Shown one piece after another: positions 1 through 43,260 of a stretch of DNA of 43,260 nt. The stretch lies in NCBI GenBank assembly GCA_020718585.1, contig DYRS01000002.1, positions 1-43,260 on the forward strand. Direction: 5' to 3'. The notes beneath the pieces were generated by a model, which saw only the letters and a program-made list of their open reading frames with translations, ran no database searches and had not been told where the DNA came from. How positions within the stretch are numbered: the first letter of the stretch is position 1; each line of letters starts with the position of its first letter. Made by a program: the position numbers and the translations under genes. The stretch is from Chthoniobacter flavus. Its GTDB lineage: Bacteria > Verrucomicrobiota > Verrucomicrobiia > Chthoniobacterales > Terrimicrobiaceae.

Positions 1-708
1 TGGAATTTCATGCACTGGTTCTACAGCCAGCTCGACGTGATCTACGTGAACTCCGAAGACTACCGAAAATGCTGGGCCGACCGCGGGATCCCGCGCGACA
101 GGCTCCGCATCCTCCCGCGCGGGCTCGACGCAAAGCTCTTCAACCCCTCTCGCCGCGACCCAGCGTTCTGGACGTCCCGCGGCCTCCGCGACGGCGAGGC
201 TGGCATGCTTTTCGTCGGCCGCGTCTCGAAGGAAAAAAACCTCGACGTCCTGGTCTCGGCGGCCCGTAGGCTCGCGGAGACGAAGACGCCTGCGCGCCCG
301 CTCATCGTCGGCGACGGACCGTATATGGCCGAGATGAAGCGCCTCCTGCCGGACGCGATTTTCACCGGCTATCTCAGCGGCGAAAAGCTCGCCGCCGCAT
401 TCGCCTCCGCCGACCTTTTCGTTTTTCCCAGCACGACCGACACGTTTGGGAATGTCATCCTCGAAGCCCAGGCGTGCGGGATCCCGGTCGTCGTCTCCGA
501 CGCGGGTGGTCCGCGCGAGCTGGTTCAAAACGGGAAGGACGGGTTCATCACCAAGGCACTCGATCCCGCCGATCTCGCCTCGGCGATCCGACGCCTCGTC
601 GAAAACCCCGCACTCCGCGCTGAAATGGGCGCCGCCGCCCGCAGCCGCGTCGCCGTCCGCGACTGGACCGAGGCCTTCGAGAAATTCTGGAGCGAGTCGC
701 CGGAGTAG
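1..708 (+). CDS. GT4-family glycosyltransferase, C-terminal part (5' end outside window)
   Basis: The frame is open from the first base, so only the last ~235 residues are present. They form the C-terminal Rossmann domain of a GT-B retaining glycosyltransferase of family GT4. The donor-binding strand LFVGRVSKEKN is followed by PLIVGDGP, then ADLFVFPSTTDTFGNVILEA, which carries the E-x7-E type motif, then CGIPVVVSDAGGPRELV. The architecture resembles the MgtA/SqdX group, which transfers mannose or sulfoquinovose to lipids; the exact sugar cannot be read from the sequence. The gene precedes a serine-palmitoyltransferase-like gene by 135 bases, so glycosylation of a membrane lipid is a reasonable inference, not a demonstrated role. 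Confidence 0.9.
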   Translation, partial: WNFMHWFYSQLDVIYVNSEDYRKCWADRGIPRDRLRILPRGLDAKLFNPSRRDPAFWTSRGLRDGEAGMLFVGRVSKEKNLDVLVSAARRLAETKTPARPLIVGDGPYMAEMKRLLPDAIFTGYLSGEKLAAAFASADLFVFPSTTDTFGNVILEAQACGIPVVVSDAGGPRELVQNGKDGFITKALDPADLASAIRRLVENPALRAEMGAAARSRVAVRDWTEAFEKFWSESPE

Positions 709-843
709 CTTCTGAGGAGCCGGTGATGCGCCTCATGCGCGCTTGAAGCGGTCCTGCAAAGTGAGAGCCAGCCGTCCGCCTGACTGCTGTTTTCCTGCCC
801 AATCGCCCTGGGCACATGTGGCTCCGGATGCTTCATTGAAAAG

Positions 844-2184
844 ATGATTTACTTTGCGGACATTCGTGAGAACCTGATGGGTTCAAACCAATCGTCTGCC
901 GTGGCAAGAGATTTATACCAAAAATGCAGGGAATACCGGGATAGCGCGGATGCGCGCGCGCAGGGGTTCTATCCGTATTTTCGATGCATTGAGGAACCGC
1001 ACGGCAACTACGTCGTCTGCGAGGGCGAGCGGAAGATCATGATCGGTTCGAACAACTACCTCGGGCTGGCTCAGGATCCGCGCGTCATCGAGGCGGCCTG
1101 CGAGGCGACCCGGCGGTATGGTGCGGGCTGTACGGGGTCGCGGCTGCTCAACGGCACGGTCAAGCTGCATGTCGAGCTCGAGGAGGCGCTGGCGGCATTC
1201 CTGCAGCGCGAGTCGGTCGTCCTTTTCTCCACCGGATTTTTTGCCAACCAGGGGGCACTCTCATCGCTGACCGAGGAGGGCGACGCGATCCTCTGCGACC
1301 GGGAGAACCATGCGAGCATCATTGACGGATGCCAGTTTGCGCCCGCGCGGCTTGTCCCCTACCGGCACAACTCTCCGGCCTCTCTGCGCAACCGGCTCAA
1401 GCGCCTGCCCGACGAGGCCGGTCGGCTGGTGGTGATGGACGGGGTATTCAGCATGTCGGGCGACATCGCGGATCTGCCGCCGCTGGTTGAGGCCTCGAAG
1501 GAACACGGCGCGTTCGTGTATGTGGACGAGGCGCACTCGCTCGGAGTGCTCGGCCCGCAGGGGCGCGGGACGGTGCATCATTTCGGGCTCAACGATGAGG
1601 TGGACATCGTGATGGGCACGTTCTCGAAATCGCTTGGCTCGATGGGCGGGTTCATCGCGGGCGACGGGCAGATGATCGAGTTTTTGAAGCACCGGGCGCG
1701 GTGCCTGATTTTTACGGCGGCCCTTGCCCCGGCGGTGGCGGGCGCGGTGCTGAAGGCACTCGAGCTCATGCAGGAGGAGCCCGAGCGGATCACGCGGCTC
1801 TGGGAAAACACGATGAAGATGCACGAGGGGTTCAAGCGGATCGGCTTCAAGATCGGAACGACAAAAACCCCGATCGTTCCCCTGCTGATCGGCAGCGAGG
1901 CGAAGGCGTTCATCTTTACCCAGCGGCTCTTCGAGGAGGGGATCTTCGCGACGCCCGCGATCTACCCGGCAGTCCGCTACGGCGAGGCGATCGTCCGCAC
2001 GAGCTTCATGGCGACCCACACGGAATCCGATCTCGACCGCGTGCTCGAGATCTTCGAAAAACTGGCACGCGAGCTTGGAACGTTCAATGACCCGGCCTAC
2101 GTCAACCCCACGCGCAGAAAAAACGTGTTCGATTTCCGTCTGCCGGACGCCGCAGGATTGGAAGAAGTTCGAGCGGACAGCTGA
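844..2184 (+). CDS. PLP-dependent alpha-oxoamine synthase, probable serine palmitoyltransferase
   Basis: This 446-residue protein is a fold-type I PLP enzyme of the alpha-oxoamine synthase family (SPT, BioF, Kbl, HemA), which condenses an amino acid with an acyl-CoA or acyl-ACP. Visible landmarks are GFYPYF (41-46), GSNNYLGL (68-75), the cofactor-stacking His156 in ENHAS, DEAHS (228-232) and the Schiff-base Lys262 in TFSKSLGSMGG. The YPYF segment and a ~40-residue N-terminal extension resemble bacterial SPT-like proteins more than BioF or Kbl, and no biotin or threonine-degradation genes are nearby. The ATG at 844 follows only a weak purine stretch; an in-frame ATG at 877 is an alternative start. 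The C-terminus overlaps the next gene by about 98 bases in another frame. The family is sure; the SPT substrate is inferred. Confidence 0.82.
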   Translation: MIYFADIRENLMGSNQSSAVARDLYQKCREYRDSADARAQGFYPYFRCIEEPHGNYVVCEGERKIMIGSNNYLGLAQDPRVIEAACEATRRYGAGCTGSRLLNGTVKLHVELEEALAAFLQRESVVLFSTGFFANQGALSSLTEEGDAILCDRENHASIIDGCQFAPARLVPYRHNSPASLRNRLKRLPDEAGRLVVMDGVFSMSGDIADLPPLVEASKEHGAFVYVDEAHSLGVLGPQGRGTVHHFGLNDEVDIVMGTFSKSLGSMGGFIAGDGQMIEFLKHRARCLIFTAALAPAVAGAVLKALELMQEEPERITRLWENTMKMHEGFKRIGFKIGTTKTPIVPLLIGSEAKAFIFTQRLFEEGIFATPAIYPAVRYGEAIVRTSFMATHTESDLDRVLEIFEKLARELGTFNDPAYVNPTRRKNVFDFRLPDAAGLEEVRADS

Positions 2185-3259
2185 GCGCCTGCACGGGGCG
2201 GATCCGGCCTTTGTTCCGCCATTTCCCGGCAGCGTCGCAAAGCTCCTTTCGCCGAGCTCGGCATTCCACCTCCGGCATGGCGAGATCACTCCGTTCATCG
2301 CCGAGCGCGATGGTCGGCCGGTCGGTCGGATTGCGGCGATCATCAATCGCACGCACAACAACCTGCGCTCGGACCGGACCGGTTTTTTCGGTTTTTTCGA
2401 ATGCGAGGACGACTTGGCAACCGCGCGCATGCTGGTCGCGGCGGCGGCGGAGGTTCTGCGCGGGGCGGGCATGGAGAGCATGCGCGGGCCATATAGTCCG
2501 AGCATCAACGACGAGTGCGGGCTGCTCGTCGGGCGGTTCGACCAACCGCCGTGCATCGGACTGACGTGGAACCCGGAGTATTATATCCGCCTGCTGGAAG
2601 CCGAGGGGTTCGGCCACTTTTTGACTTTCCATGCGCTGAACCTGCCGATGTATCGCCTGCCGAAGTCCGAGCGGCTCGGGAAGATCGTCGCGCGGGTCGC
2701 GTTCCGCTCGAAGCTAAAAATGCGCACGATGGACATCCGCCGGCTTCCCGAGGAGTTGGCGATCGTCCAAAAAGTTTACAACGTGACGCTTGAGCGGAAT
2801 ACCGGGTTTGTTCCGATCGCTATGGAGGATCTGCTGGCGGCGGCGGACGACATCCGGGCGATCGCCGACCCCCGGCTTCTGCTCATCGCGGAGATGGACG
2901 GAAAGGACGCCGGGGTCGCGATCACGCTCCCGAATTTCAACGAGATCCTCTCGCGGATCAAATGCACCCCGCACTGGCTCCGGCTTGCTCATGTTTTTTT
3001 CCTGATGAAGACGCAAAAAATCCGGAACTGTCGGCAGATCGTGCTCGGGGTCGTGCCGGAGTGCCGGGACCGCGGGCTCCACGCGTGGCTGATCTACGAG
3101 CAGTTTGCGCGCGCGCAGGAACGCCACGAAAATGCGGTGCTCGGCTGGATGGAGGACAACAACACCGAGATCCTAAAAAACTGCCGGATCGTCGGAGGCG
3201 AGACCGACCGGTCGTGGCAGATCCTGGAAAAGCCGCTGGTCGGCGCGGGGGAGGCATGA
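2087..3259 (+). CDS. GNAT-fold N-acyltransferase-like protein (candidate ceramide-synthase-type partner of the upstream SPT-like enzyme)
   Basis: This is a protein of about 390 residues with an acyl-CoA N-acyltransferase (GNAT) fold. Near residues 66-92 it has an N-terminal beta strand pattern (ITPFIAERDGRPVGRIAAI). The strongly patterned block GPYSPSINDECGLLVGRFD follows at about 144-162, with NPEYY and EAEGF just after; this block is typical of a widespread uncharacterised GNAT-like family. A second acyltransferase-like half covers ~210-385. The ATG at 2087 and a TTG at 2075 both lie inside the upstream gene, and the first ~18 residues look non-conserved. The stop overlaps the next ATG as ATGA. 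Bacterial ceramide synthase is described as a GNAT-superfamily protein, so adjacency to an SPT-like gene suggests N-acylation of a long-chain amine. That role is inference. Confidence 0.72.
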   Translation: MTRPTSTPRAEKTCSISVCRTPQDWKKFERTAERLHGADPAFVPPFPGSVAKLLSPSSAFHLRHGEITPFIAERDGRPVGRIAAIINRTHNNLRSDRTGFFGFFECEDDLATARMLVAAAAEVLRGAGMESMRGPYSPSINDECGLLVGRFDQPPCIGLTWNPEYYIRLLEAEGFGHFLTFHALNLPMYRLPKSERLGKIVARVAFRSKLKMRTMDIRRLPEELAIVQKVYNVTLERNTGFVPIAMEDLLAAADDIRAIADPRLLLIAEMDGKDAGVAITLPNFNEILSRIKCTPHWLRLAHVFFLMKTQKIRNCRQIVLGVVPECRDRGLHAWLIYEQFARAQERHENAVLGWMEDNNTEILKNCRIVGGETDRSWQILEKPLVGAGEA

Positions 3260-4041
3260 GCGGCGGGCTGGAGATCACATTTTTGGGGACCGGGACGTCG
3301 CATGGGATTCCGGTCATCGGGTGTTCGTGCGCGGTCTGCCGGTCGTCCGACCCGCGCGACAAGCGGCTGCGCACGGCGATCCATGTGCTGGCTCCCGAGT
3401 ACGCGTTCTGTGTGGACACCCCGCCGGACTTCCGCCAGCAATGCCTGCGCGAGGGGATCGGGCGGCTCGATGCGGTCGTTTACACGCATTCGCACTGCGA
3501 CCATGTCCTCGGGTTTGACGACCTCCGGCGGTTCTGCGAACTCGGGGACATCGAGATCCCGATTCATGGATCGCCGGCGACGCTGGCCGATCTCGCGAGG
3601 GTTTTTCAATACGCGTTCGCGCCCGGTCCTAAATTCAAAAACTACGTCCGGCCGTCTCCCCGGCCGTTTGACGGGGAATTTTTTCTCGGGGAGACAAAGA
3701 TCGTTCCGGTTGATCTCCCGCACGGCCGGGCGACGACAAACGGGCTGGTCTTCTGGCGGGGAGGAAGGAAGAGATTCGCCTACATGACCGACTGCCAGGC
3801 GGTGCCCGACGCCGCGCTCGAGGCCGCGTTCGAGGTGGATGTCCTCGTGCTCGATGCCCTCCGCCACGACGCGCACTCGACGCACCTTACGGTCGGGCAG
3901 GCACTCGAAGTCGTCGCGCGAATGCGTCCGGCAAAGGCGTATTTCATCCACATGTGCCACGACCTCGGCCACGAGGCGACCGAGGCGATGCTTCCGCAAA
4001 ACGTGCGCCTCGCGTATGACGGCCTGAAAATTAATGTCTGA
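3256..4041 (+). CDS. MBL-fold metallo-hydrolase, PhnP-like
   Basis: This 261-residue protein is a metallo-beta-lactamase-fold phosphodiesterase. It opens with ITFLGTGTSHGIP. The metal-binding motif THSHCDH gives His78, His80, Asp82 and His83, and later ligands are plausible in DLPHGR, MTDCQ and the C-terminal FIHMCHDLGH. The GCSCAVC cluster (Cys23, Cys25, Cys28) matches the extra zinc site of PhnP, phosphoribosyl 1,2-cyclic phosphate phosphodiesterase. No phn C-P lyase genes are visible, so the substrate may be another cyclic phosphodiester. Its ATG overlaps the upstream stop (ATGA), so it is probably co-translated with the GNAT-like gene. It converges on the ROK kinase with only two bases between. 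Confidence 0.85.
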   Translation: MSGGLEITFLGTGTSHGIPVIGCSCAVCRSSDPRDKRLRTAIHVLAPEYAFCVDTPPDFRQQCLREGIGRLDAVVYTHSHCDHVLGFDDLRRFCELGDIEIPIHGSPATLADLARVFQYAFAPGPKFKNYVRPSPRPFDGEFFLGETKIVPVDLPHGRATTNGLVFWRGGRKRFAYMTDCQAVPDAALEAAFEVDVLVLDALRHDAHSTHLTVGQALEVVARMRPAKAYFIHMCHDLGHEATEAMLPQNVRLAYDGLKINV

Positions 4042-4043
4042 AG

Positions 4044-5072
4044 CTACTGCTTCGAGGTGTAGAGCGCGACGAGCGCGGCACCGATCGCCTGGGAGAGCTC
4101 GCCGAGCGTGGCCGGAACGATTTTGAGCATCCGGCGCTGCACCGGGTAGAGCCACGGCTCGGCGGCGACGCGGATCCCGGAAAGATAGCGCTCGCGGAAT
4201 TCGGCGGTTGTGGACTCGGGGTCAATCACCCCGCCGCCGATCACGACAAACTCCGCGTCGAGCGCGATCGAAAGGTTCGCGACATGGATGCCCATCGCCT
4301 TCGCCTGGTAGTCGAAAATCTCGAGAGCGAGAGGATCCCCCTTCTGCGCGAGTCCGCGGAGCGCCATCGCCTTCTCCTTCGGGGCAAGACCTGCCTTGGC
4401 GAGCTCGTGGTCTGGGTATTTTGGAAGAAGAAAATCAAGAAACTGCGGGAGGCCGGAGATCGAGGTGTAGGTCTCGAAGCACCCCCAGTCGCGACCGCAC
4501 CCGCACGTGAACGCCGGCAGGTCGAGCAGGTGCAGCGGAGCCGGCATGTGCCCGGCCTCCATGCCGCAAAACATGTCGCCCTCGAGCGGCAGCCCCTCGT
4601 GGTTGATGTAGGCCGCGCCGAGCCCCGAGCCCGGTGCCAGCATGATCACCGACGCCTTCTTATCGCCGCGCACGCGCGCCGCCTCGCCAACCCCGCCGTA
4701 GTTCCCGTCGTTGCCCGCCACAAGCGGGATCGGACGCCCCGCCTTCTCGGCGAGCGCCTGCGAATAGTCGGAGTGAAATTCCCACCCCGCAAACGACGGA
4801 GGAAGGTTCGGCGTCCGGTCGAGCACGCCGTAAACTTGATACGGCCCGGGAATCGCCAGCCCGACACCCGCGACATTTGCCCAGCCGATCCGGTTCTCGG
4901 ACAGAAATTTTTCGACCCCCTCGACCCACCCGGCGACGACAGCTTTTGTGCCGAGCTGCGAGTTTGTCGAGCTCTGCGCGAGCTTCAGGGAAACCGGCTC
5001 CCCGTCGGAATAGACGCCGCCGGTTTTTGATGTCGTTGCCCCGCTGTCGGTGCCGATAAAAACGTGTCTCAT
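4044..5072 (-). CDS. ROK-family sugar kinase (glucokinase-like)
   Basis: This 342-residue protein belongs to the ROK family of ASKHA sugar kinases. The N-terminal phosphate loop is FIGTDSGATTSKTG, the sugar-binding region is AIPGPY and AGNDGNYGG, and the second phosphate motif is LAPGSGLGAAY. The ROK zinc motif appears as GHM followed by CGCGRDWGCFE. The adenosine motif is VVIGGGV. There is no N-terminal helix-turn-helix, so it is an enzyme and not a NagC-type repressor. The start at 5072 is chosen because the phosphate loop begins right after it; the open frame upstream encodes a low-complexity basic stretch with no conserved features. It probably phosphorylates glucose or a related hexose in the cytoplasm. 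Confidence 0.9.
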   Translation of the reverse strand: MRHVFIGTDSGATTSKTGGVYSDGEPVSLKLAQSSTNSQLGTKAVVAGWVEGVEKFLSENRIGWANVAGVGLAIPGPYQVYGVLDRTPNLPPSFAGWEFHSDYSQALAEKAGRPIPLVAGNDGNYGGVGEAARVRGDKKASVIMLAPGSGLGAAYINHEGLPLEGDMFCGMEAGHMPAPLHLLDLPAFTCGCGRDWGCFETYTSISGLPQFLDFLLPKYPDHELAKAGLAPKEKAMALRGLAQKGDPLALEIFDYQAKAMGIHVANLSIALDAEFVVIGGGVIDPESTTAEFRERYLSGIRVAAEPWLYPVQRRMLKIVPATLGELSQAIGAALVALYTSKQ

Positions 5073-5130
5073 AGTGCGGCACAACCTACCACATTGCCAG
5101 TGCCCGGCACCAGAAACTTCGCGGCCAGGC

Positions 5131-5157
5131 CGACTGCTTCGACTGCTTCGACTGCTT
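5131..5157. repeat. Three tandem copies of a 9-bp unit
   Basis: The unit cgactgctt occurs three times in a row in the gap between the divergent ROK kinase and L,D-transpeptidase genes. It is short, and only this locus shows it in the window. Slippage is the simplest explanation. Confidence 0.7.
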
Positions 5158-5239
5158 CCTTGCAGTCTTTTTGCTCGTGTTGGGTGTCGGAATTGCAGCT
5201 TGACGGACGGAGCGGCGGAGCACTTGACTCGGAGGCGTG

Positions 5240-5788
5240 ATGATTTGCCCGCATTTTTTTCGGACCGCTCTGGTCGGCGCACTCCCGCTCGGCGCGGTGC
5301 TGGCCGCGCTTCTTGTCACCGGATGCGCGGACACCCGGCATCGCATGGTCATCAGCGCATCCGAGCAAAGCATGGTCGTGCTCCGCGACGGATCTCCGAT
5401 CGCGCGCTACCCGGTCTCGACATCGAAATTCGGGCTCGGCGACCGTCCGGGCAGCTTCGCCACGCCGACCGGCACGCTTGTCGTGAAGAAAAAGATCGGT
5501 GCCGGCGCGGCGACCGGAACGGTTTTCAAATCCCGGCGCGCGACCGGCGAGGTCATCGCGATTGACGCGCCCGGACGCGATCCGATCGTCACCCGCATTC
5601 TGTGGCTTGACGGGCGCGAGGGCCGGAACCGGAACGCCTTCGGTCGTTGCATCTACATTCACGGCACCCCCGAGGAGAGAAATATCGGGCTACCTGTCAG
5701 CTTCGGATGCATCCGCATGCGCTCGCGCGACGTGATCGAGCTTTACGACACCGTTGGCACGGGCGCGCGGGTTACGATCGCGCCCTGA
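5240..5788 (+). CDS. L,D-transpeptidase (YkuD domain) lipoprotein
   Basis: This 182-residue exported protein has an N-terminal hydrophobic stretch ending in the lipobox LLVTGC, with Cys29 as the likely lipidated residue. The YkuD catalytic domain follows, with the active-site pattern IHGTPEE (His141) and SFGCIRM (Cys157 nucleophile). Such enzymes form 3-3 peptidoglycan cross-links or attach proteins to peptidoglycan in the periplasm. Length is close to a minimal single-domain YkuD protein, and no LysM domain is visible. GGAGG at 5231-5235 lies four bases before the ATG at 5240; a GTG at 5237 directly upstream is less well placed. The gene is alone on this strand and converges with the heptosyltransferase pair. 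Confidence 0.9.
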   Translation: MICPHFFRTALVGALPLGAVLAALLVTGCADTRHRMVISASEQSMVVLRDGSPIARYPVSTSKFGLGDRPGSFATPTGTLVVKKKIGAGAATGTVFKSRRATGEVIAIDAPGRDPIVTRILWLDGREGRNRNAFGRCIYIHGTPEERNIGLPVSFGCIRMRSRDVIELYDTVGTGARVTIAP

Positions 5789-5801
5789 CGCGGGGTGGGT
5801 T

Positions 5802-6827
5802 TCATGCGGCGACCGCCGCGAGCCACTCCAGAACGGCGTCCACATCAACCCCCGCAAGGCAGTCGCCGGGAACTCCCCGCGCGCAATCCATCCGCTTGGC
5901 CAGCAAGCATGCGCAGGTCCGGACATCCGCCCGCCCGCCCGGATGCAGGGGTTTCCAGTGATCGGCCCGCGACGGACCGAAGTGGATGAGCATGTCTTTT
6001 TGCAGGGCGGCCGCAATGTGGGCCGGAGCGGTGTCGGACCCCCAGTAGGCGCGGCACAGGGAGATCGTCGCGACGAGCCCGTGCCAATCGAGATCGTGAA
6101 AGATGCGCACGGATTCCGCCTCGAGCCCGAGCGTGCAGGCCGCGACATGCGCTCTCTCGGCGGCATCCCGTCCGCCGGTGACCACGACCCCGAACCCTGC
6201 CTGGGCCGCCCCGGCGAGCACGGCGCGCACGACTGGCACCGGAATCGCCTTCCGCATGTCGCGCGACGTGACGTGCGCGTGGAAGAGCATTTTCGGGAGA
6301 CCGCGCACGGCCGACCACGCGGCATCCATCGCATCCCGCCTCGGAACGAGCCCGAACTCGTGCCCGCTCGCGGGCACGCCGCAGGCCTCAAGAAGCTCGA
6401 GCCGCTGGACCAGCGTGTGCGGTTTTTGTTTCCGGTGGGCGGGACGAAAATTATAGGCCGCCCGGCGGAGCGACCACGCGGAAAGTTTCGGACGGTCGTA
6501 GGCGACGCGAAGCTTCGCGTGCGAGGCGAGTACCGCGAGCGCGCTGCGGTCGTTTCCCGTGAAATCCACCGCCCAATCGTAGCCTGCGACCGCGATCCGC
6601 GCGGCGGCTACGGCCTGCGCAAGCGGGCCCCGCATCGGCCATCCGATGACCTGCGAGACGTCCGGACAGTCGTCGAGCGCGCACCCGGTGCCCGCCGCAA
6701 CCAGCGCGTCAATCCGCGCGTCCGGAAATGCCCTGCGCAGCGCGCGCAGGCACGGGCGCAGCAGGAGCGAATCGCCGAGGTATCGCACGCAGACCACAAG
6801 GACCGACCTTGGCGGAGCCGGTTTCAT
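5802..6827 (-). CDS. Glycosyltransferase family 9 (heptosyltransferase-like), second of pair
   Basis: This 341-residue protein is a GT9 GT-B glycosyltransferase of the lipopolysaccharide heptosyltransferase type. The N-terminus SVLVVCVRYLGDSLLLRPCL is the usual GT9 acceptor-domain start. The C-terminal donor motif is WGSDTAPAHIAAAL, and VVVTGGRDAAER is the usual strand before it. It acts at the cytoplasmic face on a lipid-linked core oligosaccharide. Its ATG overlaps the TGA of the upstream GT9 gene, so the two are translationally coupled. Heptose or another core sugar is the likely donor; sequence alone does not decide. Confidence 0.88.
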   Translation of the reverse strand: MKPAPPRSVLVVCVRYLGDSLLLRPCLRALRRAFPDARIDALVAAGTGCALDDCPDVSQVIGWPMRGPLAQAVAAARIAVAGYDWAVDFTGNDRSALAVLASHAKLRVAYDRPKLSAWSLRRAAYNFRPAHRKQKPHTLVQRLELLEACGVPASGHEFGLVPRRDAMDAAWSAVRGLPKMLFHAHVTSRDMRKAIPVPVVRAVLAGAAQAGFGVVVTGGRDAAERAHVAACTLGLEAESVRIFHDLDWHGLVATISLCRAYWGSDTAPAHIAAALQKDMLIHFGPSRADHWKPLHPGGRADVRTCACLLAKRMDCARGVPGDCLAGVDVDAVLEWLAAVAA

Positions 6828-7957
6828 GCGCCGCGAAAAAAGAGTTCGCGAAGCCGGGGGAAGACATCGTCCGGGCGGATTGCCGACATCGAGGCGTCGG
6901 GGGGCGAGCAGTATCCGTCAGGGCGCTGTAGCGCGATCACCGCGTGGTGCTCGCAGTCGGCGGTCGGTCCGACGCGGTCGGGTCCGGGCGAGCAGTGCAG
7001 GAGCGCGACCGTTGGCGTGCCGATCGCGAACGCGAGGTGCATGATCCCGGTGTCGGTCGAGACCAAACACCGAGCGCGCTCGATCAGCGCCGCAGACTGC
7101 GGCAGGGGGAGCCTCCCCACCACGTCAAAAAATGGAACCCGGCTCGCCGCCGCAAACTCGTCGGCCCGCCGCCGGTGGTCGGGACCGCCGAGGATGAAGA
7201 TCGGCCCGATGCCTGCGGCGTGCGCCGCGCGCGCGAGCTCGACAAAGTGCGCGACCGGCCAGTCGCGGTAGGAGCCGCCGCCGCCGCCGAGCTGGAAGAC
7301 GACACCCGGCGCGCCGGGAGCACCCAGCTCGGCAAGCGTCGCATCGAGCACCCGCCGGTCCTCCTCGGCCACGCAATAAGCCATCCGCACCCGGTCGGTT
7401 GCCGCACCGGCCTCGCCGGCCACGCGCACCGCCTGCGCCGCAAGATGCGCCCGGCGCAGCCCCGGCTCGTCAATGTTGCGGGCGCACAGCCACGGCATCT
7501 TCGTCCGCCATGCCAGCCCGATCGTGGCATCCCTCGCCAGCAGATACCCCATGCACCGCGCCTCGGGATCGTGGCAGCTCAGGTAGAGCACGGCATCCCA
7601 CGGCCCGCGAAGCTCGCTCCAGAGAGAAAAAAATGCGAGCGGTCCCTTGCGCAAGAAGTGCAGCTTTTTTAAGAACGGATTGTGTGCGGCGATGTCGCGC
7701 CTGCGGTGATGGACGACCGCCTCGATGGCGACCTCCGGAAACGTCTCGGCCAACGCCCGGATCCCGGCGGAATCGAGCAGCGCATCGCCCAGCCCGGCTG
7801 TGGAAAAAACCAGAACCCGGCTTCTTCCATCAAGCCGGATCAGCCGTTCCTGCGGCGGGCTGATCGTTGCGAGCGCGCCGAAGACCGTCCGGTAGAGCAG
7901 AACGTTCAGCGAGGACGAAAAGCTGAGGTCGCCCTTCCTTTTCGCTCGGGCAGCCAC
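6824..7957 (-). CDS. Glycosyltransferase family 9 (heptosyltransferase-like), first of pair
   Basis: This is a 377-residue GT9 protein when started at the GTG at 7957. The GT9 N-terminal signature is RVLVFSTAGLGDALLDSAGI, followed by a GVVFQLGGGG donor-domain start and the donor motif STDTGIMHLAFAIGTPTVAL. Residues 1-35 (SFSSSLNVLLYRTVFGAL and around) are an extra N-terminal segment. The frame stays open far upstream, but the small lipoprotein gene ends at 7963, so a start just after it is more sensible; the GGGAG before the GTG is close to it. With the 5802-6827 gene it would add successive sugars to a lipopolysaccharide-like core. Confidence 0.85.
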   Translation of the reverse strand: MAARAKRKGDLSFSSSLNVLLYRTVFGALATISPPQERLIRLDGRSRVLVFSTAGLGDALLDSAGIRALAETFPEVAIEAVVHHRRRDIAAHNPFLKKLHFLRKGPLAFFSLWSELRGPWDAVLYLSCHDPEARCMGYLLARDATIGLAWRTKMPWLCARNIDEPGLRRAHLAAQAVRVAGEAGAATDRVRMAYCVAEEDRRVLDATLAELGAPGAPGVVFQLGGGGGSYRDWPVAHFVELARAAHAAGIGPIFILGGPDHRRRADEFAAASRVPFFDVVGRLPLPQSAALIERARCLVSTDTGIMHLAFAIGTPTVALLHCSPGPDRVGPTADCEHHAVIALQRPDGYCSPPDASMSAIRPDDVFPRLRELFFRGA

Positions 7958-7962
7958 GCTCC

Positions 7963-8166
7963 CTACTTGATGATCGTCTTGCCGTCGGATCCGCCCGCCG
8001 GAGCGACCCCGCCAACCGGCTGGGGCTGCGGGATACCGTCCTTCAGCATCCGCGTGTAAGGGCCGTTCACCTTCTGCGGGAAATACATGTCCCGACGGTT
8101 TTCGAGTGTCGTGCAAGCGGCGAGCGCCGCCAGAGCCAGAGCCAGAACTGCGAGGGAAATCTTCAC
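7963..8166 (-). CDS. Small putative lipoprotein, 67 aa
   Basis: The protein begins MKISLAVLALALAALAAC, a signal peptide with a lipobox (LAAC) that places the lipidated Cys at residue 18. The mature part is only ~50 residues, with a short polar stretch (RRDMYFPQKVNGPYTRM) and a Pro/Gly-rich tail. I do not recognise the family. It is the first gene of an operon with the two GT9 genes, five bases before the GTG of the next one, and has its own promoter-like sequence upstream. A small outer-membrane lipoprotein linked to envelope assembly is an inference from context only. Confidence 0.68.
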   Translation of the reverse strand: MKISLAVLALALAALAACTTLENRRDMYFPQKVNGPYTRMLKDGIPQPQPVGGVAPAGGSDGKTIIK

Positions 8167-8174
8167 GGCGGGAA

Positions 8175-8203
8175 GCTAACCCGACAACCGGTCCGGCTGT
8201 CAA
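8175..8203 (-). promoter_or_regulatory. Candidate sigma-70 promoter of the lipoprotein-GT9 operon
   Basis: On the minus strand TTGACA (8203-8198) is separated by 17 bases from GTTAGC (8180-8175), 9 bases before the ATG at 8166. The -35 is perfect and the -10 weak. It is back-to-back with the typA promoter. Confidence 0.45.
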
Positions 8204-8217
8204 TCCGAGACTGCCGG

Positions 8218-8246
8218 TTGACACCGGCCCTTCTCCTCCGCATAGT
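8218..8246 (+). promoter_or_regulatory. Candidate sigma-70 promoter of typA
   Basis: TTGACA (8218-8223) and CATAGT (8241-8246) are separated by 17 bases, with the typA ATG 25 bases downstream. A perfect -35, ideal spacing and a 4/6 -10 make this the best-looking promoter in the window. Confidence 0.6.
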
Positions 8247-8270
8247 CCCGGCCCTGCATTCAAGGAATCT

Positions 8271-10076
8271 ATGGATAAAATTCGCAACATCGCCATCATC
8301 GCCCACGTTGATCACGGGAAGACCACGCTCGTGGACCAGCTCCTCAAACAGGCCGGAACATTCCGCGCAAACCAGAAGACGGAAATCCGGATGATGGACT
8401 CGATGGACCTCGAGAAGGAAAAGGGGATCACGATCCGCGCAAAGAACGCCGCGTTCCGGTGGAACGGCTACCACATCAACATCGTGGACACCCCGGGCCA
8501 CGCCGACTTCGGCGGCGAGGTCGAACGGATCATGAAGATGGTTGACGGCGTGCTGCTCGTGGTGGACGCCTACGACGGCCCGCAGGCGCAGACGAAATTC
8601 GTGCTTCGCAAGGCGATGGAAAACGGACTGAAACCGATCGTGGTGATCAACAAAATTGATCGCGAGAACGCGCGCCCGCACAAGGTTCTCGACATGGTCT
8701 TCGAGCTGTTTCTCGAGCTCAACGCGACCGACGAGCAGCTCGATTTCCCGCACATCTACGCGAGCGCGAGGGACGGCTACGCGAAGCGCGAGCTCGTGGA
8801 CCCCTGCGACACGATGCTCCCGCTCTACGAGGCGATCGCTTGGCACATCCCCGCTCCGAAGGCCTCGGACGCGGGGTTTTTCCAGATGCTCTGTTCGAAT
8901 CTCGACTACAGCGACTACCTCGGTCGGATCGCCTACGGCCGGATCACCAGCGGCTCGGTGAAGGTCGGCCAGAGCATCGTCTGCATCCACGTGGACGGAC
9001 GTAGAGAGCGTGGCAAAGTGACCGCGCTTTTCGGCCACGAGGGGCTCGACAAGGTGCAGATGGAGGAGGCTTTCGCGGGCGACATCATCGGGCTCACCGG
9101 GTTCGAGGAGGTCTTCATCGGGGAGACGCTCACCGACAGCGAGGACCGCGAGGCGCTGCCGTTCGTGCATATTGATCCGCCGACGATCACGATGAAAATC
9201 TGCGTGAACGACTCGCCGCTGGCCGGCCGCGAGGGGAAGCTCCTCACCGCGCGCCAGATCCGCGACCGCCTGATCCGCGAGACCCGCACAAACGTTTCGA
9301 TCCTCGTCAGCGATACCGAGACCGCCGGGCATTTCGAGGTGAAAGCGCGCGGCGAGATGCAGATCGCGATCCTCGTCGAGCAGATGCGCCGCGAGGGGTT
9401 TGAAATTCTTGTCTCGCGCCCGGAGGTCATCTTCCATCGCGACGAGGCGGGCGCGCTCCTCGAGCCGATGGAGACCCTCTACGTGGACGTCCCGCCGGAG
9501 AACCTCGGCGACATCCTCCAGTCGATGGCCTCGCGGAAGGCGGAGATCGTCAACATGCAGCACAACCCACACAGCGTCCTCGTCGAGGCGACGATCCCGA
9601 CCCGCGGGCTCATCGGGTTTGAAACCGACCTCGTCAACGCGACGAAGGGCCTCGGGATCGCCAGCCACCTGTTCAAGGAATACGGACCGCACAAGGGCGA
9701 GATCCCCAGCCGCAACAACGGCGTGCTCGTCTCGATGGAGGGCGGCACCAGCATGGCCTACGCGCTCGATACCATCCAGATCCGTGGACGCCTTTTCATC
9801 GGGCCGCAGGAGGAAATCTACGAGGGGATGATCGTCGGGGAAAACTCCCGGCCGGACGACATGCCGGTCAACCCGTGCAAGGCAAAAAAGCTCACCAACA
9901 TGCGCAGCCAGGGCGACGGCAAGGGGATCTCGCTCGCACCACCGCTCGTCATGAGTCTCGAGCGCGCCCTCGAATACATCGCGCCCGACGAATACGTCGA
10001 GGCGACCCCGAAGTCGCTCCGCCTGCGAAAAAAAATCCTCGACGCAACCGCCCGCAAGCGCGCCGCCAAGGTTTGA
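8271..10076 (+). CDS. typA: Ribosome-associated translational GTPase TypA/BipA
   Basis: This 601-residue GTPase has normal TypA length. The P-loop is [11 protein letters not shown] near residue 10-20, switch I carries EKEKGITI, G3 is [10 protein letters not shown] and G4 is NKIDR. The domain II barrel, an EF-G-like domain III and the TypA-specific C-terminal domain follow in order ([10 protein letters not shown]; the end is rich in basic residues). TypA binds the ribosome at the EF-G site and supports 50S assembly and growth under cold or stress. The start at 8271 is preceded by AAGGA at 8262-8266 and begins exactly at the conserved [16 protein letters not shown]. It is divergent from the lipoprotein-GT9 operon and convergent with hflX. 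Confidence 0.97.
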
Positions 10077-10085
10077 TCCTGCGCC

Positions 10086-11351
10086 TCAGGCGAGGTAGGG
10101 AACCAGCTTGGCCGAGAGGTCGGGAGGGACGTGGGCGTGCAGCACCGCGTCGTCGCCGTCGTAGCGGATTTCGAGCACATGGCCGGCGCGGTGGATTTCT
10201 GCGAGCAGGGCGGATTCGTTTGAGGGGATCCGGTAGCTGCCGCGCATCCGCCATGCCGCGAGCCGATGCTCGAGCTCCTCGATAAGCGATGGGATCCCCG
10301 CGCCGGTGCGGGCCGAGATCGCGACGCTGCCTGGGTGCCTCGCCAACTGGCCGGCGACGATCTCCGGGTCGGCGACGAGGTCGGCTTTATTAAAGATAAC
10401 GATCATCTGCTTGCCGGTGGCGTCGAGCTCTGCGAGCGCGGCATCCACGGCGGCCATCTGCTCGCGGCACTGCGGGTGGCTCAGGTCAACGACGTGCAGC
10501 AGGAGGTCCGCAAGCTGCACCTCCTCGAGCGTCGCCTTGAACGACTCGATGACCGTGTGCGGAAGCTTGCGGATGAAACCGACCGTGTCGGTGAGCAGGA
10601 TTTTTTGGCGATTCGGGAGCGTGACCTGGCGGGTCGTCGGATCAAGCGTCGCAAACAGCTTGTCCTCCTCCACCACGCCCGCCCCCGTGAGCCGGTTGAG
10701 GAGCGACGACTTGCCCGCATTCGTGTAGCCGACAAGCGAGGCGACCGGCCAGTTCCGGCGCAGCCTCCCCTCGCGCTGGACGCCACGGTTTTTTCGGACC
10801 TCCTGAAGATCGCGCTCGAGCCGGGCGATCCGCTCCTGCACCCGCCGACGGTCCACCTCGAGCTGGGTCTCGCCGGGCCCGCGCGTGCCGATCCCCCCGC
10901 TCTGCCGCGAGAGGTGCGTCCACATGCGGGTCAGCCTCGGAAGCAGGTATTGGAGCTGTGCGAGCTCGATCTGCAGCCGGCCCTCCTTCGTGCGCGCCCG
11001 CTGCGCGAAAATGTCGAGGATGAGCTGCGTGCGATCAATGACTTTGCGCGAGGTCAACTCCTCGAGGTTCCGCCCCTGCGCCGGCGTGAGCTCGTCGTCG
11101 AAAATGAGTGACGTGATCCCCTTCTCCTCGCACTCGCGGGCGATTTCCTCCGCCTTCCCCTTGCCGATGTAGCATGGGGCCGTCGGACGGTCCAGCCGCT
11201 GGATGACCACCCCGACCACCTCCGCTCCCGCCGTCGCCGCAAGCTGGCGGAGCTCGCCCAGCGAGTCCTCGACATCCCACCGGCTGACCCCCCCGTGTTC
11301 GAGGCCGACCAGCAGCGTCCTTTCGCTCGCGCGCGGAAGAATCGTTGTCAT
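10086..11351 (-). CDS. hflX: Ribosome-splitting GTPase HflX
   Basis: This 421-residue protein has the N-terminal HflX domain (LVGLEHGG, IGKGKAEEIA, FDDELTPAQGRNLE), the helical linker with the family signature SGGIGTRGPGETQLE, and a GTPase domain with G1 GYTNAGKSS, G3 DTVGF and G4 NKAD. HflX dissociates stalled 70S ribosomes after heat or antibiotic stress. The start at 11351 gives MTTILPRASER; the open frame extends upstream but lacks conserved sequence. The C-terminal ~70 residues (after ISARTGAGIPSLIEEL) are the usual short tail. The gene is convergent with typA and divergent from gatCA. Confidence 0.95.
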   Translation of the reverse strand: MTTILPRASERTLLVGLEHGGVSRWDVEDSLGELRQLAATAGAEVVGVVIQRLDRPTAPCYIGKGKAEEIARECEEKGITSLIFDDELTPAQGRNLEELTSRKVIDRTQLILDIFAQRARTKEGRLQIELAQLQYLLPRLTRMWTHLSRQSGGIGTRGPGETQLEVDRRRVQERIARLERDLQEVRKNRGVQREGRLRRNWPVASLVGYTNAGKSSLLNRLTGAGVVEEDKLFATLDPTTRQVTLPNRQKILLTDTVGFIRKLPHTVIESFKATLEEVQLADLLLHVVDLSHPQCREQMAAVDAALAELDATGKQMIVIFNKADLVADPEIVAGQLARHPGSVAISARTGAGIPSLIEELEHRLAAWRMRGSYRIPSNESALLAEIHRAGHVLEIRYDGDDAVLHAHVPPDLSAKLVPYLA

Positions 11352-11590
11352 GCTAAAACTTTGGAAGCATCCCAGCGAAGCTACACCACCCCCCGCGCGT
11401 GGCAATATCCGGTTCCACATTTTCCTGCGCCGCCGTTGATTTTCGCAAAAGGGAAGGCATGCCTGCGCCGCCGCCACAGTGGAGTTGTTGATGCAGGGCG
11501 TTCCTCACCATTTTTATTTATTTCTTCTTGAGGCCAATGATTGTCCGGTGCTCGACAAATTTGCGCGGGGAATCTACCAAAGGCGTCCAC
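11352..11590. other. Divergent intergenic region hflX/gatC
   Basis: These 239 bases hold the start regions of both flanking genes. A pyrimidine/A-rich stretch (11511-11530) and a C-rich run (near 11388) are visible. I see no convincing -35/-10 pair. One motif at 11405-11424 (ccggttccacatttt) resembles sequences upstream of aspS and the PAP2 gene. Confidence 0.4.
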
Positions 11591-11884
11591 ATGAGCACCC
11601 CAAACCTTGATGTCCGGGATGTCGCCCGACTGGCGCGCATCAACCTCACCGACGATGAAGCCGCAACATTTCAGTCCCAGATCGGAAAAGTCCTGGAATA
11701 TGTCGAGCAGCTCGGGCGACTCGACGTCTCGCATGTCGAGCCGACCGCCCATGCGAACCCGGTCTTCAATGTTTTCCGCACGGACGCACCCGCGCCGGGG
11801 CTCGGCCGTGCGGCCGTGCTCGCCAACGCCCCGCACTCGGCAAACAACCTCGTCGTCGTCACCAAAGTCATCGAAAACCCATGA
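11591..11884 (+). CDS. gatC: Aspartyl/glutamyl-tRNA amidotransferase subunit C
   Basis: This 97-residue protein is typical GatC. The N-terminus DVRDVARLARINLTDDEA is the family's first helix, followed by the helix KVLEYVEQLGRLD and the extended belt segment around VEPTAHANPVFNVFRTD, which wraps between GatA and GatB. The ATG at 11591 gives the expected length; earlier in-frame codons encode an unrelated stretch. The stop overlaps the gatA ATG (ATGA at 11881-11884), so the two subunits are translationally coupled. GatCAB converts misacylated Asp-tRNA(Asn) or Glu-tRNA(Gln) to the correct amide. Confidence 0.95.
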   Translation: MSTPNLDVRDVARLARINLTDDEAATFQSQIGKVLEYVEQLGRLDVSHVEPTAHANPVFNVFRTDAPAPGLGRAAVLANAPHSANNLVVVTKVIENP

Positions 11885-13350
11885 GCGATCTCACGAACCT
11901 CACCGTCTCCGAGCTCCAGGCCGGATTCCGCTGCGGAGACTTCACCCCGGCCGACGCGGTCCGGGCGATCGAGCAGCAAATCGCCGCGAACGACGGACGC
12001 ATCGGTGCCTACCTTGCACGAGATTTTGATGCGGCCCTCGCCGCAGCGGAATCCGCCGACGTGTCGCTTCCGCTCGGCGGTGTGCCAATCGGGATCAAGG
12101 ACGTGATCAACGTCCTCGGCGAACAATGCACCTGCGGGTCGAAAATCCTCGCCGGATACCGCGCTCCCTACGACGCGACGGTCATCGCAAAGCTTCGCGC
12201 GGCGGGCGCAATCCCATTCGGACGCCTCAACATGGACGAGTTCGCGATGGGGTCGTCCACCGAGAATTCCGCGTATCAGATCACCCGCAACCCGTGGGAT
12301 ACCGGCAGGATTCCTGGCGGATCGAGCGGCGGCTCCGCAGCGGCGGTGGCGGCGCGCGAGGCCTTTGCGACGCTCGGAAGCGACACCGGCGGGTCGATCC
12401 GCCAACCGGCCGCCCTCTGCGGCGTCGTCGGGCTCAAGCCGAGCTACGGACGGGTCTCGCGCTACGGGCTCGTCGCGTTCGCCAGCTCGCTCGATCAGAT
12501 CGGGCCGTTTGCACGGAGCACGCGCGATTGCGCCGCAATCCTCGGCGCGATAACGGGGAAAGACCATCGCGACTCGACGTCGCTCGACCTGCCGCCAGAA
12601 GATTTTTCCGCACGGCTCGGACGCGATCTCACCGGCATCCGGCTCGGGATTCCCAAGGAGTATTTTGTTGATGGCATGGACGCCCGTGTGCGCGAAAAAG
12701 TCGAGGCGGCGATTCGGCAGTGCGCGGAGCTTGGTGCCGAGCTGGTCGAGGTGTCGCTGCCCCACACCGAATTTGCGGTCGGCGTCTATTACATCATCGC
12801 CACGGCCGAGGCGTCGGCCAACCTCGCGCGGTTCGACGGCGTCCGCTACGGTCACCGCGCGAAGGCACCGTCCGACCTCCTCGACCACTACCGGCGGACC
12901 CGCGCCGAGGGGTTCGGAAGTGAGGTCAAACGCAGGATCATCCTCGGCACCTACGTGCTCTCCAGCGGATATTACGACGCATATTACCTCCGTGCCCAAA
13001 AGGTGCGCACGCTGATCCGGCAGGACTTTGCCGCCGCGTTCGAGAAGGTGGATGCGCTCGTCTGCCCGACCTCGCCCGACCTCGCATTCAAAATTGGGGA
13101 GCGGGTCAACGACCCGCTTCGGATGTATCTGGCCGATATCTTCACGATCGCCGCCAACCTCGCCGGTATCTGCGGGATCAGCGTCCCGTGCGGGCTCGTC
13201 GAGGAGCAGGGAAAGCCGCTCCCGGTCGGGCTCCAGTTCCTCGGCAAGCCGCTCGACGAGACACGCCTCCTCGGAATCGCCGACGCCTACGAACAATCGC
13301 GCGCCCAGGAGATGCCCCCGGGTCAGCCCGCACAAAGTGAGGCACTGTGA
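11881..13350 (+). CDS. gatA: Aspartyl/glutamyl-tRNA amidotransferase subunit A
   Basis: This 489-residue amidase-signature protein has the complete Ser-cisSer-Lys triad: Lys73 in VPIGIKD, Ser148 in GGSSGGS and Ser172 in DTGGSIRQP. Spacing (75 and 24 residues) is the same as in characterised GatA proteins. It hydrolyses glutamine and passes ammonia to GatB. GatC lies directly upstream with an ATGA overlap. GatB, which carries the tRNA-binding kinase activity, is not in this window and must be elsewhere in the genome. Confidence 0.97.
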   Translation: MSDLTNLTVSELQAGFRCGDFTPADAVRAIEQQIAANDGRIGAYLARDFDAALAAAESADVSLPLGGVPIGIKDVINVLGEQCTCGSKILAGYRAPYDATVIAKLRAAGAIPFGRLNMDEFAMGSSTENSAYQITRNPWDTGRIPGGSSGGSAAAVAAREAFATLGSDTGGSIRQPAALCGVVGLKPSYGRVSRYGLVAFASSLDQIGPFARSTRDCAAILGAITGKDHRDSTSLDLPPEDFSARLGRDLTGIRLGIPKEYFVDGMDARVREKVEAAIRQCAELGAELVEVSLPHTEFAVGVYYIIATAEASANLARFDGVRYGHRAKAPSDLLDHYRRTRAEGFGSEVKRRIILGTYVLSSGYYDAYYLRAQKVRTLIRQDFAAAFEKVDALVCPTSPDLAFKIGERVNDPLRMYLADIFTIAANLAGICGISVPCGLVEEQGKPLPVGLQFLGKPLDETRLLGIADAYEQSRAQEMPPGQPAQSEAL

Positions 13351-13399
13351 TCGGAAGTCCGCCCCGCCGACGCAACCGATGCTGGAACGTGCTTCGCTG

Positions 13400-13428
13400 T
13401 TGCCTGATGGGGCAAGATGTGATCTAGT
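13400..13428 (+). promoter_or_regulatory. Candidate promoter of tig
   Basis: TTGCCT (13400-13405) and TCTAGT (13423-13428) are 17 bases apart. The ATG of tig is at 13441, only 12 bases after the -10 box, so a transcript from here would have a leader of about 5 bases. No Shine-Dalgarno is visible before that ATG, which is consistent with a near-leaderless message. Confidence 0.4.
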
Positions 13429-13440
13429 CACCAGTTTCCA

Positions 13441-14757
13441 ATGAATGTCGTTTGTGATCCGCAGCCAAATTGTGTCGTTAACCTTCAGATCGAGCTTCCC
13501 GCAGATCAAGTCACCCGCGAGTGGCTTGCCATCTCCAAGGATTTCCAGCGCCAGGCCCGCCTGCCCGGCTACCGTCCGGGCAAAGCACCGCAGGCACTGA
13601 TTGATACCCGCTACGCCAGGGAGATCCGCAGCGAGGTCGAAAAAAAACTGATCAACTCCAGCCTGAACGAGGCCGTGAAACAGCGGAACCTTCGGGTGCT
13701 CTCGGTCGCGGACGTCACGGATATCGAACTCGGCGACGACAAGACGATGCGGTTCCGGGCAAGCGTTGTCACCGAGCCGGAATTCGAGCTCCCCGACTAC
13801 TCCGCGATCGCGGTGGATGCCGTCCGGCGGGAGGTGACCGATGCGGATGTCGAGAAGTGGATCGAGCAATTCCGCGAGCCGCACGCGACGTATGACCCGG
13901 TCGAGGGTCGGCCGCTCGCGATGGGCGACTACGCGGTGCTCACCTACGAGGGGAAAATCGGCGATCAGCTTCTTTCGGATATCCTGCCGAAGGCTCCGGT
14001 CCAGCTTCACGGACGTCGCAACGCGTGGGTTTTGATGGACAAGGGGACGCTTGTCCCGGGGTTCGCGGAGGCCATCGAGGGGATGTCCGTCAACGACGAG
14101 CGCGCGTTCACGCTCGATGTCCCGGACTCGTTCCCGCTCGCCGAGCTCCGCGGCTCAAAAATCTCCTACACCGCGACCCTGCACGGGATCAACACCCGCA
14201 AGCTTCCGCCGCTCGACGACGCGCTCGCGGACAAGCTCGATCCCGGGAAGACGATGGATGCGATCCGCTCGGAAATGCGGGATCGCCTGGAAAAGTTGGC
14301 GGATCAGGAATTTGACTCGGCGAAGCGCAACGGCGCGATCAAGCACCTCCTCGCGGGCCTCCAATGCGAGCTTCCCGCGCACGCGCTCACCGAGGAGGTC
14401 AACGCCGTGCTGCGCGACATCGTTCAGGAAAACCAGGGCCGCGGGGTCAGCGACGACGAGCTGCGATCGCACCACGACGAACTCGTCGGCGTCGCCCAGC
14501 AGACCGCCCGCGACCGCGTGCGTGCAAATTTTTTGCTCCTCCGGATCGCCGGGAAGGAAAAGATCGAAGTCACGAACACCGACCTCCTCATGGCCGTCTC
14601 CGAGATGTCTCGGCGGCATGAGATCCCGGTCAAAAAACTGATCAGCTCGCTCAAGGCGCGGGACGGGTTCGGCCCGATCCGCGACCAGATCCTCATGGGC
14701 AAGGCACTCGACCTTGTCACCGCAAACGTCACCGTCCGCGAGCCCGCCGCCGCCTGA
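13441..14757 (+). CDS. tig: Trigger factor
   Basis: This 438-residue protein is close to the usual trigger factor length. The N-terminal ribosome-binding domain carries the signature as [10 protein letters not shown] (G-[FY]-R-x-G-K-x-P). The middle PPIase-like (FKBP) domain covers roughly residues 150-245: [21 protein letters not shown] and [10 protein letters not shown] are recognisable, but the domain is divergent and may not be active. The C-terminal helical substrate cradle follows. The protein binds the ribosome near the exit tunnel and shields nascent chains. It stands first in tig-clpP-clpX, the usual order in many bacteria, with clpP five bases after its stop. Confidence 0.95.
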
Positions 14758-14762
14758 AATTT

Positions 14763-15374
14763 ATGTTAGTCCCAATCGTTGTTGAACAGACCGGGCGCGG
14801 AGAGCGCAGCTACGACATTTACTCGCGCCTCCTGAAGGACCGCATCATCTTCATCGGCACGCCGATTGACGACCATGTCGCCAACCTCGTCATCGCCCAG
14901 CTCCTCTTCCTCCAGATGGAGGACGCGAAGAAGGACATCAGCATCTACATCAACTCGCCCGGCGGCTCGGTGACCTCCGGGCTCGCGATCTACGACACAA
15001 TGCAGTTTGTGACCTGCGACGTGAACACCTACTGCATGGGCATCGCCGCCAGCATGGGGGCGGTCCTCCTCGCCGCCGGCACGAAGGGCAAACGCTACGC
15101 GCTCCCGAATTCCGACATCATGATCCACCAGGTCTCGGGCGGCGCGCAGGGCCAGGCAAGCGACGTCGAACGCCAGGTCGAGTTCATGTTCAAACTCAAA
15201 AAGCGGCTCAACGGGATCCTCGCCCATCATTCGGGAAAACCCGTCGATCAGGTAGCCAAAGACGCCGACCGCGACTATTACATGACCGCCGAGGAGGCGA
15301 AAGCCTACGGCCTCGTGGACGAGGTTGTCGCCTCGCGCAAGGAAATCAAGGACCTCCCGAAGGCCGCCGAATAG
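14763..15374 (+). CDS. clpP: ATP-dependent Clp protease proteolytic subunit
   Basis: This 203-residue serine peptidase has the full catalytic triad: Ser97 in GIAASMGA, His122 in DIMIHQ and Asp171 in DADRDYYM. The numbering coincides with that of the E. coli enzyme. INSPGGSV and the [12 protein letters not shown] segment are typical. It begins [21 protein letters not shown] with essentially no propeptide. It forms the two-ring tetradecamer that ClpX, encoded next, feeds with unfolded substrate. It is the second gene of the tig-clpP-clpX operon. Confidence 0.97.
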
Positions 15375-15385
15375 CGGGACGTTTT

Positions 15386-16651
15386 ATGGCGCGCGCAACC
15401 AACCTCACGATGTGCTCGTTCTGCGGCAAGGGCCAGGCGGACGTGCGCAAACTCATCGCCGGTCCCGGAGTCTATATCTGCGACAGTTGCATCACGATCT
15501 GCAAGGGGATTCTCGAAAAGGAATTCAAGGAGGACACCCGGAAGGCGAAGACCGCTATCCGCGTTCCGAAACCGTCGGATGTTAAAGACAAGCTCGACCG
15601 GCATGTCATCGGGCAGGACCTCGCAAAGAAGGTTCTCGCGGTCGCCGTCCACAACCACTACAAACGGCTACTTCAGGATTCCTCCGGCTCGGTTGCCCTT
15701 GATGCGCTCGCCGATGTCGAAATCGAGAAGAGCAACATCCTACTCATCGGGCCGACCGGATCGGGAAAAACCCTCCTCGCGCGCACGCTCGCCAAGATCC
15801 TCGACGTCCCGTTCTGCATCGCGGACGCGACATCAATCACCGAGGCCGGCTACGTCGGCGAAGATGTCGAAAATATCGTCCTCCGCCTTCTCCAAAACGC
15901 CGATTACGACGTGAAGCGGTGCGAGATGGGGATCGTCTATATTGACGAGATTGATAAGATCGGACGCAAGACCGACAACATCAGCATCACCCGCGACGTC
16001 TCGGGCGAGGGGGTCCAGCAGGCACTGCTCAAAATCCTCGAGGGCACGGTCTGCAACGTCCCACCACAGGGCGGGCGCAAGCATCCGCACCAAGAATACA
16101 TCCAGGTGAACACGGAAAAAATCCTCTTCATCTGCGGCGGCGCGTTCGTCGGCCTCGACAAAATCATCCAGCGCCGCAGGGGCGGCCGCTCGATGGGATT
16201 CCACAAGCAGGAGCAGCTTTCGGAAGATTTTCTCAAGCGCGAGGCACTCAAGTGCGTCGAGCCGGAAGACCTGCTCGGGTTCGGGCTCATCCCGGAATTC
16301 ATCGGACGCCTCCCGGTCGTCGCCTCGCTCGACGAGCTCACCGAGGACCATCTCGTCACAATCCTCACCGAACCGAAAAATGCGATGGTCAAGCAATACA
16401 CGAAGCTCCTCGGCATGGACGGCGTCGGTCTCAACCTGACGAAGGACGCGCTCCGGGCACTCTCCGCCGAGGCCGTGAAAAAGGGGACCGGCGCGCGCGC
16501 TCTCCGCTCGATGCTCGAACGCATCATGCTCGACATCATGTATGACGCGCCCGAGCGCGAAGACATCGCCGAAATCACGGTCAACCGCGCGGTCGTCGAG
16601 GGGAAACGCTCGCCGATCATCCGGAAAAAGCAGGAAAAAAACGCGGCCTGA
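15386..16651 (+). CDS. clpX: ATP-dependent Clp protease ATP-binding subunit
   Basis: This 421-residue AAA+ unfoldase has an N-terminal zinc-binding domain with Cys10, Cys13, Cys32 and Cys35. Walker A is GPTGSGKT (Lys128), the GYVGED pore loop lies at about 155-160 and Walker B is VYIDEID. The sensor-like block [14 protein letters not shown] and the arginine-rich C-terminal [12 protein letters not shown] are present. The loop that docks on ClpP usually carries an IGF-type tripeptide; here it reads MGF at 270-272, a mild variant. It unfolds tagged proteins and threads them into ClpP. Its start lies 11 bases after the clpP stop. Confidence 0.97.
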
Positions 16652-16664
16652 CCCGCCTCGTCTG

Positions 16665-18131
16665 ATGCAACCGGGCGATACTATCTCGGCCGTCTCAACC
16701 CCGCCCGGCGAGGGCGCGGTCGCGATCATCCGGATCTCCGGCCCCCGGGCGATAGAAATTCTCAGCCGCGTGTTCCTGCCGGCTTCGCCTTCCGGGAGCG
16801 CGGGCGTCCCGCCCGCTTCTGACAGCACCAGTGGCATGGGCATCCTGCCCATGCGTGGTGTTTCGAACACAGCCAACACGCCCGCACCCGGCGTCCCGCC
16901 AGCATCTTCCACCCCTGCGAACAAACCACCGCAGATGTCCCACCGCCGGGCAACCTTCGGGCGGATCGTCGAAAATGGGGCGCTTGTTGACGAGGTTCTT
17001 GTCACGGTTTTTCCGGGTCCGGCAAGCTACACAGGGGAGGACGTGGTCGAGATCGCTTGCCATGGGGGGATTCTCCTCTCGGCGCACATCCTCGAGCTGG
17101 TGCTGCGCTGGGGTGCGCGCGCGGCCGAACCGGGAGAGTTCACCCATCGCGCATTTCTCAACGGCAAGCTCGACCTCACAAGGGCCGAGGCGGTCATGGA
17201 CCTCATCGCCGCCCGCACCCCGCTCGCCCTCCGCTCGGCCGCCGAACAGCTCCAGGGAAGGATCGGCGAGGCGGCGGACGCGATCCGCGCTGGAATCCTT
17301 GAGGCCGTCGCCCACCTCGAGGCATGGATAGATTTTCCCGAGGAGGGGATCGCCCCCGCCGAGGGCGGCGTGCTCGTGGAAAAGATCTCGGCTGTCGCAG
17401 CGAGGATCCGGCGACTGCTGGCGACCGCCGAGAGCGGGCGGATCTTGCGCGAGGGCGTGCGCGTCGCGATCGTCGGACGCCCGAACGCCGGAAAATCGAG
17501 CCTCCTCAACCGGCTGCTCGGGGCCGAGCGCGCGATCGTGAGCCCGATCCCAGGGACCACGCGCGACACGATCGAGGAATCCGCCTGCCTGCACGGCATC
17601 CTCTTCCGGCTCACCGATACTGCCGGGCTGCGCGAAACCTCCGACCCGGTCGAGCGCGAGGGCGTCGGGCGCGCGCGCGACGTGATCGCCCGCGCGGACC
17701 TTGTCCTCCACGTCTTCGACGCAACCGAGGAGTTCGTCGAACCCAAGCTCGGCGAACGCGAGATCCTCATCGCAAACAAAGCTGACCTCCTGCCCCGCGA
17801 CGCCCTCCTGCCCGCCGCCGCGCTCGCAGTCTCATCGCTCACCGGCGACGGGTTTCCCGAACTCATCGAGGCGATGTTCCGCGAAACCTGCGGAAACCAC
17901 CTCGCATCCGGTGAGTCTCCCGCAGCCGTCAACGCCCGCCACAAAACACTCCTCGAATCCGCCGCCTCGTCGCTCGCCACCGCATCCTCGCTCGTGCAGT
18001 CCGCCGCCCCAATGGAACTCGCATCCATCGAACTCCGTGACGCCCTCGAAAAAATCGGACAAATCACCGGCGCCGCAGATACCGAAGAAATCCTCGGCGA
18101 AATCTTCGGACGCTTCTGCATCGGAAAATAG
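16665..18131 (+). CDS. mnmE: tRNA uridine-5-carboxymethylaminomethyl(34) synthesis GTPase MnmE, with repeat insertion
   Basis: This 488-residue protein is about 30-40 residues longer than usual. The N-terminal folate-binding domain starts DTISAVSTPPGEGAVAI and continues with GPASYTGEDVVEI and HRAFLNGKLDLTRAEAV. The inserted GTPase domain has G1 GRPNAGKSS, G2 GTTRDTI, G3 DTAG and G4 NKAD. The C-terminal helical domain ends in the catalytic FCIGK. With MnmG it modifies U34 of certain tRNAs; mnmG is not in this window. The extra length sits at residues ~41-88, between RVFLPA and the conserved MSHRRATFGRIV, and is encoded by palindromic repeats (separate entry). Every core motif is intact, so the protein is probably functional. 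The start at 16665 gives the conserved N-terminus, 13 bases after clpX. Confidence 0.95.
   Translation: MQPGDTISAVSTPPGEGAVAIIRISGPRAIEILSRVFLPASPSGSAGVPPASDSTSGMGILPMRGVSNTANTPAPGVPPASSTPANKPPQMSHRRATFGRIVENGALVDEVLVTVFPGPASYTGEDVVEIACHGGILLSAHILELVLRWGARAAEPGEFTHRAFLNGKLDLTRAEAVMDLIAARTPLALRSAAEQLQGRIGEAADAIRAGILEAVAHLEAWIDFPEEGIAPAEGGVLVEKISAVAARIRRLLATAESGRILREGVRVAIVGRPNAGKSSLLNRLLGAERAIVSPIPGTTRDTIEESACLHGILFRLTDTAGLRETSDPVEREGVGRARDVIARADLVLHVFDATEEFVEPKLGEREILIANKADLLPRDALLPAAALAVSSLTGDGFPELIEAMFRETCGNHLASGESPAAVNARHKTLLESAASSLATASSLVQSAAPMELASIELRDALEKIGQITGAADTEEILGEIFGRFCIGK
16800..16900. repeat. Cluster of three short palindromic units inside mnmE
   Basis: Three inverted repeats, all with a TCC loop, lie in frame: gcgggcg/cgcccgc (16800-16806 and 16810-16816), gcatgggca/tgcccatgc (16834-16842 and 16846-16854) and ggcg/cgcc (16890-16893 and 16897-16900). 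They translate as AGVPPAS, GMGILPM and PGVPPAS. The shared loop and unit size indicate one family of small palindromic repeats inserted without breaking the reading frame. Confidence 0.8.
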
Positions 18132-18164
18132 CGCCCGCAGGATGTCGTGCCTGAGTGCGGGCGC
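18131..18164 (+). terminator. Stem-loop at the mnmE stop codon, possible terminator
   Basis: A perfect 9-bp stem (gcgcccgca at 18131-18139 and tgcgggcgc at 18156-18164) with a 16-base loop begins at the last base of the mnmE stop. No T-run follows, so it is not a classical intrinsic terminator; Rho-dependent ending or mRNA 3'-end protection is possible. Confidence 0.4.
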
Positions 18165-18185
18165 GGTTCCGTCCGCGAAATCGCA

Positions 18186-18213
18186 TTGATCTTGCGCGGT
18201 CGGCGGATATTGT
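18186..18213 (+). promoter_or_regulatory. Candidate promoter of the D,D-carboxypeptidase gene
   Basis: TTGATC (18186-18191) and TATTGT (18208-18213) are separated by 16 bases, with the ATG at 18237. Position after the stem-loop at the mnmE stop supports a new transcription start here. Confidence 0.4.
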
Positions 18214-18236
18214 CCGGGCAGATTCAAATAAATTCC

Positions 18237-19157
18237 ATGCGCACCAGATCCTCAGTGGCGGTCATTTTCCTGTCGGCTGCGACATTTCTTGTGGCCGCCG
18301 AGAGCCATATCATCGTGGATGCCCAGACCGGGCACGTCCTCTCGGCCGACGCCCAGGATGAGAAACTTCCGGTCGCCAGCCTCACGAAGGTCGCCACGGC
18401 GATCGTCGTGATCGACTGGGCACGTGCGAACAATGGCGACCTCTCGGCGGTCGTGGACATCTCCCCGCGTGCGCTCGCCGCAGCGGGGACGAATCCGGTC
18501 GGGTTCCTGCCGGGCGACCGGATGAGCCTCCGCGACCTGATCTACTGCGCGCTCCTGGCCTCGGACAACGCGGCGGCCTCAGCGCTTGCCGAGGCGGTCG
18601 GCACGCGGCTGCCGAACGCCTCAGGGCTCGATCCTGCGGGGAATTTCGTCTCCCACATGAACGCGCTCGCCCGCTCGCTTGGCATGAAGCGCACGCTGTT
18701 CCTGAACCCCTCCGGATTCGACGGCATGGAAAAAGGCGCGACCCCGTATTCCACCGCAGAGGACATGGCCCGGCTCACACGCTACGGCTACAACGTTTCC
18801 GGATTCCCGTTTTACGTCGCCCAGGCCCACCGCCAGGTCCACATCATCCGCAACGGTGTGGACACCCCGTTTGACCTGCAAAACACGAACGAACTCCTCG
18901 GAGCCGATGAGATTGACGGCGTAAAAACCGGCCGCACCCGGCGCGCAGGCGACTGCCTGATCGTCTCGGGTGACCGTCCGCCGGAATCCCGCCGCGAGGG
19001 CGAAAAAGTTTTTGTGACCCCCCGCCGGATCATCGTCGTCCTCCTGCGCTCGCCCGACCGGTTCGGCGAGGGTGCCGCGCTCATGCAAAGGGGCTGGAAC
19101 CTCTACGAAGCATGGGCCGCAAACGGCAGAAAAACCTCCAAGGGCCAGTCACTTTAA
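18237..19157 (+). CDS. D-alanyl-D-alanine carboxypeptidase (peptidase S11)
   Basis: This 306-residue exported penicillin-binding protein has a signal peptide ending near AAES (residues 1-23). The S11 active-site motifs are SLTK (Ser48 nucleophile, Lys51), SDN (109-111) and KTG in the DGVKTGRTRRAGD block. It would trim the terminal D-Ala from peptidoglycan stem peptides in the periplasm. The family's longer members have an extra C-terminal membrane-anchoring domain; this one is short and ends soon after the catalytic domain, so it is probably soluble or loosely attached. The ATG at 18237 is chosen because it starts the signal peptide. The apt start is 29 bases downstream. Confidence 0.9.
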   Translation: MRTRSSVAVIFLSAATFLVAAESHIIVDAQTGHVLSADAQDEKLPVASLTKVATAIVVIDWARANNGDLSAVVDISPRALAAAGTNPVGFLPGDRMSLRDLIYCALLASDNAAASALAEAVGTRLPNASGLDPAGNFVSHMNALARSLGMKRTLFLNPSGFDGMEKGATPYSTAEDMARLTRYGYNVSGFPFYVAQAHRQVHIIRNGVDTPFDLQNTNELLGADEIDGVKTGRTRRAGDCLIVSGDRPPESRREGEKVFVTPRRIIVVLLRSPDRFGEGAALMQRGWNLYEAWAANGRKTSKGQSL

Positions 19158-19186
19158 TACCGCCAACACACCGCCACTCTCATCAC

Positions 19187-19711
19187 ATGGACACCGTCAC
19201 ACGCCTCAAATCTGCCATCCGCGACATCCCCGACTTCCCGCAGCCGGGAATCCTTTTCCGCGACATCACTCCACTCCTCAACGACCCAGAGGTCTTTCAT
19301 GTCGCGATCACGGAGTTCGCGCGCACCTGCCGGGAGGCCGGTGCCGAGCGCATCGCGGGGATTGACGCCCGCGGGTTCCTCTTCGGCGCGACCGTCGCCT
19401 ACGAGCTCAACCTCGGGTTTGTCCCGATCCGCAAAAAAGGAAAGCTGCCGTTTCAGACGCTCGGCCAGAGCTACGATCTCGAATACGGCAGCTCGGAGAT
19501 CGAGATCCACACCGACGCATTCCGCCCGGGCGAGCGCGTCGCGCTGATTGACGACCTGCTCGCGACCGGCGGCACCGGCGGCGCCGCCGTCAAACTCATC
19601 CAGCGCGCCGGGGCACAGGTCGTCACGGCCGCCTTCCTCATCGAGCTCACCGCCCTCGGCGGACGCGCCGCCCTCGGGGAAATCCCGGTGACCTCGATCA
19701 TCTCGTATTGA
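19187..19711 (+). CDS. apt: Adenine phosphoribosyltransferase
   Basis: This 174-residue type I PRTase has the expected Apt length. It begins in the usual way with LKSAIRDIPDFPQPGILFRD, includes the adenine-binding block AGIDARGFLFG, and carries the PRPP-binding loop ALIDDLLATGGTGGA. It converts adenine and PRPP to AMP, salvaging purines in the cytoplasm. It follows the carboxypeptidase gene closely. A RelE-fold gene begins 38 bases after its stop. Confidence 0.95.
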   Translation: MDTVTRLKSAIRDIPDFPQPGILFRDITPLLNDPEVFHVAITEFARTCREAGAERIAGIDARGFLFGATVAYELNLGFVPIRKKGKLPFQTLGQSYDLEYGSSEIEIHTDAFRPGERVALIDDLLATGGTGGAAVKLIQRAGAQVVTAAFLIELTALGGRAALGEIPVTSIISY

Positions 19712-19749
19712 CCCGGGTTTCTGACGCAGCACGGATTCGCGTCAACAAC

Positions 19750-20124
19750 ATGTTTCAGGTGATCTTCAACAGGCTCAGCGCGGCCGAGATGGCCGCGCTT
19801 CCGAAGGAACTCCAGCTCGACATGCTCTCGGAGTTTCATTTTCTTCCGGAGGATCTCGACGTTCTCGAGAAGGACCGCGGATTCGGACAAGTCGCGCGCG
19901 ACGGACGGACGCTCCACCGCTACCGCGCGAAAGATTACCGGATCTACTTCGAACGCCACGCTGACGGGATCCTCATCCACCGCGTCCTCCACAAAAATAC
20001 CATCCGCGACTTCCTGTTCCGATCAAACCTCCCGCTCGATGACGAGGACGATGAGGACGGCGGGATCGCCGGAAATAAAAACTTTTGGAAGCTGATCCAC
20101 GAGGCGGAGGCATCCGGGAAGTGA
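19750..20124 (+). CDS. Solitary RelE/ParE-fold protein with an acidic tail
   Basis: This 124-residue protein has the RelE-superfamily layout. An N-terminal strand FQVIFN is followed by helix AAEMAALPKELQLDMLSEF, then a beta sheet with LHRYRAKDYRIYFERHADG and ILIHRVLHKNTIRDFLF. The Arg/Lys-rich RYRAKDYRIYF strand resembles the catalytic region of RelE-type ribosome-dependent mRNases. Residues 97-103 (DDEDDED) are an acidic run followed by a short helix, which RelE toxins normally lack. No antitoxin-sized gene lies on either side. It follows apt in the same direction. It could be a domesticated toxin fold. A TTG at 19708 overlapping the apt stop is an alternative start, but the fold begins at the ATG. 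Confidence 0.72.
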   Translation: MFQVIFNRLSAAEMAALPKELQLDMLSEFHFLPEDLDVLEKDRGFGQVARDGRTLHRYRAKDYRIYFERHADGILIHRVLHKNTIRDFLFRSNLPLDDEDDEDGGIAGNKNFWKLIHEAEASGK

Positions 20125-20453
20125 GATTTTTTCCGACGCGCGCGCGCGGCTTGACGCGTTTCCGGTGGCCCGCGAGCGGGTGTATCTCGCGCATGCCGTG
20201 GTGACCGCGCTGCCGCGATGCGCGGCCGATGCGATGTGCGCGCACGCCCGCGCAAGCTGTGCCCACCACCAGAAATTTTGTGACGTGCAGCGCGACGTCG
20301 CGCACGTGGGCTTCTTCAGTGGCGATTCGCACACGTGGATGCTCGGACCGCTCGCGATCGGGATCGTCTTTGTCGCTCAAAAAAATTCCTTCTCTCGCAC
20401 GAATCGGAAGTTTTCATTTTCTGGCGGAACCTGCATACGATACCCGCTTGCCC
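20125..20453. other. 329-base gap upstream of aspS with strong inverted repeats
   Basis: No convincing gene is seen on either strand. A 9-bp long-range pair exists: cgcgagcgg (20171-20179) with ccgctcgcg (20348-20356). Inside it are gcccac/gtgggc (20261-20266 and 20306-20311), acgtgc/gcacgt (20283-20288 and 20302-20307) and a 14-bp perfect palindrome at 20290-20303. This could be a structured RNA or leader, or simply GC-rich chance pairing. TTGACG at 20151 is -35-like but has no good -10 partner. No known RNA family was recognised. Confidence 0.35.
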
Positions 20454-22226
20454 ATGATCTACCGTACCCATCACTGCAACGCACTCCGCACCGGGGACGC
20501 CGGAACCACCGTCACACTCAGCGGCTGGATCGCCTCCCGCCGCGACCACGGCGGGGTCATTTTCATTGACCTTCGGGACCGCGAGGGCCTCACCCAGGTC
20601 GTTTTCCGACCGGAGGAAAACCCGGAGGCCGCCGCGCGTTCGCACGAACTGCGCGGCGAGGATGTCGTCCGGGTCACCGGTCGGGTCGCACTCCGGCTGG
20701 CCGGGACCGAAAACCCAAAGTTGGCAACCGGTGGGATCGAAATCGTTGCGACCGGGCTTGAGATCCTGAACGCGAGCGACGTGCTCCCGTTTCCGATGGA
20801 CGAGCGAATTGCGAACGAGGACCTGCGGCTGACCTACCGGTATCTCGACCTGCGCCGGGCCGAGATGAGCGCGAACCTGCGCCTGCGCCACCGGGTGATC
20901 AAGACGATCCGCGACGCGATGGATGCCGAGGGGTTCCTCGAGATCGAGACCCCGATCCTCTCGAAGAGCACGCCCGAAGGCGCGCGCGATTTTCTTGTCC
21001 CGTCCCGGCTCACGCCCGGCTCGTTCTACGCCCTCCCCCAGGCACCACAGCAATACAAGCAGCTCCTCATGGTCGCCGGCGTCGAAAAATATTTTCAGAT
21101 CGCGCGGTGTTTCCGCGACGAGGATCTGCGGGCCGACCGCCAGCCAGAGTTCACCCAGCTTGATGTCGAGGCGTCGTTCGTGACCCAGGACGACATCATC
21201 GGCCTCATGGAGCGCGTGCTGGCGGCGGTCTTTCGCGCGGCATCGGGCGCGGAGATCCCGTGCCCGTTCCCGCGCCTGACATGGCGCGAGGCGATGGACC
21301 GGTTCGGCAGCGACAAGCCGGACACCCGGTTCGCAATGGAGATCTCCGACCTCGGCGACATCTTCCGGGATTCCGCATTCAAGGTCTTCCGCGGTGCCCT
21401 CGACTCCGGCGGAGTCGTCAAGGCGATCAACGCAAAAGGCTTCGCAAAAATCACCACCGGCCAAATCGAATCGCTCACCGAACTCGCCAAACAGGCGGGC
21501 GCAAAAGGCCTCGCATTCATCAAAATCGAAAACGGCGAGTGGAAATCCCCAATCGTCAAATTTTTCAGCGACGCCGAAAAGGCCGCCCTCACCGCACGCC
21601 TCGGGATCGAGGAGGGCGACCTCGTGCTCTTCGGCGCCGACCGGTGGGAGACCGCCTGCGAGACACTCGGACGCGTCCGCCTGCGCGTCGCCTCGATCCT
21701 CGGGCTCGCCGACGATCCCTCGAAAAACAATTTCCTGTGGGTTGTGGATTTTCCGCTGCTCGCCTGGAGCGACGAGGAGCAGAAGTGGAACGCCGTCCAC
21801 CACCCGTTCACGCGCCCGTGCGATGAGGACGCCCCGCTCGTCGAATCCGGCGACTACGGGAAGATCCGCGCGGTCGCCTACGATGTCGTGCTCAATGGCG
21901 TCGAGATCGGCGGCGGCAGCCTCCGGATCCACGAGCCCGCGCTCCAGGCGAAGATGTTTTCCGCGCTCGGGGTGGACGACGAAATGCAGCGGACGATGTT
22001 CGGCCACATGCTGAAGGCGTTCCAGTTTGGCGCACCCCCGCACGGCGGGATCGCGCTCGGCCTCGACCGGCTGGTCATGCTCATCGCCCGCGCCGAAAGC
22101 ATCCGCGACGTCATCGCATTTCCGAAAAATAACCGCGGGGTCGAGTTGATGACCGGCTCGCCGTCGGAGGTTGATTTCCGCCAACTCCGCGAGCTCGAAA
22201 TCCAAAGCGCAAAAAAGCCGGCCTGA
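20454..22226 (+). CDS. aspS: Aspartyl-tRNA synthetase, probably non-discriminating
   Basis: This 590-residue class IIb synthetase has the bacterial-type layout: anticodon-binding OB fold (1-110), catalytic core with motif 2 FRDEDLRADRQPEFTQLD, the bacterial GAD insertion (~290-410) and motif 3 GIALGLDRLVML. In the OB fold it reads RRDHGG, with His32, and AGTENPKLATG, with Gly84. In the Pseudomonas enzyme a His and a Gly at these places are associated with charging both tRNA(Asp) and tRNA(Asn). The discriminating E. coli enzyme has Leu at the first. With gatCA in the window this suggests Asn-tRNA(Asn) made by transamidation. The start at 20454 gives the conserved N-terminus. Confidence 0.96.
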   Translation: MIYRTHHCNALRTGDAGTTVTLSGWIASRRDHGGVIFIDLRDREGLTQVVFRPEENPEAAARSHELRGEDVVRVTGRVALRLAGTENPKLATGGIEIVATGLEILNASDVLPFPMDERIANEDLRLTYRYLDLRRAEMSANLRLRHRVIKTIRDAMDAEGFLEIETPILSKSTPEGARDFLVPSRLTPGSFYALPQAPQQYKQLLMVAGVEKYFQIARCFRDEDLRADRQPEFTQLDVEASFVTQDDIIGLMERVLAAVFRAASGAEIPCPFPRLTWREAMDRFGSDKPDTRFAMEISDLGDIFRDSAFKVFRGALDSGGVVKAINAKGFAKITTGQIESLTELAKQAGAKGLAFIKIENGEWKSPIVKFFSDAEKAALTARLGIEEGDLVLFGADRWETACETLGRVRLRVASILGLADDPSKNNFLWVVDFPLLAWSDEEQKWNAVHHPFTRPCDEDAPLVESGDYGKIRAVAYDVVLNGVEIGGGSLRIHEPALQAKMFSALGVDDEMQRTMFGHMLKAFQFGAPPHGGIALGLDRLVMLIARAESIRDVIAFPKNNRGVELMTGSPSEVDFRQLRELEIQSAKKPA

Positions 22227-22311
22227 CCGTCCCAGTTGCGGACGCGCGAGGCCGCGCATCCCTACCAGAAATCGGCTCATTCCATTTCCTGCCACGTCAG
22301 GATCGCTGAGT

Positions 22312-23277
22312 TTACGGGTCCCCGATGAATTCTTCGACCGCCTGGAGCGTCTCGCGCAGCGTGCGGTATCCGAAGTGGCCCTGGCGCACGCGGAGCAGCC
22401 GCGAGCCAGCCCAGCACTGGGTCAGCAGCTCGAGATCCTCGGGCGGCGAGACCCGGTCGTAGAGCCCGGCCGTCACGACGATTCGTGCCGGATCGCAGAG
22501 CGGAATCCCGTGCAGCGGCGAGATCAGGTGCGCGTGGCGCACGATCTGGTTGGGCACATGCCCAAGCGCGCGCAGCGACCGCCGCATGGACGCCGCGCCG
22601 GGGTTTTCCCAGATCGCCTTCTCGACGTTGACGATCGGCTGGACGAACGCGAGGAATCGAAAATCGCTTTCCAGAAATGACAGCAGCGCGCCCGCCCAGC
22701 CGCCGTAGCTCGTGCCGACAACCGCGAACTCCCGGACGCCGCGCGCGCGGAGGATCGCCATGAGCTGGCGCAGCTCGACCACGCACTGGCGCAGACATTC
22801 GGCGTTGCGCACAAGATCGGAGGTGATCGCCAGCTCGCCGTTGAGCGCGCTTTTCGGCGTCCTTGAATAGTGGTAGGGAAGGTGCGGGAATGCGACCGAC
22901 CAGCCGCGCGCATTGAACGATGCGGCGACCTTGCGATACCCCGCGTCGCTCGCACTCATCAGCGCGTGCAGCAGCAGCAGCACCGGCGCGCCTCGGCGGA
23001 CGGCCGGATAAAACCGCACCCGCACGCGGTCGTTCTCGGGAAATCCCGTCGGCAGCGGGCTGTCCCACTCGATCCACCCCGCGCGATGCCGCTGCCTCGA
23101 GGCCGGTGGCATCCGATAAAAAACCTCCCGGCTCATCCCCGCACACCCGTCCAGATAAGCGTCGAGCTCCTCCCGCGTGCAACTGTCCGCCCGCCGCCGC
23201 CATTGCAGGAGGTTCATCATCCCGCACATCGCACAGTCCATCCCCCACGATGCGGTTCTGGCGGCCAGCGTCCTCAT
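22312..23277 (-). CDS. Alpha/beta hydrolase family protein
   Basis: This 321-residue protein has a recognisable alpha/beta-hydrolase core. The oxyanion-side strand is PVLLLLHALM, the nucleophile elbow is GTSYGGWAG (probable Ser), and a C-terminal acid/His region includes TAGLYDRVSPPED and RQGHFGY. The first ~90 residues are an unrecognised lead, with a Cys/Met-rich start (MDCAMCGMMN). No signal peptide is obvious, so it is probably cytoplasmic. The start at 23277 is the farthest; internal Met residues at positions 13 and 16 are alternatives. Substrate unknown. It is convergent with aspS. Confidence 0.75.
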   Translation of the reverse strand: MRTLAARTASWGMDCAMCGMMNLLQWRRRADSCTREELDAYLDGCAGMSREVFYRMPPASRQRHRAGWIEWDSPLPTGFPENDRVRVRFYPAVRRGAPVLLLLHALMSASDAGYRKVAASFNARGWSVAFPHLPYHYSRTPKSALNGELAITSDLVRNAECLRQCVVELRQLMAILRARGVREFAVVGTSYGGWAGALLSFLESDFRFLAFVQPIVNVEKAIWENPGAASMRRSLRALGHVPNQIVRHAHLISPLHGIPLCDPARIVVTAGLYDRVSPPEDLELLTQCWAGSRLLRVRQGHFGYRTLRETLQAVEEFIGDP

Positions 23278-23383
23278 CGCCAGGCCATCCGATCCTCTCG
23301 CCGATTACCCGGAACCGGAAATTGCCCGCCCACCCTGCGGGGAAAACCGCCAGCGACAAAATATTGAGGCCCGGTGCGATCCA

Positions 23384-23521
23384 TCATTCGAGCACGATGT
23401 CGTTTTCGTTGGAGGAGATTTCGAGAATCGCGTCACTGCGTTTCCTCACAATCCCATTGACTCCGAATCCGTGCAGGCAGCGGAGACGCTGCGTTCGCGT
23501 CGCCCCAACTTCAATTTTCAC
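23384..23521 (-). CDS. Short open frame, 45 codons, unknown
   Basis: Starting at a GTG, it translates as VKIEVGATRTQRLRCLHGFG and continues to the end DAILEISSNENDIVLE. Residue composition is protein-like and its tail is acidic, but I recognise no family and no ribosome binding site is clear. It may be a C-terminal remnant of a larger gene or a chance frame. Confidence 0.22.
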   Translation of the reverse strand: MKIEVGATRTQRLRCLHGFGVNGIVRKRSDAILEISSNENDIVLE

Positions 23522-23564
23522 GAGATGGGAATCCCCGTTGGTTCAGTTCTCCACTCCGTAGACG

Positions 23565-23681
23565 ATGATTCGTCGAGTTCTTGTTCATGTCTTCCCCTAC
23601 GCAGTCCTGTATTCCATCGAAGATGACCTGATTTACATTATCGCGGTGATGCATTGCAGCAGAGAGCCTGGATTCTCCTGA
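23565..23681 (+). pseudogene. C-terminal remnant of a RelE/ParE-type toxin
   Basis: The 38-codon frame ends with VFPYAVLYSIEDDLIYIIA followed by VMHCSREPGF and a stop. This is the characteristic last strand pair of RelE/ParE-family toxins ([RK]FPYxVLYxIxxDxIxIxAVxHxxRxPxxW). A stop codon (23559-23561) sits two codons before it in frame, and the preceding bases in another frame (LRRR at 23554-23565) could be the missing upstream part, so frameshifts or deletions have broken the gene. The normal final YW is replaced by F, S and stop. No antitoxin gene is visible next to it. Confidence 0.5.
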
Positions 23682-23846
23682 ATAGTTACAAAATCGCTTG
23701 CCGACCCTTCCAGAGCGTTGGCCCATAGTTTGAGGCTGGAAGAGCGGTGATTTCCATGTCAAGACGCTGCCAAATCGGGCTTTGAGAGTTAAGCGCTCCG
23801 GGGGGGTGGCTTGGTCTTTTTTCGGGAAATTCCACGGCAGGGGCGG

Positions 23847-24824
23847 CTATTTCAGCTCGGCGAGGTCGGCATCAACCATGATCCGGACGAGGTCTTTGAA
23901 TTTTGTTTTCGGCTCCCATCCGATCTGGCGTTTTGCCTTTGCGGGATCGCCGATGAGGAGTTCGACCTCTGCCGGGCGCTCGTAGCGGGCGTCGTGCTTG
24001 ACAAATTCCTTCCAGTCGAGGTCCACATGTGCGAACGCCTCCTCGACGAACTCGCGCACGGTGTGGGTCTCGTTGGTCGCGAGCACGTAGTCGTCCGGGT
24101 TGTCCTGCTGGACCATCATCCACATCCCCTCGACGTATTCGGGCGCGTAGCCCCAGTCGCGGCGGGCGTCGAGGTTGCCGAGGAACAGTTCTTTTTGGCG
24201 TCCGGTTTTGATTGCGGCGACCGCGCGGGTGATCTTGCGGGTGACGAATGTCTCGCCGCGCCGCGGGCTTTCGTGGTTGAAGAGGATCCCGTTCGTTGCG
24301 TGCATCCCGTAGCTCTCGCGGTAGTTGACGGTCGCCCAGTAGGAAAAAACCTTGGCGACACCATACGGGCTGCGCGGCCAGAACGGGGTGGTCTCGGTCT
24401 GCGGCACGGCCTGAACCTTGCCGAACATCTCGCTGCTCGACGCCTGGTAGAACCGGCTCTTGACGCCGGACTCGCGCATCGCCTCGAGGATCCGGATCGT
24501 TCCGACCCCGGTGACATCCGCCGTGTATTCCGGGATGTCAAAGCTTACGCGCACATGGCTCTGCGCGCCGAGGTGAAAAATCTCGTCCGGCTTCAGCTCG
24601 TAGATCAGCTTGACGAGGTTCACCGAATCCGCGAGGTCGCCGTAGTGGAGGAACAGCCGCACGCCGTTGACGTGGGGATCCTGATAGAGGTGGTCGATCC
24701 GGTTCGTGTTGAACGTGCTGGCGCGGCGGATGATCCCGTGGACCTCGTAGCCTTTGGCGAGCAGGAGGTCGGCGAGGTAGGAGCCGTCCTGCCCGGTGAT
24801 TCCGGTGATGAGAGCTTTTTTCAT
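23847..24824 (-). CDS. gmd: GDP-mannose 4,6-dehydratase
   Basis: This 325-residue extended short-chain dehydrogenase has the nucleotide-binding [19 protein letters not shown] and [14 protein letters not shown], the catalytic SSSEMFG (Ser/Thr plus Glu) and YGVAK (Tyr, Lys), and [16 protein letters not shown]; all are typical of Gmd. It converts GDP-D-mannose to GDP-4-keto-6-deoxymannose, the precursor of GDP-fucose and GDP-rhamnose used in envelope polysaccharides. The next step (fucose synthetase or Rmd) is not in the window. Its ATG overlaps the rph stop (24821-24824), so the pair is translationally coupled. The open frame upstream belongs to the other frame of rph. Confidence 0.96.
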
Positions 24825-25549
24825 AGGGTGGTGAGGGCAGAATTCTGAATATCCAGGAGGTTGGCAATACCGGTTTTTGCGGCGGCGAGCATCGAGTCGA
24901 GCTGTGCCTGGCTGAAGACGGATTCCTCGCCCGACCCCTGGACCTCGACGAAGTCGCCAGCTGCGGTCATCACGACATTCATGTCCACCTCGGCGTCCTT
25001 GTCCTCGACATAATCGAGATCCACGAGGACCTCGCCGCCCACGATCCCGACGCTCACGGCGGCCACGCGGTTTTTTATCGGCAGGGCTTTGAGCTTGCCG
25101 GATTTGACGAGCGAAAGGCAGGCGATCTCGATCGCGGCCGCCGCGCCGGTGATCGCGGCCGTGCGCGTCCCGCCGTCGGCCTGAAGGACATCGCAGTCCA
25201 CCCAGAGCGTGCGCGGGCCGAGCTTTTCGAGGTCTACGACCGCGCGGAGCGAGCGCCCGATGAGCCGCTGGATCTCGGTCCCGCGTCCGTCCGGCCTCCC
25301 CCGCGACGAGTCGCGCGGCTTCCGGCTGGTCGTCGAATACGGGAGCATCGAGTATTCTGCGGTGAGCCATCCGCCGGTGACCCCCTGGTCCTTCATCCAC
25401 CGCGGCACCCCCTCCTCGATCATTGCGGCGCAGATCACCCGCGTGTTTCCGAATGCGATGAGCACCGAACCGTGCGCGTGCGGTGCCACCCCGGGCTGGA
25501 TCTCAATTTTGCGAAGCTCGCCGGGTGCCCGGCCGTCGTGTCTGGTCAT
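24821..25549 (-). CDS. rph: Ribonuclease PH
   Basis: This 242-residue phosphorolytic 3'-5' exoribonuclease has the RNase PH fold. Markers are [31 protein letters not shown], the phosphate/RNA-binding R-rich block [18 protein letters not shown], and [19 protein letters not shown]. It trims tRNA 3' ends using inorganic phosphate. Length is normal for the family. It is the first gene of a two-gene unit with gmd and is divergent from the PAP2 gene. Confidence 0.96.
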
Positions 25550-25628
25550 GGGCGCGAAGATTGCACGCGGCCGACGCCCGCGCGCAAGATATGATTTCCG
25601 GTTTCACATTTCTGGCGGAGGAGTCAGA

Positions 25629-26288
25629 ATGCGCGGGCGCATGGACGAGCAGGCATTCTATTTGATCAACCACCAGTGGGCGGGTTCGTGGGCGGACCTC
25701 GCGATGGCGGCGGCTTCGAGCTGGGCGTTCTGGTGGCCGTTTCTTGTGCTCGGCGTCTTGGCATTGCTTGTCTTCGGGGGATTCCGCGCGCGGGCGATGC
25801 TTGTGGCGGCCGGGCTGGCGGTCGGGATCACCGACGGGATCGTCGTTGACTCGCTCAAGGAAATCGTCGGGCGCCCGAGGCCGCACGAGGTTCTCGTCGG
25901 CGTGCGGACGCTCGATCTTGCGAAGGCGACCCCGAGGTTCATGGCGCTGGGGAAGCCGCTCAAGGTCGGGTGGTCGCGGCCGGACGCCACCGCGCCGCGC
26001 GGGAAGTCGTTCCCATCGGGACATGCGTCGAACAACTTTGCGATCGCCACCGTCGTTACGGTCTTCTACCGCCGGTGGGGCTGGCTGGCATTCCTTCCGG
26101 CGGCACTGGTTTCCTACAGCCGGATCTACGTCGGCTCGCACTGGCCGTCGGACGTGCTCGTCTCGTGCATTCTCGGCGCGGGAATCGCGCTCCTTGTCGT
26201 GCGCGGACTTGACGCCTGCTGGCGCCACTGGGGCGGCAGGATATTTCCCGTTCTCCGCGCGGAGCACCCGTCGCTTGCCAAACCATGA
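25629..26288 (+). CDS. PAP2-family membrane phosphatase
   Basis: This 219-residue integral membrane protein has the three PAP2 motifs in order: KEIVGRPRP (K-x6-RP), SFPSGHAS and SRIYVGSHWPSD (SR-x5-H-x3-D), with about five or six hydrophobic segments. It would dephosphorylate a lipid phosphate such as undecaprenyl pyrophosphate or phosphatidyl-glycerol phosphate. GGAGGAG lies eight bases before the ATG at 25629; a second in-frame ATG at 25641 is an alternative. The stop overlaps the ATG of the next gene (ATGA), so it is coupled to a GT-C glycosyltransferase. That pairing suggests a lipid-carrier cycle. Confidence 0.9.
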   Translation: MRGRMDEQAFYLINHQWAGSWADLAMAAASSWAFWWPFLVLGVLALLVFGGFRARAMLVAAGLAVGITDGIVVDSLKEIVGRPRPHEVLVGVRTLDLAKATPRFMALGKPLKVGWSRPDATAPRGKSFPSGHASNNFAIATVVTVFYRRWGWLAFLPAALVSYSRIYVGSHWPSDVLVSCILGAGIALLVVRGLDACWRHWGGRIFPVLRAEHPSLAKP

Positions 26289-27706
26289 AATCACGAATCC
26301 TCTTTCCGGTGCTCATCGTTGCGACAGTCCTTCGAATCGCCTGGGTCTGGACGCGCGACGTTTCGCCGTCCGAGGCCTATTATTGGATGTGTTCGCAGCG
26401 GCTTGCGCCGGGATTTTTCGACGGTCCGGCGGGGACGGCGTTCCTTGTGCGGGCGTTCGGCGAGCCGTTTGTTGCGGCGCGGCTGTTCTGGCCGGTTCTT
26501 GGATTTTTCTGCGGCTGGGCGGCATGGATTTTTGTGAGACGGATTTCCGACCGGGCGACCGGCTCGTGGTGCGTGCTCCTGCTCAACGCTCTGCCGGTTT
26601 TCAACCGGGCGGCCGTCGAGGTCGGGCCGCTGATGCCCGCGCTGTTCTTTTCGCTGATCGGGCTGGTCTTTGCGCGGATGGCATGGGAGGGCCGCCAGTG
26701 GGCGTGGTTCGCGGCGGCGGGATTTTTTGCTGCGGGCGTAAACTTTCGCTACGAGGTTGCGCTGATTCCCGCCGCGCTGCTCGTCGGCGCACTTTCGAGC
26801 CCGCGCCGCCGCGCGGACTTAATTGGGCCTGCGGCGATGGCGGTGCTTGTCGGGCTGGCGCTGTGGCCGGCGCTCGCATGGAATGCGTCGCTCGAATGGG
26901 TGCCGGTCGCGGGCGGCACATGGCGGTCGCTCGTCGAGTTCCGTCCGGATCGGACCGCTCGAAGCCTCGCGGATTTGTTCCGCGCGTTTTCGGTTCCGAT
27001 CGCGCTCGGCATCCCGGTCGCACTGGTATTCCTCGTTCGCTCTGCCGGCCGGTATGCGCGGCCGGGATTCCTCCTCGCCTCGTGCGCGGCGGTCTGGGCG
27101 TGGTGTGCGTATCTTGTTCTGCACGGCGACCCGGCGGTCGTGGCCGCCAGCCTTGGGTTTGTGCCGCTTGCCGGGTTTGCCGCGATCGCGTGCGCGAAGC
27201 TTCGCGGCGCGGTCATCGCCGGCTGGGCGGTGCCGGCGATCGCGCTGGCAACCGCCGCCCTCGCCCTCGCTCCAGCGGCCACGTCGTGGAAGGATGTTGC
27301 CAACGAGTTTCGCGGGGCGGCCCGGGATCTTCCCGCAGCCGAGAAGGACGGATTTTTCATCGCTGAAACCCCCGAACTCGCCGCCGTGCTCGGCCACCAC
27401 ATCCCGGGCGCGGGACCGCATCCGTCGGTCTTCGTTTCCGAGTCTCCCGACATCTCAAACCAGTTCGCGCTCTGGCCGTCGTATGCCGATTTCGATGAGA
27501 AGGCGTCGGGAACGGACGAGTATTTCACCGAGCAGAAAGGCGCGAATCCGTATGTGGGAAGGAACGCCGTCTATATCGGCTCCGAGCTCCCGCAAACCGT
27601 GCAGGCGGCGTTTACGGAAGTCACACCGCTCAAGACGATCAGCGGACCGGACGGCAAGCCGCTCGGGATTTATCTCTGTGTCGGCTATGAGACCCTGCCG
27701 CTGTGA
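26285..27706 (+). CDS. GT-C membrane glycosyltransferase, ArnT/GT39-like
   Basis: This 473-residue polytopic protein has an N-terminal membrane segment followed by the luminal acidic loop WTRDVSPSEAYYWMCSQRLA; the D and E there are typical of GT-C catalytic loops. About 8-10 hydrophobic helices follow in residues 5-330, and a soluble C-terminal domain occupies 330-473. The pattern SPSEAYYW with a later FDGPAG resembles the ArnT/GT39 family that uses lipid-phosphate sugars. Donor and acceptor cannot be told. Coupling to a PAP2 phosphatase fits a polyprenyl-phosphate donor. Convergent with tatC after 21 bases. Confidence 0.82.
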   Translation: MKSRILFPVLIVATVLRIAWVWTRDVSPSEAYYWMCSQRLAPGFFDGPAGTAFLVRAFGEPFVAARLFWPVLGFFCGWAAWIFVRRISDRATGSWCVLLLNALPVFNRAAVEVGPLMPALFFSLIGLVFARMAWEGRQWAWFAAAGFFAAGVNFRYEVALIPAALLVGALSSPRRRADLIGPAAMAVLVGLALWPALAWNASLEWVPVAGGTWRSLVEFRPDRTARSLADLFRAFSVPIALGIPVALVFLVRSAGRYARPGFLLASCAAVWAWCAYLVLHGDPAVVAASLGFVPLAGFAAIACAKLRGAVIAGWAVPAIALATAALALAPAATSWKDVANEFRGAARDLPAAEKDGFFIAETPELAAVLGHHIPGAGPHPSVFVSESPDISNQFALWPSYADFDEKASGTDEYFTEQKGANPYVGRNAVYIGSELPQTVQAAFTEVTPLKTISGPDGKPLGIYLCVGYETLPL

Positions 27707-27727
27707 GATTCGGGAGTGGCGTCTGTG

Positions 27728-28495
27728 CTACGGCGCGGCCGGCTTGCGCATGAACCACGAGATCGCGATGCAGATCTCGTAGAGGAGATACATCGGCGCG
27801 CCCATGAAGAGGAGAGTCACGATGTCGGAGGTCGGGGTGATCACAGCGGCAAGAAAAAAGATGATGACAACCGCGAACGTGCGCGTCCGGCGGAGGATGT
27901 CGTAGTCCACTATGCCAAGCTTCACGAGGACCAGCACCGCCACCGGAAGCTCGAACGCGAGGCCGAATGAGATCACAAACTGGGTTGCGAACGAATAGTA
28001 TTCGCGGACCGTCCAGCTCGGCTGCCAGTGCATCGCCTGGGCGTCCTTAAAAAAAAAGTCGAGTGCCTGCGGGAGGACTTTGAAGTATGCGAACGCGGCA
28101 CCGCCGAGGAACAGCCCGAACCCGACGACCGCCGCCGGGTAGAGCATCCGCTTTTCCTCCGGGGTCAGCGCCGGGAGAAGGAATTCGGCCAGGAAGAGGA
28201 GCACGAGCGGAAACGACAGGATGAGGCCGCCATAGAGTGCTAGCTCGAGGGAAATCGTGAACGAGTCGGCGACCCCGAGCGATTGGATATTCGCGGCACG
28301 CGCCGGATCCACCGCCATGAACGGCGCTTGGACGAGTGCCGACATCTCGCCGCGGAACACGAAGCAGACGATCATCGCGATGCCGAGCGCGGCCGCGATC
28401 TTCATGATCATGAACCGTAGGTCCTCGATGTGCTCGAGGATCGGCTTTGATTCGTCGCGCGACTCGCGGAAATCAAAAAACCGTTTCAGATTCAT
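27728..28495 (-). CDS. tatC: Sec-independent (twin-arginine) translocase TatC
   Basis: This 255-residue protein has six membrane segments. The N-terminal cytoplasmic block PILEHIEDLRFMIMK with its Glu is the TatC signal-recognition region. The loop between the second and third segments and the segment FPLVLLFLAEFLLPALTPEEKR are typical, and the end is ITPTSDIVTLLFMGAPMYLLYEICI. It forms the receptor for twin-arginine signal peptides in the inner membrane. Partner tatA/tatB genes are not seen here. It is the last gene of fur-argH-tatC on this strand; the gap to argH is 49 bases. Confidence 0.95.
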   Translation of the reverse strand: MNLKRFFDFRESRDESKPILEHIEDLRFMIMKIAAALGIAMIVCFVFRGEMSALVQAPFMAVDPARAANIQSLGVADSFTISLELALYGGLILSFPLVLLFLAEFLLPALTPEEKRMLYPAAVVGFGLFLGGAAFAYFKVLPQALDFFFKDAQAMHWQPSWTVREYYSFATQFVISFGLAFELPVAVLVLVKLGIVDYDILRRTRTFAVVIIFFLAAVITPTSDIVTLLFMGAPMYLLYEICIAISWFMRKPAAP

Positions 28496-28544
28496 TGGGA
28501 AAGCGATTTCGCGCGAAGCCGGGCGGGACGGTTGGTGGCCCGGT

Positions 28545-29912
28545 TCATTCCAGGCGGGCGGTCCAGCGCGCGATCTCGCGGGCGACATTTTCCGGCGACG
28601 GGGCACCGGTCGCCCGGCGGGCGGCCATCGCGGAGGCGATGTCAAAATTTGCCGCGACCACCGCCGGGGTCAGCAGCGGGGAGGCGGCGAGGAACTCGCC
28701 GGGATCGAGCCGGTCGAGCGGCGTGCCGAGCTCGTGCGCCCGCGCGACCAGCCGCCCGATGATCTCGTGGGCCTGCCGGAATGGCACCCCGCCCGCGACC
28801 AGGCGGTCGGCCAGATCGGTGGCCAGCAAAAGCGGGTCGGAGGCGGCCGCGAGCGCGCGATCCTCGCGGAAGCTGGCGGCGGCCAGCATTTCCGAAAAAA
28901 TCGCAAGCGTGGACAGCACGGTATCGACAGAATCGAAGACCCCTTCCTTATCCTCCTGCATGTCGCGGTTGTAGGTCAGCGGCAGGCCTTTCATCGTCGT
29001 GAGCAGGGCGATCAGATTGCCGTAGAGGCGGCCGGTTTTCCCGCGCGCGAGTTCGGCGATGTCCGGGTTTTTTTTCTGCGGCATGAGGCTCGATCCGGTC
29101 GTGTGCCGGTCGCTAAGCTCGATGAACCCGAATTCTGCCGATGCCCAGAGGATGATGTCCTCGCTGAGCCTCGAGACATGCATGCCGAGGATCGCGAGCG
29201 CGGCCAGCAGCTCGCATGCGAAGTCCCGGTCGGCGACGGCGTCCATGCTGTTCGCTGTGACGCGCGAGAACCCGAGCCCGGCGGCGACCGCCTCACGGTC
29301 GAGGACCAGCGTGGACCCGGCGATCGCTCCCGAGCCGAGCGGCATCGAATCCATGCGCTTCGCGCAGTCTTCGATGCGGCCGGCATCGCGCGCGAACATC
29401 TCGACGTAGGCGAGTAGATGGTGCGCGAAGAGCACCGGCTGGGCGCGTTGCAGGTGCGTGTAGCCGGGCATCACGGCCGACGGATGCCTTCCCGCCAGCC
29501 CGACCAGCGCGCGCTGGATGCCGCGCAGGCCCGCTGCGATCTCCCCGCAGGCGCCGAGCAGGTGGAGGCGAAAATCCAGGGCGACCTGGTCGTTCCGGCT
29601 GCGGGCGGTGTGCAGCTTCGCGCCCGCCGCTCCGATCCGTCGGGTAAGCTCGGCCTCGATGTTCATGTGAACGTCCTCGAGATCCTCGCTGAACGCGAAC
29701 TCGCCCGACGCGATGTCCGAGCCGATCGCGTTCAGGCCGGCTTCGATTTCGCCAAATTCAGCAGATGTGAGAATCCCGGCTCCCGCCAGCGCGCGGGCGT
29801 GCGCGATGCTCCCGCGAATGTCCGCGCGGTAGAGCCTCCAGTCGGTCGTGACGGATTGTCCGTAGGATTTCAGGAGGTCGGACGCCTCGTGTTTGAATCG
29901 GCCTTTCCACAT
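28545..29912 (-). CDS. argH: Argininosuccinate lyase
   Basis: This 455-residue protein is in the fumarase/aspartase superfamily. The lyase signature is GSSLMPQKKNPD (273-284), the catalytic loop with the general-base Ser is in it, His153 lies in MPGYTHLQRAQP, and the substrate region is HTARSRNDQVALD. It splits argininosuccinate to arginine and fumarate in the last step of arginine synthesis. Length and all motifs are normal. Its start is six bases from the fur stop, so it is co-transcribed with fur. No other arginine genes are visible. Confidence 0.97.
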   Translation of the reverse strand: MWKGRFKHEASDLLKSYGQSVTTDWRLYRADIRGSIAHARALAGAGILTSAEFGEIEAGLNAIGSDIASGEFAFSEDLEDVHMNIEAELTRRIGAAGAKLHTARSRNDQVALDFRLHLLGACGEIAAGLRGIQRALVGLAGRHPSAVMPGYTHLQRAQPVLFAHHLLAYVEMFARDAGRIEDCAKRMDSMPLGSGAIAGSTLVLDREAVAAGLGFSRVTANSMDAVADRDFACELLAALAILGMHVSRLSEDIILWASAEFGFIELSDRHTTGSSLMPQKKNPDIAELARGKTGRLYGNLIALLTTMKGLPLTYNRDMQEDKEGVFDSVDTVLSTLAIFSEMLAAASFREDRALAAASDPLLLATDLADRLVAGGVPFRQAHEIIGRLVARAHELGTPLDRLDPGEFLAASPLLTPAVVAANFDIASAMAARRATGAPSPENVAREIARWTARLE

Positions 29913-29918
29913 AAGTTG

Positions 29919-30401
29919 TTAGATTCCGGATTCTGCGGGACGCCTCGAGCACGACCCGCGCAACTTCAGTTCGTCGCACCGCGCCTCGATTTTCACCATC
30001 TTGTTTTTCGGGGAAAACCCGAGCCGGCGGGTGATGCAATTTTCTAAAAGCTCTATATTTTGATCCTCGAATTCGATGATTTTTTTGCAATCCAAGCAAA
30101 CCAGGTGGTTGTGGGTCGGGTGTTCGAGAAAATTCGGATCATAGACCTTGGTTTTCCCGCCGAGGTCGAGTTCGCGGAGGAGCCCGCTTTCGACCAGCAG
30201 GGGGAGCGTGCGATAGACGGTTGCGCGCGATACGGAATCGTTCATCCGGCGCGCCATCACGTAGAGTTCCTCCGCGCTGAAATGCTCCTTCGTGCTGAAC
30301 GCAGCCGCAATGACGGCGTCTCGCTGGGCGGTCCTGCGAAGCCCTTTCTCCGCAAGATAGCCATACAAAGAGTCGTGGACGCTGTCGCGTGAAGGTGTCA
30401 T
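29919..30401 (-). CDS. Fur-family metal-dependent transcriptional regulator
   Basis: This 160-residue regulator has a winged-helix DNA-binding domain (HFSAEELYVMARRMNDSVSR then TVYRTLPLLVESGLL). The dimerisation and metal domain follows, with HPTHNHLVCLDC (His94, His97, His99, Cys102, Cys105). In most Fur/PerR proteins a second Cys pair near the C-terminus completes a structural zinc site. Here the C-terminus has only Cys151 in RGSCSRR and Cys142 in ARCD, so the usual CxxC is missing. Metal specificity (Fe, Mn or Zn) cannot be decided. It is the first gene of fur-argH-tatC. Confidence 0.88.
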   Translation of the reverse strand: MTPSRDSVHDSLYGYLAEKGLRRTAQRDAVIAAAFSTKEHFSAEELYVMARRMNDSVSRATVYRTLPLLVESGLLRELDLGGKTKVYDPNFLEHPTHNHLVCLDCKKIIEFEDQNIELLENCITRRLGFSPKNKMVKIEARCDELKLRGSCSRRPAESGI

Positions 30402-30546
30402 CTCGCCGCAGGGTAGCGGCCCGGTTCCGCGAGTCAAGGCCACCTGATCGGGTGGGTGCATGGCAAAAAAGAGGGTTTGGGAATTTTTCTCTTTTTTTGA
30501 CCTTGAAAATGCAGCACCGAAGGGGTCAGTGATATTCCATGCTGCC

Positions 30547-32727
30547 GTGACAAAACGATTTTCGATCATCGCCATTTTCGCCTGCCTCTTGGTTGCCCCT
30601 CCCTGTCCGGCGCAGGGACTCAAATCGGTGCTGAAGCCATTTGGCGGGACGGCTGGGACGGCGACCGACAAGGAGCCGACGATGACCGACCAGCTCGCAT
30701 GGGTGCGCGCGCAGCTCGCCGAGCCCGCGTGGGACGCCGAAGCCGCCCTGAAGTCTCGACTCCGGCAGGCCGGGCTCCCGGAGTCGCGGGCCGATGAGTT
30801 CCGCGCCGCCGACAAAGACATCCGCCGTGCCTACCAGAGTGCCGCCGACCTGCTAGCCGGCCTCGTTGCGCTAGACGACAAAAGCGCGCCACCAGCCGCC
30901 GTGCCGCCCCCCGCCGACGAGGAGGAGGCCGCCGAGATGCGCGAGGTGCTCCGGCGGAACAAGCTCGCCGCGCGCGGCACCGAGGCCGAGATCGAGGCGC
31001 TCCGCAAAATTATCTCCCAGCAGCAAGCACTCGACGCAAACGCCCAGCGCGAATCCCGCCAGCTCGCCGAGGAGGCGGCATCCGCAAAAACCGAGGAGGC
31101 AAAGTTTCGCGCCGCGCTCAACCTCGAACTTGCCGAGCTCAAAAAACGCGCCGCCTCGGCGACCGCCTTCTTCGGGAAGTGGAAGCTCTACCTACAGGAA
31201 TCCATCCTGAAGGACGCGCTCGTCGAGCAGTCGGCACTCCAGAGCACGCTCAAGATCGGCGGGTTCGACCGCCAGATTGAAGCCCGCCGCGCGGACAAAC
31301 AACTCGCTGCGGCCTCGACCGAATCCGCCGCGCTCGACAAGGAGACCAAGGCGGCGATCAGGGACCAGAAGCGCGCGATCACCGATGCCTCGGCCCTCAA
31401 GGAAAACGCAGATGCGAACGGCAACAAATCACGCGCAGCCGACCAGCTTGTCACCTCAACCCTGGGGCTCGTTACGGTGATGCAGGGCGCGCTCAGCATC
31501 GCCGAGGCGGAAAAAGCCCACTGGCAATCCGTCAAATCCCTCGCCGCCGAATTGACCCCCGCCGGACTCAAAAATGCGATCAACCAAGCGGAGGAAAGCA
31601 TCCGAGTGCTCACGGAATGGCGTCCGGGCATGGACAGCAGGCTCATCGAGGCCCGTGAAATCGCGGACGCCTTGCAGAAGCAGATCCGTACGGGATCGGT
31701 GGATCCCGCGACGCGCGCGCTGCTCGAGCGCGCGCTTGCCGCCGAGCAGAAGAGGGCCGCCTCGCTCGGCAGCCTCATCTCGCGCACCGAACAGATGATC
31801 GCACTGCAGGAGGAATTCCTCGACGAGCTCCAGACCACGCTCGGTGAGGAAAGCGCGGGACGCCGGTTCGGACGCGCGTGGGCGGAATTCGCCGCCGCCG
31901 CCGCCGCCGTCTGGTCGTTCGAGATTTTTTCCTCCGGCACGATCAGCATCACCGTCCGCAAGGTGGTGCTCGCCGCAGCCGGGTTCTACCTTGCCCTCCT
32001 CCTCGCCGGCGTCTTCGCACGATGGATCGCGCGCGGCGCGTCCCGGAATTTCCGCATCGCTGACGACCAGCACCTGCTCCTCGAAAAAAGCCTCTTCATC
32101 CCTGCCGCTGGACTCCTCGTCCTTACGATGCTCAACTGGCTGAACATCCCGCTCACCGCATTCGCATTTCTCGGCGGCGCGATCGCGATCGGCATCGGAT
32201 TCGGTGCCCAAAACCTCATCAATAACTTCATCAGCGGGATCATCCTCCTCCTCGAACGCCAGATCAAAGTCGGCGACATCATCGAGGTCGCCGGAAGTAC
32301 CGGACAAGTCATCCACCTCGGCAGCCGGTGCTCGCGAATCCGCAAATTTGACGGCGTCGAGGTCCTCGTTCCCAACAGCTCGTTCCTCGAAAAAGAGGTG
32401 ACCAACTGGACGCTCGCCGACTTGCACCACCGGTTCGATTTCACCGTCGGTGCCGCCTACGGATCGCCGGTGGACCATGTAATCTCGCTACTCGACTCGG
32501 CGGTCGCACGGCAGCCGGAGATCCTGCGCGATCCCGAGCCGGGAGTCTTCTTCGAGGCGTTCGGCGACAGCTCGCTCGTTTTCAGAATCTACTACTGGAT
32601 CGAACTCGGCGACACCGCCGACGCCCGCCGGGTCGGAAGCGACCTCCGCATTCGAATCGAACGCGACTTCCGCGCAGCCGGAATCGAAATCCCATTCCCC
32701 CAACGCGACATCCACATCCGCATCTAA
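30547..32727 (+). CDS. Large MscS-family mechanosensitive channel
   Basis: This protein of ~726 residues has a signal peptide (to about PAQG). A long periplasmic region rich in Ala, Glu and Lys with a predicted coiled coil (~50-390) follows. Then come about five membrane segments, the pore-lining helix with AFAFLGGAIAIGIGFGAQN, and a cytoplasmic MscS beta domain (KVGDIIEVAGSTGQV then LVPNSSFLEKEVTNWT). It would open under membrane tension and release solutes. Size and layout resemble MscK/YbdG-type channels more than the small MscS. The GTG at 30547 starts the signal peptide; an ATG at 30460 is possible but encodes no better N-terminus. Confidence 0.88.
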   Translation: MTKRFSIIAIFACLLVAPPCPAQGLKSVLKPFGGTAGTATDKEPTMTDQLAWVRAQLAEPAWDAEAALKSRLRQAGLPESRADEFRAADKDIRRAYQSAADLLAGLVALDDKSAPPAAVPPPADEEEAAEMREVLRRNKLAARGTEAEIEALRKIISQQQALDANAQRESRQLAEEAASAKTEEAKFRAALNLELAELKKRAASATAFFGKWKLYLQESILKDALVEQSALQSTLKIGGFDRQIEARRADKQLAAASTESAALDKETKAAIRDQKRAITDASALKENADANGNKSRAADQLVTSTLGLVTVMQGALSIAEAEKAHWQSVKSLAAELTPAGLKNAINQAEESIRVLTEWRPGMDSRLIEAREIADALQKQIRTGSVDPATRALLERALAAEQKRAASLGSLISRTEQMIALQEEFLDELQTTLGEESAGRRFGRAWAEFAAAAAAVWSFEIFSSGTISITVRKVVLAAAGFYLALLLAGVFARWIARGASRNFRIADDQHLLLEKSLFIPAAGLLVLTMLNWLNIPLTAFAFLGGAIAIGIGFGAQNLINNFISGIILLLERQIKVGDIIEVAGSTGQVIHLGSRCSRIRKFDGVEVLVPNSSFLEKEVTNWTLADLHHRFDFTVGAAYGSPVDHVISLLDSAVARQPEILRDPEPGVFFEAFGDSSLVFRIYYWIELGDTADARRVGSDLRIRIERDFRAAGIEIPFPQRDIHIRI

Positions 32728-32881
32728 TCCAAGTTTCTTATGGGTTGGGAATATCGGGAGAAAAATCGATAAACCGCACCTCATTTTAAGAAAAACCGCG
32801 ATTAAAATCGGAGTAAATCAGCGTAAGTCGTTGACCCCTTTGCTGTGCAGTCCGCGAAGAAGGGGGAGCTGAAAGTTCCGA
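32728..32881. other. AT-richer gap between convergent genes
   Basis: These 154 bases separate mscS and the pyrophosphatase gene. A short stem cgat/atcg with loop taaa (near 32800) and A/T runs are present, but there is no strong terminator with a T-tract. I see no gene. Confidence 0.4.
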
Positions 32882-34543
32882 TCAGACCACGCGGGCGACG
32901 AGTCCGGTGAGGTAGGGGAGGAGCTGTTTTTTGCGCGAGACGACGCCGTCGAGTTTCCATGCGCACGCGCCCTCGTCGGGGAAGTCAATGAGGCGGGTGA
33001 AGCTGTGCGGGCCGCAGAGCAGGAGCACCGAGTTCTGCGAATTGACGTCGGTGATGAGCAGGGTCGTGAAAAAGTAGTTGTTCTCCGCGCGGTAGGCCTC
33101 GAGCGAGGCGACGAGCGCGTCGCGTTTTTCCGGGAGGTGCGCGAAGGTGAGCTCCTCGATCTGCGAGACGCTGAACCGGTAGCCTTGCTCCGAGTATTCC
33201 TTGCAGTCGGCGGTGATCGCCTGGGTCGGCGCCATGGTGAGGAGCGGCGAGCCGACCGAGAAAATCTCCGCGGCGAGGTCGGCCGGGTTCACCCCGCTGA
33301 TGCCTGCGAGCTCGGCCATCATCTCGCGGTCCACATCGGTCGTCGTCGGGGAGGTCAGGTTGAGCGTGTCCGAAATCATCCCGCACATCAGGAGGCCGGC
33401 GACATCTTTTGTGATCGGGACGCCGGCCTGCCGGTAGCAGGTGGCGACGATCGTGCAGGTCGAGCCGACCGGGCGGTTGAGAAAAAGGATCGGCTGGTGG
33501 GTCGGCGCGACGCCGATCCGGTGGTGGTCGATGATCTCGACGATCGGGATCTCGTGCGCCCCGCTCACCGCCTGGCTCAGCTCATTGTGGTCCATCAGCA
33601 CGAGCTGTCGGGGCACGGGCTTGAGGAAATCGCTTTTTGAGATGATCCCTTCGAGGCGTCCGTCCGGTCCGAGCACCGGAAACGCGAACTGCGCGGACAT
33701 CGCGACGTCGGACTGCGCCTCGCGCAGCGGCATATCGGCCGGGAGGCTGGTGAAATCGGGCTGGATCAGCTTTCCGGACGAGACGGCGGCGCGGGCGAGG
33801 AGAACGGTCGTCGCGGTGTCGTAGGGCGAGGAGATGAGCGCGACGCCGTGGGCCTCGGCGGCCGCGAGGACGGCCTTGTTTGGCGGAAAATTGTTGGTGA
33901 TGACGAGTGCTCTGACGCCGGCCTCGATCGAGAGGAGCTGGATGTTCCAGCGGTCGCCGACGATGAGGACGGTCGAGCCTCGGTCGAGTTCGTCGAGGCG
34001 TTTGGTGAACGTCGTGGTGTGCATCGCGGCGACGACAAGGTGGTGCGGGTGGACCTCCGTGTCGTCCGGCCCTGCGAGGAGCGTGCCGTGAAATGCCGCC
34101 CGGATGTCAGTCAGCGAGGCGTCCACCACGCGGGCCGCGCTGATCCGGTCGAGCGGCGGAAAAAGGTATTGGCTGAGCTTGAAGCCGGAGATCAGGCCGA
34201 GGCACCTCCGGGAGTCGTCCACCACCGGCAGCCCGTGGAACGTCATCTCGTTGATCCGGGTCATCGTCTCATAGATCGGGCTGCGGAAGTGCGCGCTCAC
34301 GACCTCGCGCTGCATCACATCCTCGACCCGGGGATGCACATCGCTCACAAAGACAGGAGCCTCGAACCCGAATTTTTCGAGCGCGTAATCAATCCGTTCG
34401 TTTGTGTTCCCGCAGCGCGCTGCGAGCACGTTTTTGGCACCGGTGGCGGTCTTCAGCTCGGCGTAAGCGATCGCCGAGCAGATCGCGTCCATGTCCGGGT
34501 TCCTGTGGCCGATGACGACGGTGATCATGTTTTTAAAGTTCAT
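32882..34543 (-). CDS. Family II (manganese-dependent) inorganic pyrophosphatase with CBS and DRTGG domains
   Basis: This 553-residue protein begins with the DHH-type motif [12 protein letters not shown] (His13, Asp17, Asp19). It then has an insert with two CBS-type segments (~70-130 and ~275-310) flanking a DRTGG domain (~135-250), as in nucleotide-regulated family II pyrophosphatases. The second half of the catalytic site is MDHN (about 317-320) and the DHH motif EIIDHHR (339-341). It hydrolyses pyrophosphate; CBS inserts usually bind AMP or ATP. The ATG at 34543 overlaps the hybrid kinase's stop by 11 bases; an ATG at 34528 gives the usual N-terminus [12 protein letters not shown] and may be the real start. 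Confidence 0.93.
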
Positions 34544-37500
34544 CGCCTTGGGACACCCGGTCCCTGACGCGCTCGACGACGGACTTCAGGCGGTCGAGGG
34601 TGATCGGCTTGACGACGTAGCCGTCCATGCCGGCATCGAGGCAGGCCTCGCGGTCCTCTTTAAACGCGTTGGCGGTGAGCGCGATGATTTCCGGGCGGGT
34701 GCGGTCGCCGAAATACTTTCGCATGAGCGCGGCGGCGACGAGGCCGTCCATCACGGCCATCTGGACATCCATCAAAACGAGGTCGTAGGTGCCCGCCTTG
34801 ACGGCGTCCACCGCCTCGAGCCCGTTGGCGACGATGGTCGGTTTGATTCCGACGCGGGAGAGCATCATTTTGATCACCTTCTGGTTCGTTGGGTTGTCCT
34901 CGGCGACGAGCACGCGGAGGTCGCGCGCGGGGTGCTGCGACGCGGAAACCGCAGATGCTGGTGCCGGAGGGGAGGATTTTTTGATTCCGAGAACCTTCGA
35001 GATGACCTTGAAGAGGTGGGTCGGGCGGAGCGGCTTGGTGACGACATCAGCGAAGAGGTAGGCGTCCCCCGGCGGTGCCTTTTCGACGATCGAGCTGAGA
35101 AGGACGGCCGGAATATTCGCCTTGTCCGGGATCGCCCGGATCTTCCGTGCGAGCTCAATGCCATCCATGTCGGGCATCTGGTAATCGAGGAGGAGGAGGT
35201 CGAACCCGGCGTCGGATTGAAGGGTTTCGAGCGCGGCGGTGGGTCCGTCGGCCTCGGTGGCGACCATCCCCCAGACGCGGATCTGGTCGCGGAGGAACTG
35301 GCGGTTCGTGCGGTTGTCGTCAACGATGAGCGCGCGCGCGCCCTTGAGCGACGCGAGCTGGGCGGTGGAATGCGCGGGCGGGAGTTCGCCCGGCGGCAGG
35401 GGGATTTCGATTTCAAACGTCGTGCCCTCGCCCGGGCGGCTGCGGACGGCGATCGTCCCGTGCATGAGCTTGACTAGGCGCATGCTGATCGCGAGACCGA
35501 GCCCGGTGCCGCCGAACTTGCGGGTCACCGACGAGTCGGCCTGCATGAACGGCTGGAAGAGCCTGGCCTGGACCTCGTCGCTCATGCCGATGCCGGAGTC
35601 GCGGACCAGGAACCGGATGCGCGAGTTGCCGGCGGCCTCGGCGCGCACCGAGACCTCGCCCTCGGCGGTGAACTTCACGGCATTCGAGAGCAGGTTGAGA
35701 AGGATCTGCTTGAGCCGGGTCCGGTCGCCGATCACCGACTGCGAAAGCGAATGGTCGAGCGAATACGAGAGCTCGATTTTTTTCTCTCCGGCCGGGCGGG
35801 CGAGGATCTCGAGCGGCTCGACGAGGATCTCCGCGAGGTCGAACGGGGCGTGCTCGATCTCGATCCGGCCGGCCTCGATTTTCGAGTAGTCGAGGATGTC
35901 GTTGATGAGGTCGAGGAGGGTCTCGGCGGAGGTGGTGACGGTGCCCGCGTAGTCCCGCTGCTGCGGCTCGAGGTCGGTCTCCATGAGGAGCGATGACATG
36001 CCGATGACCGCATTGAGAGGGGTTCGGATCTCGTGGCTCATCGTGGCGAGGAACGTGCTCTTCGCGCGGCTGGCCGCGTCGGCAGCCTCCTTTGCGGAGA
36101 TGAGCGCATCTTCCGAGCGCTGGAGGTCGAGGCGCGAGCTGATGAGGCTGGCGGCAGTCTCGAGCAGCGTGATCTCCTCCTCCTGCCACGCGTAGGGTAT
36201 GTGCGCGTGGTGGAGCTCAACCGCACCCCAGAACTGGCCCTTGACGAAGAGCGGCAGGTAGAGAAGCGACTTTGTGCCCATCGCCTTGAGGACGGAGGCG
36301 GCGTCGTCGGAGCCGCATTCGAGCACTCTTTTCCCGCGCGAAAGCTTGGTGACCCAGCCGGTGAGAATCCCGCTCGAATCGAGGAGGTTCCAGAATTCCT
36401 GCGACTGCGGGACCGACGCCTCTCCGGTGCGGTGCCATTCGGCGACGACGTCGAAGCTCGAGGGGGAAATCGTCCTGCCCTGAAAAAAGTGGAGGACGCG
36501 GACGCGGTCCACTCCGACTTTTTCACCGAGCAGGGCGGTGAGTTTCTCCCAGGCTTCCGGCGTGTTGAGCGGGGAGCTCAGCACGCGCTGCCCGACATCG
36601 GCGATCGCTTCGAGGAGGATCTGGCTTTTCCTCTGCTGGGAGATATCGCGATACTGCCAGAGGTAGCCGTAGCGGACCCCCTTGTCCACGATCGGCACAA
36701 AGTCGCGTGCGAGGTGGCGTCCGTCGATCATCTCAAAAATCATCCCGGTGCAGGATTTGCCCTCGGTGAGCGATTCGGCGATCGAGTTCAGAAACCCGGC
36801 GGAATCGCAGAACATGGGAGATGTCCTGGTGGCGAGCGCGTCGCAGTGCAGGCCCTGGATCGCGCGGGCCGAGACTCCGAACATCTTTTCGAACGCCGGG
36901 TTTGCAAACGTGATGATGCGCTTCGAATTTTCGACGAGCACTGCGTCGTCCATATTTTGCAGGAGCGTCGAGAACCGGCTCCTCTGGGTCGCCTCGCGCG
37001 CGGCGAGCGCATCGAGGCGGAGCCGGTTCTGCTGGAGGAGTTCCTCGCGGCCGACCGCCTGGGCGATGATCGAGAGGCAGTCGCGGAGGTCGTGGCTCAG
37101 GCTGAACGGCTTGTTGAAAAACAGTCCGATCGACCCGATGATGTCGCCTGCGAGATCCACTCCCTGGCCGACAAAGGTCTGGAAATCCTCAAGCCGGGGA
37201 TCGGCCGACCGGTCGGGGGCGGAGCCTTCGAGCAGGAGGAAATGCTCGTCGCTGCGGATGACATCGAAGCAGAGGCTGCCCGATGCCTGGCGGCTTTGCG
37301 GGTAGTTTTCGGGGGTTCCGAAGCACCCGTGCGCGACGAGACGGTCGCCCTCGAGCCTGTTGTAAACCGCGCGGTCGGCACCGAAGATCCAGCCCGCGAG
37401 CGCGGTCAGGCGCATGATGTTTTTGTCGTAGCTGTCGCCGAGCTCGAGGAGCGCGGCATTGATCCGCTGGAGGCGATGCCGCTGGTTATCGAGCGCCCGC

Positions 37501-39587
37501 TCGGCCTCGATCCGGGCGGTCACGTCGTTCTCGATCGCCATAAACCCGCTCAGGTTGCCGTCCACGTCCCGGAGCACTTGGCATTCGATTGCGACCCAGT
37601 AGGGCACGCCCGATTTGGAAAAGTTGAGGACGGTCTCGTGGAACCCGGTCGCGTCGGCAATGCCCTGGCGCATCCGGGCGACGACGTCCTTGTCGGTATC
37701 CGGCCCCTGGAGAAAAACGCCCGGCCGTTTGCCGCGGATTTCGTCGAGTGTGAACCCGGTGATGCGGGTGAACCCGGAGTTCACCCATTCGATGACGCCC
37801 GCCTTTGACGCGATGATGACGCTGTTGGTGGTGCTTTCGGCGACGAGGGCGAGACGCTTCGATTCCTCGCGCTGGTGCTCGAGCTCGAGTTCGGTTTTTT
37901 TCCGCTGGGAGATATCGAGGAGGAGTCCGGCCGCCCGAAGGTTTGCGCCCTGCGGTCCGCGCTGGATCACTCGCCCGCGGTTGAGCACCCAGGTGAATCC
38001 GCCGCCCGGGCGGGCGATGCGGAATTCGGATTCTATGTTTTCGGAGGAGCCGTCACAAATCCCGAAAAACCAGCTCGTTGCGGCGTCGCGGTCGTCGGGA
38101 TGCACCTGGGAGAGGAACTGGTCGCACGCGAGAAGGGTGGCACCCGCGCCGTCACCGGCCATGCGCGCCCATGCGCGGTCGAGCGAGATCGTGCGTGACG
38201 GGATGTCCATCTCCCATGACGCGAGGTTCGCGCCCTGGAGGGAAAGTCGGAGGCGGTCTTCGGAGGCGGCCTGGCGGGCTTTTGCTTCGAGGGCGATGTA
38301 GTTGATCGCAAACGAGCCGACGATAAAGATCGCGAAGACGAGCGTCGCGAGCATCTTTTCCTGGCGAAGGCGGGCGAGGTCGCGGCTCCAGTGTGCGGCC
38401 GTGCGGTCGAGGCCGAGGAATACCGGGTGGCCGTTTAGAGCGGCGTTTGGCACCGGGGCATACCCGCTGACCCATGTGCCCCAACGGTCGGTGTCGGGGC
38501 CTGTGGTGACCGGGGAGCCGGTCCCGAACGCCTTTATCAGGTTCTCAAACGCATCGTCATAGACGTCGCCCGCGACCGACTCGTCAATCGAGCCGAGCGG
38601 TTCGCTGTCGGCGAGAAAGACGACTTGGCCGTTGCGCATTCCGACGAGGTAGGCGAACCGGTAGCCGTCGCCAGCCTTTGTGATGAGACCGAGCCGGTGT
38701 TTGATTTCTGAGTAGGCTGGCAGCGAGACGTCGGCAGCCGAGGCAGAAAGGCGGCTCTCGAAGATGTGCGGGTCGATGGCGGCGGCGGCGAGCTGGGCCT
38801 CTTGGGCAAGCTGGCTCCGCCATTCCCGGTCGGTCCGGTTGCTGGAAAAATCGGTGAGCGGCCAACCGGCGGTGAGCACCGAGCCGAGGAGGGTGGCAAA
38901 AATCCAGCCGCGGCGGATGCCGGTGCGGCGGTCCATGACCGGGAAGGCGGCGCGTCGGCCGAGCCGGTAGGTGATCCACGCGCCAGCGATTGCGAACGCG
39001 CATCCGATCGTGGTGACGACGATCCACAGGAGGCTTGTGCTCGTGAGCATCGAGCGGAGGGTCTCGCCCTCGATCTGGCTGGATGTGAGGTAGACCGAGG
39101 GCATCGGCTTGAGCGCCGCCAGAATCGCGAGCCCGGCGGCAAGCAGGCGGGATGCCTCCCGTGCCTCCCCGCCTTCGCGCCGGGAGACCATGAGGAGAGA
39201 CAGCGCGGCACAGAGGAACCCTGGCATCCACACCGTCCAGTGGGCGGACGCCATGACGCCGGACGCCGGAGGGGCGAGCCAGAGATATGCTCCGATGACG
39301 ACGGGTGCTCCGGCAAGGAGGCGGGGGATTGCGCCGCTGGAAAACGCTGCGGCGGCTAGAATCGCAAGCGCCGAGGTAAGGACGACGAGAAGGAAGGGAG
39401 CCAGGGCGAGCGCGGCGGGTTCGGGCTGGCCGCACCAGATGAGCTGCCAGCTTCGCAGCGCAGCGGCGCAGATCAGCGCGCCGCCCAGCCATTTCCATTC
39501 CCGCCCGCCCGGATGCCGGTTCGGGATCAGGCAGACAATCGCGCAGAGGGCGAGAAGGAAGGACCAGACAAATGTGAGGTAGTCCAT
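34533..39587 (-). CDS. Large hybrid histidine kinase with multiple PAS/GAF domains and two receiver domains
   Basis: This 1684-residue sensor kinase has an N-terminal membrane region of about seven helices (residues 1-245), a periplasmic CHASE-like segment (~250-410) and a further helix at 411-432. PAS domains lie at ~445-560, ~580-690 and ~865-985, GAF-like domains at ~710-850 and ~990-1155. HisKA has [18 protein letters not shown] (His1185), HATPase_c has [15 protein letters not shown] and [10 protein letters not shown], and two receivers have Asp1468 ([13 protein letters not shown]) and Asp1607 ([13 protein letters not shown]). No Hpt domain is fused; a separate Hpt protein gene lies 33 bases upstream. 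The signal is unknown. Its end overlaps the pyrophosphatase start. Confidence 0.93.
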
Positions 39588-39620
39588 GATGTCACTGGCG
39601 GGCGAAACGGACGGAAGCGA

Positions 39621-40019
39621 TCATGCCGGGAGCGACCGGAGGTGCGGGAGGTCGTTCTCGATCGCATCGAGCGAAAGCCGGGCGATCACGAGCGCGCCCG
39701 GAAGGTAGTGCTCCCGGGCACCAAGCGGATCGGGTTCCTTTTTTTCCCACGCGAAAAGAAAAACTTCGAGGAGGAAGAGCCCGAACTGGGCGCTGGTTCC
39801 GCGGATCGAGTGGAGGTGGGCTTTGAGGGCGGTGGCGTCGGCGAGCGAGCCGAGAGATTCGAGCGTCGGGAGCAGCTCGGTGCGGAAGTCGCCCCACATC
39901 GCGCGCGCCAGCTCATCGCTTTCCTCGTTGCATGTGGAAGCAAGGAGATCGTGAACCGGAGATCCCGGTGCTGTGTGGACCAGCGGAATCTCCCTAGCGG
40001 TTGCAGTGGGGGAGCTCAT
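39621..40019 (-). CDS. Hpt-domain histidine phosphotransfer protein
   Basis: This 132-residue protein has an Hpt four-helix pattern. The phosphorylatable site is LKAHLHSIRGTSAQFG, with His70 aligned to the HxxKGxxxxxG motif (Arg replaces Lys). Helices before (ELARAMWGDFRTELLPTLESL) and after complete the bundle. The segment FLFAWEKKEPDPLGARE suggests a slightly unusual extended loop. It probably receives phosphate from the receivers of the hybrid kinase encoded 33 bases downstream and passes it on. No response regulator or DNA-binding output is seen in this window. Confidence 0.78.
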   Translation of the reverse strand: MSSPTATAREIPLVHTAPGSPVHDLLASTCNEESDELARAMWGDFRTELLPTLESLGSLADATALKAHLHSIRGTSAQFGLFLLEVFLFAWEKKEPDPLGAREHYLPGALVIARLSLDAIENDLPHLRSLPA

Positions 40020-40062
40020 CAGTGATGCATCATCATTTATCGAGAAATCACCGGCTTGCCAA

Positions 40063-41394
40063 TCACGGAGCGGCAGGATTTTTCAGGAGGCCGAGGCAGA
40101 GGAGGAAGACCGGGCTGAAGTCGCTTGGAGAGGATGCAACCCACTCGAACACCTGCTGAGCGGGGAAGAACGCGACGGTCTCGACCTCCAACGGGGCGGG
40201 AAAAAACGGTCCCTCGTGGGAGCCGGTGTAAACCTCGATGAATTCGTGGCCGGTCTGCTCGCAGGGGGTGAGTTTTCCGATGCGCACGAGCGGCGGGCAG
40301 GCGACGCCGAGCTCCTCGCGGAGCTCGCGCGCGGCGGCTTCGGGATAGTCCTCGCCGCTGTCCACATGCCCGGCGGCCGAGGCATCCCAGAGCCCGGGGT
40401 TGCGGTCCTTCCAGATCGAGCGCTTTTGAAGGAGGATCTCGCCGGCGCGGTTCGAGAGGATCATGTGGACGGCGCGGTGGCGCAAATTATTCACATGCAC
40501 AAAATCGCGGGGTTCCGCACGCAGCACCCGGTCGGAGGCATCCACGACGTCGAACATCTCGGCTCCCGACTGGGCGAGGGCCGGGCGGCGGAGCCGGGCG
40601 AGGAATTCCCATTGCGCGAGCGCGAGTTCCTCGGCGCGAACCGTCTCGGGGACGCTGAGCGCGGTGACGAGCTGCGGCCAGGTCGGCTTGAGCTCGGGCA
40701 GGAGGTTGCGGAGTTGCTTGCGGCGCTCGGAAAACCCGCGGCGCACGAGCGAATCGAAGTCAGGCTCGTCAAGCGGGCACACGTCGGCTGTCGGCCGGCG
40801 GTCGAGCGCGACGACCGCCGAGTCCACCTTCGGCACGGGGAAGAAAACCGAGGCGGGCAGGCGGCGCAGGAGCGACGTCCGCCACCGCCGGTTCACGCAC
40901 ACGGTCATCGCTCCGTAGGCCTTTGTGCGCGGCGCGGCATTCAGGCGCAGCGCGAGCTCGAGCTGAAGCGTGAGAACAAGGCGGGAAGCGGGCGAGAGGG
41001 CGGAGGTGAACTTTGCGATCAGCGGGGTCGAGACGTAATACGGAAGGTTCCCGACGACCTTCACCGGACCCCGGCCCCAGAGCTCGCGCAGGTCGAGATC
41101 CAAGGCGTCCGCATGCACGACCCGGATGTCCGGCGTGGCGAATTTCTCCGAAAGATACGCGGCGAGGCGTCCGTCTTTTTCCACAAGCGTGAGGCGGACG
41201 TCCGGGCGCGCGAGGTGGGCGGTGAGCGCGCCGAGCCCGGGGCCGATCTCGACGATGTGGTCGCCGGGGCGGATATCGAGTCCTGCGACGATCGCGCGGG
41301 CGAGGTTTTGGTCGTGCAGGAAGTTCTGCCCGAGGCTGCGCGTCGGCTCGGTGCCGAGGCGTTCGAGTGACCGCCGAATTTCGCTTAATGTCAT
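40063..41394 (-). CDS. rsmA: RsmA (KsgA) rRNA dimethyltransferase fused to a YfcD-like Nudix hydrolase
   Basis: This 443-residue fusion has two complete domains. Residues 1-265 are the 16S rRNA adenine dimethyltransferase RsmA: start RRSLERLGTEPTRSLGQNFL, SAM-binding VEIGPGLGALT (49-57) and catalytic NLPY (116-119). Residues ~280-443 are a Nudix hydrolase of the IPP-isomerase/YfcD-like branch: VVDASDRVLRAEPRDFVHV, RHRAVH, LLQKRSIWKDRNPGLWD and an intact Nudix box from Gly342 to Val364 (GHVDSGEDYPEAAARELREE plus LGV). Both active sites look intact and no stop or frameshift separates them. RsmA dimethylates A1518/A1519 of 16S rRNA. The Nudix substrate is unknown. Confidence 0.94.
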   Translation of the reverse strand: MTLSEIRRSLERLGTEPTRSLGQNFLHDQNLARAIVAGLDIRPGDHIVEIGPGLGALTAHLARPDVRLTLVEKDGRLAAYLSEKFATPDIRVVHADALDLDLRELWGRGPVKVVGNLPYYVSTPLIAKFTSALSPASRLVLTLQLELALRLNAAPRTKAYGAMTVCVNRRWRTSLLRRLPASVFFPVPKVDSAVVALDRRPTADVCPLDEPDFDSLVRRGFSERRKQLRNLLPELKPTWPQLVTALSVPETVRAEELALAQWEFLARLRRPALAQSGAEMFDVVDASDRVLRAEPRDFVHVNNLRHRAVHMILSNRAGEILLQKRSIWKDRNPGLWDASAAGHVDSGEDYPEAAARELREELGVACPPLVRIGKLTPCEQTGHEFIEVYTGSHEGPFFPAPLEVETVAFFPAQQVFEWVASSPSDFSPVFLLCLGLLKNPAAP

Positions 41395-41434
41395 CCGATT
41401 CCGCAGCGTGTTCCGGAGGGATTCACAATCTTGC

Positions 41435-41483
41435 TGTGAACAGGTTCTTTGGGGAGCTAGGAGTTTTTCGCAAGTTGTTCACA
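41435..41483. promoter_or_regulatory. Inverted pair of TGTTCACA-type sites upstream of rsmA
   Basis: TGTGAACA (41435-41442) and TGTTCACA (41476-41483) are exact inverted copies 33 bases apart, with ATTCACAA nearby at 41421. They lie between the esterase stop and the rsmA-Nudix start. They resemble relaxed DnaA boxes or an operator pair. Confidence 0.4.
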
Positions 41484-41495
41484 GGCGGGATCCGG

Positions 41496-43079
41496 CTAGT
41501 ATTTCCCTTGGGCAGTCACCGCAGGAAAGTCGTCGGTGCGGAACGGTGAGGCAGGAAGCCCGGCACCGTTGGCGAGGTTGCAGGTCGGGTTCTGCGCCCA
41601 TGCGTAGCGCACGGCGACCGGAGACGGAACTTTGTCCGACCGGACGACGACCGCGTCGCCCTCGATCTTGGCGTCCGCCCAGAACCATTTTTTGTCCTGG
41701 CCGCAGATTGCGAAGCCTTCGAGCTGGCTGTTGGGAGAGTTGCGCACGAGCGGTGCCGACTCTCCGGTTTGCGATTTGACATCGTATTTTTCAGGGAGCG
41801 GGGAGGCGGCGAGCCCACCGTCGGTGTGTCGGAATGTGACCGTTGCCGTGCCATTTTCGATTTTCATGGAATCGAAGACCGGGCCGGAGAAGGCGATCTT
41901 TTTCCCGTGTTCCTTGGCGAGCGCAATGCGCGCCAGTCGCTCGCCGACGGATTTTTTGTTTCGGGGGTGGATATTGCCGGACTCGCCGATATCAATGAGG
42001 ACGGCCTGGCCGGTGGCGGGGAGGGCGAGGGTTAGGGATTGGGCCTCGCGGAGCTCCGCCCATCCGCATTCCTCGGGCTCCGGATTTTTCGGCATAAAGT
42101 TGGCGAGCTGGCAGAAGTAGAACGGAAAATCTCCACGTCCCCACTGCTTTCGCCAGTCGGAGATGAGGAGGGGGAACGCCTTGCGGTATTGGATCGCGCG
42201 CCCGGCATTGCTCTCGCCCTGATACCAGATGGCTCCGCTGATCGCGTAATTGATGATCGGGTGGATCATGGCGTTATAGAGAAAGCCCGCAGTATCCTGC
42301 GGGCCCGGGGGAGTGCCGGCGGGAGGTTTGGGAGCGGCGGCCCGCTTTTCCGCAGCGACGGGAGGAAACTCTTGCTCCGCCTTCGCGAGACCCGGGTATT
42401 CCGCGATCTGCTTCCGGATGCGTTCGGAGGCGGCCTTGAGATCGGGATCCGAGTCGAGTGCCTCCAGGCTCGTCCATGCCTCGGAGGGGGTTCCTCCCCA
42501 CGACGAATTCACGATCCCGACCGGAACCTTGACCTCGCTCTGAAGGCTTTTACCAAAATAATACCCGACCGCGCTGAAGTCGCCGGCCGTCTCCGGTCCG
42601 GCGACCGTCCACCTTCCCTTGAGCTCGTCGAGCGGGGTTGCCGAGGTGTTTTTTTCCACCAGGAACTGCCGGAGAAACGGGTTTGCGGAGGACGCGATTT
42701 CCTGTTCGGCATCGCGGGTGTTCCTGAGTCTCAATTCCATGTTCGACTGGCCGGAGGCGATCCAGACCTCGCCGACGAGGACGTCGGCAAGCGAGATTTT
42801 ATTCTTCCCCTCGACCGACATTTCAAACGGCCCCGGCGGGGAATCCTTCAGGTCAAGAACTGCGATCCACTTCCCTTCGGCGTCGGCCTTGGCGGCGGCG
42901 GAAGTGCCGTTCAGGGAAATTTTGACATCCTCGCCCGGATCAGCCCAGCCCCAGAGCGGAACTTTCGCGGAGCGCTCCAGTACCATGTGGTCGGAGATGA
43001 TTGCGGGAAGTTTGACGTCGGCCGACAGCGGCCCGGAGGCGGCGGCGACAAGCGCGACGATGGTGAGAATTTTTTTCAT
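41496..43079 (-). CDS. Sialate O-acetylesterase-like exported esterase
   Basis: This 527-residue SGNH-type esterase has a signal peptide (MKKILTIVALVAAASGPLSA). Next comes a beta-rich N-terminal domain (LPAIISDHMVLERSAKVPLWGWADPGE), typical of this family. The catalytic block is EVWIASGQSNMEL (Ser112); further blocks are VGIVNSSWGGTPSEAW and IWYQGESN, and the C-terminal GNIHPRNK carries the likely catalytic His. It would remove acetyl groups from acetylated sugars outside the cytoplasm. A Pro/Ala-rich linker occurs at about residues 240-265. The start at 43079 begins the signal peptide; codons further upstream look non-coding. In Verrucomicrobiota such esterases often serve polysaccharide breakdown. 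Confidence 0.9.
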   Translation of the reverse strand: MKKILTIVALVAAASGPLSADVKLPAIISDHMVLERSAKVPLWGWADPGEDVKISLNGTSAAAKADAEGKWIAVLDLKDSPPGPFEMSVEGKNKISLADVLVGEVWIASGQSNMELRLRNTRDAEQEIASSANPFLRQFLVEKNTSATPLDELKGRWTVAGPETAGDFSAVGYYFGKSLQSEVKVPVGIVNSSWGGTPSEAWTSLEALDSDPDLKAASERIRKQIAEYPGLAKAEQEFPPVAAEKRAAAPKPPAGTPPGPQDTAGFLYNAMIHPIINYAISGAIWYQGESNAGRAIQYRKAFPLLISDWRKQWGRGDFPFYFCQLANFMPKNPEPEECGWAELREAQSLTLALPATGQAVLIDIGESGNIHPRNKKSVGERLARIALAKEHGKKIAFSGPVFDSMKIENGTATVTFRHTDGGLAASPLPEKYDVKSQTGESAPLVRNSPNSQLEGFAICGQDKKWFWADAKIEGDAVVVRSDKVPSPVAVRYAWAQNPTCNLANGAGLPASPFRTDDFPAVTAQGKY

Positions 43080-43211
43080 GGATGAAGAGCGGCGCGGACA
43101 TTCGCGCGGCGCGTGCAAATTATGGAGAATCACTTGGATGTTTGCCAGTTCAGATTCACAAAATTGCGCCAAACCCGGCTTGCGCGGAAGCCGGTCCGGT
43201 GGCATGATCCC

Positions 43212-43260
43212 ATGGTCCATCAAACGTTCGGCGTGCCGAACGTCCATCCCGTCTATCCCG
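43212..43260 (+). CDS. Possible start of a gene cut by the window end
   Basis: An ATG opens a frame of 16 codons to the edge (MVHQTFGVPNVHPVYP). A second ATG at 43204 in another frame is also possible. No Shine-Dalgarno is clear and too little is visible to name it. A near-perfect inverted repeat overlaps these codons. Confidence 0.2.
   Translation, partial: MVHQTFGVPNVHPVYP
43224..43243. repeat. Inverted repeat with 9-bp arms
   Basis: Arms acgttcggc (43224-43232) and gccgaacgt (43235-43243) are exact reverse complements with a 2-base centre. Size and symmetry fit an operator for a dimeric regulator, but it overlaps the possible coding start at the window edge. Confidence 0.6.

Follow-up and report, generated by a model that had tools for sequence, protein, structure and literature searches.

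An RsmA-Nudix fusion gene of Chthoniobacter flavus and its repeatedly fused relatives across the class

RsmA is a checkpoint of 30S assembly that methylates h45 at a late stage of the process, and few RNA enzymes are more conserved; why is it joined to a Nudix enzyme in one polypeptide? The question is raised by a gene in a 43,260-nucleotide stretch of Chthoniobacter flavus DNA (contig DYRS01000002.1; hereafter the window), where the initial annotation had recognised two complete enzymes in one frame. Our analysis bears this out: the translation of the minus-strand ORF at 40063..41394 matches TIGR00755 with 213 bits and PF00293 with 73.7 bits, and the SAM loop EIGPGLG, the NLPY motif and the perfect Nudix box G342-V364 are all present as described. 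By its sequence, the 443-aa ORF is a complete RsmA/KsgA followed by a complete Nudix domain, a predicted bifunctional protein with the following features:

40063..41394, minus strand: rsmA-nudix fusion gene, 443 aa, ATG start, single unbroken ORF.
40591..41394, minus strand: predicted RsmA/KsgA 16S rRNA A1518/A1519 dimethyltransferase half, residues 1-268 (TIGR00755; KsgA matches in the PDB by sequence and fold).
41230..41250, minus strand: SAM-binding loop EIGPGLG, residues 49-55 (E49, G51 and G53 invariant in 101/101 RsmA sequences and E. coli KsgA).
41038..41049, minus strand: NLPY catalytic motif, residues 116-119 (N116, P118 and Y119 invariant in all sequences, likewise in KsgA).
40561..40590, minus strand: short linker, residues 269-278, differing among relatives (junction alignment; drop in pLDDT).
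40066..40560, minus strand: putative Nudix hydrolase half of the YfcD/IPP isomerase (IDI) branch, residues 279-443 (PF00293; profile and fold matches).
40303..40371, minus strand: Nudix box G342-V364, canonical GX5EX7REUXEEXGU (R356, E357, E360 and E361 invariant in 99/99 sequences, fused and unfused).
40366..40497, minus strand: putative IDI-type metal ligands H300, H306 and H343 with diphosphate-side R325 and K329 (alignment to IDI).
40243..40245, minus strand: E384, aligned with the catalytic/metal Glu of IDI (invariant in 99/99; Val in YfcD).
40372..40374, minus strand: A341, opposite the catalytic Cys of IDI, which the window protein lacks (IDI alignment).

Each half was compared with known families. 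In a profile search TIGR00755 (ksgA) matched residues 17-265 with 213.3 bits against a cut-off of 171 (E = 3.5e-63) and PF00398 matched residues 19-238; E. coli KsgA structures in the PDB were matched by both sequence and fold, and for the Erm models listed the window protein fell below each model's own cut-off. E49, G51, G53, D96, N116, P118 and Y119 were invariant across 101 RsmA sequences. With a full-length match, a common fold and all SAM-binding and NLPY residues kept, the RsmA half should dimethylate A1518/A1519 of 16S rRNA; the difference from known RsmA/KsgA is the additional C-terminal Nudix enzyme. An AlphaFold (AF2) model of the whole fusion, made from 36 fused homologues, had a mean pLDDT of 94.5 and a pTM of 0.91, with confidence dipping only at the linker near residue 275 (pLDDT 75, block ~271-280) and in the last residues. 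When the whole protein was used in a PDB fold search, the best 50 matches were RsmA-type chains, each covering one half, and none of these 50 covered both.

The distribution of the fusion shows that it is no rare oddity of one genome. Among 384 sampled genomes of the class, 154 matched at E<=1e-60, nearly all of them at full length in one frame (~150). We also surveyed the 58 genomes nearest to the window, which belong to its order (Chthoniobacterales-type), and found a recognisable RsmA in 52, with both halves in one open frame in 50 of the 52; the possibility that the two domains are separate ORFs in all close relatives thus proved false, the nearest relatives having one open frame. Of the two that depart from this, G020 has a frameshift, and the apparent RsmA without Nudix in G022 lies at a likely chimeric contig end, where unrelated AT-rich sequence begins after residue 264. 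On the latter contig (C110; L271) the DNA switches abruptly, from ~base 5800 and inside the fusion gene, to AT-rich, stop-rich sequence, and the contig is a probable chimeric assembly. Six further genomes of the 58 had neither half. The order genomes without the fusion (G014, G026, G036, G038, G044, G055 and G154) had no RsmA over the cut-off; because none does, we read these seven as missing loci or losses and rejected them as counter-examples. Both sampled genomes of family f2 in the same order (G026 and G036; 95 and 94% complete) have neither RsmA over the cut-off nor the Nudix partner, possibly a joint loss of an otherwise near-universal enzyme and its partner.

Named records with the same architecture include the isolate Chthoniobacter flavus Ellin428 (L071) and Candidatus Udaeobacter (L098). 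The fused families include f15 (genus g29; 2.2-3.5 Mb, several finished chromosomes), which would fit Akkermansia. Two single-contig 0.9-Mb genomes (G031 and G040), which would fit nematode endosymbionts of the Xiphinematobacter type, keep the fusion and have two Nudix genes only, one being that within the fusion. The best 80 matches of a contig search were all records of Verrucomicrobiota type, and a plasmid search yielded only ~30% identical YfcD, IDI or NUDIX genes. We found nothing relevant to the fusion or the pair in the published literature.

To place the fusion events, a tree was built from both halves in 90 genomes, and the fused proteins fell into three separate sets. The first is a 35-row clade made up of the window's order with f15 and f35. 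The second consists of five f14 genomes, whose sister G066 is unfused with the genes adjacent, and the third is G157 (f37), its sister G133 having separate genes that overlap at ATGA; the f37 fusion is now found in three genomes (G157, G344 and G383). A tree in which all fused rows were held together was rejected (p-AU 6e-12), with 3 changes counted, or 4 with G354, a fourth case that is sister to unfused G085 (100/100) and that may be a sequencing frameshift because it is a single genome. At least three separate fusions are needed, four counting the single-genome G354; a single fusion in the ancestor with many later splits is a possible alternative, at the cost of more steps. Mean identity within the main fused clade was 49% for the RsmA half and 48% for the Nudix half. 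For each half the dN/dS ratio was about 0.05-0.08 in two groups; in the 0.9-Mb genomes, which gave one pair, it was 0.16 (RsmA) and 0.21 (Nudix). All catalytic residues are kept in the two halves, which are under similar purifying selection and apparently active.

Gene arrangements across the class indicate that the pairing predates the fusion. The Nudix partner is single-copy in 135/141 class genomes, and other classes in the phylum sample have only distant, patchily distributed YfcD-like genes (<=91.5 bits), none of which was seen beside rsmA. In 22 unfused class genomes rsmA and nudix share a contig, and in 20 of those 22 (20/141 class genomes; 14 families) they lie within 200 nt of each other on the same strand with rsmA first; 7 of the 20 adjacent pairs have a 4-nt start/stop overlap. 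The initially suggested link between subunit maturation and hydrolysis survives here as a genuine evolutionary association: many lineages encode the two genes side by side, and fusion has occurred at least three times. It is not an obligatory link, because many class families have a stand-alone nudix away from rsmA. At two loci (L188 in G060 and L277 in G325) rsmA and nudix stand in one frame with a single stop between them (TAG and TAA, respectively), in what looks like an intermediate state from operon to fusion.

Genes flanking the pair vary by clade, with queE and an aminotransferase in one and a phosphatase-like membrane gene in another. In one unfused clade the order is queE, class III aminotransferase, rsmA, usually then nudix (L204, L205, L207, L208, L213, L228, L232, L253 and L254); queE makes a precursor of modified RNA bases. 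We considered conserved neighbours as a clue to function and rejected them, as queE and the class III aminotransferase precede rsmA in that unfused clade only. No recurrent neighbour, upstream or otherwise, was found across the fused clades, and none recurred beside stand-alone Nudix copies. Since the flanks vary and the stand-alone copies have no recurrent neighbour, rsmA is the one recurrent partner.

What the Nudix half might hydrolyse was approached through its family. PF00293 (NUDIX) covers residues 305-417 with 73.7 bits against a cut-off of 21.1. Its profile matches to solved structures were led by YfcD (2fkb, 1.8e-31), followed by DR_0079 (4e-27) and IDI (2e-22), and a fold search with the Nudix half alone again put 2fkb first (TM 0.86), then IPP isomerases and DR_0079; 2fkb is the closest PDB chain by sequence also. 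Neither of the closest models came near its cut-off: YfcD (equivalog PRK15393.1) scored 83 bits against 152 and IPP isomerase 73.5 bits against 127. Type 1 IPP isomerase TIGR02150 scored 46.1 bits against 105.8. The label "YfcD/IPP-isomerase-like" in the initial annotation is therefore apt for the closest models and PDB chain, but the protein is no ordinary YfcD, as it has the IDI His/His/His/Glu set without the isomerase Cys.

Across 99 sequences, R356, E357, E360, E361, H300, H306, R307, H310, K329, G342, H343, E384 and E403 were invariant, and R325 was at 100% in each group compared. H300, H306, H343 and E384 align with the metal-site His/His/His/Glu of IDI, an enzyme whose catalytic Cys is Cys67 in E. 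coli numbering. YfcD of E. coli (PDB 2fkb), a protein of unknown function with 29% identity, has R, H and V at the three His positions and lacks equivalents of H300, H343 and E384. Type 1 IDI (TIGR02150, PDB 1hx3) shares the branch, and its three metal-site His, one Glu and basic diphosphate-side residues align with the window protein; in contrast to IDI, the window Nudix half lacks the catalytic Cys and has a canonical hydrolase box. The position of that Cys is Ala in 52/52 fused and Ser in 42/47 unfused proteins, and 97/99 homologues have no Cys there. We dropped Ala as a mark of fusion because G354, a fusion found later, has Ser.

A canonical Nudix box is a mark of hydrolases, and IDIs depart from it (PMC5389931); because the box is canonical, we read the Nudix half as a hydrolase and not an isomerase. 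DR_0079 of Deinococcus radiodurans (PDB 2o5f), the second-best profile match among solved structures, is a hydrolase that prefers cytidine di/triphosphates to go by the study title that PMC5389931 cites; it differs in having other residues at the His positions (profile alignment) and a Nudix box that ends in Asn and not Gly (PMC5389931). The genomes tested encode IspH, so they make both IPP and DMAPP, and the eight genomes tested for type 1 or type 2 IDI had none over the cut-off, which leaves the Nudix half as the sole IDI-like protein of the tested genomes. AtNudx3 of Arabidopsis likewise has its Nudix domain within a two-domain protein, in which the partner is a peptidase and not RsmA; presumably it has a similar HRAVH...GH...E pattern, which serves as a lead only. 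This Nudix enzyme dephosphorylates IPP and DMAPP (PMC6779861).

From family branch and metal-site residues, we infer that a small diphosphate is the substrate. Our first candidates are prenyl diphosphates; pyrimidine nucleoside di/triphosphates come second, given that DR_0079 of the same branch favours cytidine nucleotides. A damaged nucleotide or an alarmone had been proposed earlier; we found nothing specific to either, and the family relations favour prenyl diphosphates or pyrimidine nucleotides at least as much. What these comparisons bring to notice is a Nudix family that the class as a whole conserves in single copy.

The explanation that we prefer, at a probability of about 0.5, is a bifunctional protein in which a hydrolase of prenyl or nucleoside diphosphates is held at a fixed 1:1 output with 30S maturation. 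A complete RsmA would dimethylate A1518/A1519 and, across a short linker, a complete YfcD/IDI-branch Nudix enzyme would hydrolyse a prenyl diphosphate (IPP/DMAPP to monophosphates, cf. AtNudx3) or a pyrimidine nucleotide (cf. DR_0079). The pair, rsmA first and Nudix second, would be old and repeatedly kept, often with a 4-nt overlap, and would have become one protein at least three times. Coupled or fused synthesis would make the amount of hydrolase equal that of RsmA, and through this fixed 1:1 ratio the pool of a growth metabolite would be set in step with 30S maturation.

Other ksgA operons likewise encode RsmA together with a hydrolase of nucleotides or an enzyme of the isoprenoid pathway (rsmA-apaG-apaH of E. 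coli, apaH encoding an Ap4A hydrolase, and rpfB-ksgA-ispE of M. tuberculosis), although there the proteins are separate and the partner families unrelated. We know of no explanation for why RsmA is co-encoded with metabolic enzymes such as ApaH in E. coli and IspE in M. tuberculosis. We find fixed stoichiometry between an enzyme of ribosome maturation and one that sets a metabolite pool the most economical reading; this has been argued for the M. tuberculosis genes, which are co-transcribed (PMC6009663), and the E. coli cluster would allow it. An extension that we consider unlikely is that throughout the class, translational coupling and repeated fusion tie 30S maturation to a hydrolase dedicated to prenyl or nucleoside diphosphates, with one bifunctional protein co-adjusting ribosome output and isoprenoid (cell-wall carrier) supply. 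That RsmA was fused to the same Nudix enzyme at least three times strongly hints, on evolutionary grounds, at the management of some metabolite alongside ribosome maturation, and with both activities in one protein and separately mutable, the link is testable.

A serious rival, to which we give a tentative but real chance, is that the fusion is neutral or concerns expression only, the halves being independent with only their dosage in common. Repeated fusion by small indels would be expected because the operon genes had overlapping start/stop codons: the later fusions nest beside unfused adjacent pairs (sisters G133, G066 and G085), their gene order matches that of the fusion, and overlaps of 4 nt are frequent. 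The short, variable linkers and the persistence of stand-alone Nudix copies far from rsmA in many families fit this explanation as well, and adjacent genes can fuse without functional need. On the other hand, the pair is kept across clades in which the other neighbours have changed, no reliable reversal after fusion was seen in the window's order, and in the predicted structure the two domains form a single compact body (pTM 0.91).

We think it quite improbable that the Nudix half acts on ribosome or nucleotide signals, by removing 5' pyrophosphate from RNA or by clearing Ap4A or (p)ppGpp at the immature 30S. The E. coli cluster of rsmA with apaG and apaH is in keeping with such a role, and fusion to a 30S-binding enzyme would bring a hydrolase to the subunit; however, the Nudix half is closest to YfcD, DR_0079 and IDI and not to RppH or the Ap4A hydrolases, and the IDI-type His/Glu site, which to our knowledge nucleotide-signal Nudix enzymes are not known to require, is strictly kept. 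An unusual IPP isomerase replacing a missing IDI would fit the aligned metal-site residues and the eight tested genomes with no type 1/2 IDI over the cut-off, but it is very unlikely: nearly all homologues have Ala or Ser, not Cys, at the catalytic position, the hydrolase box is canonical and absent from IDIs (PMC5389931), and IspH already gives IPP and DMAPP. Lastly, the window assembly is fragmented (345 contigs), but an artefact of sequencing or assembly, a chance join or a frame error deserves next to no credence, being refuted by the same open frame in ~150 class genomes, among them the isolate Chthoniobacter flavus Ellin428 and finished genomes of a single contig.

In the window itself, the gene upstream of the fusion (41496-43247, minus strand) encodes a sialic-acid-specific acetylesterase-like protein (SASA). 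Directly downstream (39621-40019, minus strand) lies a small Hpt-like protein, with a Pfam Hpt score of 20.5 bits that is under the cut-off of 24.6. The downstream region (34533-40019, minus strand) also encodes a 1684-aa hybrid histidine kinase with PAS, GAF, HisKA, HATPase and two receiver domains; the Hpt-like protein and the kinase may form a phosphorelay pair.
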